Assembly: GCF_003860565.1 (NCBI RefSeq)
Contig: NZ_CP034157.1
Location: 2,232,001-2,296,000, forward strand
Direction: 5' to 3'
From: Cloacibacterium normanense
GTDB lineage: Bacteria > Bacteroidota > Bacteroidia > Flavobacteriales > Weeksellaceae
DNA length: 64,000 nt
Shown here: positions 1 to 64,000 of the stretch, one piece after another
Layout of the letters: every line of letters begins with the position of its first letter
How positions within the stretch are numbered: the stretch's first letter is position 1
Notes under the pieces: model-generated
Told to the model about the DNA's origin: nothing
Database searches by the model: none
What the model saw: only the letters and a program-made list of their open reading frames with translations
Position numbers and translations under genes: made by a program

Positions 1-6
1 ACAAAA

Positions 7-1452
7 ATGGCTAATAAAGAAGAACAAATTGGCGCTGGTCAAGTAATTCATGCAGAAACCTTCAGAGATTCTGTATCAACTATAGAACAATCAGGTTCTA
101 GAAAATGGGTATATCCTAAAAAACCAAAAGGGAAATTTACCAATTACAGAGATATTGTCACGTTCATTTTATTAGCCATTTTCTTTATTACTCCATTTCT
201 TAAAATAAATGGAAATGCAATGCTCAAAATAAATATTATCGATAGAGAATTTTTTATTTTCGGGCAACCATTCTATCCGCAAGACTTCTTTATTCTTGCA
301 TTAGGAGCAATTACTTCTCTTGTTTTCATTATTCTTTTTACCGTAATCTTCGGAAGAATTTTCTGTGGTTGGATTTGTCCACAAACTATTTTTATGGAAG
401 GTGTTTTCCGTAAAATAGAATTTTGGATTGAAGGAGATAGAAACAAACAAATTAGATTAGCCAGTCAACCTTGGAATGCAGAAAAAATATGGAAAAAAGG
501 ATTGAAATGGTCTGTTTATGTAGTAATCTCACTTATCATTACTCACTGGATGTTTATGTACATCGTAGGTGTAGAAGACACGCTTAAAATTATGAGAGGA
601 GGACCGGTAGAATACCCTACTAATTTCATTGTAATGGTAATTTTCACTGGATTATTTTACTTCGTTTTTGCTTGGTTCAGAGAGCAAGTGTGTACACTTG
701 TTTGTCCTTATGGCAGATTACAAGGTGTATTGATTGACAAAGAAACCGTAAACGTTTTCTACGATTATAAAAGAGGTGAGAACAGAGCAAAATGGAGAAA
801 AGGTGAAGACAGAAAAGCTGCAGGAAAAGGAGATTGTATCGATTGTAATCAGTGCGTAGTCGTTTGTCCTACTGGTATTGACATCAGAAATGGTCAACAG
901 TTAGAATGTATCAACTGTACCATGTGTATTGATGCTTGTGATGAAGTAATGATCAAAACAGGTTTACCTACAGGTCTTATTCGTTACGCTACAGAAGACG
1001 AAATCGAAAAAGAAGAAAAATTCAAATTTACAAATAGAATGAAAGCGTACTCGCTTGTTCTATTAGCATTAGTTGGTGTTTTAGGTTTTTTATTAAACAA
1101 CAGAGGTGGTTTAGAAGCTAAATTCATAAAACCAGCGGGAAGTTCTTTCTATGTGAAAGACGGAAAAATTAATAATACCTACAATTACACCTTCCTAAAC
1201 AAAACTAATGATGATAAACTTGTTACCATAAAAGTAATTGAACCAAAACATGGTGAAGTTATTTTCAGTGGAAACAGTACTATCGCTCTAAAACGTGACA
1301 AAATCACCAAAGGAACTGTAAATGTAAGTTTCCCTGAAAAAGAAGTGAACCAACCAAAATTAATTGTTACTTTTGGCGTTTATGATTCTAAAGGAAAACT
1401 TTTAGACACTTTCGAAACTAATTTTGAAGGTCCATTTAAGTTACAATTCTAA
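7..1452 (+). CDS. ccoG: Cytochrome c oxidase accessory protein CcoG (FixG/RdxA polyferredoxin)
   Basis: This 481-residue inner-membrane Fe-S protein belongs to the CcoG/FixG/RdxA family, which helps assemble cbb3-type cytochrome oxidase, probably by reducing copper for insertion. Several membrane segments lie in the first 230 residues (about 48-70, 95-115, 165-190, 205-225). The motif GRIFCGWICP carries Cys120 and Cys124, and REQVCTLVCP follows near residue 230. A ferredoxin cluster site C277-x2-C280-x2-C283-x3-C287 is followed by a second set (CINCTMCIDAC). Another membrane helix near 345-365 precedes an Ig-like C-terminal domain. Length and order match the family. ccoH follows 20 bp later, so this is one operon; ccoNOP presumably lies upstream of the window. 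Confidence 0.95.
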   Translation: MANKEEQIGAGQVIHAETFRDSVSTIEQSGSRKWVYPKKPKGKFTNYRDIVTFILLAIFFITPFLKINGNAMLKINIIDREFFIFGQPFYPQDFFILALGAITSLVFIILFTVIFGRIFCGWICPQTIFMEGVFRKIEFWIEGDRNKQIRLASQPWNAEKIWKKGLKWSVYVVISLIITHWMFMYIVGVEDTLKIMRGGPVEYPTNFIVMVIFTGLFYFVFAWFREQVCTLVCPYGRLQGVLIDKETVNVFYDYKRGENRAKWRKGEDRKAAGKGDCIDCNQCVVVCPTGIDIRNGQQLECINCTMCIDACDEVMIKTGLPTGLIRYATEDEIEKEEKFKFTNRMKAYSLVLLALVGVLGFLLNNRGGLEAKFIKPAGSSFYVKDGKINNTYNYTFLNKTNDDKLVTIKVIEPKHGEVIFSGNSTIALKRDKITKGTVNVSFPEKEVNQPKLIVTFGVYDSKGKLLDTFETNFEGPFKLQF

Positions 1453-1472
1453 TTTTTTAAAAAATATTTTTA

Positions 1473-1922
1473 ATGAAATTCACTTGGGGACATGGTATAG
1501 TAGTCGCTTTAGGACTTTTTATATCCTTTATTTTGTATTTAATTTTCATTTTTCCAATTGGTAAACAGAATTCTGAATTGGTTACCGAAAATTATTATGA
1601 AGACGAATTATCTTATCAAAAAGTGATCGATGCTAAAAATAATGCCGCAACCTTAACTGCAAAACCTCAATATGCACAGTTGCCTTACGGAATTAGAATT
1701 GCTTTCCCTAAAGATATCAACAATGAAAATGCTAAAATAGAGTACTATTTATACAGAACCAATGACAAAACACAAGACAAAACAGGTTCTGTGCAACTAG
1801 ATGCAGATAATAGCTTTTTAATCCCTAAGAATTTTATGATTCCAGGTTCATATACACTAAAAGTTTTGTGGACTAAAGATGGAAAAGATTATCAAGTAGA
1901 TTATGATGTAGAATGGAAATAA
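1473..1922 (+). CDS. ccoH: FixH/CcoH family protein
   Basis: This 149-residue protein has one N-terminal membrane helix (about residues 7-28) and an extracytoplasmic domain of beta-strand character, as in FixH/CcoH, which supports maturation or stability of cbb3 oxidase. The conserved block after the helix (NSELVTENYYEDELSYQK) is typical of the Bacteroidota form. It lies 20 bp after ccoG and its end overlaps the next gene by 10 bp, which indicates translational coupling. Family assignment rests on position, topology and the ENYYEDELSYQ block. Confidence 0.88.
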   Translation: MKFTWGHGIVVALGLFISFILYLIFIFPIGKQNSELVTENYYEDELSYQKVIDAKNNAATLTAKPQYAQLPYGIRIAFPKDINNENAKIEYYLYRTNDKTQDKTGSVQLDADNSFLIPKNFMIPGSYTLKVLWTKDGKDYQVDYDVEWK

Positions 1923-2647
1923 CCCTTATTTTAGCGGCTCTAGGCTTAGGTTTTGCAAGCGGATTCCACTGTATAGGAATGTGCGGTCCCATTGCGCTTT
2001 CACTAGGATTGTCTAAAAAACAACAAGTTAATTTCCATCTTCAAAATCTTACTTATCAATTCGGCAGAATTCTCACTTATTCTATTTTAGGAGCCATTGT
2101 AGGAATTGTTGGCGAAGGTTTTCAGCTCGCAGGAATTCAGCAATACATCAGCATTTTTGCAGGAGTTTTATTGATGATTATGGCACTTTTCTCTTTCGGA
2201 GGAGATTTTGCCTCAAAAATTCCAGCCATTAATAATGCTTTGCTCAAAGTTAAAATCAATCTCGGAAAATTTTTACAAAAATCTGATTATTCCTCTCGAT
2301 TTTTAACAGGATTATTAAACGGACTTCTTCCTTGTGGAATGGTTTATATGGCACTTACTGCCAGTTTAGCAGCAGGCGGAATTTGGCAAAGCGCAAGTTT
2401 TATGGCTATTTTCGGTTTGGGAACATTTCCGTTCATGTTTGCCACTGTTCTTTTCGGAAATCTAATTAACACGGCTCTTCGAATCAAAATCCTTAAGATT
2501 GTACCGATTATCATGCTCATTTTAGGAGGTTTATTCATTCTAAGAGGTCTAGAATTAGGTATTCCTTACATCTCTCCTAAAAAGGAAGCTTTGAAGGTAG
2601 AAAAGAAAATGAACTCAGAGAAAACTTCAGACGAAAACTGTCACTAA
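1913..2647 (+). CDS. Sulfite exporter TauE/SafE-like (UreH/DsbD-like) membrane protein of the cbb3 locus
   Basis: This 244-residue polytopic membrane protein has about six helices. It contains the paired cysteine-glycine motifs typical of the TauE/SafE and DsbD/CcdA-like superfamily found next to ccoGH: GFHCIGMCGP at about residues 18-27 and GLLPCGMVYM at about 139-148. Members of this subgroup are thought to take part in copper or thiol handling during cytochrome oxidase biogenesis; that role is inferred from context. The start overlaps the end of ccoH by 10 bp. The C-terminus is short, charged and ends ENCH. It could instead be a metal or sulfur-compound exporter. Confidence 0.82.
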   Translation: MEITLILAALGLGFASGFHCIGMCGPIALSLGLSKKQQVNFHLQNLTYQFGRILTYSILGAIVGIVGEGFQLAGIQQYISIFAGVLLMIMALFSFGGDFASKIPAINNALLKVKINLGKFLQKSDYSSRFLTGLLNGLLPCGMVYMALTASLAAGGIWQSASFMAIFGLGTFPFMFATVLFGNLINTALRIKILKIVPIIMLILGGLFILRGLELGIPYISPKKEALKVEKKMNSEKTSDENCH

Positions 2648-2686
2648 TTTTTCTTACTTTTAGCTCAGAATTTTAAAATCAAATCT

Positions 2687-3472
2687 ATGCTTAAAAAATT
2701 TACTTTTTGGCTAATTCCACTATTGGCTATTATTCTCCAAGCTTGTGCTGTAGATTCTGTTACCACTTATCATCAAGATAAAACCACCAGCATTTTAATG
2801 AATATTAACATGAAAGAATTGTTGGGAATGGCAAAAAACATGGGTGGCGATTCTGCAAATTCTGATAATAAATTTAAGAATTTTGAACTTTTCCCAAAAA
2901 ATTGGAAAAACATGTACGAAATCATGCAAGAAGATTCAGAAAAAAAGGGAATCGCGATGACTAAAGACAAAGACAGCATTCAATTAATCAAAAAAATGTT
3001 TGTAAAATCTAATTTTGAAAATAATGAAATGACGGGAATTGCTTTTAAAATGGATAGATTAACTCCAGAGGAAATCAAAAATTTCTCTAGAACATCTAAA
3101 AAAAGCAATTTTATAAGCGCCACAAGTTCTGACAATACCATTTGGGACGGAAAAACATTAACATTAGATACAGAATATTTTAATCCTCAAACTTTTTCTG
3201 AAACCTTAAAAAAAGAAATGACTTTAGAAGCTAAAACGGATTCAGCTAAAGCAGAAGCAGAATCTGCACTTGCTATGATGAAGATGTTTAATACTAAATT
3301 CAACAACAAAATTAAGTTTGAAACCAAAATAAAATCCATCCAAGGAAAACACGATTGGGTAAAGAAAATAGACGATTATACCATTGATATGTCTTTCTCT
3401 TTTGAAGAACTTCTTGACGAAAGTTTAAAACTCAACGAAAAGGACAAAAAAGTAATCATCATTACAGAATAA
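2687..3472 (+). CDS. Hypothetical lipoprotein
   Basis: This 261-residue protein begins with a lipoprotein signal peptide; the lipobox ends IILQAC near residues 15-20. The mature part is rich in Lys, Met and Glu, with predicted long alpha-helical stretches such as EAKTDSAKAEAESALAMMKM, and ends in a FSFEELLDESL segment. I do not recognise a named family. It starts 39 bp after the TauE/SafE-like gene and is followed directly by a strong terminator, so it is probably the last gene of the cbb3 assembly operon. Whether it acts on the oxidase is not shown by the sequence. Confidence 0.75.
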   Translation: MLKKFTFWLIPLLAIILQACAVDSVTTYHQDKTTSILMNINMKELLGMAKNMGGDSANSDNKFKNFELFPKNWKNMYEIMQEDSEKKGIAMTKDKDSIQLIKKMFVKSNFENNEMTGIAFKMDRLTPEEIKNFSRTSKKSNFISATSSDNTIWDGKTLTLDTEYFNPQTFSETLKKEMTLEAKTDSAKAEAESALAMMKMFNTKFNNKIKFETKIKSIQGKHDWVKKIDDYTIDMSFSFEELLDESLKLNEKDKKVIIITE

Positions 3473-3475
3473 AAC

Positions 3476-3503
3476 AAAAACCACCGAAATTTCGGTGGTT
3501 TTT
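3476..3503. terminator. Bidirectional intrinsic terminator between the convergent cco operon and serS
   Basis: A perfect 18-bp palindrome (CCACCGAAATTTCGGTGG) is flanked by five A on the left and six or more T on the right, so it can end transcription from both directions. It lies 4 bp after the lipoprotein stop and about 37 bp from the serS stop. Confidence 0.9.
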
Positions 3504-3505
3504 TA

Positions 3506-3535
3506 TGCTGAAAGCTAATTGCTGAATGCAAAAAG
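3506..3535. repeat. Short degenerate GCTGAA/GCTAAT intergenic repeat
   Basis: The stretch contains GCTGAAAGCTAATTGCTGAA followed by a further TGCAAAAAGC unit, a degenerate tandem repeat of GCTGAA/GCTAAT type. Low-complexity spacers of this kind recur elsewhere in the window. No function is visible. Confidence 0.4.
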
Positions 3536-3539
3536 CATA

Positions 3540-4808
3540 TTAATCTATCATTTCAAATCTAGCGTATTCCGCTACTTTTTTCGGTAACTTAATTCCGCCT
3601 TCTACTTGATTATTTTCTAATAAAGCTGCCATAATTCTCGGTAAAGCCATTGCGGAACCGTTTAATGTATGGGCTAATTGCGTTCTTCCGTCTCCTTTGA
3701 ATCTGCATTTTAAACGATTCGCCTGGAAAGTTTCAAAATTAGAAACAGAAGAAACTTCTAACCATTTTTCTTGTGCTGCACTCCAAACTTCGAAATCATA
3801 AGTCATCGCAGAAGTAAACCCTTGATCACCACCACAAAGTCTTAAAATTCTGAAAGGCAATTCTAAATCTTCTAAAATAGATTTTACATGAGCTACCATT
3901 TCTTCTAAAGCTGCATAAGAATTTTCTGGCTTTTCTATTCTTACAATTTCTACTTTTTCGAATTGGTGTAATCTGTTCAAACCACGAACATGAGCACCAT
4001 AACTTCCCGCTTCTCTTCTATAACATTGTGAGAAAGCAGTATTCTTAATTGGCAAATCTTTTTCTTCTAAAATAACATCTCTGTAAATATTCGTTACGGG
4101 AACTTCCGCAGTCGGAATTAAATATAAATCATCAATTCCTACGTGATACATTTGACCTTCTTTGTCAGGCAATTGTCCGGTTCCATAACCAGAAGCTTCA
4201 TTCACAACATGAGGCGGATTTACTTCAAGATAACCAGCATCTGTATTTTTATCTAAGAAATATTGAACTAAAGCTCTTTGTAATCTCGCACCTTTTCCTA
4301 AATAAACTGGGAAACCAGCTCCTGCGATTTTTACACCTAATTCAAAATCAATCAAATTGTATTTTTTTGCCAATTCCCAATGCGGAATAGCACCTTCTCC
4401 CAATCCATGAACTTCGTGAGATTGATAAACGATTTCGTTATCATCAGCAGAAACGCCCGGTTTTACCAAATGGTAAGGAATATTTGGAATTTGGTATAAA
4501 ATATTAAGCAACGAAGTTTCTATTTCCGAAAGTTTTGTAGTAAGTTCTTTGGAAGACTCTTTGTATTGCGCAGTTTTAGATTTAGCAGCTTCGGCTTCTT
4601 CTTTTTTTCCTTCTCTCATTAAAATTCCTATTTCTTTAGAAATTTTATTGATTTCAGCCAATTGCGAGTCTAATTCTTGTTGTGTTTTTTTACGTTCGTC
4701 ATCTAATTGGATCGCTTCATCTACCAATTCTAATTGCTTAAAATTTCTTTTTTTAAGACCTTCTAAAACGCGTTCTTTTTCTTCGCGCAAAAAACTTACT
4801 TGTAACAT
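3540..4808 (-). CDS. serS: Serine--tRNA ligase
   Basis: This 422-residue class II aminoacyl-tRNA synthetase charges tRNA-Ser. The first roughly 110 residues form the long antiparallel coiled-coil arm (Lys/Glu-rich heptads) that grips the tRNA variable arm. Motif 2 is seen in FSQCYRREAGSYG near residue 260, and motif 3 in LNGSAMALPRIMAALLENNQ near 385-405. Family size is usual (420-430). It is transcribed alone or with little downstream, since a terminator follows. A TAnnTTTG box lies about 60 bp upstream of the start. Confidence 0.97.
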   Translation of the reverse strand: MLQVSFLREEKERVLEGLKKRNFKQLELVDEAIQLDDERKKTQQELDSQLAEINKISKEIGILMREGKKEEAEAAKSKTAQYKESSKELTTKLSEIETSLLNILYQIPNIPYHLVKPGVSADDNEIVYQSHEVHGLGEGAIPHWELAKKYNLIDFELGVKIAGAGFPVYLGKGARLQRALVQYFLDKNTDAGYLEVNPPHVVNEASGYGTGQLPDKEGQMYHVGIDDLYLIPTAEVPVTNIYRDVILEEKDLPIKNTAFSQCYRREAGSYGAHVRGLNRLHQFEKVEIVRIEKPENSYAALEEMVAHVKSILEDLELPFRILRLCGGDQGFTSAMTYDFEVWSAAQEKWLEVSSVSNFETFQANRLKCRFKGDGRTQLAHTLNGSAMALPRIMAALLENNQVEGGIKLPKKVAEYARFEMID

Positions 4809-4869
4809 CTTATTTGGTTTGAGAGTTAAGATTTGAGTCTAAATAAAACTCAAATTTTAATGATTTATG

Positions 4870-4877
4870 CAAATTTA
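4870..4877 (-). promoter_or_regulatory. Putative -7 box for serS (TAAATTTG)
   Basis: On the minus strand the sequence reads TAAATTTG, matching the Bacteroidota -7 consensus TAnnTTTG, 62 bp before the serS ATG. No clear TTG -33 element is seen at the expected distance, so the call is tentative. Confidence 0.4.
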
Positions 4878-4882
4878 CGGAA

Positions 4883-5389
4883 TTATTTTACGATATGAAT
4901 GATGTTTGGCTGTCCTTCCACTTTAGAAAATGAAAGTTTATTGTTATACCAAACTTTGGAAACTTGAAACAAGTTAGGAGACCAATTGTACACTACTTTT
5001 ACTGTGTCTACATCTGTTACCGTTTCTTTATTTACTATTTTAGAAAGATTGATGTAAAAATCAGACTGATACGTTTTTTGACTTGGCGAAATAGAATCCT
5101 TCAAAATTCTAACTGCACCAGTTGTGTAATCTACATAAGCTATCGTGTCTTGGTCTTTTTTTACAGAAATTCCTGTAATATCTTGCAAAGTTCTATCTGC
5201 ATTTAAATCCTGGGCTCTCACAGCGGTAAAACCTCCAGGAATATTAGTATTGAGCAAATCTTTTCCCGCAGCGTTTTTGATGTAAATATTAAGAACTTGG
5301 TCTATTTTCTGCAAGTCACTTTCATCTTCTCCTCTACAAGAGCTAAGAAAAATTAGAATCCCTAAAATGATTAATCTGCTGAACTTCAT
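4883..5389 (-). CDS. Hypothetical lipoprotein
   Basis: This 168-residue protein has a lipoprotein signal peptide with lipobox near LIFLSSC at about residues 13-19. The mature protein is beta-rich with no recognised family. It lies 18 bp downstream of the flippase gene on the same strand, so it is probably the last member of the polysaccharide-like group, although it also has its own promoter-like box right before its ATG. Function unknown. Confidence 0.7.
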   Translation of the reverse strand: MKFSRLIILGILIFLSSCRGEDESDLQKIDQVLNIYIKNAAGKDLLNTNIPGGFTAVRAQDLNADRTLQDITGISVKKDQDTIAYVDYTTGAVRILKDSISPSQKTYQSDFYINLSKIVNKETVTDVDTVKVVYNWSPNLFQVSKVWYNNKLSFSKVEGQPNIIHIVK

Positions 5390-5393
5390 ATTG

Positions 5394-5401
5394 CAAAGAT
5401 A
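5394..5401 (-). promoter_or_regulatory. Putative -7 box (TATCTTTG) just before the lipoprotein gene
   Basis: The minus strand reads TATCTTTG followed by CAAT and then the ATG of the lipoprotein at 5389. A start site 6-7 nt after the box would give a leaderless or nearly leaderless mRNA. No -33 TTG is obvious. Confidence 0.4.
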
Positions 5402-5407
5402 ATTTTT

Positions 5408-6652
5408 CTAAGCTAATTTTTTAAAATACTTCCAGAAAAAAAACATCCCAAGAAATCCCGAAAAAGTCATCGCTAAAAAAACACTGATTCCCATTCCTAA
5501 AATTTGAAATTTTGGAACTAAAATAAAAGCTGAAATACCCAAAACAATCAACGAAAATATAGAAATGATAGTGTTTTTCTTCATTTCTCCCACTGCAGAA
5601 AGTAAATTCCCGAATAAATTTCTAAATAACATATTCATTAAAAATGTTATGACCAAAATTAAAAACACTTGGGTTTCAGGAGCATATTGAGATGAGAAAA
5701 ATAACGTTAAAATTTCTTTGGCAAAGAAAAATGATATTCCAAAAATAACTAAACAAATCGGTATGAAAATTTTATAGTAATTCGAAATGTAATCTTTTAC
5801 AAATAATTGATTATGAGCGTTTTTAGCAATTTTTGGAAAATCTGCTTGTAACATAGATACTGCCAAAAAGGTAAGATTGGAAGGCAAAATAATCGCCACT
5901 TTATAATCTGCTACCGCATTTTCGTTTAGTAAAAATCCTAAAAGTAAAATATCTAAAGAAAATAATAAATCTGATAAAAAAGCAGTAAAAACTGCATGAA
6001 ATGAATAACTCCAAAGTTCTTTTTTTTGAAGTTTTGTTCTTTTAAAGTTTAGAATTTTATATTTAAAAAACCAGAATAAAGATAAAAATGGAGCAAGTGA
6101 AATAGCCAATAAATAACCTTTTAACCCGAAAAAGTAAGTTAAAATAATAATTAAAATCAGTCCAAAAACATTAACCACATTATTCACTCGAGCAAAGTTC
6201 TTGTTATCATGATACACTCTAAAGTAAGACTGTATGTGATTGAAAAAATAAAAACCAATCAGACGAATGGTAAAAAATATAAAAATCAGCAAAACATCTC
6301 CGTATTTCTGAACGAAAAAAAAGCTCGAAAGAATAAACAGAACAGAAAGAATTAAATGATATAAAAATCCTTGAAGAAAAAAATGCTGATGAAGTTTTTC
6401 TTTTTCTTCTGCTTGTTCTGCAATGGCACCGAATCTTAGAAATCCTTGCGCAGAACCAAATCCACTAAAAGTCACAAAAACTGCAAAAACAGAAGCCACA
6501 ATCGTCATGATTCCAAAATCACTTTGCGGAAGCATTCTTACCACCGCAATAGACGAAATAAATCCACAGATTTTTGCAATCAATAATGAAAAAAATACAT
6601 ATTGACCTTTATTTTTAAAAAAATTCTGCAAAAATTCTTGAAGACTCTTCAT
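5408..6652 (-). CDS. Oligosaccharide flippase family protein (Wzx-like, MATE/MOP superfamily)
   Basis: This 414-residue protein is almost entirely hydrophobic, with about 12 predicted membrane helices. Its N-terminal pattern (QYVFFSLLIAKICGFISSI, then VVRMLPQSDFGIMTIV) is typical of polysaccharide-unit flippases. Such proteins move lipid-linked sugar units across the inner membrane. The gene abuts the asparagine-synthase-like gene with no spacer and shares its strand with the glycosyltransferase beyond it, so a common role in a surface glycan is likely. The substrate cannot be read from sequence. Confidence 0.88.
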   Translation of the reverse strand: MKSLQEFLQNFFKNKGQYVFFSLLIAKICGFISSIAVVRMLPQSDFGIMTIVASVFAVFVTFSGFGSAQGFLRFGAIAEQAEEKEKLHQHFFLQGFLYHLILSVLFILSSFFFVQKYGDVLLIFIFFTIRLIGFYFFNHIQSYFRVYHDNKNFARVNNVVNVFGLILIIILTYFFGLKGYLLAISLAPFLSLFWFFKYKILNFKRTKLQKKELWSYSFHAVFTAFLSDLLFSLDILLLGFLLNENAVADYKVAIILPSNLTFLAVSMLQADFPKIAKNAHNQLFVKDYISNYYKIFIPICLVIFGISFFFAKEILTLFFSSQYAPETQVFLILVITFLMNMLFRNLFGNLLSAVGEMKKNTIISIFSLIVLGISAFILVPKFQILGMGISVFLAMTFSGFLGMFFFWKYFKKLA

Positions 6653-8302
6653 TTACGACAAATAATATTTAAAAATTGCTAAAATATTGACTGCAGAAGA
6701 TTTGGAGAAGAAATCTTTATGATGATATAACTCTAAAATGTCTTTTTGAAGTTCTTTATAATCGTCTAAAAGCCCAATATTTGATTGGAAATAATCGTTA
6801 TAAAAAGACTGAATTTCTGGACTTGAATCAAAATAATATTGATACGGATACATGCTTATTTTATATTCCTTTCCGAAAATTTTATTGTAAAAAACATTCA
6901 CCAATCTTTTGTTAAAATGATCTCCAAGAGTCGTTTTCCAATGAGCATCGGGTTTCATCATGGTTCGTTCCCATTTAAACAGAGTCGCCTCTTTACAATG
7001 TTCTTTAATCCATTCTAAGTAAAATCGATGATTAAATTTCCATTTTTCCGGCAAACTTATAGCAAAACTCATAAAATCTTTGGTCATAAAAGGAGAAGTC
7101 TGATACGAGAACTGTTGGAACACTTGACCTCCAAAAACCGCCCTGTTAAAAGCTATATTCCTGAGATAAAAAAGCTCTTCTCTCTCATATTGAGATTTTA
7201 TTTTTTCTAGATTTTCAGAAACTTTTGGTAAAAAATGACTATTGACTACTATTTTCTTGTTGGTAGGTTTTTGTACATCAGGAATCATGTTAAATCCACC
7301 TAAAACGCCATCACCAATTTGCCCAGAATGAATAAGGCCAAATTGTTCCTGATAAAACTGTTGCATTGCAAAATCTACATGAATAGAACCCGTATATAAA
7401 ACCATTCCTTCAGAAATAAAAACCATTTTATCTATATTTTTCAGGAAAATTCCTCCATCTAATGGAGCAAAATGGTAATCAAAATTAAATTTCTCGGCAA
7501 TTTTTCTAGAAATGGTTTCGTCTAAATAATTGCTCTGCGAAAAACAAAACATTTTATCGGGATTTAGCTGCAATTTTTCTGCATATAAAACCGCAATTCT
7601 ACTGTCTAAACCTCCGCTTAAAAGAGAAAAATGTTCTTTGCCGAGTTCATTATCTTTTTCATATTCTAGAGCGACAGATTTTGAGAAAATTTCATCAATG
7701 GTATTAATTGCCACTTTTTTACTTCCTGAAAACCGCTCTGCTTCTACATTAAAATATTGCTCTTCTTTTATAGATAAATTTTCTGCATCTACTTTTATAT
7801 ATGATGCGTCATAAATTTTGAAAATATCCTTAATCGGTGTTTTATTTTCAATGATATTGGTAAAAGCCAACATTTGGTATATACTTTCTACATCTATAGA
7901 AAAAGGAATTTTATTGGATTGTAAATCCTCCACAATATTTTTAATAGAAGTATCTATGATGATTAAATCCGTTGAACGATAATAAAAAACTTTTTGTGTA
8001 GAAGTAACATTGGTAAAAGCAAACACTGTTTTTTCACTTTTATCAATAATGAATCCTGAAAATTCACCTTCCAAAAGCGCAAAAAAATGTTGTCTTTTTT
8101 GTTTGAATAAATTAAGAACTAAGTCTTTAAAATTTATTGAAGCAAATTCTTGGCAAAGTGATTTCTTATTGAGAATTACACCTTCCATTGCAATGAGAAA
8201 ACTTTCATTTTCTACCATCACATTATCAAATGAACCTTCTTGAAATCTACAAAAAGATTCTATTTCTCCATTGAAAATTCTTACCGAAAATCCCTTTCTC
8301 AT
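6653..8302 (-). CDS. Asparagine synthase-like ATP-dependent amidotransferase without the Cys2 nucleophile
   Basis: This 549-residue protein has two parts. Residues 1-125 resemble the Ntn-type glutaminase fold of AsnB, but the protein starts MRKGF and lacks the Cys2 that hydrolyses glutamine. Residues about 200-545 form the ATP-pyrophosphatase synthetase domain with the PP-loop SGGLDS at 229-234. The intact PP-loop suggests substrate adenylation, with ammonia from elsewhere or an amine as acceptor, as in beta-lactam synthetase or lasso cyclase relatives. No peptide precursor or leader peptidase is nearby. It abuts the flippase gene and overlaps the GT4 gene by 4 bp (TCATGA on the plus strand), so a glycan modification role is the more cautious inference. 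Confidence 0.82.
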   Translation of the reverse strand: MRKGFSVRIFNGEIESFCRFQEGSFDNVMVENESFLIAMEGVILNKKSLCQEFASINFKDLVLNLFKQKRQHFFALLEGEFSGFIIDKSEKTVFAFTNVTSTQKVFYYRSTDLIIIDTSIKNIVEDLQSNKIPFSIDVESIYQMLAFTNIIENKTPIKDIFKIYDASYIKVDAENLSIKEEQYFNVEAERFSGSKKVAINTIDEIFSKSVALEYEKDNELGKEHFSLLSGGLDSRIAVLYAEKLQLNPDKMFCFSQSNYLDETISRKIAEKFNFDYHFAPLDGGIFLKNIDKMVFISEGMVLYTGSIHVDFAMQQFYQEQFGLIHSGQIGDGVLGGFNMIPDVQKPTNKKIVVNSHFLPKVSENLEKIKSQYEREELFYLRNIAFNRAVFGGQVFQQFSYQTSPFMTKDFMSFAISLPEKWKFNHRFYLEWIKEHCKEATLFKWERTMMKPDAHWKTTLGDHFNKRLVNVFYNKIFGKEYKISMYPYQYYFDSSPEIQSFYNDYFQSNIGLLDDYKELQKDILELYHHKDFFSKSSAVNILAIFKYYLS

Positions 8303-9453
8303 GATAAAACTTGATTATAAATTTCAGAAAATTTTTCGGCGATTACGGACTTAGAGAAATTTTCTACCACGTATTTTCTTAAATTTTCAGAAGATTCTAA
8401 TACTACATTTTTCTCTAAAATATTTTTCATAGCTTCTAATAATTCTTGACCATCTTTTTTCTCTATTAAAACACCTCTTTTTTCATCTAATAATTCAGAA
8501 ATCCCTCCCACTTTTGTAGCAATAACGGGAATTCCAGAAGCTAAACTTTCTAAAATTACACATGGCTGATTTTCATAATCACTGAAAAGTACAAAACAAT
8601 TCGCATCATTCATTTTCTCTGAAACCTGTTCTAAATTAAGCATCCCGAAAGTTTTAATATAACTTTCTGCATTATTCAGGTGAATCATTTTTTGTAAAGG
8701 CTTCAAATCGCCATCACCACCAATTTGTAATTCAAAATTCTGATTTATTTGGCGTAAATGTATCGCTGTTTTGATGATTTTTTCAGGATTTTTTAGCGAA
8801 ATAAGATTAGAAATATGTAGAAAAGTGAACTTTTCTGACTTTTCAAATTTTGGCGAAAATAATTCTGTGTCTACCACATTTCCTACCACTTTCATAGGAG
8901 TATTAATTCCTAATTTTTGGAAACCCGAAATTAAATTTTCGGTAACAGGAAGAATGAAAGATGCTTTTTCTGCGATTTTTTTTGCTAAAAAACGAGCCGA
9001 TTTAGAAATTTTACGATGATTTTGCTCTTGAAAAACCGACCAATGCTCTGAAATCACAAACGGAATTCCGTATTTTCTTTTTAGGGAGACTGCAAAAAGC
9101 ATGTTGTTATGAAGAACATTTCCGTGAACCAAATGTGGCTTTTGCATTTTTTTGAAACCCAATTGATAAGCTCTCATTCTTCTCAAAAAATTCTGCAAAG
9201 GGTTCTTGGAATTTTTGTAATACACAATCAACGTTCTGATTCCATTGATAATTTGATCATCAAAAACGAATTTCTCTTTTTGGTTAAAATCGCCAATCGC
9301 ATGAAGAACTTCCACATCATGAAGCAAAGAAACGGCTTCTGCATGACGCTGCACAAAGTTTCCATTCGTAGGTTCAAGTTTATTAGGAAACCAAGACGAA
9401 ATGAAGAGAATTTTATGTCGTTTATGAATGTTCAAACAGATAGTTTTATACAA
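8299..9453 (-). CDS. Glycosyltransferase family 4 protein
   Basis: This 384-residue enzyme has a GT-B fold. The N-terminal domain begins KILFISSWFPNKLEPTNGNF, and the C-terminal domain carries the donor-binding region with QPCVILESLASGIPVIATKV near residues 300-320, typical of GT4 retaining transferases using nucleotide sugars. It is first in a three-gene overlapping set with the asparagine-synthase-like and flippase genes. The start is uncertain: no ATG exists in frame near the N-terminus. TTG codons at 9453 and 9435 are candidates, and the later one gives a more family-like N-terminus. Confidence 0.9.
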   Translation of the reverse strand: MYKTICLNIHKRHKILFISSWFPNKLEPTNGNFVQRHAEAVSLLHDVEVLHAIGDFNQKEKFVFDDQIINGIRTLIVYYKNSKNPLQNFLRRMRAYQLGFKKMQKPHLVHGNVLHNNMLFAVSLKRKYGIPFVISEHWSVFQEQNHRKISKSARFLAKKIAEKASFILPVTENLISGFQKLGINTPMKVVGNVVDTELFSPKFEKSEKFTFLHISNLISLKNPEKIIKTAIHLRQINQNFELQIGGDGDLKPLQKMIHLNNAESYIKTFGMLNLEQVSEKMNDANCFVLFSDYENQPCVILESLASGIPVIATKVGGISELLDEKRGVLIEKKDGQELLEAMKNILEKNVVLESSENLRKYVVENFSKSVIAEKFSEIYNQVLS

Positions 9454-9485
9454 ATTTAAAGAAAACTTTCTAGGAAATAGATTTT

Positions 9486-9495
9486 GACTAAAGTC
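9486..9495. repeat. Copy of GACTAAAGTC, also present in the adjacent terminator
   Basis: The 10-bp string GACTAAAGTC occurs here and again at 9523-9532 inside the terminator stem. It is an imperfect palindrome and looks like part of a short intergenic repeat family. Confidence 0.4.
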
Positions 9496-9517
9496 AAATT
9501 GTAGTTTGAAATAAAAA

Positions 9518-9537
9518 AGTCGGACTAAAGTCCGACT
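9518..9537 (-). terminator. Intrinsic terminator after the 162-residue protein gene
   Basis: The arms AGTCGGACT and AGTCCGACT form a 9-bp stem with a 2-nt formal loop; on the minus strand it is followed by TTTTTT. It lies 10 bp past the stop of the gene at 9548-10036. Confidence 0.8.
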
Positions 9538-9547
9538 CTATTGAATT

Positions 9548-10036
9548 TTATTTGATAAAACCAGCCCAACTTCGCTTAAAAGGAAGTAAAAAGTCTGATA
9601 AATAATTTACGTAAGTGTCTTTAGAAAAATCAAAAACTTCTACTTCTTCTGAAATTTCACCATTTCTAACCGCAGTTCTAAAATCTGTCAGTTTCATGGT
9701 TTTCACTTCGTCATTTTCCTTGTAACAAGCTTTCATTCTGTCAAAAATTCCTAATTGGTATTCTGCTTCTATTTCTCTCATTACACCATTTAGAGAATCC
9801 ATAGAACAGCCAGAAGCTTGCACTTTTTCTTCGTCTACTGTAATGATAATGAATTGTTTGTGGTCTATTTTAAAAGAAGATGTTAATCCTTTTCCATGTG
9901 CATTCCAAGAAGGTAGAAAATCATACAATTTCTCCGTGATTTCCTTTACTTCTTTTGCAGTTAACGCTCTAGAAGCAGGATAAATAATGACTTTGAAGTC
10001 ATTGGTTTCTACTATGGTTGATTCTTCTATTTTCAT
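9548..10036 (-). CDS. Conserved flavobacterial protein often labelled 'ABC transporter ATPase' (no ATPase motifs)
   Basis: This 162-residue cytoplasmic protein has the block SWNAHGKGLTSSFKI and a C-terminal segment ending FLLPFKRSWAGFI that I recall from a conserved Bacteroidota family. Homologues are commonly named ABC transporter ATPase, but the sequence has no Walker A, Walker B or LSGGQ signature, so that name is not supported. It lies 79 bp downstream of the Fe-S protein gene on the same strand, and may be co-transcribed with it. Function unknown. Confidence 0.75.
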   Translation of the reverse strand: MKIEESTIVETNDFKVIIYPASRALTAKEVKEITEKLYDFLPSWNAHGKGLTSSFKIDHKQFIIITVDEEKVQASGCSMDSLNGVMREIEAEYQLGIFDRMKACYKENDEVKTMKLTDFRTAVRNGEISEEVEVFDFSKDTYVNYLSDFLLPFKRSWAGFIK

Positions 10037-10115
10037 AATTTTAGATATGAGATTTGAGATTTCAGAGGTAAGATTTTAAATTCTGGAATCTATTATCCGA
10101 AATCTGATGTCTAAT

Positions 10116-10901
10116 TTACAAATCATCTGCTTCAGCAATTAATTCTACGATGTCTTTTACTTCTACTTCTTCATTTTTGTTGAAGTGTTTTACACCATCG
10201 GTCATCATCGTGTTACAGAATGGGCAACCTGTTGCTACAATTTTTGGATTAAGTGCAAGAGCTTCTTCTGTTCTTTCAATATTGATGTCTTTATTTCCTT
10301 TTTCTGGTTCTTTAAACATTTGTGCACCTCCAGCTCCACAACATAAACCGTTGGTTTTACAACGCTTCATTTCTACCAATTCTGCATCTAATTTTTCTAA
10401 AAGAACTCTTGGAGCTTCGTACTCATCATTCGCTCTTCCTAGATAACAAGGATCGTGGAAAGTGATTTTTTTACCTTTGAAAGCGCCACCTTCTATTTTT
10501 AGTCTTCCTTGTTCCATCAATTGCTGAAGCAATTGTGTATGGTGCATTACTTCGTAATTTCCACCTAAACTAGGATATTCGTTTTTTAAAGTATTGAAGC
10601 AATGCGGACAAGCCGTTACGATTTTCTTTACTTCGTAGGCGTTTAAAACTTCTATGTTCGTTAATGCCATCATCTGGAAAATAAATTCATTTCCGGCACG
10701 TTTTGCAGGGTCGCCAGTACAAGATTCTTCTTGACCAAGAACTGCAAATTCTACTCCTACTTTATTTAAAATTTTAGCAAATGCTTTGGTAATTTTTTTG
10801 GCTCTATCATCAAAACTTCCTGCACAACCTACCCAAAAAAGAACTTCTGGAGATTTTCCTTCGGCAGCATATTCTGCCATTGTTTTTATAGTGAAATCCA
10901 T
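10116..10901 (-). CDS. (Fe-S)-binding protein with CCG domains (HdrB/GlcF/LutA-like)
   Basis: This 261-residue soluble protein has two cysteine-rich CCG-type domains: VGCAGSFDDRA near residue 25 with ACPHCFNTLKNEYP near 98, and then FHDPCYLGR near 150 with GLCCGAGGAQMF near 190. Such domains bind [4Fe-4S] clusters in heterodisulfide reductase subunit B and in glycolate and lactate oxidation complexes. It is the partner of the membrane Fe-S protein encoded just upstream, 72 bp away. Together they probably form a quinone-linked electron-transfer module. The electron donor is not evident. Confidence 0.88.
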   Translation of the reverse strand: MDFTIKTMAEYAAEGKSPEVLFWVGCAGSFDDRAKKITKAFAKILNKVGVEFAVLGQEESCTGDPAKRAGNEFIFQMMALTNIEVLNAYEVKKIVTACPHCFNTLKNEYPSLGGNYEVMHHTQLLQQLMEQGRLKIEGGAFKGKKITFHDPCYLGRANDEYEAPRVLLEKLDAELVEMKRCKTNGLCCGAGGAQMFKEPEKGNKDINIERTEEALALNPKIVATGCPFCNTMMTDGVKHFNKNEEVEVKDIVELIAEADDL

Positions 10902-10930
10902 ATTGTAAATATGCTAATTTGTTAATTTGC

Positions 10931-10960
10931 TGATGTGTTAATTTTCGCATCAACACATCA
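10931..10960. repeat. Inverted repeat in a low-complexity spacer
   Basis: Nine-base arms TGATGTGTT and AACACATCA flank a 12-nt loop. The spacer also holds a TTTGTTAATTTGCTGATG-like degenerate repeat. There is no T-run after the stem on the minus strand, so it is not a convincing terminator. Confidence 0.5.
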
Positions 10961-10973
10961 TCTCATTGTCACA

Positions 10974-12305
10974 TTAATTTTCGTTTGCCCAGTTTAATCT
11001 GTCTGCTTGATTGTATTGCCAAGGTGCAGCATTGTTTTCGATATTGGTCATCATCATATTCAATTCTTGTGGCGCTGCAGATTGTTCCATCACCATAAAT
11101 CTACGCATTTCAAAAATTATAGAAAGTGGATCTATAAGAACTGGACAAGCTTCAACACAAGCATTACAACTTGTACAAGCCCATAATTCTTCTTTGGTGA
11201 TGTAATCGTTTAAGAGTTTTTTACCATCATCTACAAATTTTCCGTTTTTGTTGATGTTTTTGCCCACTTCTTCAATTCTGTCTCTGGTAGACATCATAAT
11301 TTTACGTGGCGAAAGTTTTTTACCTGTAATATTTGCTGGACAAACCGCAGTACATCTACCACATTCTGTACAAGAATAGGCATTCAGTAACTGAACTTGA
11401 TTCAAATCAAAAATATCTTCAGCGCCAAATTTTGCTGGAGGTTCTGCTCCTTCTGGTTGCGCTGCATAAGGATCTGCATTAGGATCCATCATTAATTTGA
11501 TTTCTTGAGTTACAGATTCTAAATTATTGAATTTACCTTTTTTCTCCAAATTAGCATACCAAGTATTCGGGAATGCAAAAATGATGTGAAGGTGTTTAGA
11601 ATAATATAAATAGTTCATGAAGAACAAAATTCCTACGAAATGGAACCACCAAGCTCCTCTTTCTATGAAATGTAAAAACCCATCACTGAAACCGAAAGAT
11701 TGAAAAATCGGTGCAATAAGGTTAGATGAAACTGGGAAACTTCCGTGTGCTGCTAAAACGCCGTTTTGCTGAAGCAACCAATCTGCCGCATTCATTTTGA
11801 AAAACGCCATCATTAAGCAGAATTCTATCACCAAAATCCAATTGGCATCATTTTTTGGCCAACCTTTTAGGTCGATAGAAGATAATCTAGGAATTTTAAG
11901 ACCATTTCTTCTGATGAAGAATGCTACTACAGCAATCACTACTAATGCAGCTAAAACTTCTAATGTAGCAGTGAAAATTCCATAAAGTGTATCTCCAAAA
12001 ATAGAAGCTAAGAAACGGTGTGTTCCGAAAATTCCATCTACAATGATTTCAATCAATTCAATGTTGATAATCACGAAACCTACATAAACAATCATGTGCA
12101 AGAATGCTGCAACTGGGCGTTTTTTCATTTTGCTTTGCCCGAGAGCAACAGTTGCCATTGTTTTCCATCTTTCTGAAGGGTTATCAGAACGATTGATTTC
12201 TCTTCCTAGTTTTATATTTCGGTAAATCTCTTTTAAACTTTTAAAAAACAGACCGAAACCAGCAATGAGTAAAACAAGGAATAAAATATTGTCTAAATAT
12301 TGCAT
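10974..12305 (-). CDS. Membrane-bound 4Fe-4S electron-transfer protein (NarI/HdrE-like plus HdrC-like)
   Basis: This 443-residue protein joins an N-terminal membrane part of about five or six helices (residues 5-260, with His residues suitable for b-haem as in NarI/HdrE) to a C-terminal double [4Fe-4S] domain (YSCTECGRCTAVCP near residue 305, and ACTSCNACVEACP near 375). It probably passes electrons between a soluble dehydrogenase or ETF-like donor and menaquinone. Its partner with CCG domains follows 72 bp downstream. A TATTTTTG box lies 21 bp before the ATG, so it appears to head this operon. Confidence 0.86.
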   Translation of the reverse strand: MQYLDNILFLVLLIAGFGLFFKSLKEIYRNIKLGREINRSDNPSERWKTMATVALGQSKMKKRPVAAFLHMIVYVGFVIINIELIEIIVDGIFGTHRFLASIFGDTLYGIFTATLEVLAALVVIAVVAFFIRRNGLKIPRLSSIDLKGWPKNDANWILVIEFCLMMAFFKMNAADWLLQQNGVLAAHGSFPVSSNLIAPIFQSFGFSDGFLHFIERGAWWFHFVGILFFMNYLYYSKHLHIIFAFPNTWYANLEKKGKFNNLESVTQEIKLMMDPNADPYAAQPEGAEPPAKFGAEDIFDLNQVQLLNAYSCTECGRCTAVCPANITGKKLSPRKIMMSTRDRIEEVGKNINKNGKFVDDGKKLLNDYITKEELWACTSCNACVEACPVLIDPLSIIFEMRRFMVMEQSAAPQELNMMMTNIENNAAPWQYNQADRLNWANEN

Positions 12306-12325
12306 AGTTATTTTTTTCTCTTTTT

Positions 12326-12333
12326 CAAAAATA
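12326..12333 (-). promoter_or_regulatory. Putative -7 box (TATTTTTG) for the Fe-S operon
   Basis: The minus strand reads TATTTTTG, matching TAnnTTTG, 21 bp before the ATG of the 443-residue protein. No -33 element was identified. Confidence 0.4.
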
Positions 12334-12339
12334 CGTTAA

Positions 12340-13284
12340 TTATTTCTTACCAAAAACAGAAATATTTATGTATCGCTTAGGATTTTCTTTAAGGTCTAAA
12401 ATTAGACTATTAAGGTTCTGAGAAGTTTTATTGAGGTTATTGTATAATTCTTCGTCTTTAGCTAGTTTACCAAGGCTTCCTTCTCCATTATTAATCCCAG
12501 AAATTACCTGATTGAGTTTATTAGAAACTTCCGAAAGTCTTTCTACTGTTTGATTGAGCTGTTTTGTATCAATACTTTCCGCAACTCTACCATATTTTTC
12601 TACTGCAGCATTGGCAGAAATCATGGTTTTATTAGCATTATCAAGTACATTCTCTACTCTACCTTGACTTGAAGCCAATAATTTATTGGTTTGGTCAGAA
12701 GTATTTTTGAAAGAAGCAACTGTTTGGTTGAGACTTGCCAAAAGTATTTTAATTTCTCTTCTGTTTTGTTCGTCTACAATTTTATTAGTCGCTGCCATTG
12801 TAGAATCTAGTTTAGTTAAAACACTTTGTACTTGGTCTTTTACAGGACCAACCTGCGAAGATAAACTTGCCATCAAAGAAGATTGAAAAGTTCCTCTTAA
12901 AGTGTCTCCATCTTTAGCAAAAGGTGCTTTATCATAAACCAAATGAATTCGTGCTTGTTTACCAGACATAATTCCCGGTTCAAAGATTTCTACAGTAGAA
13001 TTTTTAGAAAAATTAAAACCTTTATCCACTAAAACTTTTACCACAAAATAAATAGTTCCGTCTTTGGCTGTTTGCGGAAGAATTTTATCTACCTGTCCTA
13101 CTTTCAAACCGTTAATAGAAACTGGATTAGACTGTTCTAAACCGTCTACATTGTCAAATTTTGCGTAGTAAATATTATCTGATGTAAAGAAACTTTTCCC
13201 CTTCATAAACTGGAAAAGAATAACGAATCCTACAATAGCTAAAAGTGCTATTAAACCTGCTTTTATTTCTTTAGTGTATTTCAC
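12340..13284 (-). CDS. mlaD: MlaD family (MCE) protein
   Basis: This protein has an N-terminal anchor helix (IKAGLIALLAIVGFVILF) and one MCE domain (about residues 38-115, with NVDGLEQSNPVSINGLKVG), then a long coiled-coil-like tail. MCE/MlaD proteins form hexameric rings that carry phospholipids between inner and outer membrane with the MlaEF ABC transporter. I choose the GTG at 13284 (314 residues): the open frame extends to a TTG at 13341, but that would add 19 residues before VKYTKEIKAG, and a TATATTTG box lies between the two. mlaE and mlaF are about 12 kb away at 25-27 kb rather than adjacent. Confidence 0.87.
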   Translation of the reverse strand: MKYTKEIKAGLIALLAIVGFVILFQFMKGKSFFTSDNIYYAKFDNVDGLEQSNPVSINGLKVGQVDKILPQTAKDGTIYFVVKVLVDKGFNFSKNSTVEIFEPGIMSGKQARIHLVYDKAPFAKDGDTLRGTFQSSLMASLSSQVGPVKDQVQSVLTKLDSTMAATNKIVDEQNRREIKILLASLNQTVASFKNTSDQTNKLLASSQGRVENVLDNANKTMISANAAVEKYGRVAESIDTKQLNQTVERLSEVSNKLNQVISGINNGEGSLGKLAKDEELYNNLNKTSQNLNSLILDLKENPKRYINISVFGKK

Positions 13285-13305
13285 AATTTTATGAATTTTT
13301 ATGCG

Positions 13306-13313
13306 CAAATATA
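13306..13313 (-). promoter_or_regulatory. Putative -7 box (TATATTTG) that favours the GTG start of mlaD
   Basis: The minus strand reads TATATTTG 21 bp upstream of the GTG at 13284. If used, transcription would start after the upstream TTG, which rules out that longer start. Confidence 0.4.
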
Positions 13314-13363
13314 CTACTTTTTGAAGTAATGGTAGTTTCAATATTTCTGCATAATGTTATAAA

Positions 13364-13395
13364 AAAAGCGACTTTTTCTAGAAAAAGTCGCTTTT
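13364..13395 (-). terminator. Intrinsic terminator after the PpiD/SurA-like gene
   Basis: A perfect 32-nt palindrome (arms AAAAGCGACTTTTTCT and its complement) lies 19 bp past the stop of the gene at 13414. It has A and T runs on both sides and can work in both directions. Confidence 0.85.
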
Positions 13396-13413
13396 AAATA
13401 TTTTTGAGAAGAA

Positions 13414-15555
13414 TTATTGAGCTTGAGAAGTTTTATCCCATACTTCAATTCTGTAATCTTCTATCTTAGCATTGTCTTGTAAACTCTTCATTAATGATTG
13501 GCTAAACATTTGAGCACCTTGCTGTTGAATTGCCTGCATAATTTGTTTAGCGTCTCCTGGTTGTTTGTTTAGGGTAACCGCTTTTTGAGTCACTACAAAA
13601 ACACCAGTTGCACCTTCTACTGGTTTAGAGATTTTACCTTTTTTAACACCAAATGCAGCTCCGGCAACTTTAGCTTCCATAGCACCTCCTACAAATGGAG
13701 AGAATAAACTTACTTGCGAAGATTGTTTAGTGGTTCCAAATAATTTTGCGATAGCATCTAAATTTGTTGCTTTACTTGCAGTAATTTTTTCGCTAATTTT
13801 TTTCGCTAATAATTGATTTCTTACAATTGGTTCTACTTGTTCTCTTACAGATTCTGGATCTGCAATTCCCGCTTCTTGTTTACCGTTTAAGTACACTACG
13901 ATGTAGTCACCATTACCAGTAGTAAAGATATTGGTTTCTCCTTTTTCTCTTTCTTTATTGAAAGCCCAAGCTAAAATTTCTTCATCCTTATCTGTACCTA
14001 AGCCTTGGATTTGACCTTGGAATCTTTTTACAGATTTAGGATTTTGGAAATTGAAATTTTTCTTTTTCGCTCCGTTTGCAAAATCATTGAAAGATTTTCC
14101 TTGAACTGATTGAATGAAAGTATTTGCTTCTGTATATACTTTGTTTTCGGTTTCTTTAGAAGCTCTGATGTCTTTTGCTAAGTTTGCAATTTTGTAAACT
14201 GGCATTTTATTTTCGTTAACAATAATATGATAACCGAAATCAGTTTCTACTACACCTACAGCTCCTTTTGCGTTTCCTTTTACCCAATCACCGAAAGGTT
14301 TTGCGTAGTTGTTATCATTATCTAAAATCCAACTTAACATACCTCCTCTTTGCGCAGCACCTGGCTCATCAGACATTTGTACATATTCGTTGAATTTCAA
14401 CGGATCAGCTTTTACTAATGCACCAATGCTGTCTGCTAATTTTTTAGCTGCTTCTTTGGTTCTAGTTTGCTTTTCATCTGCTCTCATTGCACCCTTGTAT
14501 GCAAACAAAATGTGTTTAGGCATTGTAGCGCTGCTTTTTCCTACTAATTTGGTCACGTAATATTTATCACCAGATTTATAAGGTCCAAAAAATTGTCCTA
14601 CAGAAGCACCTTTTACAAAAGCTTGCGCTTCTTGAGGAATTTCTTGGTCAGAAACAAATGAATATTTAATTTGTGCTTCAGAGTTTAATTCTACAAACAT
14701 AGAATCGTTCGGAGTATTTTTGAAACTTTCTAAGCCATTTCCATTATCTACACCTTCGTTGTAAAGTTTGTTAATTTCTTTAAGAGCTAAAGCATCATCT
14801 GCTGCACTAGGTTTTGCAGGAAAATATACGATCCCTAAGTTTCTAGCAGCTTCAGATTTAAACATCACAGGATGTTTTTTGATATAGTTTGCTAAATCTT
14901 CAGTAGTAACTTTCACTGGATTTTTAGCAGCAAAAGCAGCATAATCTACTTTCACGAAGTCTATATCAGCAACTTCGTCTCTTTGCTTCATTAGTTCAGC
15001 AGCTTCTTTTTTGTTGGCTGTAATTCCTGCAGTAACGTTTGCAAAAAGCTGTCTTGCCATCATTCTGTATTCGATAGCCTTTTTAGCTTTTAACCATTCG
15101 TTATATTGATTTACGTCGCCATTATTTTTAAGTTCTTCGATTTGCTTTTTAATTTCAGCAACTTTGAAGTTTCCTTTTTCGTCAAAATTCTGTGGATTCT
15201 GTTCTTTAGAAAACATTGGGTCAAATTGTAATTGATTCCAAAAAATTTCATCTGTAATTTTTAACCCCATTTTATCAAACTGTTGTTCAATTAATTTAGA
15301 CTGTACCAAAATTTGCCAAGCTTGTTCTTCTAAGCCTTGCTGTGGTTGTCCTTGAGATTGTTGTTGTAACAAACTTAATTGGTCATTAAATTCATCACGA
15401 GTGATTTCTTCACCATTTACCTTTCCCAAAATATTTGGATTTTGACCAAACATTTTATCCATGCTGTCAGGATTAATTAAAAATGCTAAAAGTGCAATAA
15501 TAATCATTCCTAATAATAGCCAAGGTCTCTTTCTTATTGAAGCTGTAATTGACAT
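13414..15555 (-). CDS. Periplasmic peptidyl-prolyl isomerase/chaperone (PpiD/SurA-like)
   Basis: This 713-residue protein is anchored by one N-terminal helix (RPWLLLGMIIIALLAFLI, residues 9-26). A SurA_N-like chaperone domain (about 40-250) contains NGEEITRDEFNDQL, and a parvulin-type PpiC domain follows at about 340-450 (AMRADEKQTRTKEAAKKLAD, GGMLSWILD, then VGVVETDFGYHIIVNENK). The layout matches PpiD, which helps fold outer-membrane proteins as they emerge in the periplasm. It is a single-gene unit: a terminator follows and lon diverges upstream across 331 bp. Confidence 0.92.
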   Translation of the reverse strand: MSITASIRKRPWLLLGMIIIALLAFLINPDSMDKMFGQNPNILGKVNGEEITRDEFNDQLSLLQQQSQGQPQQGLEEQAWQILVQSKLIEQQFDKMGLKITDEIFWNQLQFDPMFSKEQNPQNFDEKGNFKVAEIKKQIEELKNNGDVNQYNEWLKAKKAIEYRMMARQLFANVTAGITANKKEAAELMKQRDEVADIDFVKVDYAAFAAKNPVKVTTEDLANYIKKHPVMFKSEAARNLGIVYFPAKPSAADDALALKEINKLYNEGVDNGNGLESFKNTPNDSMFVELNSEAQIKYSFVSDQEIPQEAQAFVKGASVGQFFGPYKSGDKYYVTKLVGKSSATMPKHILFAYKGAMRADEKQTRTKEAAKKLADSIGALVKADPLKFNEYVQMSDEPGAAQRGGMLSWILDNDNNYAKPFGDWVKGNAKGAVGVVETDFGYHIIVNENKMPVYKIANLAKDIRASKETENKVYTEANTFIQSVQGKSFNDFANGAKKKNFNFQNPKSVKRFQGQIQGLGTDKDEEILAWAFNKEREKGETNIFTTGNGDYIVVYLNGKQEAGIADPESVREQVEPIVRNQLLAKKISEKITASKATNLDAIAKLFGTTKQSSQVSLFSPFVGGAMEAKVAGAAFGVKKGKISKPVEGATGVFVVTQKAVTLNKQPGDAKQIMQAIQQQGAQMFSQSLMKSLQDNAKIEDYRIEVWDKTSQAQ

Positions 15556-15659
15556 TTTATATATAAGTATTTAAAATCAGTGTGCGAAAATACATAATTT
15601 TAAGATAATAGAGAAATTTTATCACTCATTTTCATTCGTTTATATTTATTTTTTTAAAG

Positions 15660-15674
15660 GACTTTACAGAAGTC
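15660..15674. promoter_or_regulatory. Candidate upstream activator site for the lon sigma-54 promoter
   Basis: The inverted repeat GACTT-TACAG-AAGTC is centred about 100 bp upstream of the sigma-54 -24 element, within the usual range for enhancer-binding-protein sites. Arms are only 5 bp, so chance is possible. Confidence 0.3.
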
Positions 15675-15765
15675 TATCTGGCAAATATTTCATAATGCAT
15701 CACCACTTTGAAAATCAGTTCAGTTTTCTAGAATAAAAAAAGGAAAATTTGTCCATAAAAACTCT

Positions 15766-15780
15766 TGGCATAGCTATTGC
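15766..15780 (+). promoter_or_regulatory. Sigma-54 (RpoN) promoter of lon
   Basis: The sequence TGGCATAGCTATTGC matches the -24/-12 consensus TGGCAyrN4TTGC at every defined position, with GG and GC ten bases apart. The predicted start site near 15792 gives a leader of about 95 nt before the lon ATG. A sigma-54 activator is encoded at 53.8-55.1 kb. No competing TAnnTTTG promoter with a -33 TTG was found in the gap on this strand. Confidence 0.7.
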
Positions 15781-15855
15781 GAATATTACAATACTCTTTA
15801 TTTTAGGCAAGAAAATTTCGAATCTTGTCTTGGTAATTAATTTATATACTTTAAA

Positions 15856-15872
15856 AATGACAAATTGTCATT
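15856..15872 (+). promoter_or_regulatory. Palindrome in the lon leader (possible operator or leader hairpin)
   Basis: The perfect inverted repeat AATGACAA-A-TTGTCATT has 8-bp arms around one base and ends 14 bp before the lon ATG. Its core GACAA(N)TTGTC resembles the palindrome GACAA(NN)TTGTC at 62181-62192, though the spacing differs by one. Confidence 0.45.
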
Positions 15873-15886
15873 CTAATTTTTAGATT

Positions 15887-18277
15887 ATGATTGAAATAGA
15901 AGATATCGCTTTTGAAAATTTTTTAGACGAAAATTTTAGTATCGTGGCAAACGAAGAAAAACAAACCAAAGAAGAAAAAGCGCAAGAGATTTTCCCGATT
16001 CTACCTGTTAGAAATATGGTGATGTTTCCGAAAGTGGTTATCCCCATAACTGCGGGAAGAGAAAAGTCTATTAAATTATTAGAAGAAGCACAAAAAAATG
16101 GTCAACTAATCGGAATTTTGAGCCAAAAACTCTCTCAACAAGAAAATCCCACCGAAAAAGATCTTTACCAAATAGGAACTATTGCTAAAATCATAAAAAT
16201 CATCAAACTTCCTGATGGTAATATTTCTGCAATCACGAGAGGAGTTCAGCGTTTCAAAGTGAAAAATTTCATTGAAACCGAACCGTATTTCACCGCAGAA
16301 ATAGAAAAATTAAAGGATTCTTCTACCAAAAAGAAAGAAGAATATGAAGCTTTGATTGATAACATCAAGGATTTAGCAATTAAAATTATAGAAATAGACC
16401 CTAATATTCCTGGCGCAGCTAATTTTGCCATCAGAAATATTGAAGGACAAGAAGATTTACTGAATTTCATCTGCGTAAATGCAAATTTTTCTTCAGAAAA
16501 CAAACAAAAACTTCTGGAAGAAAAATCATTGATGAAGCGCGCAGAATTATGCTATGAACTGATGCATGATGATTTCAGAAGATTAGAATTGAAAAATCAA
16601 ATTCATCAAAAAACTTCTCGCGATTTAGACAAACAACAGAGAGAATATTTCCTGAGCCAACAAATTAAAACCATTCAGGAAGAATTAGGTGGTGGAACCG
16701 AGACCGATGTAGATGAACTAAAGAAAAAAGCAGAAAAAATTTCTTGGAAACCAGAAATTCAGGAACATTTCGAAAAAGAACTGAAAAGACTTCAGCGCCA
16801 TAATCCTAATTCGCCAGATTACAACGTACAGAGAAATTATCTAGATTTCTTCACAGATTTACCTTGGAATTCTTATTCTAAAGACATTTTTGATATTCCA
16901 AAAGCGGAAAAAATCTTAAATAAAGACCATTTCGGTTTAGAAGACATCAAAAAAAGAATTTTAGAACACATGGCAGTTCTGAAATTAAAAAACGACATGA
17001 AATCTCCTATTTTGTGTTTAGTTGGTCCTCCTGGAGTCGGTAAAACTTCCCTCGGAAAATCTATTGCAGATGCTCTTGGCAGAAAATATGTAAGAATGAG
17101 TTTAGGAGGTTTGCATGACGAATCAGAAATCCGTGGACACAGAAAAACTTACATCGGCGCAATGGCAGGAAGATTATTGCAAGCCATCAAAAAAGCAGGA
17201 ACATCTAATCCAGTTATCGTGTTAGACGAAATAGATAAACTTGGACAAGGAATTCACGGCGACCCTAGTTCTGCACTTTTGGAAGTTCTAGATCCAGAAC
17301 AAAACCACAGTTTTTATGATAATTTCTTAGAAATTGGGTACGATTTGTCAAAAGTAATGTTCATTGCTACAGCCAATTCGCTTTCTACCATTCAAACGCC
17401 ATTGTTAGACAGGATGGAAATTATTCAACTTTCGGGTTATACCATTGAAGAAAAAGTAGAAATTGCAAAACGCCATTTGATTAAAAAACAAATGGAAGAA
17501 ACTGGCCTACAAAAAGACGCTTATAAACTAGGAAATAAAGAAATTGCACACATAGTAGAAGCTTTCACCAGAGAAAGCGGTGTAAGAAATTTAGAAAAAC
17601 AAATCGCCAAAATTTCTCGTTGGGTTGCGCTACAAATTACCATGAATAAAGAATACGACCCGAAAATTTCTATTCAAAAAATTGATGAAATTTTAGGTGT
17701 TCCGATGTCTAAAAACTTCTCAGAAATGATGGATGTTCCAGGTGTAGTTACAGGCTTAGCTTGGACTTCGGTTGGCGGCGATATCTTATTCATAGAGAGC
17801 ATTTTAAGCAAAGGAAAAGGCAATCTTACCATGACGGGAAATCTAGGAAATGTGATGAAAGAATCTGCAACCATTTCGCTAGAATACATCAAAGCAAAAC
17901 ACGAAAGTTTAGGCATTTCTTTAGAAGATATTGAAAATAAAAACATCCACGTTCACGTTCCAGAAGGCGCCACTCCGAAAGATGGACCAAGTGCAGGAAT
18001 TGCAATGCTAACGAGTATGGTTTCTAGTTATTTGAATAAAAAAGTAAAACCACATTTAGCAATGACTGGCGAAATTACTTTAAGAGGAAAAGTGCTTCCA
18101 GTTGGTGGAATTAAAGAAAAATTGTTGGCCGCAGTAAGAGCCGAAATTAAGGAAGTAATTTTGTGTGAAGAAAACAGAAAAGACGTTTTAGAAATCAACC
18201 AAAATTATCTTAAAAATCTAAAAGTTCATTACGTGAAAACCATGAAAGAAGTGGTAGATTTGGCGATTGAAAAATAG
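15887..18277 (+). CDS. lon: ATP-dependent protease La (Lon)
   Basis: This 796-residue AAA+ serine protease degrades misfolded and regulatory proteins in the cytoplasm. In order it has an N-terminal LON substrate domain (about 38-230, starting [18 protein letters not shown]), the AAA module with Walker [14 protein letters not shown] near residue 385 and Walker [11 protein letters not shown] near 445, and the C-terminal protease domain with the Ser-Lys dyad in [11 protein letters not shown] and [13 protein letters not shown]. Length is normal. It appears monocistronic, with a sigma-54 type promoter upstream and a hairpin downstream, which suggests stress- or state-linked control rather than housekeeping expression. 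Confidence 0.97.
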
Positions 18278-18279
18278 AA

Positions 18280-18350
18280 TATTTTGCCACCAATTCACAA
18301 ATCATTTTTAATTTTATAAAAAATTGTGGATTCGTGGCAATATTTTTTTT
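18280..18350 (+). terminator. Large imperfect hairpin terminator after lon (repeat-like)
   Basis: Left arm elements TTGCCAC, CAATTCACAA and right arm elements TTGTGGATTCGTGGCAA can pair over about 20 bp with a few mismatches around an AT-rich loop, followed by eight or more T. The GTGGCAA/TTGCCAC arms look like a repeated intergenic element used as a terminator. Confidence 0.7.
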
Positions 18351-18376
18351 AATTTTGATATTATAAATTTCTAAAA

Positions 18377-18610
18377 ATGAGCACTGCTGAATTAAAATTA
18401 AATTTAATCAATCAAATTGCAGGTATTACTGATAAAGTAAGACTTAAAGAAATTATGCAATTACTTAAATTTCAAGCAGATGAGTCTCTTTACATTACTA
18501 ATAAAGAAGAAAAAGAGGCTGTAAAAGAAGCCCAAAATCAGATTAAAAACGGAGATGGAATTTCTAATGAAGATGTTCAAAAAGAAATTACATCATGGCT
18601 GGAGAAATAA
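18377..18610 (+). CDS. Antitoxin of a type II toxin-antitoxin pair (addiction-module component)
   Basis: This 77-residue acidic-basic helical protein has the layout of small addiction-module antitoxins. An N-terminal helical region precedes a C-terminal toxin-binding tail with IKNGDGISNEDVQKEITSWL. Its last 16 bp overlap the start of the RelE/ParE-like gene, the classic antitoxin-first coupled arrangement. Such antitoxins neutralise the toxin and repress their own operon. The specific family is not certain. Confidence 0.8.
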   Translation: MSTAELKLNLINQIAGITDKVRLKEIMQLLKFQADESLYITNKEEKEAVKEAQNQIKNGDGISNEDVQKEITSWLEK

Positions 18611-18891
18611 TTTGGTCACCTAAAGCAAAATCTGAACTTATAGAAATTCTTGAATATTGGGTAAACAGAAATAAATCAAACATTTACAGTTTAAAACTCA
18701 ATCAATTAATCCAAGAACAACTCATTTTTATTTTAGAATTCCCAAAAATTGGTAGAAAAACGGATATCAAAAACGTTTATGTTAAAATTATCAGAGATTA
18801 TCTACTTTATTATGAAATAGAAAAAGGAAATCTTCATGTTTTGACAATAAGACACGGAAAAAAGAATCCTAAAACTTTAGCTTTGAAATAA
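18595..18891 (+). CDS. RelE/ParE family toxin
   Basis: This 98-residue basic protein has the RelE/ParE pattern: an N-terminal strand and helix (IIWSPKAKSELIEILEYW), a middle segment with FPKIGRKTD, then strands VKIIRDYLLYYEIEKGNLHV and a terminal LTIRHGKKNPKTL. The RDYLLYYEI strand and the IRHG terminal are typical of ParE-like members that act on gyrase or, as RelE, on ribosome-bound mRNA. The target cannot be told from sequence. It overlaps the antitoxin gene by 16 bp and is followed by a terminator. Confidence 0.88.
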   Translation: MAGEIIWSPKAKSELIEILEYWVNRNKSNIYSLKLNQLIQEQLIFILEFPKIGRKTDIKNVYVKIIRDYLLYYEIEKGNLHVLTIRHGKKNPKTLALK

Positions 18892-18926
18892 AATCAGATA
18901 GATTTTAAAAAAACTTAAATGATAAG

Positions 18927-18955
18927 ACCCGCAAATTTGCGGGTTGTTTTTTTTT
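18927..18955 (+). terminator. Intrinsic terminator after the toxin-antitoxin operon
   Basis: A perfect 18-bp palindrome (ACCCGCAAATTTGCGGGT) is followed by TG and nine T. It lies 36 bp after the toxin stop. Confidence 0.9.
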
Positions 18956-19082
18956 ACAAAATTCTGAAATTCTGCAACTTATATTGCAAACCAAGTTTAC
19001 AAAAACAAAAAATCGCTTTTACAAACTTTACAAGAATCTTGTGCTCAATTTTGAGGAAGTCTAACTACAAAAACCTTAAACA

Positions 19083-20012
19083 ATGAACACAAAATTTCAA
19101 AAACTAGTTTTCGCAACCTTTATTTTAGCAGGATTATTTTCTTGTCAAAAATCAGAAAGTGTAGATTCTCAATACGAAAGTGCTGTTGCAACCGCAGACT
19201 CTACTACTATTCAAAAAGATGAAGTTTCTTACGCCGCTTCTCAACAAATTCTAGACAAAAAATTTGTAAAAACTGCAGAAGTCAGCATGGAAGTAAAAGA
19301 TGTTTATGAAGCCACAGTACATATAGAAAATGCACTGAAAAATCTCGGCGGATTTGTTACCAAAAGCGAATTACAAAGTCAAGTTATCGAAGAAGAAACC
19401 TATAACACTTCTGACCAAAATGCGGTTTTACTCAGAAAATTTAACTCTTACAATAAGATGCAAGTAAGAGTTCCTTCGGAAAAATTAGGCGCATTTCTCA
19501 CTTCTGTAAATGACCGAAAATTTTTCTTGAACACCAGAATTATTTCGGCTGAAGATGTTACCAACAATGCAAAAATTGCAGAACTTGAATTGAAAAAAAT
19601 CAATAAAACGGGCGAAGTGATTTCTCAAATGAAAAACAATGAAAAGAAAGCAAACCTCACCGAAGAAAACGAAGAGAAAAACAACACCCAACAAATTGAA
19701 AATCTGAATCTTGCAGATAATATCAAATACAGTACTGTAGACATTTACATTAAAGAACCAAAAGTAAGAATTGCGGAAATTGCCATTACTAACACCCAAT
19801 TTTACGACAATAAATACCAAGTCAATTTCTTCTATGAAGCAAAATCTTCTCTACTTAACGGATTTTATTTCGTTCAAAAATTTTTCGTTTTCTTACTGAA
19901 TTTTTGGCCTTTATTCGTGGGAATTTTAATCGTAATTTATTTTGTAAAGTATAACCTTACGACTATTATCTTCTCGAAAAAAATTTCAAAATCTGAGAAT
20001 GTCGAAAAGTGA
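19083..20012 (+). CDS. DUF4349 domain-containing lipoprotein
   Basis: This 309-residue protein has a lipoprotein signal (lipobox ILAGLFSC at about 15-22). The DUF4349 region starts at the KKFVKTAEVSMEVKDVYEAT segment (about 60-80) and includes GGFVTKSELQ and MQVRVPSEKLGAFL. A Lys/Glu-rich coiled region follows at about 170-205. A C-terminal membrane helix (LLNFWPLFVGILIVIYFVKY, about 276-295) ends the protein. The family is common in cell envelopes but its function is not known. The gene ends 3 bp from the end of the convergent membrane-protein gene. Confidence 0.87.
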   Translation: MNTKFQKLVFATFILAGLFSCQKSESVDSQYESAVATADSTTIQKDEVSYAASQQILDKKFVKTAEVSMEVKDVYEATVHIENALKNLGGFVTKSELQSQVIEEETYNTSDQNAVLLRKFNSYNKMQVRVPSEKLGAFLTSVNDRKFFLNTRIISAEDVTNNAKIAELELKKINKTGEVISQMKNNEKKANLTEENEEKNNTQQIENLNLADNIKYSTVDIYIKEPKVRIAEIAITNTQFYDNKYQVNFFYEAKSSLLNGFYFVQKFFVFLLNFWPLFVGILIVIYFVKYNLTTIIFSKKISKSENVEK

Positions 20013-20014
20013 TA

Positions 20015-20467
20015 CTAATGAATGTTTTCTGTAATTTTAGGAACCCAAATTATTAAGATTTGATAAAAGACAATCATCACTAAAAAGAAAGCAAAAGCAT
20101 ATTCTTTTAGTTTTTTGAAATGAGTATATAAGTGTTGTAATCCTTTATTTTCATTATTATTCTCCTTGAAATTTTTCATTCTAAACTCCATAATTTTTCT
20201 CATGAAAAATAAAATGGGAACTGCAAAAGAAAACATTAAAATCAATGCAAACTTGAAAGCTGGAAATTCTTGCTGAAAATTTTCAAAAAATAAAAAACAC
20301 AAAACAGTCAAAAAAAGTAAGCCTAGAGAAAGATAGAAATAATTTTTTTTGAAGTCAATCAATCTTGTAAAATAGGAAAAAGAGGTAAAACCTAAAGAGA
20401 TTACTGTAAAAGATAAAAGTATTTGAAAAATCACGTTATTAATTTCCTCAAAGATAACAAAATTCAT
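20015..20467 (-). CDS. Hypothetical four-helix membrane protein
   Basis: This 150-residue protein has four clear membrane segments (about residues 10-32, 42-60, 70-88 and 128-145) with a basic cytosolic stretch EFRMKNFKENNNENK between helices 3 and 4. No family was recognised. It is convergent with the DUF4349 gene, the two stops being 3 bp apart. Aromatic-rich helices and a coherent topology support a real gene. Confidence 0.6.
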   Translation of the reverse strand: MNFVIFEEINNVIFQILLSFTVISLGFTSFSYFTRLIDFKKNYFYLSLGLLFLTVLCFLFFENFQQEFPAFKFALILMFSFAVPILFFMRKIMEFRMKNFKENNNENKGLQHLYTHFKKLKEYAFAFFLVMIVFYQILIIWVPKITENIH

Positions 20468-20475
20468 AAAATCTT

Positions 20476-20501
20476 AAAGCCCTGAAATTTTTCAGGGCTT
20501 T
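20476..20501 (+). terminator. Hairpin with T-rich tail upstream of pgi
   Basis: The arms AAAGCCCTGAA and TTCAGGGCTTT (11 bp, loop ATTT) are followed on the plus strand by TATTTTT. It would stop plus-strand readthrough from the DUF4349 gene, which lacks any terminator of its own before the antisense membrane-protein gene. Confidence 0.7.
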
Positions 20502-20511
20502 TATTTTTCCG

Positions 20512-20535
20512 TAAATTTGCACGGACTTTGTCCGT
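20512..20535 (+). promoter_or_regulatory. pgi promoter-like -7 box and start-site hairpin
   Basis: TAAATTTG (20512-20519) fits TAnnTTTG and is followed by the inverted repeat ACGGAC-TTT-GTCCGT (20521-20535) close to the expected start site. No -33 TTG is seen, because the preceding terminator occupies that place. Confidence 0.4.
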
Positions 20536-20593
20536 TTTATGAAGATGAATAAAACTGTAAATTTTAGTTGTTAAACCTTAAACCAAAAGAATT

Positions 20594-22234
20594 ATGTTAC
20601 CAAAAATAAATCCAGAAAACACACAAGCTTGGAAATCACTCAACGAACATTTTGCACAAAATGATTTTGACCTAAGAACACTTTTTCAAGAAAACACTGA
20701 TCGTTTCCAACAGTTTTCAGTAAAAAAAGAAAATTATCTTTTTGATTTTTCTAAAAATTTAATTGACCAAAAAGCATTTGATTTATTGCTTCAATTGGCA
20801 GAAGAAACACAATTGAAAGCTGCCATCAATGCTATGTTTTCTGGCGAAAAAATAAATGAAACCGAAAAAAGAGCAGTTCTTCACACTGCTTTGAGAGATT
20901 TTTCTGACAAAGAAATTCTTGTAGACGGCGAAAACATAAAACCAGGAATTAAAAAAGTTCTTAACCACATGAAAGCTTTCTCCGAAAAAGTAATTTCTGG
21001 AGCGCACAAAGGTTTCAGCGGAAAAGAAATTACTGATGTAGTAAACATCGGAATTGGTGGTTCAGATTTAGGACCTGTAATGGTAGTTTCGGCGCTTAAA
21101 CACTTCAAAACCAGATTAAATGTACATTTCGTTTCAAACGTAGACGGAAATCACATGGCAGAAGTAGTGAAAAACTTAAATCCAGAGACTACACTTTTCA
21201 TCGTAGCTTCTAAAACGTTTACCACTCAAGAAACTATGACCAATGCAAATTCCGCAAAATCTTGGTTCTTAAAAGCTGGAAAAGAAGAAGATGTAGCGAA
21301 ACACTTTGTAGCTTTATCTACTAATATTCAAGCAGTTAAAGCATTCGGAATTGCAGAAGAAAACATTTTCGAGTTCTGGGATTGGGTTGGCGGAAGATAT
21401 TCACTTTGGAGCGCTATTGGTTTAAGCATCGTTCTAGCGGTAGGTTATGAAAATTTTGAAAATTTATTGAAAGGAGCTTACGAAACCGATGTGCATTTCC
21501 AAACGGCAGATTTCAAAGAAAACATTCCTGTTTTAATGGGACTTTTGGGAATTTGGTACAGAAATTTCTTTGACGCAAGTTCTTATGCTATTTTACCGTA
21601 CTCTCAATATTTAGATAGATTTGCAGCGTATCTTCAACAAGGAGATATGGAATCTAACGGAAAATCAGTAGACAGAAATGGGGAATATGTAACTTATCAA
21701 ACTGGCCCAATTATTTGGGGAGAACCAGGAACGAATGGTCAACATGCTTTCTATCAATTGATTCACCAAGGAACAGAACTCATTCCTGCAGATTTTATCG
21801 CTTATGTAAAATCTTGCAACAAAGTTTCTGACCATCAAGAAAAACTATTGGCGAACTTTTTCGCTCAAACTGAGGCACTTGCATTCGGAAAAAGCGAAGA
21901 CGAAGCAAGAGCAGAATTGGTAAAAGAAGGAAAATCTGAAGAAGAAATTGAAAAATTAGTAAAATTCAAAACCTTCATGGGAAATACACCTACTAATTCA
22001 TTCTTTATCAATGAACTAACTCCATTTTCACTAGGACAACTCATCGCACTTTATGAACACAAAATCTTCGTACAAGGTGTGATTTGGAACGTGTTTAGTT
22101 TTGACCAATTTGGTGTAGAATTAGGAAAAGTGTTAGCAGGAAAAATTTTACCAGAACTTACTGATAATGAGAAAGTAAGCTCTCACGATTCTTCTACTAA
22201 TGGTTTGATTAATTACTTCAAAGAAAATAAGTAA
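20594..22234 (+). CDS. pgi: Glucose-6-phosphate isomerase
   Basis: This 546-residue enzyme interconverts glucose-6-phosphate and fructose-6-phosphate in glycolysis and gluconeogenesis. Family signatures are clear: [15 protein letters not shown] near residue 150, the signature [17 protein letters not shown] near 260-280, [13 protein letters not shown] near 350, and the catalytic region [18 protein letters not shown] near 378-395. Length is typical of the long bacterial/eukaryotic form. folD starts 38 bp downstream, so pgi-folD-queE may be one transcript. Confidence 0.97.
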
Positions 22235-22272
22235 ATTTGAAAAATAAATCTAAAAAAAAATAAAAAGTAAAA

Positions 22273-23157
22273 ATGGCTCAAATCTTAGACGGACTAAAAA
22301 TTTCTAACGAAATAAAGCAGGAAATAAAAACCGAAGTTGATAAAATAAAAGCTTCTGGAAAAAGAATTCCTCATTTGTCTGCAATTTTAGTTGGAAACAA
22401 CGGCGCTAGCAAAGCGTATGTAAACAGTAAAGTGAAAGACTGTGCAGAAGTAGGCTTCGAATCTTCTTTGTATAAATTTCCTAGCACGGCTTCGGAAGCA
22501 GAACTTTTAGAAAAAATTGAAGAGCTAAATAACGACCCAAATGTAGATGGTTTCATCGTGCAATTGCCTCTTCCTAAGCAAATGGATCAGGAAAAAATTA
22601 TTATGGCAATTAATCCTAGAAAAGACGTAGATGGTTTTCACCCAGAAAATTTTGGAAGAATGGCATTAGAAATGGATACTTTTTTGCCCGCAACTCCGTT
22701 TGGAATTTTAACTCTTTTAGAAAGATACAATATTGAGACCAAAGGAAAACACTGTGTAATCATCGGCAGAAGTAGAATTGTAGGAAGACCAATGTCTATT
22801 TTGATGGGAAGAAAAGATTTCCCTGGAAATTCTACCGTTACACTTACGCACAGTTATACTCCTCATATAGAAGAATTTACAAAAAATGCAGATATTGTAA
22901 TTACAGCACTAGGCGACCCTCATTTCTTAAAAGGAGAAATGATAAAAGACGGTGCAGTAGTAATAGATGTAGGAATTACAAGAGTAGAAGATAATACCGA
23001 AAAAGGATATCATTTGGCAGGAGATGTAGATTTTGACAGTTGTGCAGAAAAAGCAAGTTGGATTACGCCAGTTCCAGGAGGAGTAGGACCAATGACCAGA
23101 GCAATGCTGATGAAAAATACACTTTTAGCGTATAAACATACAATTTATAAAGATTAA
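22273..23157 (+). CDS. folD: Bifunctional methylene-THF dehydrogenase/cyclohydrolase
   Basis: This 294-residue enzyme converts 5,10-methylene-THF to 10-formyl-THF in one-carbon metabolism, using NADP(H). It has the active-site motif VGNNGASKAYVNSKVKDC (Tyr and Lys near residues 50-57), VDGFIVQLPLPKQ near 98-110, the cofactor-binding GRSRIVGRPMSILM near 172-185, and the C-terminal signature PVPGGVGPMTRAML. It is followed after 3 bp by queE, so the two are translationally close; queE makes a folate-like pterin, but the link may be only operon packing. Confidence 0.97.
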   Translation: MAQILDGLKISNEIKQEIKTEVDKIKASGKRIPHLSAILVGNNGASKAYVNSKVKDCAEVGFESSLYKFPSTASEAELLEKIEELNNDPNVDGFIVQLPLPKQMDQEKIIMAINPRKDVDGFHPENFGRMALEMDTFLPATPFGILTLLERYNIETKGKHCVIIGRSRIVGRPMSILMGRKDFPGNSTVTLTHSYTPHIEEFTKNADIVITALGDPHFLKGEMIKDGAVVIDVGITRVEDNTEKGYHLAGDVDFDSCAEKASWITPVPGGVGPMTRAMLMKNTLLAYKHTIYKD

Positions 23158-23160
23158 GAA

Positions 23161-23790
23161 TTGGATTTAACAGAAGAAATATTATTAAAAGAAGGAAAAA
23201 TGCTCCCAGTGATGGAGCATTTTTATACTTTACAAGGAGAAGGTCACCACACTGGAAAAGCTGCTTATTTTATAAGATTGGGCGGTTGTGATGTAGGTTG
23301 TCATTGGTGTGATGTGAAGGAAAGTTGGGATCCAGAATTACATCCTTTGATGGATACCGTAGAAATTGCAGAAATTGCAGCAAGCTATTGTAAAACCATT
23401 GTTCTAACAGGTGGAGAACCACTGATGTGGAATTTAGAAATTTTGACCAAAAGATTAAAAGAATTGGGTTGTCAAATTCACATCGAAACTTCTGGAGCTT
23501 ATGATATGAGCGGAACACTTGATTGGATTACGCTTTCTCCTAAGAAAACAGGCTTACCAAAAGAAGGAATTTACAAAGTAGCTAATGAATTGAAAATCAT
23601 AGTTTTTAACAACCACGACTTCACCTTCGCTGAAGAACAAGCTGCAAAAGTTTCTGAAAATTGTAAACTGTATCTACAAAGTGAATGGAGCAAAAGAAAC
23701 GAAATGTATCCTAAGATTACCGATTTTATTTTGGCAAATCCTAAATGGCAAGCTTCGGTACAAACACATAAATATCTTAATATTCCATAA
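23161..23790 (+). CDS. queE: 7-carboxy-7-deazaguanine synthase (radical SAM)
   Basis: This 209-residue radical SAM enzyme makes 7-carboxy-7-deazaguanine for queuosine. The cluster motif C-x3-C-x2-C is in GGCDVGCHWCDVKESW near residues 42-55, preceded by FYTLQGEGHHTGKAAYFIRL. GGEPLMW marks the SAM-binding strand. The start is uncertain: TTG at 23161 lies 3 bp after the folD stop and gives the N-terminal extension I expect in flavobacterial homologues, while ATG at 23200 (MLPVMEH) is the first ATG. Confidence 0.94.
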   Translation: MDLTEEILLKEGKMLPVMEHFYTLQGEGHHTGKAAYFIRLGGCDVGCHWCDVKESWDPELHPLMDTVEIAEIAASYCKTIVLTGGEPLMWNLEILTKRLKELGCQIHIETSGAYDMSGTLDWITLSPKKTGLPKEGIYKVANELKIIVFNNHDFTFAEEQAAKVSENCKLYLQSEWSKRNEMYPKITDFILANPKWQASVQTHKYLNIP

Positions 23791-23827
23791 AATTTAGCAA
23801 CTTTGTAAGGACTTTATTTTCTAAAAC

Positions 23828-25195
23828 ATGCAGAAATTAAGATACTCTAGATATTTTAAAAGCGCTATCATCATCCTCGATATTTTAATCGTGGCTGCTG
23901 TTTTTGTGTTCTTTTTTCTGATGAAACACGAATATGTTTTAGAAAAAGCTAGAACAGAAGAAAACGTTTTGTCACTTCTGCTATTAAGTCTTTTTTGGAT
24001 TCTTTTAAGTGGAAGAACAAAATTATATTCTATTCCCAGAAACCTTACGTACACACTTTATGTAGAGCGTATTGTTACTCATATTTTTATCTTTTTATTG
24101 GGAATTGTACTTTTAGCCAGAGTGAGTAATAATGAATTTTTGAAGTATGAAAGATTCTGGATTACGTTTACGCTTTTCATTATTTTATTTTTAGTTAAGT
24201 CATTCATTTTCTTTACCTTAAAGTACATTAGAGCACAAGGTGGAAACTACAGAAATGTAATGTTTATCGCAGAAAATTCATCTTCTGAAATTTTAAAAGA
24301 TATTGTTACGCAACGTAAAGATTATGGTTACAGAGTTTATGAATTCCCCAATGAAGAAATTAACATTTCGGAGCTTCAAAATTTTTGGAGAGAAAAAGAA
24401 ATCCATACCGTTTTTATTCCTACTCAAAATCATTTAAGTAAAAAACTGCTTGAAGAAATCAATAGAGAAGCAGAAAATGATAAGATTAAAATTTCATTAA
24501 TTCCAAGTGCTATTCAAAATGAGTTTTTCCAGTATGATTTGGGATATATAGAAACTCAACCGATTTTAACGCCTTCGAAATTTCCTTTGCATTATTATAG
24601 TAATGCGATTATCAAGAGAAGTTTTGATATTTTATTCTCGCTTTTGGTTTTAATTTTTATTGCGACTTGGCTATTTCCTATCATTGCTATATTAATTAAA
24701 TTAGACAGTAAAGGCAGTGTATTCTTTAAACAAAAAAGATATGGATTTCATGATGAAGTTTTTGAATGTCTCAAATTCAGAACTATGATTGAAAATGAAG
24801 AATCTGCGACCAAAACTACTTCACAAAACGATAGCAGAATAACAAAAATTGGTAGATTTTTAAGAAAAACCAGTTTAGACGAAATGCCTCAATTCATTAA
24901 TGTTTTAAGAGGAGATATGTCTGTAGTAGGACCTAGACCTCACATGTTATTAATTGATGAATTTTACAAGGCAAAAATTGGTAGATATTCGGTGAGAAGC
25001 TTGGTAAAACCTGGCATTACGGGACTTGCACAAGTAAGCGGTTTGCGTGGTGACACTGGCGAAATGGAAATAGAAATGAAAAAGAGAATTTTGGCAGATT
25101 CATTCTATGTAAAAAATTGGAGCCTTACTCTAGACATTGTTATCATCCTGAAAACCATCTTATTAGTAATAAAAGGCGACCAAAAAGCCATTTAG
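23828..25195 (+). CDS. Polyprenyl-phosphate sugar-1-phosphate transferase (exopolysaccharide initiator)
   Basis: This 455-residue protein has four N-terminal membrane helices (about 12-130), a central cytosolic CoA-binding-like domain (about 135-245), a fifth membrane stretch (DILFSLLVLIFIATWLFPII), and the catalytic bacterial sugar transferase domain with KQKRYGFHDEVFECLKFRTM, then TSLDEMPQFINVLRGDMSVV, GPRPHM and KPGITGLAQVSGLRG. It transfers a sugar-1-phosphate onto undecaprenyl phosphate, the first step in building an exopolysaccharide or O-unit. No other polysaccharide genes flank it here; the flippase and GT4 set is at 5-9 kb. Confidence 0.93.
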   Translation: MQKLRYSRYFKSAIIILDILIVAAVFVFFFLMKHEYVLEKARTEENVLSLLLLSLFWILLSGRTKLYSIPRNLTYTLYVERIVTHIFIFLLGIVLLARVSNNEFLKYERFWITFTLFIILFLVKSFIFFTLKYIRAQGGNYRNVMFIAENSSSEILKDIVTQRKDYGYRVYEFPNEEINISELQNFWREKEIHTVFIPTQNHLSKKLLEEINREAENDKIKISLIPSAIQNEFFQYDLGYIETQPILTPSKFPLHYYSNAIIKRSFDILFSLLVLIFIATWLFPIIAILIKLDSKGSVFFKQKRYGFHDEVFECLKFRTMIENEESATKTTSQNDSRITKIGRFLRKTSLDEMPQFINVLRGDMSVVGPRPHMLLIDEFYKAKIGRYSVRSLVKPGITGLAQVSGLRGDTGEMEIEMKKRILADSFYVKNWSLTLDIVIILKTILLVIKGDQKAI

Positions 25196-25254
25196 AACAA
25201 TAAATTGAAATTCTATAAAATTATTAAACCTAAAAAATGTAACTTCGCACGGTT

Positions 25255-26004
25255 ATGTTAAAACTTTTAAGCGCAATAGGACAATACTTTTTACTATTAG
25301 GAAAAGTAATTCAAAAACCTCAAAAAAGGCAAGTTTTTTTTAAACTTCTCATGAGAGAAATCAATGACTTGGGAGTAAATTCTTTTGGACTCACTTTATT
25401 TACCTCAATATTTGTAGGAGCTGTAATCGCAATACAGATGTATAATAATTTTAGAAATTCTTCTATACCCATTCCCGCTCCTTTTATTGGTTATGCTACC
25501 AAAGTTGTTTTAATTCTAGAATTTGCCCCTACAATTATTTCTGTAATTCTAGCCGGTAAAGTAGGCTCTTATATTACTTCGAGTATTGGAACAATGAGAG
25601 TTACAGAGCAAATAGACGCTTTAGATATTATGGGAGTAAATTCTGCAAATTTCTTGATTTTACCAAAAATTTTAGCAAGTGTAATTTTCAATCCATTGTT
25701 AATTGCTATAAGTATGGTTTTCGGAATATGGGGAGGTCATCTTGCAGGTATTGCGACAGGAAATTGGTCTAGAGCAGACTATATTTCAGGAATTCAAATG
25801 TATATGCCACCATTTTATATTTGGTATGCATTTTTAAAAACAGCTGTATTTGCATTTCTTATTGCTACCATCCCTGCTTTTTTTGGCTATAAAGTAAGTG
25901 GAGGATCTTTAGAAGTAGGTAGGGCAAGTACACAAGCTGTAGTTTGGACTATAGTAGCCATCATCATTGCTAACTTAGTATTAACACAAATGTTCTTAAG
26001 CTAA
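25255..26004 (+). CDS. mlaE: MlaE family ABC transporter permease
   Basis: This 249-residue permease has about five or six membrane helices and the MlaE pattern: INDLGVNSFGLTLFTSIFVG, then APTIISVILAGKVGSYITSS with RVTEQIDALDIMGVNSANFL, the conserved stretch contacting the ATPase. With the ATPase next door it moves phospholipids across the inner membrane for outer-membrane lipid homeostasis. Its stop codon overlaps the start of the ATPase gene (TAATG), so the two are translationally coupled. Confidence 0.95.
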   Translation: MLKLLSAIGQYFLLLGKVIQKPQKRQVFFKLLMREINDLGVNSFGLTLFTSIFVGAVIAIQMYNNFRNSSIPIPAPFIGYATKVVLILEFAPTIISVILAGKVGSYITSSIGTMRVTEQIDALDIMGVNSANFLILPKILASVIFNPLLIAISMVFGIWGGHLAGIATGNWSRADYISGIQMYMPPFYIWYAFLKTAVFAFLIATIPAFFGYKVSGGSLEVGRASTQAVVWTIVAIIIANLVLTQMFLS

Positions 26005-26828
26005 TGATAGAAGTAAAAGATTTAAGAAAAAGTTTTGATGGTGTAGAAGTTCTGAAAGGAATTACCACCACTTTCGAAACTGGAAAGGTAAACTTAGTGA
26101 TAGGACAGTCTGGTTCTGGAAAAACGGTCTTCCTAAAAAGTTTACTGAATGTTTTTGAACCAACTAGCGGACATATTTTGTTCGACGGTAGAGATATTGT
26201 AGGCATGTCTCGTCAAGAAAAAGAGGCACTGAGAGCAGAAATAGGAACCGTATTTCAAGGAAGCGCATTGTTTGATTCCTTGACGGTTCAAGACAATATT
26301 ATGTTTCCTCTAGATATGTTTACCAACCTTACTTTTACTGAAAAGAAAAAACGAGTGAAAGAAGTAATTGGTAGAGTTCACTTAGAAAATGCAGAAAAAA
26401 AATTTCCATCTGAGATTTCAGGAGGAATGCAAAAAAGAGTAGCGATTGCGAGAGCAATTGTTAATAACCCAAGATATTTGTTTTGTGACGAGCCCAACTC
26501 TGGGCTAGACCCTTTTACCGCAAACATAATTGATGATTTAATTGCAGAAATCACCGAAGAATATAATACCACTACGATTATAAATACTCACGATATGAAT
26601 TCTGTAATGACAATTGGCGAGAAAATTGTATACTTAAGAAAAGGAATTAAAGAATGGGAAGGAACAAAAGATATTTTAATCACCTCAGACAATAATTACC
26701 TGATAGATTTCGTTTATTCTTCAGAATTATTTAAAGAATTAAGAGAATATCTTATCAAAATCAATAAAACAAGTATAGATAACATTATAACAACAATAGA
26801 AAATGAAACAGATCAAGAAAATATTTAG
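26004..26828 (+). CDS. mlaF: ABC transporter ATP-binding protein, MlaF type
   Basis: This 274-residue ATPase has Walker A GQSGSGKTVF near residue 35, the Q-loop, signature ISGGMQKRVAIARAI near 140-155, and Walker B YLFCDEPNSGLDP near 160. The ISGGM signature in place of LSGGQ is typical of the MlaF subfamily. It energises the MlaE permease. It overlaps mlaE by one base and the following beta-barrel gene by 26 bp, so all three are probably one transcript. mlaD is encoded elsewhere in the window. Confidence 0.95.
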   Translation: MIEVKDLRKSFDGVEVLKGITTTFETGKVNLVIGQSGSGKTVFLKSLLNVFEPTSGHILFDGRDIVGMSRQEKEALRAEIGTVFQGSALFDSLTVQDNIMFPLDMFTNLTFTEKKKRVKEVIGRVHLENAEKKFPSEISGGMQKRVAIARAIVNNPRYLFCDEPNSGLDPFTANIIDDLIAEITEEYNTTTIINTHDMNSVMTIGEKIVYLRKGIKEWEGTKDILITSDNNYLIDFVYSSELFKELREYLIKINKTSIDNIITTIENETDQENI

Positions 26829-27435
26829 CACATTATTTGTAACGGCATCATTGCTGTCTTTCTCGCAGGTAACTTTCGGAGCGAAAGCCAATGTTATTTA
26901 CCAAACTGGTGATCCTACTTGGGAAAATATAAAAAATGGAACTGTAGAGGCATACGAAGACAAAGGAAAGAATAACGTAGGCTATAACGCAGGTATTTCA
27001 CTAAAAATTGATACACCTCTTGGAATTTTTATTCAACCAGAATTGTATTACACTACTTTTAGTAAAGAATTCACAGTAGATGGAACGAATACAACAATTA
27101 CTGTTAAAAACAACAGAGCAGATTTACCTGTTTTAGTAGGGTATAATGTATTAGGAAAAACATTAGGTATTTATGCAGGACCGGTAGCTTCTTACAATCT
27201 TTCTACAGATAATCAATATAATGATTTTAAAGAAAATGCTACGAAAGAATTTACTTTAGGCTATCAATTCGGCGCACAAGTTACTATTTCTAAATTGGTA
27301 GTTTCTGCAAGATACGAAGGTGCATTTAGCAATGACCAAAGAGAATATATCAACACGAATGTATCTTCTAACGAGGTGATTAGATATGATAACAGACCGA
27401 GTTTATTAATGTTCGGAATTGGTTTAAATTTCTAA
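26803..27435 (+). CDS. Outer-membrane beta-barrel protein (PorT/OmpW-like fold)
   Basis: This 210-residue protein has a signal peptide (IFSTLFVTASLLSFSQVTFG) and a mature part of alternating hydrophobic strands, including LGIFIQPELYYTTFSKEF, RADLPVLVGYNVLGKTLGIY, VVSARYEGAFSND and a final barrel strand SLLMFGIGLNF ending in Phe, as for outer-membrane barrels. Its start lies inside the end of mlaF, and it ends at a strong terminator. A role alongside the Mla lipid transporter is possible but rests on position only. Confidence 0.85.
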   Translation: MKQIKKIFSTLFVTASLLSFSQVTFGAKANVIYQTGDPTWENIKNGTVEAYEDKGKNNVGYNAGISLKIDTPLGIFIQPELYYTTFSKEFTVDGTNTTITVKNNRADLPVLVGYNVLGKTLGIYAGPVASYNLSTDNQYNDFKENATKEFTLGYQFGAQVTISKLVVSARYEGAFSNDQREYINTNVSSNEVIRYDNRPSLLMFGIGLNF

Positions 27436-27461
27436 AAATTAAGGAAATTCATTAAAACATA

Positions 27462-27496
27462 AAAAAATCTCGGCTGCTTCGCAGCCGAGATTTTTT
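27462..27496. terminator. Bidirectional terminator after mlaEF and the beta-barrel gene
   Basis: Sixteen-base perfect arms (AAAAAATCTCGGCTGC and its complement) enclose a 3-nt TTC loop. It serves both the plus-strand barrel gene and the minus-strand gene ending at 27500. Confidence 0.95.
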
Positions 27497-27499
27497 ATT

Positions 27500-27814
27500 T
27501 TATAGATTACTATTTTCAGAATTATTAGGATTTGGATTTACATTTTGTTGAGCTAACTCAGCAGCTTGTTGTTCTATTTCTATCTTTTCTTGCTGTAATC
27601 TTTGCCATTCTTTTCTTTTTTGTTCAGCTTTTATAGAAGAGCCTTTACTTACATATCCTACAATTCCCCCTATAATTAAACCAATTCCTACGCCACCCAT
27701 TATTCCCATAAAATGAGAAAGTGTAAATTCTTCTACTTCTAAATTGGTGGTCAAATAAAACAGCAATCCAGAAATGCCTAAAAGAAGAATTCCTATAATT
27801 GTTAAATTTTTCAT
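27500..27814 (-). CDS. Small hypothetical membrane protein
   Basis: This 104-residue protein has two membrane helices (about 3-22 and 35-58, the second Gly-rich: GIMGGVGIGLIIGGIVGYV), then a Lys/Glu/Gln-rich helical tail QKRKEWQRLQQEKIEIEQQA and an Asn-rich end. The Gly-rich helix suggests helix packing or oligomerisation. No family recognised. It is downstream of the M48 protease gene but separated from it by a terminator. Confidence 0.6.
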   Translation of the reverse strand: MKNLTIIGILLLGISGLLFYLTTNLEVEEFTLSHFMGIMGGVGIGLIIGGIVGYVSKGSSIKAEQKRKEWQRLQQEKIEIEQQAAELAQQNVNPNPNNSENSNL

Positions 27815-27834
27815 TTTAATGTGTTTTTAAAATA

Positions 27835-27873
27835 AAACCTTCTCAAATTTAAAAAAATTTAAGAAGGTTTTTA
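27835..27873 (-). terminator. Terminator after the M48 protease gene
   Basis: Arms AAACCTTCT-c-AAATTT and AAATTT-a-AGAAGGTTT pair over about 15 bp with one mismatch, with A/T runs on both sides. It lies about 18 bp past the protease stop on the minus strand. Confidence 0.75.
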
Positions 27874-27890
27874 TTATTATTTCAAATTAT

Positions 27891-28700
27891 TTACATTTTT
27901 CCACCAGCTTGTTTATAATATTCAAGCGCTTTGGTCATATGTTTATTTAAGTCTGATCTTCTAGTATCTGGACTTGGGTGAGTTGACAAAAATTCTGGTG
28001 GTCTTTGCGAATTGGCAGCTTGAGCTTCCATTCTTTCCCAGAAAGGTAGTGATTGTCTTGGGTCATATCCAGCCATTGCCATGATATATAATCCCATTTG
28101 ATCTGCTTCTAACTCTTGACTTCTTCCATATTTAAGAAGAGCAACTTGCGCTCCAATTGGATACGCAACTTTAAAAATTTGTTGTAATTTATCATTAGAA
28201 ATTACGCCACCTGCAATCGCACCACCATATTGTGCAATCATAGCTTGAGAAATTCTTTCGTTTCCGTGACCAGCAAGAGCATGAGAAACTTCGTGTCCCA
28301 TTACTACAGCAATACCCGTTTCGTCTTTACAAACAGGCATAATTCCTGTATAGAAGGCTACTTTTCCACCAGGCATACACCAAGCGTTTAATTGCTTGTC
28401 TTCCAATAAATTAAACTCCCAGTTATAACCTTGCAAATCTGCTTCTCTACCAATGCTTTTATAATAATTAGTCGCAGCATTTTTTATTCTAATTCCTACA
28501 TTTTTTACTCGAGTTGCATCAGTAGTATTGGTGACAACTTTAGCTTTAGAAAGCGCAGTTTGATATTCTTGCACTCCCATTGCAGAAAGTTGGTCATTTC
28601 CTACAATTTGTACAGATTTTCTACCTGTAATTGGATTGGTAACACAAGCAACTAATGCTAAAGAAACGGCTCCGGTAGCGATAATAGTTTTTATTTTCAT
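27891..28700 (-). CDS. M48 family metallopeptidase lipoprotein (BepA/LoiP-like)
   Basis: This 269-residue zinc protease has a lipobox near residue 19 (SLALVAC), the zinc motif HEVSH within VVMGHEVSHALAGHGNER at about residues 131-148, and the third ligand region LEADQMGLYIMAMAGYDP near 195-212. M48 lipoproteins of this type act on outer-membrane proteins in the periplasm. A C-terminal LSTHPSPDTRRSDL motif is also characteristic. A TAAATTTG box lies 33 bp upstream. Confidence 0.93.
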   Translation of the reverse strand: MKIKTIIATGAVSLALVACVTNPITGRKSVQIVGNDQLSAMGVQEYQTALSKAKVVTNTTDATRVKNVGIRIKNAATNYYKSIGREADLQGYNWEFNLLEDKQLNAWCMPGGKVAFYTGIMPVCKDETGIAVVMGHEVSHALAGHGNERISQAMIAQYGGAIAGGVISNDKLQQIFKVAYPIGAQVALLKYGRSQELEADQMGLYIMAMAGYDPRQSLPFWERMEAQAANSQRPPEFLSTHPSPDTRRSDLNKHMTKALEYYKQAGGKM

Positions 28701-28733
28701 TTTTATGTGATTTAATATTTAAACAAATTTAAA

Positions 28734-28741
28734 ACAAAATT
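28734..28741 (-). promoter_or_regulatory. Putative -7 box (TAAATTTG) for the M48 protease gene
   Basis: The minus strand reads TAAATTTG 33 bp before the ATG at 28700. No -33 element is evident. Confidence 0.4.
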
Positions 28742-28851
28742 TATTCCATTCATAATTATGTAGAAATTATATAAAAAAGAAATCAAATCGTGATAGTTTT
28801 GCATTAAATTTGTATTGATAATTAATAGTTTAACTCAACACCCTATATATA

Positions 28852-29382
28852 ATGAAAAAATTAATCTATTTAAGTTTCTTTGGACTACTCTCTTTTTTAT
28901 ATTCGTGTTCTTCACAAATTAATATAGACCCCAAAACTTTAGAGGAAATTACAACTTCTAATCAGTTTACTTTTATGGCAGAAAGAGCCAATCCAACCAA
29001 CTATGATGTTATCAATGTGATGAATTCTATGCCAAATGGAAATTCGTCAAGAATGCTAGATTTAGATTATGGTTATACCGTGGTTTTGAAAGAAAAAGAG
29101 CTAGATGTAACTTTGCCATACTTTGGCAGAATGTTTAATCCAAGTTATGATACTTCTAAAAACAGTTACCGATTTACTTCTAAAGATTTTACCCTGAGTA
29201 AAATTCTAAACAAAAAAGGAAACTTAGTGTATACCATTTCTCCTAAAGATGTAGACCATGTAAGAGTAATTTACATAGAAGTTTATAAAAACGGAAATGC
29301 CTATGTGTCTATAGATTCTAACGACAGACAACCCATTTCTTATAATGGCTACTTGATGAAAAATAAAATTTCTAAGAAATAG
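28852..29382 (+). CDS. DUF4251 domain-containing lipoprotein
   Basis: This 176-residue protein has a lipoprotein signal (lipobox FLYSC at about 15-19) and the DUF4251 pattern: FTFMAERANPTN near residue 40, the YGYTVVLKEKELDVTLPYFG strand pair, SYRFTSKDFTLSK and a final SNDRQPISYNGYL. DUF4251 proteins are Bacteroidota envelope proteins of unknown function. It converges with meaB, the two stops being 1 bp apart, with no terminator evident between them. Confidence 0.88.
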   Translation: MKKLIYLSFFGLLSFLYSCSSQINIDPKTLEEITTSNQFTFMAERANPTNYDVINVMNSMPNGNSSRMLDLDYGYTVVLKEKELDVTLPYFGRMFNPSYDTSKNSYRFTSKDFTLSKILNKKGNLVYTISPKDVDHVRVIYIEVYKNGNAYVSIDSNDRQPISYNGYLMKNKISKK

Positions 29383-29383
29383 T

Positions 29384-30370
29384 TTAGAGTTTTTTAATCA
29401 ATAAACTTTCTACAAAAATTTTAGCTTCAGAACTTGGATTAGATTTCAATTCTGAAGCATTTTTTTTGTGGCTTTCGAACTGATTTTCAAGTTCGTGGGT
29501 AGATTTAGTTGCACTTAAAATATATTGATGAACCCAATATTCAAAACGTTTTTCGGCTTGAATTTTTCTTACTTCTTCTAGCCTTCCTGTTTTTATTTTT
29601 AAGGAAATGAAATCACTTATTTTCTCGTAAACCTCATCTAAACCTTCGTTATGAAGAGCGGAACCTAACATAACTGGCACTTTCCAATCTTTTTCTTTCG
29701 GGTGCTGAAACTGCAATGCATGAATCAGCTCTGAACGGTGCATTCTGGCCTCTTTTAGATTTTCTTCATGTACTTTATTGATGAAAATAACATCTACCAT
29801 TTCCATCAAACCTCTTTTGATGCCTTGCAATTCATCTCCAGTTCCTACAACTTTGAGCAACAAAATCACATCCGAAATATCCGCAACCAAAACTTCTGAT
29901 TGACCAACTCCTACCGTTTCTATCAAAATATAATCGTAACCAGCAGCTTCGCAAATAAGCATAGTTTCAAAAGTAGTATTGGCAACTCCGCCTAGAAATC
30001 CAGAACTTGGACTAGGGCGAATAAATGCGTTTTCGTCTTTTGCCAATTCTTCCATTCTGGTTTTATCTCCTAGAATAGAACCTTTATTAACCGAAGAACT
30101 TGGGTCAATGGCTAAAACCGCCACTTTTTTGCCTTGAGAAATTGCAAATTTTCCGAAACTTTCAATAAATGTAGATTTCCCTGCTCCAGGAACTCCAGTA
30201 ATTCCTATTCTTACAGATTTTCCGGCATAAGGCAGGATTTTTTTCAGCAGTTCTTCAGCCAAAACTCTATGCTCTGGCTTTTTACTTTCGATTAAAGTAA
30301 TGGCTTTCCCAAGAATTCTTTTGTCTTGGGCTAATATTCCTTGTAAAAGTTCTTCTGTAGAAAATTTCAT
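29384..30370 (-). CDS. meaB: Methylmalonyl-CoA mutase-associated GTPase MeaB
   Basis: This protein is a G3E-family GTPase chaperone that loads and protects adenosylcobalamin in methylmalonyl-CoA mutase. It has the P-loop GVPGAGKSTF near residue 60, DPSSSVNKGSILGDKTRM near 95, ETVGVGQSE near 150 and the base-specificity stretch NKVHEENL near 205. I take the ATG at 30370 (328 residues, MKFSTEELLQ); the longer frame to 30397 begins with TTG and adds nine untypical residues. The mutase gene lies upstream on the same strand, 0.6 kb away. Confidence 0.95.
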   Translation of the reverse strand: MKFSTEELLQGILAQDKRILGKAITLIESKKPEHRVLAEELLKKILPYAGKSVRIGITGVPGAGKSTFIESFGKFAISQGKKVAVLAIDPSSSVNKGSILGDKTRMEELAKDENAFIRPSPSSGFLGGVANTTFETMLICEAAGYDYILIETVGVGQSEVLVADISDVILLLKVVGTGDELQGIKRGLMEMVDVIFINKVHEENLKEARMHRSELIHALQFQHPKEKDWKVPVMLGSALHNEGLDEVYEKISDFISLKIKTGRLEEVRKIQAEKRFEYWVHQYILSATKSTHELENQFESHKKNASELKSNPSSEAKIFVESLLIKKL

Positions 30371-30550
30371 CTTAACAAAATTAAGAAAGTATTTCAAACT
30401 ATTTTCTAAAAATTTGAAATTGCTAAAAGAAAATCAAAATAGAATTTCTACAATTTTTTCTGGTAGAATTTTAGAAAAATGCCATAACGAAAAAGGCTTC
30501 AGAAACCTGAAGCTTTAATGAAAAAAAATTTGATTTGATATGAAGAACTT

Positions 30551-30763
30551 TTACTCTGTCTCTGTAATTTCATTCAAATGACTTCTGCCATACTTTATAT
30601 CTTCTAGACCTCTCAGTATTACTCTTTTTTGTTCGTCACTTAAATCTTCGTCTTTGTGAAATTTATATACCAAGTATTCTATATACTCCAATAATTCCTC
30701 TGCTAAATAATCTGGCAAATCTTTTATCAGATTATTAATTTTTTGTAATGTGGTAAATTCCAT
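30551..30763 (-). CDS. Small DUF2281/VapB-like protein
   Basis: This 70-residue acidic protein has the pattern of DUF2281 and antitoxin-like proteins: INNLIKDLPDYLAEELLEYI near residues 9-28, then LVYKFHKDEDLSDEQKR and a charged tail. Such genes often pair with PIN or RelE-like toxins, but no toxin is next to it. It sits alone between the mutase and meaB. It may be an orphan or unrelated to toxins. Confidence 0.55.
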   Translation of the reverse strand: MEFTTLQKINNLIKDLPDYLAEELLEYIEYLVYKFHKDEDLSDEQKRVILRGLEDIKYGRSHLNEITETE

Positions 30764-30976
30764 TTCAATTGGGTTTTTAGGCTTTTTTTGGTGTTATAAA
30801 GGTACGCCAATCCGCTTAACACACCTCATAAAGTGATATGAATGATTTCAGTGATTTTTGTTAGGTTTTTAAATAAAAAAAGGAAACCAAAAAATGATTT
30901 CCTTATATAAGTTATTTTAAATTTTTAGATTTCAGAAAAACTTCCTGCTTCCTACATCACGCATCCAACAAAATTT

Positions 30977-33100
30977 TTATCTCAAAAACTTCTCTAAAAT
31001 CTCCACCGCAGATTTCGGTAAATTCGTTCCAGGACCGAAGATAAAATCTGCACCATTTGCATACAAGAAATCATAATCTTGCTGTGGAATTACACCACCT
31101 ACTACAATTGTGATATCATCTGCACCTAATTTTTTGAGTTCTTCTACCACTTGCGGAACCAATGTTTTATGGCCTGCCGCTAAAGAAGAAACGCCCAAAA
31201 TATGAATATCATTTTCTACGGCTTGTTTCGCTACTTCTTCTGGCGTTTGGAAGAGCGGGGCAACATCTACATCAAATCCCATATCTGCGAAAGCCGTTGC
31301 TACTACTTTTGCACCACGATCGTGACCGTCTTGTCCCATTTTGGCAACCATAATTCTTGGTCTACGACCTTCTTGGTCTTCAAATTTTTGAGTAAGCGCA
31401 ACCGCTTTTTCAAAATATTCATTTTTATTGGCATTCATAGCATATACACCTGAAATGGTTTTGATATTGGCTTTATATCTTCCGAAATTATTTTCTAAAG
31501 CATCTGAAATTTCACCAAGAGTTACTCTTCTTCTCGCAGCTTCTATACTTAGTGCCAAAAGATTTTTGTCTCTATTTTTAGCCGCTTCACGAATTTCTGT
31601 TAAAATTTCTTCTACTTTTTCTGCGTTTCGTTCTGCTTTTATTTTTTCTAATCTTTCGATTTGTTTTCTTCGAACTTCCGTATTGTCAATGTCTAGAATT
31701 TCAAATTCTGGCTGCTTTTGATTGGTTTTAAAAGAATTTACACCAATGATAAATTCTTCACCACTATCAATTTTAGCTTGTTTTCTGGCAGCCGCTTCTT
31801 CTATTCTCATTTTCGGAATTCCCGCTTCTATTGCTTTCGTCATTCCGCCTTCTTGTTCTACTTCGTCGATATATTTCTGAGCTTCCTCAATCATTTGTTG
31901 AGTCAATGCTTCTACGAGATGACTTCCTCCCATCGGATCGACAACATCACAAATCCCAGATTCTTGTTGAAGAATAATTTGAGTATTTCTCGCAATTTTT
32001 GCAGAATAATCTGTTGGCAAAGCAATGGCTTCGTCTAAAGCATTGGTATGAAGAGATTGTGTTCCACCTAAAGCGGAAGAAAGTGCTTCAATAGCAGTTC
32101 TGGTAATATTATTGAAAGGTTCTTGCTCCGTCAAAGACCAACCCGAAGTTTGCGAGTGCGTTCTTAGTGCTATAGATTTTTGATTTTGAGGATTAAATTG
32201 CGTCAAAAGATTTGCCCAAATATAACGAGCGGCTCTCATTTTGGCAATTTCCATGAAATGATTCATTCCGATTGCCCAGAAAAATGACAATCTCGGCGCG
32301 AAATCATCCACATTCATTCCCGCTTTTATCCCCGTTCTTACATATTCTAAACCATCGGCAAGTGTATAAGCCATTTCCAAAACTGGAGTTGCTCCTGCTT
32401 CTTGCATGTGATAACCTGAAATAGAAATAGAGTTGAATTTCGGGATATTTTGAGAAGTATATTCGAAAATATCTGCGATAATTTTCATAGAAGGTTCTGG
32501 TGGATAGATGTAAGTATTTCTCACCATAAATTCCTTCAAAATATCATTTTGGATAGTTCCCGAAAGTTGTTCCTGAGAAACACCTTGTTCTTCTGCGGCT
32601 ACAATATAAAATGCCAAAATCGGTAAAACTGCTCCATTCATGGTCATAGAAACCGATATTTGATCCAATGGAATTTCATTGAACAAAATCTTCATATCTT
32701 CCACAGAATCGATTGCAACTCCTGCTTTTCCTACATCTCCTACAACTCTAGGATGGTCAGAATCATAACCTCTGTGTGTTGCCAAATCGAAGGCTACAGA
32801 AAGTCCTTTTTGTCCTGCCGCAAGGTTTCTTCTGTAAAAAGCATTGGATTCTTCCGCGGTAGAAAAACCTGCATACTGACGAATCGTCCAAGGTTTTTGA
32901 ACGTACATCGTAGAATATGGTCCTCTTAAATAAGGAGCAATTCCTGCGCTGTAACCTTTTGATTTTAAAGCTTCTGAATCTTCAGAAGTGTAAGAAGATT
33001 TTAGTTGAAGTCCATCTTTTTCAAAAGAATAGTTTTCTGTATTGGAAGTAAATCCAAAATTATTAAAATCAGGATTTACGTTTTGAATTTTCGTTCTCAT
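30977..33100 (-). CDS. scpA: Methylmalonyl-CoA mutase, large (alpha) subunit
   Basis: This 707-residue adenosylcobalamin enzyme interconverts methylmalonyl-CoA and succinyl-CoA. The catalytic TIM-barrel (about 40-540) shows [20 protein letters not shown] and [20 protein letters not shown] near the N-terminus. The B12 domain (about 575-705) has [20 protein letters not shown] with the DxHxxG lower-ligand motif, and a final [20 protein letters not shown]. It could serve propionate formation or breakdown. The small subunit is not in this window. meaB lies downstream on the same strand. Confidence 0.97.
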
Positions 33101-33516
33101 TTTATGAAATTTCGATGAGTAAATTTACGATATTTTTAATTTTAAAAAAAAGTGAAACTTTAGGCGATTTGGGCTCCTTGATAGCAAAAAATGTAAAATT
33201 CAATTTTCAACAAACATATCTAGATTTTTTTGCCGAATTCTTATTAGTTTTATTCGAAATTAAAAATTATTTTCATTTTAATTAAATTTATTAACTTCTA
33301 ATCAAAATAACTCACTTACATTACTTATTTGGTCTATCGAAGTGCTATTTTTCTATTCAAAAAATCAAATGAAACCCTAATTTATATCATGATTAATCGT
33401 TGTTCTAGGGCAAAATATCTTCCTAACTTTGCTTCGCTTTTTTAACCTATTGATGACTAAAATTTCAAGGAAAATAAGCCCAAAATACAATTAGAAACAA
33501 ACAAAAAATTAACATT
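33101..33516. other. Divergent intergenic region between scpA and pflB
   Basis: This 416-bp AT-rich gap has no supported gene. It contains the pflB promoter listed separately, and a palindromic ATCATGAT (33387-33394) just upstream of its -33 element that could be half of an FNR/CRP-type site. The rest shows no clear structure. Confidence 0.6.
33400..33431 (+). promoter_or_regulatory. pflB promoter (TTG -33, TAACTTTG -7)
   Basis: TTG at 33400-33402 and TAACTTTG at 33424-33431 are 21 bp apart, fitting the Bacteroidota promoter TTG-N17-23-TAnnTTTG. The predicted start near 33438 gives a leader of about 80 nt. The ATCATGAT sequence ends 6 bp before the -33 element, a position suited to an oxygen-responsive activator. 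Confidence 0.6.
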
Positions 33517-35742
33517 ATGGAAGCAACTATTGGTTTTAAACCCGGAGTTTGGCAAAAGGAAATTAACGTAAGTGATTTTATTAGAAACAATTACACAGAA
33601 TATACCGGAGACGAAAGCTTCTTAACTCCTGCTACTGAAGCAACCAATCAACTTTGGGCAGAACTATCTGAAATGTTCAAAGCAGAGAGAGAAAAAGGAA
33701 TTTATGATGCTGAAACGAAAAAACCATCTCAGATTGATGCTTATGGAGCTGGTTATATCAATAAAAATTTAGAAAAAATCGTAGGAATTCAAACTGATAA
33801 GCCTCTAAAAAGAGCTATTTTCCCAAATGGCGGAATTAGAATGGTAGAAGACGGCTTAAAAGCATACGGTTATGAATTAGACGAAGCAACTAAAGAAATT
33901 TATACTAAATATAGAGTGACTCATAATGAAGGTGTTTTCTCTGCTTACAATTCACCGATTAGAAAAGCTAGAAATTCTGGAATCGTAACTGGTTTACCAG
34001 ACGCTTACGGAAGAGGTAGAATTATTGGTGATTACAGAAGAGTTCCTTTATATGGTGTTGACTTCTTAATTAAAGACCGTCAAGACTATTTCGAAAACAT
34101 GGATTGTGATGGGATGAACGAAGAAATCGTAAGACTTCGTGAAGAAATCACTATGCAAATTAATGCGTTGAAAGCACTTAAAAAAATGGCAGAATCTTAT
34201 GGTTTTGACATTTCTAAACCTGCAACCAATGCTAAAGAAGCTATCCAATGGTTATATTTCGCTTATTTAGCAGCTACTAAAGACCAAAACGGTGCTGCAA
34301 TGTCTATTGGTAGAGTTTCTACTTTCCTAGATATTTACATTGAAAGAGATATTAAAAGAGGCGTTCTTACAGAAATTGAAGCTCAGGAATTAATTGACCA
34401 TTTTGTAATGAAACTAAGAATCATCAGATTCTTGAGAACTCCAGAATACGATTCACTTTTCTCTGGTGATCCAGTTTGGGTAACAGAATCAATTGGTGGT
34501 TTAAATAAAGACGGCGGTTCTTATGTAACCAAAAACTCTTTCAGATTATTACACACTTTATACAATTTAGGTGCATCTCCAGAACCAAACTTAACTGTTC
34601 TTTGGAGCGAACAATTACCAGAAAACTGGAAAAAATATTGTGCAAAAGTTTCTATCGACACTTCATCTCTTCAATACGAAAATGATGATTTAATGAGAGA
34701 TTGCTTTAATGATGATTATGGAATCGCTTGTTGTGTTTCTCCGATGACTTTAGGAAAACAAATGCAATATTTCGGAGCGAGAGCTAATTTGCCTAAAGCT
34801 TTATTATATGCCATTAATGGTGGTATTGACGAATTAACCAAAGTTCAAGTAACTCCAGAAATGCCAAAAGTAGAAGGAGAATATCTTGATTTCGATGATG
34901 TTTGGAATAAGTTTGATAAAATGATGGATTGGTTAGCAGAAACTTACATCCAAGCATTGAACATTATTCACTACATGCACGATAAATATTCTTACGAAGC
35001 TTATGAAATGGCACTTCACGATGTAAATGTTATCAGAACTCAAGCTTGTGGAATTGCAGGAATCTCTATAGTTGCCGATTCATTTGCAGCGATGAAATAC
35101 GGAAAAGTAAGAGTGATAAGAGACGAAAACGGAATCGCAGTAGATTATGTGGTAGAAAAACCTTACGTTCCTTACGGAAATAACGATGATAATACTGATA
35201 AAATCGCAGCAGAAATTGTAGAAATTTTCATGAACAAAGTAAGAAAACAAAAAACTTACAGAAATGCAATTCCTACACAATCTGTTCTTACCATTACTTC
35301 AAACGTAGTTTACGGTAAAAAAACAGGAAATACACCAGACGGAAGAAGAGAAGGTGAACCTTACGGACCAGGAGCAAATCCTATGCACGGAAGAGATACA
35401 AAAGGTGCAGTAGCTTCACTCGCTTCTGTAGCTAAATTACCTTTCGAACATGCTCAAGATGGCATTTCTTATACTTTTGCAATAACGCCTGAAACTTTAG
35501 GAAAAACTTTAGACGAAAAACAAGGAAATTTAGTTGGACTTTTAGACGGATATTTCAACCAAAAAGGTCACCACTTAAATGTAAATGTTTTCAATCGTTC
35601 ATTGTTAGAAGATGCGATGCAACATCCAGAAAAATATCCTCAATTAACGATTAGAGTTTCTGGTTATGCAGTGAATTTCATCAAGTTGACTAAAGAACAG
35701 CAATTAGATGTCATCAACAGAACCATCACAGAATGTTTCTAA
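33517..35742 (+). CDS. pflB: Formate C-acetyltransferase (pyruvate formate-lyase)
   Basis: This 741-residue glycyl-radical enzyme splits pyruvate with CoA into acetyl-CoA and formate under anoxia. The two active-site cysteines are Cys405-Cys406 in [19 protein letters not shown], and the radical glycine is Gly716 in RVSGYAVNF near the C-terminus, both as in E. coli Pfl[17 protein letters not shown] and [17 protein letters not shown] are further PFL hallmarks. Its activase pflA follows after a terminator and a repeat. Pyruvate formate-lyase is unusual in Flavobacteriales, which are mostly aerobic. Confidence 0.97.
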
Positions 35743-35770
35743 TTTATATATAACATCAATTATCTTGAAG

Positions 35771-35801
35771 AAGAGTTAAGAAATTTCTTAACTCTTTTTT
35801 T
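35771..35801 (+). terminator. Intrinsic terminator after pflB
   Basis: A perfect 26-bp palindrome (AAGAGTTAAGAAA and its complement) runs into a T-tract of seven or more. pflA 172 bp downstream may therefore be weakly read through or have its own promoter. Confidence 0.88.
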
Positions 35802-35810
35802 AAGAATATG

Positions 35811-35888
35811 CTTCGACTCCGCTCAGCATGACAATGCTGAAAATTTACAGTTTTTATTAAAGTTGTCACGCTGAGCGGAGCCGAAGCG
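35811..35888. repeat. Inverted pair of REP-like CTTCGACTCCGCTCAGC elements
   Basis: CTTCGACTCCGCTCAGCATG plus ACAA (35811-35834) is followed after 28 bp by its diverged inverted copy TTGTCACGCTGAGCGGAG plus CCGAAGCG (35863-35888). The arms can fold into one long hairpin. Single copies also occur at 37978-38003 and inside rnpA at 50562-50585. Confidence 0.8.
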
Positions 35889-35972
35889 TTTTTTAATTAG
35901 AGTTATTAATCATTATCTTTGGTTTATAATTTAGATTCATAAAATCAAAAACAAAAAGACAAAAATATACTC

Positions 35973-36710
35973 ATGTCAAATCACGGATTTATCCATTCAT
36001 ACGAAACTTTCGGCACCAAAGACGGCCCAGGAATTAGATTTGTTTATTTTCTGCAAGGTTGTCATTTGCGTTGCCTCTATTGTCATAACGCTGATACTTG
36101 GAACAAAGGCGAAAAAACCAAAATGTCCGTAGATGAAGCTTTCCACGAGATAGAAAAAGTAAAAGGCTTTATAAAATCTGGAGGCGTTACCGTTTCTGGT
36201 GGTGAACCTTTGATGCAAGCCAACTTTGTGCTGGAATTATTCAAAAAATGTAAAGAAAACGGAATTCACACTTGTGTAGATACCAATGGTTATTTGTTCA
36301 GTGAAGAAATCAAAGAAGTTTTAGATATTACAGATTTGGTGCTTCTAGACATTAAACACATAGACCCAGAAAAATATCTGAAATTAACGGAAGTAGAACT
36401 AGAACCTACGCTTCAATTTATGCAATATTTGTCTGAAATCAACAAACCAACTTGGCTAAGATACGTTCTCGTTCCTGATTATACCGATGATGCGCAAGAT
36501 TTAGAAAATTGGGCGAAATATGTTTCTCAGTTCAATAATATAGAACGGGTAGATATTTTACCATTTCACCAAATGGGCGCACACAAATGGAAAGAAATAG
36601 GCAGAGCTTATCCTCTAGAAAATTGCCGACCAGCCGATATGGAAGATGTAAAAAAAGCAGTGGAGATTTTTAGAAAATACCATTTGCCTTTGCCAGACAA
36701 TCAAAAATAA
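35973..36710 (+). CDS. pflA: Pyruvate formate-lyase activating enzyme (radical SAM)
   Basis: This 245-residue radical SAM enzyme installs the glycyl radical on PflB. The start motif HSYETFGTKDGPGIRFVYFL is followed by the cluster motif C-x3-C-x2-C in QGCHLRCLYCHNADTW at about residues 29-44 and GGVTVSGGEPLMQ near 70-82. Length matches PflA. It lies 230 bp after pflB on the same strand and is followed by its own terminator. Confidence 0.96.
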   Translation: MSNHGFIHSYETFGTKDGPGIRFVYFLQGCHLRCLYCHNADTWNKGEKTKMSVDEAFHEIEKVKGFIKSGGVTVSGGEPLMQANFVLELFKKCKENGIHTCVDTNGYLFSEEIKEVLDITDLVLLDIKHIDPEKYLKLTEVELEPTLQFMQYLSEINKPTWLRYVLVPDYTDDAQDLENWAKYVSQFNNIERVDILPFHQMGAHKWKEIGRAYPLENCRPADMEDVKKAVEIFRKYHLPLPDNQK

Positions 36711-36737
36711 AAGTCGAGAAATGATCTCGACTTTTTT
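36709..36737. terminator. Terminator between convergent pflA and prfA
   Basis: Arms AAGTCGAGA and TCTCGACTT (9 bp, extended by A/T pairs) enclose a 5-nt loop and run into six T. It sits at the pflA stop codon and 33 bp from the prfA stop. Confidence 0.88.
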
Positions 36738-36769
36738 GTTATTTATTCTATAAATTAGGTTTATAAAGG

Positions 36770-37852
36770 TTAAATTTCCTCTTGACCTTTCATTTTCTCT
36801 GCATTTTCTGCCATAATCACAGCATCCATCATTTCTTGGATGTCGCCATTCATGTAAGCATCTAGATTGTAGATAGATTTATTAATTCTGTGGTCGGTAA
36901 CTCTACCTTGAGGATAATTGTAGGTTTTAATTTTTGCAGAACGGTCACCAGTAGAAACCATCGTTTTACGTTGAGCTGCAATATCTCCTACCACTTCCTG
37001 TAATTTAATGTCATACAATTTCGCACGAAGCATTTCCATCGCTAACTCTCTGTTTGCCAACTGAGAACGCGCTTGTTGACAAACCACCACAATTCCTGAA
37101 GGTTTGTGTGTTAACTGAACTTTTGTCTCAACTTTGTTTACGTTTTGTCCACCAGCTCCACCAGAACGAGAAGTTTGCATCTCAATATCTGCTGGGTTAA
37201 TTTCCACATCTACTTCTTCCGCTTCAGGTAAAACCGCAATCGTAATCGCCGAAGTGTGCACTCTACCTTGAGATTCTGTCTCTGGAACTCTCTGAACACG
37301 GTGAACTCCAGATTCAAATTTCATAATTCCGTAAACGCCTTCTCCTTCTACTTTCATCACCAGTTCTTTGTAACCTTTAGATGCTTCAGAAGAATCGGTA
37401 ACTTCGTGTCTCCAACCTTTGGTTTTGAAATACATGGTGTACATTCTGTACATATCTTCCACGAAAATCGCAGCTTCGTCACCACCAGTTCCGGCTCGCA
37501 TTTCTAGGATAATGTTTTTATCATCTGCTGGATCTTTTGGGATTAAAAGAACTTTTAATTCTTCTTCCAAACCTGGGATTTTTTCTAAAGCTTCGTTTTT
37601 TTCGATTTTTGCTAATTCTACAAAATCTTTATCAGAACCATCTGCAATGATTTCATCTGATTCTTCAATCGTGTTAAGCGCTTGCATGTAGTCATCAAAA
37701 ACCTTCACGATTTTTCCTAAATCGCTGTATTCTTTGTTGAGCTGACCGTATCTTTTTTGGTCAGTAATCACATCTGGTTGTATAATTAAATCAGCAACCT
37801 CATTATAACGTTGCTTAATTGCTTGAAGTTTTGGGATTAAACTTTTTGACAT
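36770..37852 (-). CDS. prfA: Peptide chain release factor 1
   Basis: This 360-residue class I release factor recognises UAA and UAG. It has the GGQ peptidyl-hydrolysis motif in [20 protein letters not shown] near residues 230-250, and the codon-recognition region [20 protein letters not shown] near 180-200, where PET takes the place of the RF1 tripeptide PxT. An N-terminal helical domain (1-100) is typical. The RF1-type motif and lack of an SPF sequence separate it from RF2. A TATCTTTG box lies 20 bp upstream. Confidence 0.96.
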
Positions 37853-37872
37853 TGTCTAAAATTATTTGGGTG

Positions 37873-37880
37873 CAAAGATA
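37873..37880 (-). promoter_or_regulatory. Putative -7 box (TATCTTTG) of prfA
   Basis: The minus strand reads TATCTTTG 20 bp before the prfA ATG. The -33 position falls in a low-complexity GGAAGT repeat and holds no TTG. Confidence 0.4.
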
Positions 37881-37886
37881 CAAAAA

Positions 37887-37921
37887 AGTCGGGAGTTGGA
37901 AGATGGAAGTCGGAAGTTGAA
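37887..37921. repeat. Low-complexity GGAAGT(C/T)GGAAG repeat
   Basis: The stretch is made of degenerate units around GGAAGATGGAAGTCGGAAG, one of several short purine-rich tandem repeats in spacers of this window. Confidence 0.5.
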
Positions 37922-37951
37922 AGACAAAAGAATAACTGAAAGTGTTTTATA

Positions 37952-38035
37952 GCCCCGATTGAAGTGGAAATCCTTTTTTGTCACATTGAGCGGAGTCGAA
38001 ATGTGAACAAAAAAGGTTACAGCGGAAATCGGGAC
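37952..38035. repeat. Nested-hairpin repeat element, copy 1
   Basis: From outside in, CCCGATT pairs with AATCGGG, CCTTTTTTGT pairs with ACAAAAAAGG, and TCACATT pairs with AATGTGA around the loop GAGCGGAGTCGA. Between the first and second stems both sides keep a purine-rich internal loop (GAAGTGGAAAT on one side, TTACAGCGG on the other). The 16-nt string TGGAAATCCTTTTTTG (37965-37980) is identical in copy 2 at 41220-41235. The inner part contains one copy of the REP-like sequence found after pflB and in rnpA. Confidence 0.7.
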
Positions 38036-38082
38036 TGAAGTTTCAAAAAAATTCAAATTTTCCTGCTCTTAAAGAAACACTC

Positions 38083-38120
38083 CGTCAAATTAAAGATTTG
38101 ACGCCCCTCTAAAAGAGGGG
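38083..38120. repeat. Two adjacent small hairpins
   Basis: CGTCAAAT/ATTTGACG (8 bp, loop TAAAG, 38083-38103) is immediately followed by CCCCTCT/AGAGGGG (7 bp, loop AAA, 38104-38120). Neither has a T-run directly after it, so they look like repeat structure rather than plain terminators. Confidence 0.6.
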
Positions 38121-38127
38121 AATAAAA

Positions 38128-38157
38128 AAAATCTGCCCAGAAAACTGAACAGATTTT
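38128..38157 (-). terminator. Terminator after the small membrane-protein gene
   Basis: On the minus strand AAAATCTG and CAGATTTT pair over 8 bp around a 14-nt loop and run into TTTTTTTT. It lies about 70 bp past the stop at 38225. Confidence 0.6.
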
Positions 38158-38224
38158 AAATATATTTTGTTTTGCTTTGATATTACTTTTCTCAAATTCA
38201 GGGAGAAAAGCAATGTCACCTCAA

Positions 38225-38497
38225 TTAATGATGACCAGCGTGTAAATAAGGGCCGTCTCCTTTTGGTTGGTTGTAGATTACTTCTACACCTTCTTGTTCT
38301 GCAAGCGTTTTTCTTCTGATATCTTCTGGATTAAATTTCTTGGTTTTCCCGAAATATTCAGCTAAACCTTCAGTTAACCACATTGGAATCACTACTCCAA
38401 AGAACATGAAAATACACCAAAATCCTATGAGGAACATTACGATAAAATAAACGGTCCAAAGGAACTGATAAACTGGCCAAAATCCTGCTAAAAACAT
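38225..38497 (-). CDS. Small hypothetical membrane protein with His-rich C-terminus
   Basis: This 90-residue protein has two closely spaced, aromatic-rich membrane helices (about 2-18 and 20-42, in WTVYFIVMFLIGFWCIFMFF), a conserved-looking segment WLTEGLAEYFGKTKKFNPED, and ends HAGHH. I choose the ATG at 38497; the open frame extends to a TTG at 38518, but that codon lies inside a TATTTTTG promoter box. No family recognised. The C-terminal histidines could bind a metal; this is speculative. The fumarase gene lies 112 bp upstream on the same strand. Confidence 0.62.
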   Translation of the reverse strand: MFLAGFWPVYQFLWTVYFIVMFLIGFWCIFMFFGVVIPMWLTEGLAEYFGKTKKFNPEDIRRKTLAEQEGVEVIYNQPKGDGPYLHAGHH

Positions 38498-38515
38498 AAT
38501 TTCTATTATTTTAGG

Positions 38516-38523
38516 CAAAAATA
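38516..38523 (-). promoter_or_regulatory. Putative -7 box (TATTTTTG) that sets the start of the small membrane protein
   Basis: The minus strand reads TATTTTTG, whose last three bases are the alternative TTG start. Transcription from this box would begin past that codon, leaving the ATG at 38497 as the start. Confidence 0.45.
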
Positions 38524-38608
38524 TAACATTTTTTTAATCGACAAAAGTTTTTTTATTGAATTTTGTCGCATACTGCTAAATCTCCACCGAATATTTACAT
38601 TTTCTTCA

Positions 38609-40216
38609 TTAATGAGCCAAAGCTGCAAAGAAATCATTGCCCTTATCATCTGTAATAATAAACGCGGGGAAATCTTTCACTTCAATTTTTCTTACGGCTT
38701 CCATTCCTAATTCTGGGAAATCTACCACTTCTACAGAAAGAATATTTTCTTTCGCCAAAATTGCAGCAGGACCACCAATAGAGCCTAGATAGAAACCTCC
38801 GTATTTTGCGCAAGCGTTGGTTACATCTTTGCTTCTGTTTCCTTTGGCAAGCATAATCATACTTCCTCCATTGGCTTGGAATTCATCTACATACACATCC
38901 ATTCTTCCTGCAGTTGTAGGCCCGAAACTTCCACTTGGCATTCCTTCTGGAGTTTTGGCAGGACCAGCGTAATAAATCGGGTGATTTTTAAAATATTCTG
39001 GCATTGGTTTACCAGCGTCTAATAATTCTTTGATTTTTGCGTGAGCAATATCTCTTGCAACAATCAACGTTCCGTTTAGTTTTAAACGAGTTTTGATAGG
39101 ATATTTAGACAATTCAGCCAAAATTTCTGGCATTGGTTTATTCAAATCTATTTCCACAGCTGGTTCTAAATGTGGAGCTGTTTCAGGTAAATATTGCGCT
39201 GGATTGGTTTCTAATTGTTCTAAGAAAATTCCTTCTTTGGTGATTTTTCCTTTGATATTTCTATCAGCAGAACAAGAAACGCCCATTCCAACAGGACAAG
39301 AAGCTGCGTGTCTCGGCAATCTGATTACTCGAACATCGTGTGTTAAGTATTTTCCACCAAATTGCGCCCCGATTGCAGATTCCTGACAAATTTCTTGCAC
39401 TCTTTTCTCCCATTCTAAATCTCTGAACGCTTGACCAGCCATATTTCCTTCTGTAGGAAGGTTGTCATAATATTTAGCAGATGCTTTTTTCACCGCTGCT
39501 AAATTGGCTTCGGCAGAAGTTCCTCCAATAACTAATGCTAAGTGATAAGGCGGACAAGCTGCAGTTCCTAAATCCATAATTTTTTCTCGGATAAATTCTT
39601 CTAAAGATTTATCGTTCAAAAGAGATTTTGTTTTTTGGTATAAGAAAGTTTTATTCGCAGAACCTCCTCCTTTTGTTAAGAATAAAAATTCATAGTAATT
39701 TCCTTTTTTTGCATAAATATCAATTTGTGCAGGAAGATTAGAACCAGAATTTTTCTCTTCAAACATGCTCAAAGGAACAATCTGAGAATATCTTAAGTTT
39801 CTATTTTTATAAGTGTTATAAATTCCTCGGCTTAAAAATTCTCCGTCATCTACTCCAGTGTAAACATTTTCTCCTTTTTTTGCTACCACAATTGCAGTTC
39901 CTGTGTCTTGACAAGAAGGCAATGCTCCTTCTACCGCAACCGCAGCATTTTGTAATAAATTATAAGCTACAAAGCGGTCATTATCAGTGGCTTCTGGATC
40001 ATCTATAATTCTGCGAAGACTTGCCAAATGCTCAGAACGAAGCATAAAAGAAACATCTTCCATTGCTTTTTCTGCCAAAAGTTCTAAACCTTTTGGGTCC
40101 ACGGTTAAGATTTCTCTATCACCTAATTGTTCTACTTTTACGTAGTCTGAAGTGAGTTTTTTATAAACAGTGTCATCCTTTAGAATTGGATACGGATCTT
40201 GGTAAATAAAGTCCAT
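38609..40216 (-). CDS. fumA: Fumarate hydratase, class I ([4Fe-4S])
   Basis: This 535-residue enzyme interconverts fumarate and malate. It is the iron-sulfur class I type: cluster-cysteine regions are seen in [20 protein letters not shown] near residue 100, [20 protein letters not shown] near 215-235, and [18 protein letters not shown] near 310. The C-terminal beta domain includes [20 protein letters not shown] near 430-450. Class I fumarases are oxygen-sensitive. The gene stands between a low-complexity spacer and the small membrane-protein gene. Confidence 0.96.
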
Positions 40217-40222
40217 TTTATA

Positions 40223-40256
40223 TTTGATTTACGATTTTTGATTTACGATTTTTGAA
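40223..40256. repeat. Tandem TTTGATTTACGATT repeat
   Basis: The unit TTTGATTTACGATT(TT) is present twice in direct repeat, just upstream of the fumarase start. It seems part of the same class of short spacer repeats as others in the window. Confidence 0.55.
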
Positions 40257-40351
40257 GCTAAAAACCTTCTCTTTCATCTTCAAAATTGAAGTGTAAATTT
40301 ACGAAATAAATCAAATAGAGGAAAGATAATATTGCGAGTATTAAAACAAAA

Positions 40352-40397
40352 AACCCTTTCTGCGTTCTATGCAAAAACAAAAAAAGCAAAAAGGGTT
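40352..40397 (-). terminator. Terminator after the ABC exporter ATPase gene
   Basis: AACCCTTT-c-TGC pairs with GCA-aa-AAGGGTT across an AT-rich loop; on the minus strand it is followed by TTTTTTGTTTT. It lies 22 bp past the stop of the ATPase gene at 40419. Confidence 0.7.
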
Positions 40398-40418
40398 GTT
40401 TCTTAAAAAAAAGCTAGT

Positions 40419-41126
40419 CTATAAACTTACTTGACTGGCAAAATATTCTTCTAATTCTTTTAAGGTCTCAGAATTGGTAGAAATATCTTTTACCACGACT
40501 CCTTTATTGATAGCTACAATTCGGTTGCAAACTTCTGTAGTGTGCGCCAAATCATGGCTAGAAATCAAGAAGGTGACTTCTGCATTTTGAGAAAGCACTT
40601 TAATCAAATTTTTTAGTTTAATCTGTGTAGAAGGATCCAAATTCGCGAAAGGTTCATCTAAAACAATGATTTCTGGATTTCCAATTAAAGCGCCTACAAT
40701 TCCTACTTTTTTCTGATTTCCTTTCGATAAATCTCTGATGTATTTTCTAGCATTGAGAATTTCGCCATTGAATAAATCTTCGAATTGTTTTAGAAATTCG
40801 TCTACAGAAGCTTTGTTTTGTCCGCGCAACTCGCCTAAAAAGTAAAAATATTCTTCTGGAGTAAGATAACCAATTAAGAAACTGTCATCTATAAATGCAG
40901 AAACTTTATTTTTCCAATTTTCTGACTTATTTACTTGAATTCCATCAATTTGAATGCTTCCTGAACTGGGTTCAATTAAATCTAAAAGCAAGCTAAAGAG
41001 CGTAGTTTTTCCTGCTCCGTTATTTCCTACCAAACCGAAAGTTTCGCCTTTGGGAATAGTAAGTTCTTGTATGTTAAGCACTTTTGCGGTTCCGTAAATT
41101 TTAGAAATATTTTGAATGTTTATCAT
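40419..41126 (-). CDS. ABC transporter ATP-binding protein
   Basis: This 235-residue ATPase has Walker A GLVGNNGAGKTTL near residue 32, a Q-loop, the signature LSKGNQKKVGIVGALIGNPE near 135-155, Walker B IIVLDEPFANLDP near 158 and the H-loop ISSHD. This is the CcmA/NatA-like class that pairs with large ABC-2 permeases. The DUF5687 permease gene lies 195 bp upstream on the same strand and is its likely partner. The exported substrate is unknown. Confidence 0.93.
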   Translation of the reverse strand: MINIQNISKIYGTAKVLNIQELTIPKGETFGLVGNNGAGKTTLFSLLLDLIEPSSGSIQIDGIQVNKSENWKNKVSAFIDDSFLIGYLTPEEYFYFLGELRGQNKASVDEFLKQFEDLFNGEILNARKYIRDLSKGNQKKVGIVGALIGNPEIIVLDEPFANLDPSTQIKLKNLIKVLSQNAEVTFLISSHDLAHTTEVCNRIVAINKGVVVKDISTNSETLKELEEYFASQVSL

Positions 41127-41129
41127 GAT

Positions 41130-41183
41130 AGTAATTGGTAGTTAGTAATTAGTAGTTAGTAATTGGTAATTGGTAATTGGTAT
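41130..41183. repeat. Tandem TAATTGG/TAGTTAG repeat
   Basis: About seven degenerate copies of a 7-8 bp unit (TAATTGG, TAGTTAG, TAATTAG) lie immediately upstream of the ATPase start. It could arise by slippage and may vary between strains. Confidence 0.7.
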
Positions 41184-41209
41184 ATTTATTTTGGTTGTGA
41201 TTTTGCGTG

Positions 41210-41312
41210 AGGGCGAAACTGGAAATCCTTTTTTGCAAAAAAAGATTGGAAGTGTAGACCGACTTTTTTGCTTTGGCTCTGTAAGAAAGCTTGGAAAAAA
41301 GGCACGCCCAAA
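41210..41312. repeat. Nested-hairpin repeat element, copy 2 (diverged)
   Basis: The outer arms GGGCG and CGCCC enclose a second stem of CCTTTTTT with AAAAAAGG, with an asymmetric loop AAACTGGAAAT on the left. It shares the 16-nt string TGGAAATCCTTTTTTG (41220-41235) with copy 1 at 37965-37980, and a following CAAAAAAAGATT resembles CAAAAAAGGTT of copy 1. It lies in the 195-bp spacer between permease and ATPase genes. Confidence 0.6.
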
Positions 41313-41321
41313 TTTTAATCA

Positions 41322-42782
41322 TTATTTTTTAAAAGCCGCGATGGTAGAATATTTTTCAGTTCTGTAGATTTTTACAATGAGGTTGAAAATTTTATCTCGA
41401 AGCAGAAACCCTATCAATCCTAAAATCCCTAAACTCATTACAGCCGGAGTCATTCCGAAGAAATATTTCATCGCTCCGAAAACAGCCATTGGTAAAACCA
41501 TTTGTGGCAATAAAAGAACAAGAATTTTAATATTGAAATTGTTTTGTCCGCTGGTGAAACCTTTTGAAGCAGAGTTTAAATCAATCGGTTTTTTATTGTA
41601 AGCTCCCGCCAATAAAGTTAGATAAGAGTTTACCCCTAAATTATATAAACCTGCCGCAAAAATGGTAAAATAAAACTCCCAACTGATGAATGCATAACCG
41701 ACTGCTAAAATCATTGAAACCGAAATGGCAATCACAAAAAGCGCCCATTTTGCTTTGAGAAAATCTTTGTAAGGAACATTTTGCGTCATCATCAGTGGAT
41801 AATAAGAACTGTCCCAAGCTGGAACTCTTTGCCCGAACATAAAATTAAAACCGCCTGTTACAAAAATCCCAAGAAAAACTTGCATGAAACTGGTGTTATA
41901 ACCTTTGCTAAAGAAAAGTAACCCATAAAAAAGGAATAAAACACCGCCAATTAAAGCACTTCTCGCCGCTTTACTTCTTTTAATCAATCGAATATCATTA
42001 TTGATAAAAGTTCCTAATGTACCGTATTTATTGAGGAAAGCAATGTTTTCGGTTTTCCCTGCCGCTTTTTTCATTTCTAAACCTCTGTCCAAATACAAAT
42101 TCTTTTTGATGAAAGAAAAAGTATAAATCGCCAAAACCAGCAATACAACAATCGGAATAATAAAGAAGCCAATATTTTGATACAATCCGTAGAAAACACG
42201 CTCAGAAATCGCCAAAACATCTATGATTTCAAAGTAATGCAATCCACCAATAATCGCCATCAATCCGAAAAGGCTGTACATCAACTTATCACTTTTATTG
42301 ATAATGGTGTTGACAAACGTATTGATAAAAACTATGGAAATACACGCTGCGAAATAGAGCAAAACAGTTACTGCATTTAGATTTCCTTTAAAAATTAAGA
42401 GCGCTGCAAATGGAATCGCAAAAAGTAAAAACGCCCAACTGAAAAACGAAACTAAAATTTTCACCAAAGTGTAACCTGCCACTTGATTTTTAGAAATTCT
42501 CAAGGTGAGAAAGGGCTTGATGTTTTCCGCAGGAAGTTGCTGCATAAAATACTTCAACAACAAATCAATGGCAATGTAGACTAAGAAAATTCTGCTGAAA
42601 AGTTGAATCGGTTCATAAGCTACTTTTTTCGCTCCGAAATACACACCAATAGCTCCGCCAACAAAAATAAGCGCCAAATATGCGTACATAAACAGCATTC
42701 CTATTTTCATTAAGATTCCCGCAGCAAATTGCGGACTTCTCACAAAACTTTTGAGTTCAAGTTGTAGAAATTTTAGAAACAT
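41322..42782 (-). CDS. DUF5687 family ABC-type permease
   Basis: This 486-residue protein has about 12 membrane helices. The N-terminus (LKFLQLELKSFVRSPQFAAG) and the region with GQRVPAWDSSYYPLMMTQNV fit the Bacteroidota DUF5687 family, which I take to be ABC-2-like exporters. The ATPase gene follows on the same strand. The 195-bp gap contains two repeats, which is more than usual for an operon of this type. Substrate unknown. Confidence 0.85.
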   Translation of the reverse strand: MFLKFLQLELKSFVRSPQFAAGILMKIGMLFMYAYLALIFVGGAIGVYFGAKKVAYEPIQLFSRIFLVYIAIDLLLKYFMQQLPAENIKPFLTLRISKNQVAGYTLVKILVSFFSWAFLLFAIPFAALLIFKGNLNAVTVLLYFAACISIVFINTFVNTIINKSDKLMYSLFGLMAIIGGLHYFEIIDVLAISERVFYGLYQNIGFFIIPIVVLLVLAIYTFSFIKKNLYLDRGLEMKKAAGKTENIAFLNKYGTLGTFINNDIRLIKRSKAARSALIGGVLFLFYGLLFFSKGYNTSFMQVFLGIFVTGGFNFMFGQRVPAWDSSYYPLMMTQNVPYKDFLKAKWALFVIAISVSMILAVGYAFISWEFYFTIFAAGLYNLGVNSYLTLLAGAYNKKPIDLNSASKGFTSGQNNFNIKILVLLLPQMVLPMAVFGAMKYFFGMTPAVMSLGILGLIGFLLRDKIFNLIVKIYRTEKYSTIAAFKK

Positions 42783-42831
42783 AATCGTTTTTCAATCATT
42801 AGTTTCTAAAACTATATTTTCGTTACAAAAT

Positions 42832-44481
42832 TTATTGCATGAGTTCTTTTGCCTGAAGAATAGCGGCATCTGTAATCTTGCTTCCAGAAAGCAATTGCGC
42901 AATTTCTGTAAGTTTTTCTTCTTGATTAAGTGGGAAAATTCTGGTTTGCGTTTTCCCGTCAATATCAGATTTTTGCACTTTATAATTGTCATTTCCTTTC
43001 GCTGCAACTTGCGCAAGGTGAGTAATGACAATTAACTGCATATTTTCAGCCATTTCTTGCATTACATTGCCCATTTCATCGGCAATTCTACCAGAAACAC
43101 CCGTGTCTATTTCGTCTAAAATAAGCGTAGGAAGCTCTGCATTTTCTGCCATGAGTTTTTTAATTGAAAGCATCACTCTGCTTCTTTCACCACCAGAAAT
43201 AGCATTTTGAATCGGTTTCAAGGCAAATCCAGCATTCGCTTGGAATAGCAATTGGATTTTCTCCGTTCCAAATTTACCGAATTCTTTCGTTGAAGAGAGC
43301 TCTACTTCTACTTTAGCTTTTTCTAATCCTAATTGATGTAAAAGTGATTCTACTTTTTCTACAAAAATTGGAGCCGTTTTTTTTCTATTTTTAGATAAAA
43401 TATCAGCTTTTTTCAGCAAAGACTGAGAAGCTTCAGCAATTTCTTTTTCTAATTGAGCAATTTTATTTTCAATGTCTTCAAAAGAATTCTTTTCTAAAGA
43501 AAGTTCTTCTTTGATTTTCAACAAATCTTCTATATCTGAAACCTTGTGCTTTAGAAAAAGTGCATTGATTTTATCATTTTGCTCTTGTAAAACCAATAAA
43601 TCTTCAGGATTTGCATCTAGTTTTTCGGCTTCATTCTGCAACTGAAAGAGAATATCTTTGAATTCTACATAATTTTCTTCTAATCTTGCATTGAGCTCAG
43701 AAAACTGCAAAGACAAGTCTGCGACTCTGCTCAATTTGTTTTTCACATCATAGAAACCATCGAACAAACCTACTTCTTCTTGGTCTGTTCTGGCAAAAAT
43801 TTGAGCGAGCAATTCAGAAATCGCACCTTTATTTTCAGCTAAAGAAATCTGGCTCTGTAGCAATTCATAATTTACCGTCTCTAATTGCGCTGCTTCTAAT
43901 TCCTCCAACAAAAACAACTTGTAATCGCTCTCTTTATTCCCTTCGGAAAGTGTATTTTTTAGTTTTTCTAGTTCTCTTTGCTTTCTTTGAAATTCAAGAT
44001 AATCACTTTGATAAGATTCAATCAAATTTTTGTTTTCAGAAAGCCCATCGATGATTTTAAACTGATATTCTTCGCTAAACAATTGAGAAGTTTCAAACTG
44101 AGAATGTATATCAATCAATCTTTCGGAAAGTTCTTTCAAAACATCTAAAGTTACTGGAACATCATTTACAAAAGCTCTGGATTTCCCCGAAGGCAAGATT
44201 TCTCTTCGGATAATGGTATCTTTTTCAAAATCTAAATCATTTTCCTCAAAGAAAATTTTCAAAGATTCAGAAATTTTAAATTCTGCTTCAACTACACTTT
44301 TCGTTGAGAAGTCAGAAATACTTTTAGAATCTGCTCTTTCTCCTAAAATAAGTCTCAAAGCACCCAAAATAATAGATTTGCCAGCGCCAGTTTCGCCGGT
44401 AATCACTTGTAAACCTTTCTTAAAATTGATTTCAAGTTGGTCTATCAATGCAAAATTTTGGATATAAATTCTTGATAACAT
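42832..44481 (-). CDS. recN: DNA repair protein RecN
   Basis: This 549-residue SMC-like ATPase acts in double-strand break repair. It has Walker A in GETGAGKSIILGALRLILGE near residue 30, a long coiled coil (about 150-390) rich in Glu, Lys and Leu, the signature ISGGERSRVMLSIKKLMAEN near 430, and Walker B LPTLILDEIDTGVSG near 455. Length is normal. It belongs to a minus-strand run with the PorD-like gene and coaBC upstream, a conserved flavobacterial order. Confidence 0.96.
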   Translation of the reverse strand: MLSRIYIQNFALIDQLEINFKKGLQVITGETGAGKSIILGALRLILGERADSKSISDFSTKSVVEAEFKISESLKIFFEENDLDFEKDTIIRREILPSGKSRAFVNDVPVTLDVLKELSERLIDIHSQFETSQLFSEEYQFKIIDGLSENKNLIESYQSDYLEFQRKQRELEKLKNTLSEGNKESDYKLFLLEELEAAQLETVNYELLQSQISLAENKGAISELLAQIFARTDQEEVGLFDGFYDVKNKLSRVADLSLQFSELNARLEENYVEFKDILFQLQNEAEKLDANPEDLLVLQEQNDKINALFLKHKVSDIEDLLKIKEELSLEKNSFEDIENKIAQLEKEIAEASQSLLKKADILSKNRKKTAPIFVEKVESLLHQLGLEKAKVEVELSSTKEFGKFGTEKIQLLFQANAGFALKPIQNAISGGERSRVMLSIKKLMAENAELPTLILDEIDTGVSGRIADEMGNVMQEMAENMQLIVITHLAQVAAKGNDNYKVQKSDIDGKTQTRIFPLNQEEKLTEIAQLLSGSKITDAAILQAKELMQ

Positions 44482-44581
44482 TATTTAAAGAATACTTATT
44501 TTGAGTTGCGTTTTCGAGCCTGTAAAAATAGTGTAAATTTCAGAAAATTCAAACCACAAAAGCGTAGCTCTAAGATTCATT

Positions 44582-45484
44582 TTACTTCCATTTATTCCAC
44601 TTCGTGTCCATATCTTTTGGAGAGAATAAACTCATCAAATTTTTGAGCTGATTCATGTCTACACCTCCATTATTATTGGAATCGAAAATGTTATAAATTT
44701 CGTCTTTTTTGCTTTCTACAAAGAGATTAAAAGGATAATTCATCTGGAAGTTGCTTTCGTAGAACTTAAGTCTCAAAATTTCATTTGCAATGGTTTGTTT
44801 CGTAGAAAATTGGTCTTGTTTACCTAAATTATCTAAGCCCATTCTGTGATAATTATAGTAGAAATTTCTAAGCGTAGAATTTTGTTCAGACAAAATCGTA
44901 GCAATGAGCGCTCCTCTATTTCTTGGACTTTCTAATTGAGACCAACCCATATAGTTTTGATTTTGAGAGTTTTGAGTAATCTGCATCGCTTTATCAAACC
45001 ACGGAGTTCCACCTTTCATTTGATACGTATCTGCATCGTAACCTAAAATAAGGTAGACATAAAAACTCATCACATCAATCAAATTTTTCCCCGAAAATTG
45101 TCTTTCGTTAAAAACCATATTCTGATTTTCTAAATATTCAAAAGAAAAATTGGTATCATTAACATTAAGAATCGGCGTTTCGTATTGCGTTCCATAAACA
45201 GGACGCACCGACTGAACCACCAAAGTTCCTTTATAATTATTTCCGCTTTTTTCGGCAAGAATGATAGAAAAATTACATTTTATTTTTTCGTAGTTCTGAA
45301 ATTTTTTGCCAGTCCAACTGGTTTTATTGATGAAGTCTTTCAGACTTTTCTCCATTGTTCTGAATAATTGCACGTTACTTCCGCCAATTTGTTGGTAATT
45401 TATCTGAACTTGAGCATTCAGCTCTTGTGCAAAACTAAATTGAGAAAGCAGTAAAAGTGCAAATATGTAAAGTAGTTTTTTCAT
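44582..45484 (-). CDS. DUF4835 family protein (PorD-like)
   Basis: This 300-residue secreted protein has a signal peptide (LLYIFALLLLSQFSFAQEL) and the DUF4835 pattern: SLKDFINKTSWTGKKFQNYE near 50-70, YETPILNVNDTNFSFEYLEN near 105-125, FYVYLILGYDADTY near 145 and SPRNRGALIATILSEQNS near 195. Homologues are sometimes called type IX secretion protein PorD; I treat that as an unproved role. It lies between coaBC and recN on the same strand, a gene order shared in flavobacteria. Confidence 0.88.
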   Translation of the reverse strand: MKKLLYIFALLLLSQFSFAQELNAQVQINYQQIGGSNVQLFRTMEKSLKDFINKTSWTGKKFQNYEKIKCNFSIILAEKSGNNYKGTLVVQSVRPVYGTQYETPILNVNDTNFSFEYLENQNMVFNERQFSGKNLIDVMSFYVYLILGYDADTYQMKGGTPWFDKAMQITQNSQNQNYMGWSQLESPRNRGALIATILSEQNSTLRNFYYNYHRMGLDNLGKQDQFSTKQTIANEILRLKFYESNFQMNYPFNLFVESKKDEIYNIFDSNNNGGVDMNQLKNLMSLFSPKDMDTKWNKWK

Positions 45485-45511
45485 TGAATTCTAAACGAAT
45501 TTTTAAAAAAT

Positions 45512-46720
45512 TTATTTCTTAAGTTGAGTTTCTACAAAATCTAAAATGTCTTTTGCCACTTCATCTTTAGATTTCAGAGAAAATTCTTTTTGTTCTGAAT
45601 GCGTTAAAATTTTAACCTTATTCGTATCTTTTTGGAAACCAGCACCTTCATCACGAAGTGAATTAAGCACAATCATATCCAGATTTTTTTTCTGCAATTT
45701 GCTTTTGGCATTTTCTTCTTCATTCTGAGTTTCTAAGGCAAAACCTACCAAAAACTGATGCGTTTTCTTCTCGCCCATCGTTTTCAAAATATCTGGATTT
45801 TTCACCAATTCTATGGCAAACTCTTCTTCAGATTTTTTTATTTTTTCTTTGGCAACGATTTTTGGGGCATAATCCGCAACAGCAGCACTTGCGATAGCAA
45901 TATCTACCTTTTCATAGTATTTAAAAACCTCATCGTACATTTCTTTCGCCGAGGTTATTCTATGAATTTCAATATTTTTAGTGCTCGTTTTTTGTGAAGT
46001 AGGACCAGAAATTAAAATCACTTTTGCGCCACGTTTTACCGCTTCTTCAGCAAGCGAAAATCCCATTTTCCCCGAAGAATGATTGCCAATAAAACGAACA
46101 GGGTCTATTGCTTCATAGGTAGGTCCTGCTGTGATGAGAACGGTTTTTCCATCTAAAGAATGAGACTGAGGCAAAGGTTGAGTAAAAAAATCTTCTATTT
46201 TTTGTAAAATAGTTTCTGGCTCTGCTAATCTTCCCTGACCTTCTAAACCAGAAGCCAATTCGCCAAATTCTGCTGGAATAATATGATAACCAAATCTTTC
46301 TGCTTTTTCTAAATTTTCTTTGGTGGAAGGATGTGCATACATATCCAAATCCATTGCTGGAGCAATGAAAACGGGACATTTAGCTGACATATAAGTAGCA
46401 ATAACCAAATTATCACATATCCCATGAACCATTTTAGCCAAAGTATTTGCAGTACAAGGCGCTACCAATAATACATCGGCCCAAAGTGCGAGTTCTACAT
46501 GAGAATTCCATGTTCCGTTTTGGTCATAAAAATCAGAATACACTGCATTTTTAGAAAGCGTAGAAAGGGTGACTTTTGTAACGAAATTTTCAGCAGAAGG
46601 TGTTAAAATAACTTTTACTTCTGCACCTTTTTTTACAAAATCTCTTACAAGGTAATTCATTTTGTAGGCTGCAATTCCGCCAGAAATTGCCAATAGAATT
46701 TTTTTACCTTTTAGAGCCAT
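45512..46720 (-). CDS. coaBC: Bifunctional CoaBC (PPC synthetase / PPC decarboxylase)
   Basis: This 402-residue enzyme makes 4'-phosphopantetheine in coenzyme A synthesis. The N-terminal CoaC flavoprotein domain (about 1-180) has ISGGIAAYK, the active-site His in TWNSHVELALWADVLLVAPC and the PAMDLDMY variant of the PAMNxxM motif. The C-terminal CoaB domain (about 190-400) begins KTVLITAGPTYEAIDPVRFI and contains NHSSGKMGFSLAEEAV and FALETQNE. Length is normal for fused CoaBC. Confidence 0.96.
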   Translation of the reverse strand: MALKGKKILLAISGGIAAYKMNYLVRDFVKKGAEVKVILTPSAENFVTKVTLSTLSKNAVYSDFYDQNGTWNSHVELALWADVLLVAPCTANTLAKMVHGICDNLVIATYMSAKCPVFIAPAMDLDMYAHPSTKENLEKAERFGYHIIPAEFGELASGLEGQGRLAEPETILQKIEDFFTQPLPQSHSLDGKTVLITAGPTYEAIDPVRFIGNHSSGKMGFSLAEEAVKRGAKVILISGPTSQKTSTKNIEIHRITSAKEMYDEVFKYYEKVDIAIASAAVADYAPKIVAKEKIKKSEEEFAIELVKNPDILKTMGEKKTHQFLVGFALETQNEEENAKSKLQKKNLDMIVLNSLRDEGAGFQKDTNKVKILTHSEQKEFSLKSKDEVAKDILDFVETQLKK

Positions 46721-46779
46721 ATGATTAGAATTTTAACTGAACGAATTTATGGTTTTTTTTTGAATTTTTAGAAAAATAA

Positions 46780-46804
46780 AAAGCCACAGAAATTCTGTGA
46801 CTTT
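46780..46804 (-). terminator. Terminator after rpoZ
   Basis: AAAG-c-CACAGAA and TTCTGTG-a-CTTT pair over about 11 bp with one mismatch; on the minus strand the stem is followed by TTTTTATTTTT. It lies about 25 bp past the rpoZ stop. Confidence 0.75.
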
Positions 46805-46828
46805 GTTTTTCATCCTAACGAATATCGT

Positions 46829-47149
46829 TTATTTTTCTTCAGTTCTACGGAAGTAAATTTCGTCATCTAACCATTCTCTAATGGCAATAGATGTAGGCTT
46901 CGGTAATCTTTCGTAGTTTTTAGAAATTTCAATTTGCTCTCTGTTTTCGAAAACTTCTTCCAAAGTAGAATTGTGCACCGCAAATTCGTCTAATTTTTGG
47001 TGAAGTTCAGTTCTAATTTCAGCATTAATTTGTTCTGCTCTTTTTCCCATAATTACGATAGCTTCGTAGATAGAACCTACTTTTTCTTCGATTTTATCTC
47101 TATCGTAAGTAATGGTGTTTACTTCTGCTTTTGTATCTTTTACGCTCAT
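46829..47149 (-). CDS. rpoZ: RNA polymerase omega subunit (Bacteroidota type)
   Basis: This 106-residue protein matches the Bacteroidota RpoZ/Rpb6-like form: YDRDKIEEKVGSIYEAIVIM near residues 15-34, GKRAEQINAEIRTELHQKLD near 35-54, and a C-terminal PKPTSIAIREWLDDEIYFR. It aids RNA polymerase assembly. It lies 38 bp downstream of bamD on the same strand with a TATCTTTG box between them, so it may be read both from bamD and from its own promoter. Confidence 0.88.
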   Translation of the reverse strand: MSVKDTKAEVNTITYDRDKIEEKVGSIYEAIVIMGKRAEQINAEIRTELHQKLDEFAVHNSTLEEVFENREQIEISKNYERLPKPTSIAIREWLDDEIYFRRTEEK

Positions 47150-47178
47150 TTTGAGTGATTTATTTTTATTTTAGTTTG

Positions 47179-47186
47179 CAAAGATA
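47179..47186 (-). promoter_or_regulatory. Putative -7 box (TATCTTTG) for rpoZ
   Basis: The minus strand reads TATCTTTG directly after the bamD stop codon and 29 bp before the rpoZ ATG. Its -33 region would lie inside bamD and has no clear TTG. Confidence 0.4.
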
Positions 47187-47187
47187 A

Positions 47188-48162
47188 TTAATTTCTTCTA
47201 ATCTTGAAAGTAGCACCTGGTTCTGGTGTGCTAATTTTTGCACTATCGATTTTAATTTTATTCGCTTCTTGCTGATCTTTAACTTGTTTTTTAGCATCTT
47301 CTTTAGCTTCAGCTGCTTTTTGTTTTTCTGTAAATTCAGCTTTTCTAGCTTCTACTTCTTTTTGAAGTTTCGCAAATTCTACAACTTCTTTTTCTAGTTT
47401 TGCTCTTATATCAAGAGCTTCTTTGCTTAAATCTGAGTTTGGATATTCTCTTTCTACCTGTCTGGTAAATGCGATAGCGCTTTCTAATCTTTCTTTTTTA
47501 AGGTCATAAATAGAGTTGATTCCCAATTCTGATTTAGATTTTAAAATATAAGCGTAGATTTTAGATTTCAGCTTAGTTGCAGGAAAATCATTTAAAACGT
47601 TTTCAAAAGCAATGGTAGCTGCTTTGTAATCTGCCATTTTAAAATATTGTCTTGCATTTTCATAAGCCTTGAACTCTAATTTATAGTTCAGTTCATCAAT
47701 TAAATCATTGATGTTTTTTGCTTTTTCTGAATTTGGATAATTATTTAAAAATTCTTGTAATTCATTAATCGCCGAAGTTGTATTGCTCTGGTCTAAGTTA
47801 TAATCCATAGAACCTTCATAGTAACACAATGCAGACATATAAGCTGCTTCTTCTTTTCTAGGATCATTGGTAAACGTAACCGAGAAATTCTTGAATTGGT
47901 GTGCCGCAAGTTTATAGTTTTTGTCGTAATAATTAGCATACGCAGATTTATAAACTACTTCTGGAGCATCATCTGTTCCTGCCACGAGATTGGTTAATCT
48001 TTCGTAAAGCGCAAGAGCGTCTGTCCATTTCTTTTTTTCGTATTTTTCATTGGCAACTTTCATGATAAAATCTTTATCAGCAGATTTCATTGCCAAATCA
48101 TATTGTTTGTTACAAGACAAAAGCAAAAAAGCGATTGCGAATAATGAGAATATTTTTTTCAT
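47188..48162 (-). CDS. bamD: Outer-membrane assembly lipoprotein BamD
   Basis: This 324-residue lipoprotein (lipobox IAFLLLSC at about 10-17) has TPR-like repeats across residues 30-250, including KKWTDALALYERLTNLVAG, YKLAAHQFKNFSVTFTNDPR and YKAATIAFENVLNDFPATKL. It is part of the BAM complex that inserts beta-barrel proteins. A Lys/Glu/Ala-rich helical tail (about 255-310) extends beyond the E. coli protein (about 245 residues), as in other flavobacterial BamD proteins. rpoZ follows directly. Confidence 0.93.
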   Translation of the reverse strand: MKKIFSLFAIAFLLLSCNKQYDLAMKSADKDFIMKVANEKYEKKKWTDALALYERLTNLVAGTDDAPEVVYKSAYANYYDKNYKLAAHQFKNFSVTFTNDPRKEEAAYMSALCYYEGSMDYNLDQSNTTSAINELQEFLNNYPNSEKAKNINDLIDELNYKLEFKAYENARQYFKMADYKAATIAFENVLNDFPATKLKSKIYAYILKSKSELGINSIYDLKKERLESAIAFTRQVEREYPNSDLSKEALDIRAKLEKEVVEFAKLQKEVEARKAEFTEKQKAAEAKEDAKKQVKDQQEANKIKIDSAKISTPEPGATFKIRRN

Positions 48163-48268
48163 AAATAAAAGTAAGGAAATCTTTCTATAATGTTCCCTTT
48201 ATCAGTTTGCAAAAATAAAACTTTTTTTGTCAAAAGATTTATTTTAAGATACTTTAACGCAAATAAGG

Positions 48269-48892
48269 TTAAATTTGATATCCTAAAAGCGAGAAAACAC
48301 AAAGATTGAGATGGTTTTTCAGTTTTTTTTCGGCATTAGCTAGGTAATCTTCGTCGTTACCTTTTAAATAAATTTCGTAATAATTTTTATTTCTAATGGT
48401 AAATACGATGGTTCCAATGATGGTAGAAACTATATCTTCTGATTTTGCAGCTCTTTTAAAAACGCCACTTACAATACCTTTCTGCACTACATCTTCCAGA
48501 ACTTTGGTAAACGTTTGGTAAAACTCTAGCAATGTATCTTTCACTCTATCTTGATGTCTGAGTTCTTGCGTCACAAAAGCATGAAAATAATTGAATTTAA
48601 ATAACTGTTTAGTTACGAAATTAATAATTTCTTTGAGTTGCATCTCTGGTTTTCCGTCTTTTATGGTTTGGGTAAATTCAGCAAAAGTTTCTCTGGTTTT
48701 CTGTACTCTATATTGGTAAAGATTTACCATCATTTTCTCTTTAGAGCCGAAGTAATAAGAAATCATCGCCACGTTGATATTCGCTTTAGCAGAGATATCA
48801 CGAACGGAAGTCCCTTCAAAACCTTTCTGCGCAATAAGCTCTTCCGCGATGTCTAGAATATGAATTTGCTTTTCGGTAAATTTTTTCTTCAT
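48269..48892 (-). CDS. TetR/AcrR family transcriptional regulator
   Basis: This 207-residue repressor has an N-terminal TetR helix-turn-helix (about 8-55: IAQKGFEGTSVRDISAKANI followed by NVAMISYYFGSKEKMMVNLY) and an all-helical ligand/dimer domain. It diverges from the TatD gene; the 101 bp between the starts contains an inverted repeat overlapping the TatD promoter, a likely operator for auto- and cross-regulation. The ligand is unknown. Confidence 0.93.
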   Translation of the reverse strand: MKKKFTEKQIHILDIAEELIAQKGFEGTSVRDISAKANINVAMISYYFGSKEKMMVNLYQYRVQKTRETFAEFTQTIKDGKPEMQLKEIINFVTKQLFKFNYFHAFVTQELRHQDRVKDTLLEFYQTFTKVLEDVVQKGIVSGVFKRAAKSEDIVSTIIGTIVFTIRNKNYYEIYLKGNDEDYLANAEKKLKNHLNLCVFSLLGYQI

Positions 48893-48939
48893 TCTCTAAT
48901 TTGTTGAAAAGTAAAGATATAAAAAACTTTTTCTCAAAC

Positions 48940-48990
48940 AAACAAATGTTTAATACTTTGTTTAATTTTTTAATCGATTTCATATCTTTG
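48940..48990 (+). promoter_or_regulatory. tatD promoter with overlapping inverted repeat (candidate TetR operator)
   Basis: TTTG at 48957-48960 and TATCTTTG at 48983-48990 are 22 bp apart and fit the Bacteroidota promoter; the ATG follows 3 bp later, implying a leaderless or very short leader. The inverted repeat AAACAAA-N10-TTTGTTT (48940-48963) covers the -33 element. Confidence 0.5.
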
Positions 48991-48993
48991 AAT

Positions 48994-49623
48994 ATGATTT
49001 TTTTCAACTTCCATCATCACAATCCAAAAATCTCTTACGGAATTTATAATTCTACACCAGAAGAAAAGATTCCAGAGCATTATTTTTCGGTGGGAATTCA
49101 TCCACAAAACATTGATGAACAATGGGAAAATGATTTAGAAAACCTAAAAATCATTTCTCAAAATCCAAAATGTTTAGCCATTGGTGAATGTGGTTTGGAT
49201 GCTTTGGTAAACGTCGATGAAAATCTTCAGAAAAAAGTTTTCGAAGCGCAAATTATTTGGGCAAATTCTATTCAAAAACCGGTTATCATTCATTGTATAA
49301 AGAGATTTCAAGAATTAATTCCTTTTCAAAAAATTGCAAAAGTTCCATTGATTATTCATGGTTTTAATAAGAAAAAAGCAATTGCTGATGAAATGTTGAA
49401 ACATGGTTTTTATCTAAGTTTTGGAAAATCTGTACTTCACAACTTATCTTTGCAAACTACTTTGAAAGAAATTCCTTTAGAAAAAATATTTTTAGAAACG
49501 GATGATGCAGATTTTGACATTGCAGAATTGTATCAAAAAGCAGCCGAAATCAAGGAAATTTCTGTAGAAAAATTACAAGAACAGATTTCTAAAAATTTAG
49601 AAATTTTAAACATTCAGTTTTAA
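48994..49623 (+). CDS. tatD: TatD family hydrolase
   Basis: This 209-residue metal-dependent nuclease-like hydrolase has the metal ligands in order: HHH in MIFFNFHHHNPK near residue 7, the Glu of CLAIGECGLD near 70, His of KPVIIHCIKR near 105, His of VPLIIHGF near 127 and Asp of FLETDDAD near 175. It is shorter than E. coli TatD (260), as in flavobacterial members. The open frame extends upstream to 48901, but the promoter box at 48983-48990 puts the start at the ATG at 48994. Confidence 0.9.
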   Translation: MIFFNFHHHNPKISYGIYNSTPEEKIPEHYFSVGIHPQNIDEQWENDLENLKIISQNPKCLAIGECGLDALVNVDENLQKKVFEAQIIWANSIQKPVIIHCIKRFQELIPFQKIAKVPLIIHGFNKKKAIADEMLKHGFYLSFGKSVLHNLSLQTTLKEIPLEKIFLETDDADFDIAELYQKAAEIKEISVEKLQEQISKNLEILNIQF

Positions 49624-49641
49624 TTAAGTGATTAAGAAAAT

Positions 49642-49659
49642 CTTTGCGCTCTTTGCGTG
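49642..49659. repeat. CTTTGCG direct repeat
   Basis: CTTTGCGCTCTTTGCGTG contains CTTTGCG twice. It resembles short spacer repeats seen in related genomes (from memory) and lies between tatD and tcdA. Confidence 0.4.
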
Positions 49660-49677
49660 AAAAAATAAAATTAGAAA

Positions 49678-50424
49678 ATGACAGATTGGTTACAACGTTC
49701 GGAACTGCTCGTAAAAAAAGAAGGCTTAGAAACTTTGAAAAACGCTAAAGTCTTAGTCGTAGGATTAGGAGGAGTAGGCTCTTTTGCAGCAGAATTTTTG
49801 GCAAGAGCTGGAGTAGGAAACATGACGATTGTAGATGGAGACATTGTAGATATCACCAACATAAACAGACAGTTACCTGCTTTACATTCTACTGTAGGAA
49901 AGGATAAAGTAGAAATCGTTGCCGAAAGAATTTTAGACATCAATCCTGAAATGAATTTGGTTAAAATTAATGAATTTCTGTCGCCAGAAAGAATGGGCGA
50001 AATTCTAGAAGAACATCAATTTGATTACGTATTAGATTGCATAGACAGTGTTTCGCCGAAATTAGCCTTGATTAAAGCTTGTAGAAGAAGAAAAATAAAA
50101 CTGGTTTCATCAATGGGAGCTGGTGGAAAAACCGACCCAAGTAAAGTTTTGGTAAGAGATTTAAGCAAAACCAATAATTGTTACCTTGCCAAGCAAATCA
50201 GAAAAAGATTGAAAAAAGAAGGAATTACCAAAGGTTTCAGATGTGTTTTTTCTACAGAAATTCAAAAAGAAGAAAGTCTAAAACTCACCGATGGAAGCAA
50301 TTTTAAAAAATCTTTTTACGGAACCATCAGTTTTATGCCTGCACTTTTTGGCTTAAACGCTGCTGCAGAAGTGATTAATTATTTGTTGAAAGAGCCAAGT
50401 AAAAAGAATCAAGAGCAAAATTAA
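49678..50424 (+). CDS. tcdA: tRNA threonylcarbamoyladenosine dehydratase
   Basis: This 248-residue E1-like enzyme converts t6A37 of tRNA to the cyclic ct6A form. It has the ATP-binding motif VLVVGLGGVGSFAAEFLARA near residues 22-41, VDGDIVDITNINRQLPAL near 47-64, DCIDSVSPKLALIKACRRRK near 120-140, and SSMGAGGKTDPSK near 145. Length and motifs fit TcdA/CsdL. rnpA starts 16 bp downstream, suggesting co-transcription. Confidence 0.93.
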   Translation: MTDWLQRSELLVKKEGLETLKNAKVLVVGLGGVGSFAAEFLARAGVGNMTIVDGDIVDITNINRQLPALHSTVGKDKVEIVAERILDINPEMNLVKINEFLSPERMGEILEEHQFDYVLDCIDSVSPKLALIKACRRRKIKLVSSMGAGGKTDPSKVLVRDLSKTNNCYLAKQIRKRLKKEGITKGFRCVFSTEIQKEESLKLTDGSNFKKSFYGTISFMPALFGLNAAAEVINYLLKEPSKKNQEQN

Positions 50425-50440
50425 TTTTATACTTAACATT

Positions 50441-50809
50441 TTGAACTACAAATATCCCAGAGAAGAAAAACTCAAGCAAAAAAATGATATTTCCTTACTT
50501 TTTGAGAAAGGAAAATGGAAAACTTGTGGAAATTTGAGAGTGATTTCTTACCAAATAGATGCTTCGACTTCGCTCAGCATGACAACTCAACATAAAGTTG
50601 GCGTTTCTGTTTCTAAGAGATATTTTAAAAAAGCAGTTCACAGAAATAGAATCAAAAGACTTTTGCGCGAAGTTTATAGACTCAATAAAGCTCAGTTTTT
50701 AGAAAAATTTGGCGAAAATTCCTTAACCATGTTGTTCTACGTTTCACCTACTCTTCCGAAAAACTATCAAGAGATAGAAGAAGAATTTTTAAAACTTCTC
50801 AAAAAATAA
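50441..50809 (+). CDS. rnpA: Ribonuclease P protein component, with an in-frame repeat insert
   Basis: This 122-residue basic protein binds the RNase P RNA and aids tRNA 5' maturation. The conserved core is VGVSVSKRYFKKAVHRNRIK followed by RLLREVYR at about residues 53-80. The start is TTG at 50441 (no ATG fits). Residues 41-48 (ASTSLSMT) are encoded by the REP-like sequence at 50562-50585, inserted in frame in a variable loop just before the conserved core. The core is intact, so function is probably kept. Confidence 0.93.
   Translation: MNYKYPREEKLKQKNDISLLFEKGKWKTCGNLRVISYQIDASTSLSMTTQHKVGVSVSKRYFKKAVHRNRIKRLLREVYRLNKAQFLEKFGENSLTMLFYVSPTLPKNYQEIEEEFLKLLKK
50562..50585 (+). repeat. REP-like element inside rnpA
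   Basis: CTTCGACTTCGCTCAGCATG plus ACAA matches the element at 35811-35834 with one difference (CTTCG for CTCCG). It is 24 bp, a multiple of three, and is read as eight codons. Confidence 0.85.
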
Positions 50810-50867
50810 AAATCATTAGCATGTTTTTTGTAATTTAGTTTGCACAAATAATAAACTATTACACAAA

Positions 50868-51476
50868 ATGTTAGACAACATTCCTTATCTTCCTTACTTC
50901 ATCAGTGCATTTATCGGCATTGGTTTAGCTGCAGCTTCTGGCTTTAGAGTTTTCTTGCCTATGTTTGCAGTAAGTCTAGCTTCTTATATGGGTTGGATTC
51001 CCATGAACGAAAATTTTCAATGGTTGGCTGGTTTACCTACGCTTATCACTACAGGAATTGCCACTGTGGTAGAAATTTTAGCATATTACATTCCTTATGT
51101 TGACCATTTATTAGACACCGCTTCTGTTCCATTAGCTACAATTGCAGGTTCTATCATGTTTGCCGCGCAATTTACAGATTTAGGAACGTTTCCAACTTGG
51201 GCACTTGCATTAATTGCAGGTGGTGGAACTGCTGCCGCAATTAGTTCAGGATTTGCAGGAACACGAGCCGCTTCTACTGCTACAACTGGTGGACTCGGAA
51301 ATTCTGTAGTTGCCACCACCGAAACAGCAGGAGCAGGAATGATGACTTTTTTAGCTTTAGCAGCTCCCGTAATTGCGTTTTTGGTAGCGATTGCCCTTGT
51401 TATTGTGGTTTTTATTTTAGGAAGAAAAATCTGGAATAAATTAAGAGGAAATCTGAAATCTGAAGAAACTTTATGA
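50868..51476 (+). CDS. DUF4126 domain-containing membrane protein
   Basis: This 202-residue protein has about five membrane segments and the DUF4126 pattern: GIGLAAASGFRVFLPMFAVS near residues 17-36, then VVEILAYYIPYVDHLLD, Ala/Gly-rich helices with GGGTAAAISSGFAGTRAAST, and a final GRKIWNKLRGNLK. It is a widespread family of unknown function. It lies 58 bp after rnpA and ends at a strong terminator. Confidence 0.88.
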   Translation: MLDNIPYLPYFISAFIGIGLAAASGFRVFLPMFAVSLASYMGWIPMNENFQWLAGLPTLITTGIATVVEILAYYIPYVDHLLDTASVPLATIAGSIMFAAQFTDLGTFPTWALALIAGGGTAAAISSGFAGTRAASTATTGGLGNSVVATTETAGAGMMTFLALAAPVIAFLVAIALVIVVFILGRKIWNKLRGNLKSEETL

Positions 51477-51501
51477 TCTAATCATTAGTCTAATTCAATA
51501 A

Positions 51502-51530
51502 AAAAACTCCAAGAAATTCTTGGAGTTTTT
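51502..51530. terminator. Bidirectional terminator after DUF4126 gene
   Basis: Perfect 14-base arms AAAAACTCCAAGAA and TTCTTGGAGTTTTT around one base form a palindrome with A and T tracts. It separates the plus-strand DUF4126 gene from the minus-strand gene ending at 51534. Confidence 0.92.
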
Positions 51531-51533
51531 GTT

Positions 51534-53201
51534 TTATTTACCTTGTTTTAAATCTTTGATTTCTTGAATTTTAGCCTTGAAATCTTCGGCTTTTTCTGGA
51601 TGCTTATTTTGAAGAATTTCGTAAGCTTTAATTGCTTTGGTATACAATCTTTGTTCGGTATAAAGTTTTGCTAAAGTTTCGGTCATCAAGTGTGAGATGT
51701 CGTCATTTTTTTCTTTTACTACAAAATTCACTTCTTCTTTTAACTGAGAAATTTTAGGATTTTCTTCAATGAATTTATCGATGATTTCTGCTTTTTTCTC
51801 AATGACTTTTACTGCAATATTTTCAGGAGTTTTAATTCCGGAACGGTCAATTTTAAGCCAACTTTGCCAAGTATTTACAAAACCTGGAACATTGCTATTA
51901 TTTTCTTCCGCCGAAAGTTTTTCCACTTGATTTTCAATAGTTTGAACAGAAGTTTCTTGAACGTTAGTTTTTAAGAAAGAAGTATTTAGAATAGATTTTT
52001 CAATAGGTTTTTCTTCAATTTTAACTTCTTCTAACACCTCTTTTTTCAATTCGATTGGTGCAACTTCTTCTACCATTTTCTTCTCTTCTGTGGTTGCAAT
52101 TTCTGGTTTTACCTCAACTGGTTTTTCGGTAGGTTTCGGTTGAGAAACTGCTGGTTTTTGAATCATAGAATCCAGTGGATTCATCACAAAATTCATCGGT
52201 TTCCAATCGGTATGAATTTCTTCTACAATTTCTTCTTTTTCTTCCTTCAAAATAGGAGTATTAATTACTTGAGGCTCTTCTTTTTCAATCGTCATTTCCG
52301 TATTTTCCTCTATAATCTCTGTTTTCTCTGGTGCTGAAATGTTGAATTCTGGAGTTTTTTCAGATGGAACTTCTGCAGGTTTTGTTTCTTCTTCAGTTGG
52401 TTTTTTTTCAATAATTGTTGCAGGAATTTCTGCTGTTGGTTCAGATTTCGGTTCTTCTTTTGGAGTAGAAGGAACAGTGAATTTTACGTTTGGCAAGAAA
52501 CTTTCGAAACCATTAAAACTAATATCCGAAGGTTTTACCGAAGTAATTTCCTTATCTTCCGATTGATCAATATGCTCTAAAACCGTTTCTTTACTGAAAT
52601 TAAGGTCTTCTTCTCTCGTTTTGAACGCAATTTCTGCATTTTCCTCTTCCGCTTTCTCTTGCTCAAGCAATTGATTTTCAATCTCTAAAATCTCCAATTC
52701 TTTCAGAACTTCGAATTCATTTTCTTTTTTATCAAGAATCGGCGCTTCTAATTCGGTATCACCTACTACACTTTTCGGATGCGTAACTACAGGTTTTTCT
52801 GCCTCTATTTTTTCTACCGTTTCGGTTAAATTTTCAGAAGAATTCTCAGTGATATTTTGCTCTGGAACCTCAACGATTTTTACAGGTTCTTCAGTGGTTT
52901 TTTCAACTTCATGTTCAGTTTTAGCGAGTACGATTTTCTTGAATTTCGTCAATTCTTTTTTCTCTTCTTCCTTCTTTTTATTGATGAAAGTGTAGAGAAT
53001 TTTTTTATCCGTAGTATACGCTGCGGTTTTGGTTAGTTCTTTTTGGTAATTTTCAGCATCGAAATTAAAAATCGCCGAAAGATGCAAAGTTCTGATACTC
53101 TGCATATAAGGGAATTTAGAAATTTCATTCTGAAGAAGCAAAATGTCTTCTTTAGAAATATTTTCTGGGCGCTGAAGCAATTCTAAAACTCGTGCATTCA
53201 T
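51534..53201 (-). CDS. Large acidic Glu/Lys/Pro-rich protein with a C-terminal TPR-like motif
   Basis: This 555-residue protein has a conserved N-terminal helical domain (about 1-75: RPENISKEDILLLQNEISKF followed by YMQSIRTLHLSAIF). A long low-complexity middle (about 90-430) is made of Glu, Lys, Pro, Val and Thr, with repeated EEKPxE-like phrases. The conserved C-terminal part has ISHLMTETLAKLYTEQRLYT followed by KAIKAYEILQNKHPEK, a TPR-type hairpin. Flavobacterial homologues sit next to lptE. There is no signal peptide, so it is probably cytoplasmic. Function unknown; the linker looks disordered. Confidence 0.8.
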   Translation of the reverse strand: MNARVLELLQRPENISKEDILLLQNEISKFPYMQSIRTLHLSAIFNFDAENYQKELTKTAAYTTDKKILYTFINKKKEEEKKELTKFKKIVLAKTEHEVEKTTEEPVKIVEVPEQNITENSSENLTETVEKIEAEKPVVTHPKSVVGDTELEAPILDKKENEFEVLKELEILEIENQLLEQEKAEEENAEIAFKTREEDLNFSKETVLEHIDQSEDKEITSVKPSDISFNGFESFLPNVKFTVPSTPKEEPKSEPTAEIPATIIEKKPTEEETKPAEVPSEKTPEFNISAPEKTEIIEENTEMTIEKEEPQVINTPILKEEKEEIVEEIHTDWKPMNFVMNPLDSMIQKPAVSQPKPTEKPVEVKPEIATTEEKKMVEEVAPIELKKEVLEEVKIEEKPIEKSILNTSFLKTNVQETSVQTIENQVEKLSAEENNSNVPGFVNTWQSWLKIDRSGIKTPENIAVKVIEKKAEIIDKFIEENPKISQLKEEVNFVVKEKNDDISHLMTETLAKLYTEQRLYTKAIKAYEILQNKHPEKAEDFKAKIQEIKDLKQGK

Positions 53202-53204
53202 CTT

Positions 53205-53786
53205 TTACCAATTGGCTACAATATCGTTAAAAATTTTATTGATAATCCTTTCGTTTACCAATTTCACTTGAGAAGTTTCTATGGCATTAATATCTAAATC
53301 ACTACTGAAAACCGCTTCGTCTGAATACGTTCTATCAAAACTTGCTTCTGGAAACTTACTGTTTTCGTAATGAACTTTTACCGTAATGGTGAGTTTATTT
53401 TGTGCTGCTTGAATATTTCCACCGTCTGTAGTAACTGGTGTAGAAATAGTGGTAGGCGAAATGCTGTAATCTGTAATTTCTCCTTCTATAAGAACATCAG
53501 GATTTTCCGTAGTCCCCTTTAAACCAGACCTTTGCAAAAATCTATTTTGAAGAGCAATAGAAAATTCTTGACTTAAATTAGCATTCACCAAAGCTGCATT
53601 ATTAGGAAAGTTCTTAATCTGAATCGTTTTTTCGTCGTGATTCAGAGAATTTCCTGTAAAATTATAAACTTCACATGAATTTAGACAAAAGAGAAAAGAC
53701 AAAAGAGAAAAGACAAAAATATTTTGCTTTTCAAAAACATTTATTTTTCCTAAGTAATTGCTCTTTATTCTTTGTTCTTTATTCAT
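53205..53786 (-). CDS. lptE: LptE family lipoprotein, with repeat-encoded signal peptide
   Basis: This 193-residue protein matches Bacteroidota LptE (DUF-type, LPS transport to the outer membrane with LptD): NSCEVYNFTGNSL at the mature start, AALVNANLSQEFSIALQNRF, LQRSGLKGT and GEITDYSISPTTI with a conserved TDGGNIQAAQNKLTITVKVH. The lipobox Cys is near residue 38, so the pre-Cys part is unusually long. Its N-terminal segment NKEQRIKSN and the core VFSLLSFLFC are encoded by purine-rich repeats of intergenic type. The gene lies 9 bp after the sigma-54 activator gene. Confidence 0.87.
   Translation of the reverse strand: MNKEQRIKSNYLGKINVFEKQNIFVFSLLSFLFCLNSCEVYNFTGNSLNHDEKTIQIKNFPNNAALVNANLSQEFSIALQNRFLQRSGLKGTTENPDVLIEGEITDYSISPTTISTPVTTDGGNIQAAQNKLTITVKVHYENSKFPEASFDRTYSDEAVFSSDLDINAIETSQVKLVNERIINKIFNDIVANW
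53683..53718. repeat. Perfect 14-bp tandem repeat within lptE
   Basis: AGACAAAAGAGAAA occurs twice in perfect tandem (53683-53696, 53697-53710) with a partial third copy. The unit length is not a multiple of three, so each copy is read in a different frame. Confidence 0.9.
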
Positions 53787-53795
53787 TATTCTATG

Positions 53796-55079
53796 TTAAT
53801 CTTCTAAATTATATTGTTTTATTTTTCTGTAAAGCGTTCTCTGAGAAATTCCCAATTCATCGGCAGCTTTATTTCTTCTGCCTTTGTGTTTTTCGAGGGC
53901 TTTTACAATTAAATCTCTCTCATTATTGATTAAGGAAAGAGACTCTTCTTTTGGTTCTTCTTCTAAATCTATATCTTCTACTCCATTTTCGTACTCCTCG
54001 GTATCATTGTAGAAATTAGGAGTTGGCGCAGCTGGTTGATCTTCGTAATACAAAATAGAACTTGTATTAACCGGTTGGGTTTCAGTTTTAAAAACTCTAC
54101 CAATTAAATCCTGTTCGTGATGTGAAAAACTTTGATTTCCTCTATTCTTAATCAGTTCCGAAGTTAAGGATTTTAAATCATTTAAATCATTTCTCATGTC
54201 AAAAAGAATTTTGTACATGATTTCTCTTTCTGAACCGAAATCCGCTCCTGAATTCCCTGAATTTCCACCTCTGGAAACCACAGCAGGAAGCTGAGCATTC
54301 ATCGGAATATATTCTGCTAATTTTGTTGAATTGATGGTTCTATTTTGTTCTACCACCGTCATTTGCTCCACTAAATTTCTCAGCTGACGAATATTTCCCG
54401 GGAAAGTATAATTTTCTAAATATTTAACGCCATCATCTGTCAATTGCAACTCTGGCATTCTGTATTTTTCGGCAAAATCAATAGCGAATTTTCTGAAAAG
54501 CAAATGAATATCTCCTTTTCTTTCTCTCAAAGGTGGCATATCAATCTGAACCGTATTGAGACGATAGTACAAATCTTCTCTGAATCTGCCATCTTCAATC
54601 GCTTTCATCATGTTCACATTAGTCGCAGCTACGATTCTCACATTGGTTTTTTGAACCTGAGAAGAACCCACTTTCATAAATTCTCCACTTTCTAAAACTC
54701 TGAGAAGTCTTACTTGAGTTTGCAAAGGCAATTCCCCAACTTCATCTAAGAAAATCGTTCCACCATCTGCTACTTCAAAGTATCCTTTTCTGGTAGAAGT
54801 AGCGCCTGTAAAAGCTCCTTTTTCGTGCCCAAAAAGCTCTGAATCTATGGTTCCTTCTGGAATTGCACCACAGTTTACCACAATATAGGGTTGATGTTTT
54901 CTGCGAGATTCGCTATGAATAATTTTCGGGATATGTTCTTTACCAACTCCAGATTCTCCGATAACCAAAACGGAAATATCTGTAGGCGCCACCTGAATTG
55001 CTTTTTCTATGGCACGGTTAAGTGCGGGAAAATTCCCTATAATTCCGAAACGGTTTTTTATGGATTGTAAGTCGCTCAT
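53796..55079 (-). CDS. Sigma-54-dependent transcriptional activator (no N-terminal sensor domain)
   Basis: This 427-residue AAA+ enhancer-binding protein opens RpoN promoters. The AAA+ domain starts almost at the N-terminus: Walker A GESGVGKE at residues 41-48, the sigma-54 contact loop GAFTGA at 88-93, Walker B TIFLDEVGELPL near 108-119 and an R-finger region FREDLYYRLNTVQ. A linker (about 260-380) precedes a Fis-type HTH (KGRRNKAADELGISQRTLYR). No receiver, GAF or PAS domain precedes the AAA+ part, so activity may be set by level or by a partner protein. miaB is 56 bp upstream on the same strand. Confidence 0.95.
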   Translation of the reverse strand: MSDLQSIKNRFGIIGNFPALNRAIEKAIQVAPTDISVLVIGESGVGKEHIPKIIHSESRRKHQPYIVVNCGAIPEGTIDSELFGHEKGAFTGATSTRKGYFEVADGGTIFLDEVGELPLQTQVRLLRVLESGEFMKVGSSQVQKTNVRIVAATNVNMMKAIEDGRFREDLYYRLNTVQIDMPPLRERKGDIHLLFRKFAIDFAEKYRMPELQLTDDGVKYLENYTFPGNIRQLRNLVEQMTVVEQNRTINSTKLAEYIPMNAQLPAVVSRGGNSGNSGADFGSEREIMYKILFDMRNDLNDLKSLTSELIKNRGNQSFSHHEQDLIGRVFKTETQPVNTSSILYYEDQPAAPTPNFYNDTEEYENGVEDIDLEEEPKEESLSLINNERDLIVKALEKHKGRRNKAADELGISQRTLYRKIKQYNLED

Positions 55080-55135
55080 AATTTTGAGTTTGTGGTTTAG
55101 TGTTTTTAAAAATTTTAGAAAACTTTACGATTTCC

Positions 55136-56569
55136 TTAAATCGCTTTCCCCAAAAGTGTGCCTTGAGTGCTGTCATGAACAAAAACAGTCACAAAGTCAC
55201 CAATATTGTGTCCTTCTACTTTATCAAAAACTACTACTGCATTCTGAGAAGTTCTTCCTTTCCATTGATTTTTATCTTTTTTAGATTCTCCTTCAATTAG
55301 AACTTCGTAGTTTTTGCCAACGTAAGATTTCATTCTTTTTCTGGATAGTTCTCCTTGTAACGCAATGATTTCGGCTAATCTTCTTTGCTTCACATCTGCA
55401 GGAACATCATCTTCCATTTTTTTATGAGCTGGAGTTCCTGGTCTTTCAGAATACGCAAACATATAACCGTAATCGTATTCTACTTGTCTCATTAAATCAA
55501 GAGTTAATTGATGATCTTCTTCGGTTTCGCCACAGAAACCAGCAATCATATCTTGAGAAAAAGCAATTTCTGGAACTATTTCCTTCGCTTTTTTAATCAA
55601 ATCTAAATATTCCTGACGCGTATGTTGACGATTCATTTTTTGTAAAATTCTGTCACTTCCACTTTGTACAGGAAGGTGAATGTATTTACAAACGTTATCG
55701 TATTTAGCAATCACACGGAAAACCTCTTCCGTCATTTCGTGCGGATTAGAAGTAGAAAAACGAATTCTCATTGCAGGAACTGCTTTTGCTACCATTTCTA
55801 ACAATTGAGCAAAATTTACCGCAGTTGCTTTTTGCATTTCCGAAGCTTTATCAAAATCTTTTTTAGGACCTCCTCCATACCAAAGATATGAGTCCACATT
55901 TTGCCCAAGAAGCGTAATTTCTTTGTAACCATTTTCAGCCAAAGCTTTGCATTCTTCAATAATAGAATGCGGATCACGACTTCTTTCTCTACCTCTGGTA
56001 AAAGGAACTACGCAAAAGGTACACATATTATCACAACCTCTGGTAATGGTTACGAATGCGGTAACACCATTTCCACCCAAACGAACTGGATTAATATCTG
56101 CGTACGTTTCTTCTTTAGATAAAATAACATTGATGGCATCTCTTCCGTCTTCTGTTTCTTTTAATAAATTTGGTAAATCTCTGTAAGCATCTGGACCAAC
56201 TACTAAGTCTACCAATTGTTCTTCTTCTAAAAATTTAGTTTTAAGACGTTCTGCCATACAACCAAGAACACCAACAGTAAGGTTAGGCCTTTCTTTTTTC
56301 AAATTTTTGAATTGTGAAAGTCGCATTCTCACCGTTTGTTCTGCTCTTTCTCTGATAGAGCAAGTATTCAGCAAAATTAAATCTGCTTCTTCTACTTTCA
56401 TGGTGGTATTATAACCTTGTTCGTTAAGAATAGAGGCTACGATTTCTGAGTCTGAGAAGTTCATTTGGCAACCGTAACTTTCTAAAAACAATTTTTTAGA
56501 ATTTTCTGGTTTTTCAGCAATAGCAAAAGCTTCGCCTTGTTTAGTTTCGTCTATATATTTTTCTTGCAC
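55136..56569 (-). CDS. miaB: tRNA-2-methylthio-N6-dimethylallyladenosine synthase MiaB
   Basis: This 477-residue radical SAM methylthiotransferase modifies A37 of tRNAs reading UNN codons. The N-terminal UPF0004 domain has three cluster cysteines (LESYGCQMNFSDSE, LLNTCSIRERAEQ, VGVLGCMAERL). The radical SAM motif is in TRGCDNMCTFCVVPFTRGRE near residue 175-195, and the C-terminus is a TRAM domain. The start codon is GTG at 56569. A TATCTTTG box lies 20 bp upstream. Confidence 0.96.
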   Translation of the reverse strand: MQEKYIDETKQGEAFAIAEKPENSKKLFLESYGCQMNFSDSEIVASILNEQGYNTTMKVEEADLILLNTCSIRERAEQTVRMRLSQFKNLKKERPNLTVGVLGCMAERLKTKFLEEEQLVDLVVGPDAYRDLPNLLKETEDGRDAINVILSKEETYADINPVRLGGNGVTAFVTITRGCDNMCTFCVVPFTRGRERSRDPHSIIEECKALAENGYKEITLLGQNVDSYLWYGGGPKKDFDKASEMQKATAVNFAQLLEMVAKAVPAMRIRFSTSNPHEMTEEVFRVIAKYDNVCKYIHLPVQSGSDRILQKMNRQHTRQEYLDLIKKAKEIVPEIAFSQDMIAGFCGETEEDHQLTLDLMRQVEYDYGYMFAYSERPGTPAHKKMEDDVPADVKQRRLAEIIALQGELSRKRMKSYVGKNYEVLIEGESKKDKNQWKGRTSQNAVVVFDKVEGHNIGDFVTVFVHDSTQGTLLGKAI

Positions 56570-56588
56570 TTTTCAAATATTTTGAGTG

Positions 56589-56596
56589 CAAAGATA
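56589..56596 (-). promoter_or_regulatory. Putative -7 box (TATCTTTG) for miaB
   Basis: The minus strand reads TATCTTTG 19-20 bp before the GTG start of miaB. No -33 TTG was found at the usual distance. Confidence 0.4.
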
Positions 56597-56617
56597 AGGA
56601 AAAATTGTGACAGAATG

Positions 56618-57331
56618 TCAGTCGAAATTTACACTAAATGGAATTTTATATCTCTGTCTTACAGGATTACCATATACTTTAGCAGGCTCCCATTTCTTTT
56701 TGACATGTTTTAATGCATAAACAAATCTATCATCAAATTCTTTCAAACCAGAACTCTTTTCTACTGCAACATCTGTTACCGAACCATCTACATCTACAAC
56801 AAATTTTATAATAACTGTTATTTTACCTCTTCCATTAAACCCACTTAAGTCTACTTTTTTAGCCACCTCATCTCTAAATGAACTTAATCCATTAGGAGGG
56901 AAATCAGCATCTGCATTTAATTTTTTAGGATCATAACCTTCTTTGTAATTATCAAACAAATCATCAGGAAAAAAAGCAAACAAACTTCTTGCGGTAATAT
57001 TATTACTATCTTTTTGAACTGGAGTCCAATTTTTCAATTCAGGCAAAATTTGATCTAACAAATCACTTGCACATTTATTAACATTATATACATTTGGAGA
57101 GTTTTCTATTTTTTTAAACTCTCCTTCGTTGGTAACAATAAATTCTTGATGATATAGAGCTTCCTTCTTGTCACAAGGCGCTAGTTTTTTTTCTATAATC
57201 ACTTGATGTGCTTCTTTATAGAAATTTACAAATCCTCCTTTATAAAATAAATCATTATTATAAAAAGGAATAGATTCTTGAGCTTTAAAAAAAGAAATAA
57301 AAAATAAAAAAATAAATGTAATAGTTCTCAT
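56618..57331 (-). CDS. Energy transducer TonB-like secreted protein
   Basis: This 237-residue protein has a signal-like N-terminus (ITFIFLFFISFFKAQ) and a C-terminal TonB-type domain (about 165-235): GFNGRGKITVIIKFVVDVDG followed by SVTDVAVEKSSGLKEFDDRF and WEPAKVYGNPVRQRYKIPF. The middle region (about 60-150) is not recognised. It lacks the Pro-rich spacer of classical TonB, so it may not span the periplasm; it could be a soluble TonB-domain protein common in Bacteroidota. Preceded by a TATCTTTG box. Confidence 0.82.
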   Translation of the reverse strand: MRTITFIFLFFISFFKAQESIPFYNNDLFYKGGFVNFYKEAHQVIIEKKLAPCDKKEALYHQEFIVTNEGEFKKIENSPNVYNVNKCASDLLDQILPELKNWTPVQKDSNNITARSLFAFFPDDLFDNYKEGYDPKKLNADADFPPNGLSSFRDEVAKKVDLSGFNGRGKITVIIKFVVDVDGSVTDVAVEKSSGLKEFDDRFVYALKHVKKKWEPAKVYGNPVRQRYKIPFSVNFD

Positions 57332-57350
57332 GTTTATTAGTTTTGTGCTT

Positions 57351-57358
57351 CAAAGATA
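57351..57358 (-). promoter_or_regulatory. Putative -7 box (TATCTTTG) for the TonB-like gene
   Basis: The minus strand reads TATCTTTG 20 bp before the ATG at 57331, right next to the terminator of the preceding gene. Confidence 0.4.
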
Positions 57359-57363
57359 AATAA

Positions 57364-57390
57364 AAAAGTCGCTTGAGAAAAGCGACTTTT
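57364..57390 (-). terminator. Terminator after the 162-residue secreted protein gene
   Basis: Arms AAAAGTCGCTT and AAGCGACTTTT (11 bp, loop GAGAA) are followed on the minus strand by TTTTTT. It lies 6 bp past the stop at 57396. Confidence 0.88.
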
Positions 57391-57395
57391 ATTTT

Positions 57396-57884
57396 TTACA
57401 TATCGAATAAATCTGTCCTGAAATTGACTTTCAGTCTTATTTTAGAATCTACTTTTGCGCCATCGCAAGTTGCAGGCAACCATTTTTGATTCATGGCTTT
57501 TACCGCATTCTTAATGTCTGTTTGCAAAAGATTACTATTCGGAACTTCTGGTTTTAGTGCAAAATCCTTTAAATTCCCTTCTTTATCAATGTAGAAAATG
57601 AAATCAAAAGTTCCATTTACAGAATATAAATTGTTAGAAAGACTGGCTTTTAGATTTTTAAATAATTTGTCTTTAAAACCATTTTCCCCGCCAATATATT
57701 GCGCATAAGTAGCATTCGCACATTTTAGTCTATAAAATTCTAGCGGATTATTCATGTCTAATGAAATATCTGCTCTACCAAATTCTTTAGAATTTTCTGT
57801 AATATCATTGTCTTCTACCAAATATTGTGCACTCACAAAACCGAAAGAAAACGTCATCATCACTAATAATAAAAACTTTTTCAT
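57396..57884 (-). CDS. Secreted protein with TonB-like C-terminal pattern
   Basis: This 162-residue protein has a signal peptide (FLLLVMMTFSFGFVSAQ) and a C-terminal half resembling a degenerate TonB domain: NGTFDFIFYIDKEGNLKDFA, then DIKNAVKAMNQKWLPATCDG and KIRLKVNFRTDLF. It has two cysteines (about residues 54 and 139). It is flanked by terminators on both sides and seems to be a single-gene unit next to the larger TonB-like gene. Function unknown. Confidence 0.7.
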   Translation of the reverse strand: MKKFLLLVMMTFSFGFVSAQYLVEDNDITENSKEFGRADISLDMNNPLEFYRLKCANATYAQYIGGENGFKDKLFKNLKASLSNNLYSVNGTFDFIFYIDKEGNLKDFALKPEVPNSNLLQTDIKNAVKAMNQKWLPATCDGAKVDSKIRLKVNFRTDLFDM

Positions 57885-57916
57885 GTCTTAAAATTTGATA
57901 GTAAATTTACAAAAAA

Positions 57917-57939
57917 AGGTTGTAAACGAATTACAACCT
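57917..57939 (-). terminator. Terminator after lysA
   Basis: Arms AGGTTGTAA and TTACAACCT (9 bp, 5-nt loop) run on the minus strand into TTTTTTT. It lies 13 bp past the lysA stop. Confidence 0.85.
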
Positions 57940-57951
57940 CTGATTTAAAAT

Positions 57952-59151
57952 TTATAAAACTTCGATTTGATTTTTCAATAAATCATCGAATTCTTCTCTT
58001 TTTCTGATGAGATGCGCTTTTCCATCTAAGAATAAAACTTCGGCTGGTTTCAATCTAGAATTGAAATTAGAACTCATTTCGAAACCATAAGCTCCTGCAT
58101 TTCTGAAGACTAAAATATCTCCTTCTCTAACTTCGTGTAATTTTCTGTCCCAAGCAAACGTATCGGTTTCACAGATATTTCCCACAACCGTATAAATTCT
58201 TTCAGTTCCTTTAGGATTGGTTAGATTTTCAATGACGTGATATGAATCATAGAACATCGGTCTGATTAAATGGTTAAATCCAGAATTTACGCCTACAAAA
58301 ACGGTAGCAGTAGTTTGTTTAATCACGTTAGATTTTACCAAAAAATGTCCAGATTTAGAAACCAAATACTTCCCTGGTTCAAACCACAATTCAAATTCTT
58401 TTCCAGTTTCTTTTTTGAACTGAGCCACTGCTTTTTCTACTTTTTTACCTAATGCTTTCACATCAGTTTCTAATTCACCTTTTTGGTAAGGAACTTTGAA
58501 ACCGCTTCCCATATCAATATATTTAAGATTAGGGAAACTTTCTGAAAGTTCAAACATAATTTCTAAACCTTGCAAGAAAACTTCTGGGTCTTTAATCTCG
58601 CTACCAGTATGCATGTGCAAACCTTCAATATTAAGATTAGTAGATTTCATCACGCGTTCTATATGACGCATTTGGTGAATAGAAATTCCAAATTTAGAAT
58701 CAATGTGTCCTGTAGAAATTTTATAATTTCCTCCTGCAAAAATATGTGGATTAATTCTTAGAAAAACTGGGTAAGAATCACCATATTTAGTCCCGAATTG
58801 CTCTAAAATAGAGATGTTATCAATATTAATATGAACGTTTAGAGCCATCGCTTCTTCTATTTCGGCAAGGTCTACACAATTGGGCGTAAATAAAATTCTC
58901 TCTGCCGAAAAACCAGCTTTCAAGCCTAATTTTACTTCGTTTATAGAAACACAATCAAGATTCGCTCCTAATTTTTCTACATATTTTAGGATGTTGATAT
59001 TGGTGAGTGATTTACAAGCGTAGAAAAACTTAGTGCTCTCTGCAAAAGAAGTGGTGAGTTTCTCGTACTGAGATTTTATAGAATCGGCGTCATAAACATA
59101 AACCGGCGTTCCGAATTCTTCTGCAATCTGAAGCAAATCTTGATTTGTCAT
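57952..59151 (-). CDS. lysA: Diaminopimelate decarboxylase
   Basis: This 399-residue PLP enzyme makes lysine from meso-diaminopimelate. The PLP lysine is in KFFYACKSLTNINIL near residue 47. Other features are GHIDSKFGISIHQM near 145, GLHMHTGSEIKDP near 175, MGSGFKVPYQKGEL near 215, WFEPGKYLV near 255 and the active-site Cys in VGNICETDTFAWDR near 335. The final GAYGFEMSSNFNSRLKPAEV is characteristic. Length is normal. Confidence 0.96.
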   Translation of the reverse strand: MTNQDLLQIAEEFGTPVYVYDADSIKSQYEKLTTSFAESTKFFYACKSLTNINILKYVEKLGANLDCVSINEVKLGLKAGFSAERILFTPNCVDLAEIEEAMALNVHINIDNISILEQFGTKYGDSYPVFLRINPHIFAGGNYKISTGHIDSKFGISIHQMRHIERVMKSTNLNIEGLHMHTGSEIKDPEVFLQGLEIMFELSESFPNLKYIDMGSGFKVPYQKGELETDVKALGKKVEKAVAQFKKETGKEFELWFEPGKYLVSKSGHFLVKSNVIKQTTATVFVGVNSGFNHLIRPMFYDSYHVIENLTNPKGTERIYTVVGNICETDTFAWDRKLHEVREGDILVFRNAGAYGFEMSSNFNSRLKPAEVLFLDGKAHLIRKREEFDDLLKNQIEVL

Positions 59152-59167
59152 AATAAAAATTTTACTG

Positions 59168-59175
59168 CAAAAATA
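59168..59175 (-). promoter_or_regulatory. Putative -7 box (TATTTTTG) for lysA
   Basis: The minus strand reads TATTTTTG 17 bp before the lysA ATG. No clear -33 element. Confidence 0.4.
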
Positions 59176-59249
59176 TAAATTTTAGATTTTAAAACCAAAC
59201 AATAATTTTATTTAGTAAAAATTATCTATTTAGAGTCTATTTTTTAGAT

Positions 59250-60470
59250 TTATTTAGGTAATTTTTCTATTTTATACTCGTTTTTTAGTAAAGATAGTTT
59301 TAAATCGTTGATGATTTCTGGCGAAACTTTCTTCACTTCTATCTGCAATTTATTTAATTTCTTCCTAGATTGAATCTGATGGAACAATTCATAATACCCA
59401 AATGAAATCAATTTTCCTTCTTCTATAATGAGAAAAGATTTTTCACCAAGATTTCTGCCTTTTCCAATCCAAAGTTCATTTCTACCTTTCAGCGTAATGA
59501 GATCTTTCAGCGTTTTATAATCGCTAAGCGATTCATTTTCGGTGATATAATGCTTCACTTTACTGCCTTGAGAAAAATTTTTGAATTTCAATAATGGCTT
59601 TTCTGAGTGATTAGAGTTTTTTTCAACCTTAAATTTTCCATCAATGTAGAACAAACCGTAAGGTAAAAACTGCTTCTTCGATTTATTCTGATTCAGCAAA
59701 ATCAATCTCGCAATCGTATCTGTTCCAGTAAGTTCGTAATTAATTTGCGTTACTTCTTCCTGAATGCTTTGCCATTTAACAGATTTAGAATTGAATAATT
59801 TTTTAGAAACTCTAAAAATATCATCCACATAATCTTCAAAAAGAATTGCTCCAGAAGCATTTTGAAAATACACAAAACCTTTCTCCGAAGGTAAATCTTG
59901 CGTAAGTTCTTTTATTTTGTTGATATAAGATTTTGCGTTGCTTTCTTCGTGATGTTGCTGAATAATTTCGTGGCTGTTGTCTTTGGTTTTTAACAATTTA
60001 AAAAGTTCCAAAGTAGCTCTCGCATCACCAGAAGCTCTGTGTTCATCAACCAAAGGAATTCCGATAGATTTACATAATTTCCCCAGAGAATAACTTTTTT
60101 CATGAGGAATCAGTTTTTTCGTCAAAGGAATCGTGTCTAAAGTATTGATTTTAAAATCAAAACCTAACCTTTTAAAACTTTGACGAAGCATTCTGTAATC
60201 AAAATCTATATTGTGCCCTACTAAAATGGTTCCTTCTGTAATTTCTATGATTCTTTTCGCGATTTCATGAAATTTTGGGGCGGTTTTTACCATTTTTTGG
60301 GTAATTCCTGTCAGTTTTTGTACAAATGGAGATATATCACTTTCTGGATTAACAAGTGAAATAAATTGGTCTGTGATAACGTGGCCATCATATCTGAAAA
60401 TCGCAATTTCTATAATGCTTTCTTTTCTATAAGGCGCTCCGTTTCCTTCTATGTCTATTATGGTATACAA
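59250..60470 (-). CDS. DnaQ-like 3'-5' exonuclease fused to a degenerate GIY-YIG (UvrC-type) domain
   Basis: Residues 1-165 form a DEDDh exonuclease: the D-x-E motif in TIIDIEGNG at the N-terminus, GHNIDFDYRMLRQSFKRLGF near 95-115, and H/D in EHRASGDARATLELF near 145. Residues about 195-290 align with the GIY-YIG nuclease of UvrC and the following LTGSELEALLLE stretch (here INYELTGTDTIARLILLNQ), but the Tyr-Gly pair and catalytic Arg seem lost (ILFEDYVDDIFRVSKKLF). The fusion resembles DnaQ-UvrC proteins. I choose TTG at 60470 (406 residues); a GTG at 60491 lies inside the -7 box. Confidence 0.85.
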   Translation of the reverse strand: MYTIIDIEGNGAPYRKESIIEIAIFRYDGHVITDQFISLVNPESDISPFVQKLTGITQKMVKTAPKFHEIAKRIIEITEGTILVGHNIDFDYRMLRQSFKRLGFDFKINTLDTIPLTKKLIPHEKSYSLGKLCKSIGIPLVDEHRASGDARATLELFKLLKTKDNSHEIIQQHHEESNAKSYINKIKELTQDLPSEKGFVYFQNASGAILFEDYVDDIFRVSKKLFNSKSVKWQSIQEEVTQINYELTGTDTIARLILLNQNKSKKQFLPYGLFYIDGKFKVEKNSNHSEKPLLKFKNFSQGSKVKHYITENESLSDYKTLKDLITLKGRNELWIGKGRNLGEKSFLIIEEGKLISFGYYELFHQIQSRKKLNKLQIEVKKVSPEIINDLKLSLLKNEYKIEKLPK

Positions 60471-60490
60471 AACGAAAAATAAATATCCCA

Positions 60491-60498
60491 CAAATTTA
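60491..60498 (-). promoter_or_regulatory. Putative -7 box (TAAATTTG) that sets the start of the DnaQ-like gene
   Basis: The minus strand reads TAAATTTG and overlaps the first base of the alternative GTG start, so the mRNA would start after it. The TTG at 60470 lies 20 bp downstream. Confidence 0.45.
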
Positions 60499-60540
60499 CG
60501 GTTTATAAATTGGTGGGATTTATAAAATTATAAGATTTTT

Positions 60541-62076
60541 TTACCTTCTCATCTTCAAACCAAACATTCCGAGGACAAATTTGGCGCCTTCTCTGGCTAA
60601 AGTTGTGGTGAATGTTCTTCCCGCTCTGGATTTCATGACTTGCTCGAACATTCCTGGTTCTTCTTTGGGTTGTCTTGCCGTAGATTTTTCTTGTGTTACT
60701 TCTTTTTCTACTTCCGCAGCTTGTTCCATGCGTTTCGCTAAAATTTCGTAGGCAGATTCTTTATCAACATCATTTTTATATTTTTTAACCAAATCAGAAG
60801 AATTAACCAAATCATCTATCTCTTCAGAAGTCAAAACATCCATTCTAGATTCTGGAGAAATCAAATAAGTATGAACCAACGGTGTTGGAATTCCCTTCTC
60901 GTCAAGCGCCGTGACGAAAGCTTCCCCAATTCCTAAATTCTGAATTAAATTGGCTGCGTCATAATATTCGGTAATAGGATAATTTTCTACTGCCTTATCA
61001 ATTTCTTTTCTGTCTTTTGCTGTGAAACCACGCAAAGCGTGCTGAATTTTAAGCCCTAACTGAGAAAGTACATTTTCTGGAACATCTCCCGGAATTTGAG
61101 TAATAAAATAAATTCCTACTCCTTTTGAACGGATGAGTTTCACCATCGTTTCTATCTGCGAAAGTAAAGCTTTACTCGCTTCATTGAAAATCAAATGCGC
61201 TTCGTCTATAAAAAGAACTAATTTTGGTTTTCCGCTGTCTCCTTCTTCTGGAAAAGTCATGTAAATTTCTGCAAAAAGCGAAAGCATAAATGTAGAAAAC
61301 AATTGTGGCTGGTTTTGAATATCTGCAACTCTCAAAACGTTTACCACGCCTTTTCCGCCTCTGGTTTGCAGTAAATCTTCTACATCAAAACTTGGTTCAC
61401 CGAAAAAACTCGTTGCTCCTTGTTGCTCCATCGCTACAATCGAACGAAGAATTGCACCTAAAGAAGCTGGAGAAATAGAACCATAATTATCTGCTAATTC
61501 TTTTTTACCTTCTGCGTTATCGGTTACATATTGCAAAACTTTCTTCAAATCATCTAAATCAATGAGCGGCAATGCTTTGTCATCTGCATATTTGAAAACG
61601 ATAGACATAATACTTGACTGCGTTTCATTCAATCCTAAAATTTTAGAAAGTAAAACTGGACCAAATTCTGTAACGGTAGCTCTCAGTTTCAAACCTTTTT
61701 CCGCAGAAATAGTCATGAGTTCTACTGGAAAAGATTGCGGTTGATATGGCAATTGCGTTTTTGAATATCTTTCGTTGATTTTATCATTTTGTTCGCCTTC
61801 CACTGCAATACCAGAAAGGTCACCTTTGATATCCATCACCAAAGTTGGAATACCTTTATGCGAAAGTTGTTCTACAAAAACTTGTAGCGTTTTGGTCTTT
61901 CCTGTACCTGTTGCTCCTGCAATCAGACCATGTCTATTGACTGTTTTTAGAGGAACGGTAACATCTACTTCAGTAATTACTTCTCCGTCTAACATTCCCT
62001 TTCCTAGAACGATATACTCTCCTTTTGGTTGATATCTAGAGTTAAGTTCTTCTATAAATTTTGATTTTTCTGCCAT
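60541..62076 (-). CDS. HerA-like helicase domain protein (DUF853)
   Basis: This 511-residue ATPase of the HerA/FtsK superfamily has Walker A GLIAGATGTGKTKTLQVF near residue 45, Walker B VLFIDEAHLIF near 290, the sensor-like IYFITQIPGDVPENVLSQLG near 328-347 and a C-terminal GRTFTTTLAREGAKFVLGMF characteristic of the DUF853 family. It probably acts on DNA or in defence or repair as a hexamer; the role is not established. I use the ATG at 62076 (MAEKSKF), since the longer frame begins at a TTG at 62094 with an untypical Lys run. Confidence 0.92.
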   Translation of the reverse strand: MAEKSKFIEELNSRYQPKGEYIVLGKGMLDGEVITEVDVTVPLKTVNRHGLIAGATGTGKTKTLQVFVEQLSHKGIPTLVMDIKGDLSGIAVEGEQNDKINERYSKTQLPYQPQSFPVELMTISAEKGLKLRATVTEFGPVLLSKILGLNETQSSIMSIVFKYADDKALPLIDLDDLKKVLQYVTDNAEGKKELADNYGSISPASLGAILRSIVAMEQQGATSFFGEPSFDVEDLLQTRGGKGVVNVLRVADIQNQPQLFSTFMLSLFAEIYMTFPEEGDSGKPKLVLFIDEAHLIFNEASKALLSQIETMVKLIRSKGVGIYFITQIPGDVPENVLSQLGLKIQHALRGFTAKDRKEIDKAVENYPITEYYDAANLIQNLGIGEAFVTALDEKGIPTPLVHTYLISPESRMDVLTSEEIDDLVNSSDLVKKYKNDVDKESAYEILAKRMEQAAEVEKEVTQEKSTARQPKEEPGMFEQVMKSRAGRTFTTTLAREGAKFVLGMFGLKMRR

Positions 62077-62168
62077 TATTTTCTTTTTTTTCAACCTTTA
62101 AATTTAAAAAATTTAGAAATACTTCTGCGAATTATTTTTTAAATGTATTTTTGCCCTGATTAAAATCA

Positions 62169-62201
62169 TTTGCATAATAAGACAAAATTGTCCTATTTTT
62201 G
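62169..62201 (+). promoter_or_regulatory. Promoter of the copper-receptor operon (TTTG -33, TATTTTTG -7)
   Basis: TTTG (62169-62172) and TATTTTTG (62194-62201) are 21 bp apart, a good Bacteroidota promoter. The ATG at 62209 lies 7 bp after the -7 box, so the mRNA would be leaderless or nearly so. Confidence 0.65.
62181..62192. promoter_or_regulatory. Palindromic operator between -33 and -7 boxes
   Basis: GACAAAATTGTC (arms GACAA and TTGTC around AA) lies between the two promoter elements, where a bound repressor would block RNA polymerase. The arms are the same as in the palindrome before lon (15856-15872). Confidence 0.5.
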
Positions 62202-62208
62202 TAATGCA

Positions 62209-62577
62209 ATGAAAAGTGCTATTTCTCTCATATTATCTTATATCATATTTCTGGCAAGTTTCCAGAACTCACTTTTCTATGTAGATTATCAAATTAATAC
62301 AGAATTCTACGAAACCTACTGTATCAACAAACAAAAACCAGAGTTAGACTGTAACGGTAAATGTCAGGTTAAAAAAGCAACGGAGCAATCTCAAAATCCA
62401 GCTTCGCAAATTAAATATGCTTTTGAACTGAACATTCTCCCTTCAAAACCAATAGAAATTGAAATCAAAAATCCTTTTTCTTTGGAACTAAAAACTAAAA
62501 AGTTTTCATATAACCCTATTTTCACTTTAGATGGTTATACACATATTCTCCCGGATCCTCCGAAAAATTTAGCTTAA
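62209..62577 (+). CDS. Small membrane-anchored or secreted protein with C-x9-C-x3-C motif next to a copper receptor
   Basis: This 122-residue protein has an N-terminal hydrophobic segment (SAISLILSYIIFLASFQ, residues 3-19) acting as signal or anchor, then Cys38, Cys48 and Cys52 in the stretch from YCINKQKPEL to DCNGKCQVKK, and a proline-containing C-terminus. The CNGKC motif could bind a metal or form a disulfide. The start is the ATG at 62209: the longer frame starts at a TTG at 62170 inside the promoter. It lies 92 bp before the TonB receptor gene. I do not recognise a named family; a copper-related role is inferred from the neighbour. Confidence 0.75.
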   Translation: MKSAISLILSYIIFLASFQNSLFYVDYQINTEFYETYCINKQKPELDCNGKCQVKKATEQSQNPASQIKYAFELNILPSKPIEIEIKNPFSLELKTKKFSYNPIFTLDGYTHILPDPPKNLA

Positions 62578-62669
62578 ATCTAATCACTTTTTTCGCTCAG
62601 AACATTCTCTTTATCATCTTTTGATGAAGTGTAGTGACACATGATTATTTAATCTAAATTTTAAAAACA

Positions 62670-64000
62670 ATGAATATTAAACTTTATAGCATTGCTGCAA
62701 TATTTTTTGCAACAACACATTCTTTATTCGCTCAACAAGAACAAGACAGCACTTACCGAAATATAGAAGTAGTAAAAATTACCAAAGTTTTACCTAAATC
62801 ACAAAACAAACAAAACTTAGAAACAAAACAATCTGATTTACTGAATCACGATGCGGGAAAATTCCTGAATTCTATCCCAGAAATTAACGGAATTAAAAAA
62901 GCAGGAAACTATGCTACTGATCCTGTTTTGAGAGGTTTCAAATATGAGCAGTTGAATATTGTTATTGACGGTGCTGCTCATGACGTAAATGCGTGCCCAA
63001 GTAGAATGGATCCTGCAGTTTCTCAAGTGAATATGAACATGGTTCAAGAAGCTGAAATTTACAAGGGACCTTATCATTTTCGATACGGAAATTCTTTCGG
63101 AGGAACTATTAATTTCGTAACCCTTGCTCCAGAATTTACAGAAAAATTAAAACTAGGCGGTAGAATTTCTTCTGGCTACGAAAGCAATGGAAACGTTTTT
63201 AGAAATGAATTGTTTTCTCAACTTTCACACCAAAAAATTGTTTGGAATTTATTCGGTTCTTATCAAAAAGGAGACCGCTACAAAGACGGAAACGGTGACG
63301 AAGTGCGTTCTGCTTTTCTAAGATACAATATGGGAACCAAAGGAAATTTCAAATGGAATGACCAAAATGTAACCACATTACAAATCAACACAAACCAAGG
63401 AAGAGATGTAGAATTTGCTGCACTTAACATGGATTTAATCTATGATAAAACATGGATGTTCCAGTTAAAACATTTGGCAGAATTCAACCAAAAATATTTA
63501 AAACACTTAGATTTTAATTCTTACTACTCTTTCGTAGACCATTCTATGGGAACTCCTGATAGAAAAATGGTTTCTGACGTACAATCTACCACTTATGGAG
63601 CCCGATTAGAATCTAAATTCGCTTTTGGAAAAAACACTTTCTACACTGGTTTAGATTACAAACATGAAGGCGCGGAAAATATCAGAATGATTATGCCTGC
63701 AATGATGCCAATGAGAGATGGAACTTCTTGGCAAGATTCTTCTATTGAACAAATCGGATGGTTTAATGAATATCAAATGAATTTTAAAAATTCAAAATTA
63801 GTCGCTTCTCTTCGTTTAGATTACAATAAAGGTGATGCGAAAGCCCTTTCTAATCTATTCAAAACACTTTACGGAGACGGAAAAGCAGAAAATTTGAACC
63901 ACAGCTTAAGTTTAGGATACAATAAAAACTTGTGCAACCATAATCAGTTGGGAATTTGGCTAGGAAGAGCACAACGCAGCGGAAGTTTAACCGAAAGATA
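62670..64000 (+). CDS. TonB-dependent outer-membrane copper receptor (OprC/NosA-like), partial
   Basis: The gene runs off the window; 443 codons are seen without a stop. A signal peptide (LYSIAAIFFATTHSLFAQ, residues 5-22) is followed by a plug domain (about 50-160) with TDPVLRGFKYEQLNIVIDGA and YKGPYHFRYGNSFGGTINFV, then barrel strands. In the plug, CPSRM holds Cys109 and Met113, matching the CxxxM copper site of OprC and the CPNRMDP motif I recall from OprC/NosA proteins. A Met cluster (Met340, 342, 345, 346, 348) in a barrel loop could be the second site. It probably imports copper, for cbb3 oxidase or nitrous-oxide reductase. Confidence 0.85.
   Translation, partial: MNIKLYSIAAIFFATTHSLFAQQEQDSTYRNIEVVKITKVLPKSQNKQNLETKQSDLLNHDAGKFLNSIPEINGIKKAGNYATDPVLRGFKYEQLNIVIDGAAHDVNACPSRMDPAVSQVNMNMVQEAEIYKGPYHFRYGNSFGGTINFVTLAPEFTEKLKLGGRISSGYESNGNVFRNELFSQLSHQKIVWNLFGSYQKGDRYKDGNGDEVRSAFLRYNMGTKGNFKWNDQNVTTLQINTNQGRDVEFAALNMDLIYDKTWMFQLKHLAEFNQKYLKHLDFNSYYSFVDHSMGTPDRKMVSDVQSTTYGARLESKFAFGKNTFYTGLDYKHEGAENIRMIMPAMMPMRDGTSWQDSSIEQIGWFNEYQMNFKNSKLVASLRLDYNKGDAKALSNLFKTLYGDGKAENLNHSLSLGYNKNLCNHNQLGIWLGRAQRSGSLTER

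Follow-up and report, generated by a model that had tools for sequence, protein, structure and literature searches.

Introduction

In Escherichia coli, transcription of the protease gene lon is under sigma-32. To our knowledge, this heat-shock sigma factor of the Proteobacteria is absent from the Bacteroidota, a phylum in which the induction of proteases and chaperones is poorly understood. For the fish pathogen Flavobacterium psychrophilum, a transcription-start map published in 2021 places lon under a sigma-54 motif termed SM4, which was confirmed through mutagenesis at another operon (ISME Commun., PMC9723704). By the same account, lon is co-expressed in one cluster with groESL, dnaK, grpE-dnaJ, and htpG, and the sigma-54 genes of F. 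psychrophilum are found mainly in clusters for protein quality control, envelope stress, and gliding. A comparative study from 2025 reported that, among the ATP-dependent proteases, COG0466 (Lon) is enriched in the predicted sigma-54 targets of Flavobacteriia and Bacteroidia, with GroEL, GrpE, DnaK, and ClpB likewise among the predicted targets (PMC12316311); the source it gives for sigma-54-dependent grpE and groES (its reference 80) is a Blattabacterium paper which, judging by its title, is not a promoter study. Control of lon by sigma-54 is already known for the flavobacterial group, and the idea is not new. Here we describe the lon promoter region of Cloacibacterium normanense, starting from a stretch of 64 kb, referred to below as the window, within a genome of 2.76 Mb that forms one contig.

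Results

The lon gene is divergent from a gene for a peptidyl-prolyl isomerase, and its predicted promoter lies in the intergenic region common to both:

15887-18277, + strand: lon, ATP-dependent protease, with LON substrate-binding, AAA, and Lon_C domains in a Pfam scan
13414-15555, - strand: SurA/PpiD-like peptidyl-prolyl isomerase gene (Pfam scan)
15766-15780, + strand: -24/-12 element of the predicted lon sigma-54 promoter, TGGCATAGCTATTGC, an exact match, conserved ahead of lon in the family and in a large part of the phylum
15792, + strand: predicted lon transcription start, 12 bases past the C of TTGC

The start is placed by the position rule for sigma-54, under which transcription begins about 12 bases after the -12 box. 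Ahead of the isomerase gene, a block at 15583-15594 (TGCGAAAATACA on the + strand) is conserved throughout the family and, on the - strand, is a near match to the housekeeping -7 box TAnnTTTG. Directly 3' of lon, at 18377-18891, lies a ParE-type toxin gene (18595-18891) preceded by a short overlapping frame that starts at 18377 and looks like an antitoxin gene; degradation of antitoxins is known for the protease family of Lon. Elsewhere in the window, at 37947-38040, a Flavo-1 RNA (Rfam RF01705) scores above the gathering threshold.

As the initial annotation had stated, every defined base of the -24/-12 consensus is matched at 15766-15780: TGGCATAGCTATTGC fits TGGCAYR-N4-TTGC with zero mismatches, having GG at -24, TG(C) at -12, and the standard spacing. 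A bare match of this kind is at chance level in the genome and alone proves little. The exact form, TGGCAYRNNNNTTGC, has two matches genome-wide compared with three for the reversed pattern, the shorter form, TGGCAYRNNNNTTG, has 8 compared with 14, and the loosest form of the motif has 22 compared with 41. With counts at or below the reversed control, we dropped motif frequency alone as a basis for judgment. We also rejected an E. coli-type sigma-70 match, TTGGCA-16-TACAAT at 15765-15792, since its consensus is not that of the Bacteroidota and members of the genus already differ in the TACAAT.

What sets the lon element apart from chance is its conservation in relatives. Regions upstream of lon were fetched, without regard to the element, from seven genomes of the genus and 43 other genomes of the family; a second sample consisted of 80 named loci found via the Lon protein, 79 of which had enough upstream sequence. 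The initial annotation had suggested searching for the element before lon in related flavobacteria, and TGGCA[CT]-N5-TTG is indeed present, 91-220 bases from the start codon, in 63 of 64 loci from the family and its close kin. The sole exception (L052) carries TGGCACAGGATTGG, which is one base shorter. Among the 79 named Bacteroidota loci, which span Flavobacteriales, Chitinophagales, Saprospiraceae, and others, the strict element occurs on the lon strand in 60 and on the opposite strand in none, with a mean of 0.39 in shuffled sequences; several of the 19 loci in which it is missing have a relaxed form with a different first base. The A at the seventh position, which lies outside the search pattern, is invariant in 48 non-redundant loci. 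In the most diverged members of the genus, whose Lon proteins are 90-91% identical, three islands are kept within a drifted upstream region: the GGAAAATTTGTC block, TTGGCATA-N2-TATTG, and TAAAAATGACAA-TTGTCATT. Coincidence, for which the genome-wide counts of the exact match and its reverse would speak, is contradicted by conservation that is deep, strand-specific, and position-specific, and we regard its probability as negligible.

The conserved TGGCAYA-N4-TTG might also be the site of another DNA-binding protein and not a promoter. Such a reading could draw on the motif's chance-level frequency in the genome and on the variable base after TTG, which at lon is C here and in the closest genomes and mostly T or A, but also G, in other relatives. 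The base after TTG, however, is also G, T, or C at other correctly oriented intergenic sites of the same genome; the element has the sequence and spacing of a sigma-54 promoter; and the lon start of F. psychrophilum was mapped and assigned to a sigma-54 motif (PMC9723704). We consider a site for another protein very unlikely.

Sigma-54 itself and two activators are encoded in the genome:

G000:C1:1914437-1915903: rpoN, complete, with all three sigma-54 domains (AID, core-binding, and DNA-binding)
53796-55079, - strand: bEBP1, sigma-54 activator and candidate lon activator, with an AAA domain (GAFTGA), a C-terminal Fis-type HTH, and no receiver in a Pfam scan
G000:C1:947060-947560 (locus L073): bEBP2, 394 aa, with a receiver and an AAA domain and no recognised HTH or other DNA-binding domain

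A search of the genome for the sigma-54 interaction domain gave two full matches, which are bEBP1 and bEBP2. The observation that a sigma-54 activator is encoded in the same window as lon was correct and concerns bEBP1, the significance of which lies in its being one of two activators, and the sole one with a DNA-binding domain, and less in its neighbourhood, as it is 38 kb away. As no DNA-binding domain is recognised in bEBP2, this activator would need a partner or would have to work from solution. Of 120 family genomes, 119 contain a full-length relative of bEBP1 and the remaining one (G013) has only a distant match; such relatives are also present in most distant genomes tested. The rpoN gene was found in 46 of the 49 genomes reached via named lon loci. 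Almost all sampled genomes thus have both genes, and a comparison for co-loss with the element gives no contrast.

The assignment of lon to sigma-54 in the initial annotation is strongly supported by the conservation of the element, by an intact RpoN, and by the published start map of a relative (PMC9723704). Judging from the sequence, we put the probability that lon is transcribed from a sigma-54 promoter at 15766-15780 at about 0.88. As to the activator of lon, we lean towards bEBP1.

An activator site had been proposed about 100 bp upstream of the element:

15660-15674, no strand assigned: inverted repeat GACTT-TACAG-AAGTC, rejected as a functional site

The repeat exists, but it is not conserved within the genus and was discarded as an activator site: among the four closest other genomes, three (L006, L007, and L008) have an altered first arm, and the two that come next (L009 and L010) lack the whole stretch.

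Comparison of the lon upstream regions revealed different candidate sites, one on each side of the promoter, as well as a further copy of the palindrome elsewhere in the window:

15742-15754, no strand assigned: conserved upstream site GGAAAATTTGTCC, an imperfect palindrome resembling the downstream one, exact in the window
15858-15870, no strand assigned: TGACAAATTGTCA, a conserved palindrome on the downstream side, within the predicted 5' leader and 16 bp from the start codon; the composite that it forms with the element is unique to lon
56608-56620, no strand assigned: the one further TGACANNNTGTCA of the genome, situated before the miaB-bEBP1 genes and kept in this genus alone

Within the genus, the upstream and downstream sites have GAnAAnTTGTC in common. 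In 84 of 90 loci, the distance from the start of the -24 box to that of the palindrome TGACAnnnTGTCA is 91-96 bases, and in most loci the palindrome begins 24-25 bases ahead of the lon start codon. The upstream site, GGnAAnTTTGwC, begins at one of two distances from the -24 box, 24-26 or 34-36 bases ahead of it, in 88 of the 90 loci where such a site is recognisable. Across loci, one conserved site lies at about -61 to -38 and a second one downstream of the promoter. The two spacing classes of the upstream site (24 or 35 bp) differ by 11 bp, which is one helical turn. On the Lon tree, well-supported branches require at least two switches of this spacing, and the best tree has four; the two classes therefore do not go back to one inherited indel. 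In 136 of 197 family genomes, a composite pattern of the element, 60-90 bases, and the palindrome is matched exactly once, and its reverse has no match. All 132 matches that were checked, out of 133 with coordinates, abut lon on the right strand; the place of lon in the remaining genome (G146) was not listed.

Judging from these arrangements, the twin 13-bp sites would most likely be bound by a single dimeric regulator that keeps to one face of the DNA helix. Our tentative candidate for the protein on both sites is bEBP1. Enhancer sites for sigma-54 typically lie about 80-150 bp upstream, and the position of the upstream site, closer to the promoter than ordinary enhancers, is the main weakness of reading it as one. 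This unusual nearness would suit a different arrangement, in which sigma-54 drives lon while the flanking sites bind a separate looping repressor and activation comes from bEBP2. The location of one site in the leader, as with repressor operators, also fits such an arrangement, bEBP2 with its lack of an HTH could act from solution, and other sigma-54-like promoters in the genome are devoid of these flanking sites. No candidate repressor was identified, however, and the genome's only other copy of the palindrome precedes the only activator that bears an HTH, albeit in this genus only. We hold a separate repressor to be possible, if rather doubtful.

Six more correctly oriented intergenic TGGCAY-N5-TTG elements (at position 1501 each of L064, L066, L068, L070, L188, and L192) are 38-95 bp away from the genes that follow them, which encode a beta-barrel protein, an MntR-like regulator, a lipoprotein, and small exported proteins; the lon flanking sites are absent at all six. 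Upstream of smpB, which functions in trans-translation, a TGGCACGTGCTTTGG element is followed by TTTGTCATTTTAATG (L063:1501-1514), in loose likeness to the layout at lon.

The upstream site could also have a role of its own as the -7 box of an additional housekeeping sigma-A promoter, to which sigma-54 would add stress induction. In some genera the site reads TAATTTTG or TAAATTTG, fitting TAnnTTTG; this box occurs in 9 of 48 non-redundant loci, in 8 of the 9 inside the upstream site, and a basal promoter would serve the essential upkeep of Lon. The TA is lost in most genera, though, including the present one (AAAATTTG), and a -33 TTG at the right distance was not found: the sigma-A pattern of the Bacteroidota, TTG-N17-20-TAnnTTTG, has no match in the 330 bp upstream of lon in 50 family loci. 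Nor does a -7 box need a fixed phase with the -24 box. An additional sigma-A promoter at this site is, in our view, unlikely.

For the downstream palindrome we considered an RNA hairpin and rejected it. The predicted leader RNA folds no better than shuffled sequences (z = -0.43), and some distant relatives carry TGACAATTTGACA, which is unable to pair in this way; the palindrome is therefore likelier to be a DNA site. Also within the predicted leader, at 15805-15831, there are inverted repeats ending in TTGTC that are found at the level of the genus and might constitute a third site; they read CAAGA...TCTTGTC here and AGACAAATTG...TGTCT in L009 and L010.

The TGACANNNTGTCA copy ahead of the miaB-bEBP1 genes is a mere hint, since 2.76 Mb of sequence would contain about two by chance (0.05 in 64 kb, scaled up) and since it is kept only in the genus. 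With the palindrome present in two of 20 miaB-bEBP1 loci, both from the genus of the window, we rejected it as general proof of autoregulation.

Discussion

Every sigma-54 promoter requires an AAA+ activator to melt the closed complex. At lon, RNA polymerase with sigma-54 would wait at 15766-15780 in the closed state for an activator, most likely bEBP1, to open the promoter; transcription from near 15792 would then give a 95-base leader with the second flanking site inside. Since the closed complex depends on its AAA+ activator, lon output would track the signal of that activator and not a heat-shock sigma factor. The two matching 13-bp sites that frame the promoter, at 15742-15754 (about -50 to -38) and 15858-15870 (about +67 to +79), would be either enhancer sites of bEBP1 or the paired operators of a repressor.

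In a broader proposal, bEBP1 would bind both sites in fixed helical phase, by which lon would be a dedicated sigma-54 gene under loop control in the Bacteroidota as a whole. This would stand in for the part that sigma-32 plays in protease induction in Proteobacteria, and in this genus bEBP1 would also act on its own genes via the palindrome. Taken as a whole, we regard this proposal as speculative and somewhat unlikely. An AAA+-dependent lon promoter that is kept in much of the phylum together with two phased sites would nevertheless offer a concrete place to seek a stress sensor, as the search for the sensor behind lon then comes down to a pair of candidate activators and a pair of defined sites. 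In open-access main texts, we did not find a description of this depth of conservation combined with twin flanking sites, helical phasing, and one composite per genome.

Among known activators, those of the PspF type have an AAA domain and a C-terminal HTH and no N-terminal receiver. bEBP1 shares this organization, but differs from them in that about 125 residues separate its AAA lid from the HTH. With E. coli, the locus has in common the protease itself and transcription linked to stress, whereas lon of E. coli is served by a heat-shock sigma factor of the sigma-70 family and no AAA+ activator is involved. In the 2025 study, the regulon was predicted statistically for each class, and operator anatomy is not given (PMC12316311). 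F. psychrophilum has three activators as opposed to the two in the Cloacibacterium genome, and the accessible part of its start map leaves flanking sites, their phasing, and the activator of lon undiscussed; the likeness between the two organisms lies in the promoter itself, the lon start of F. psychrophilum having been mapped to a -24/-12 sigma-54 motif (PMC9723704).
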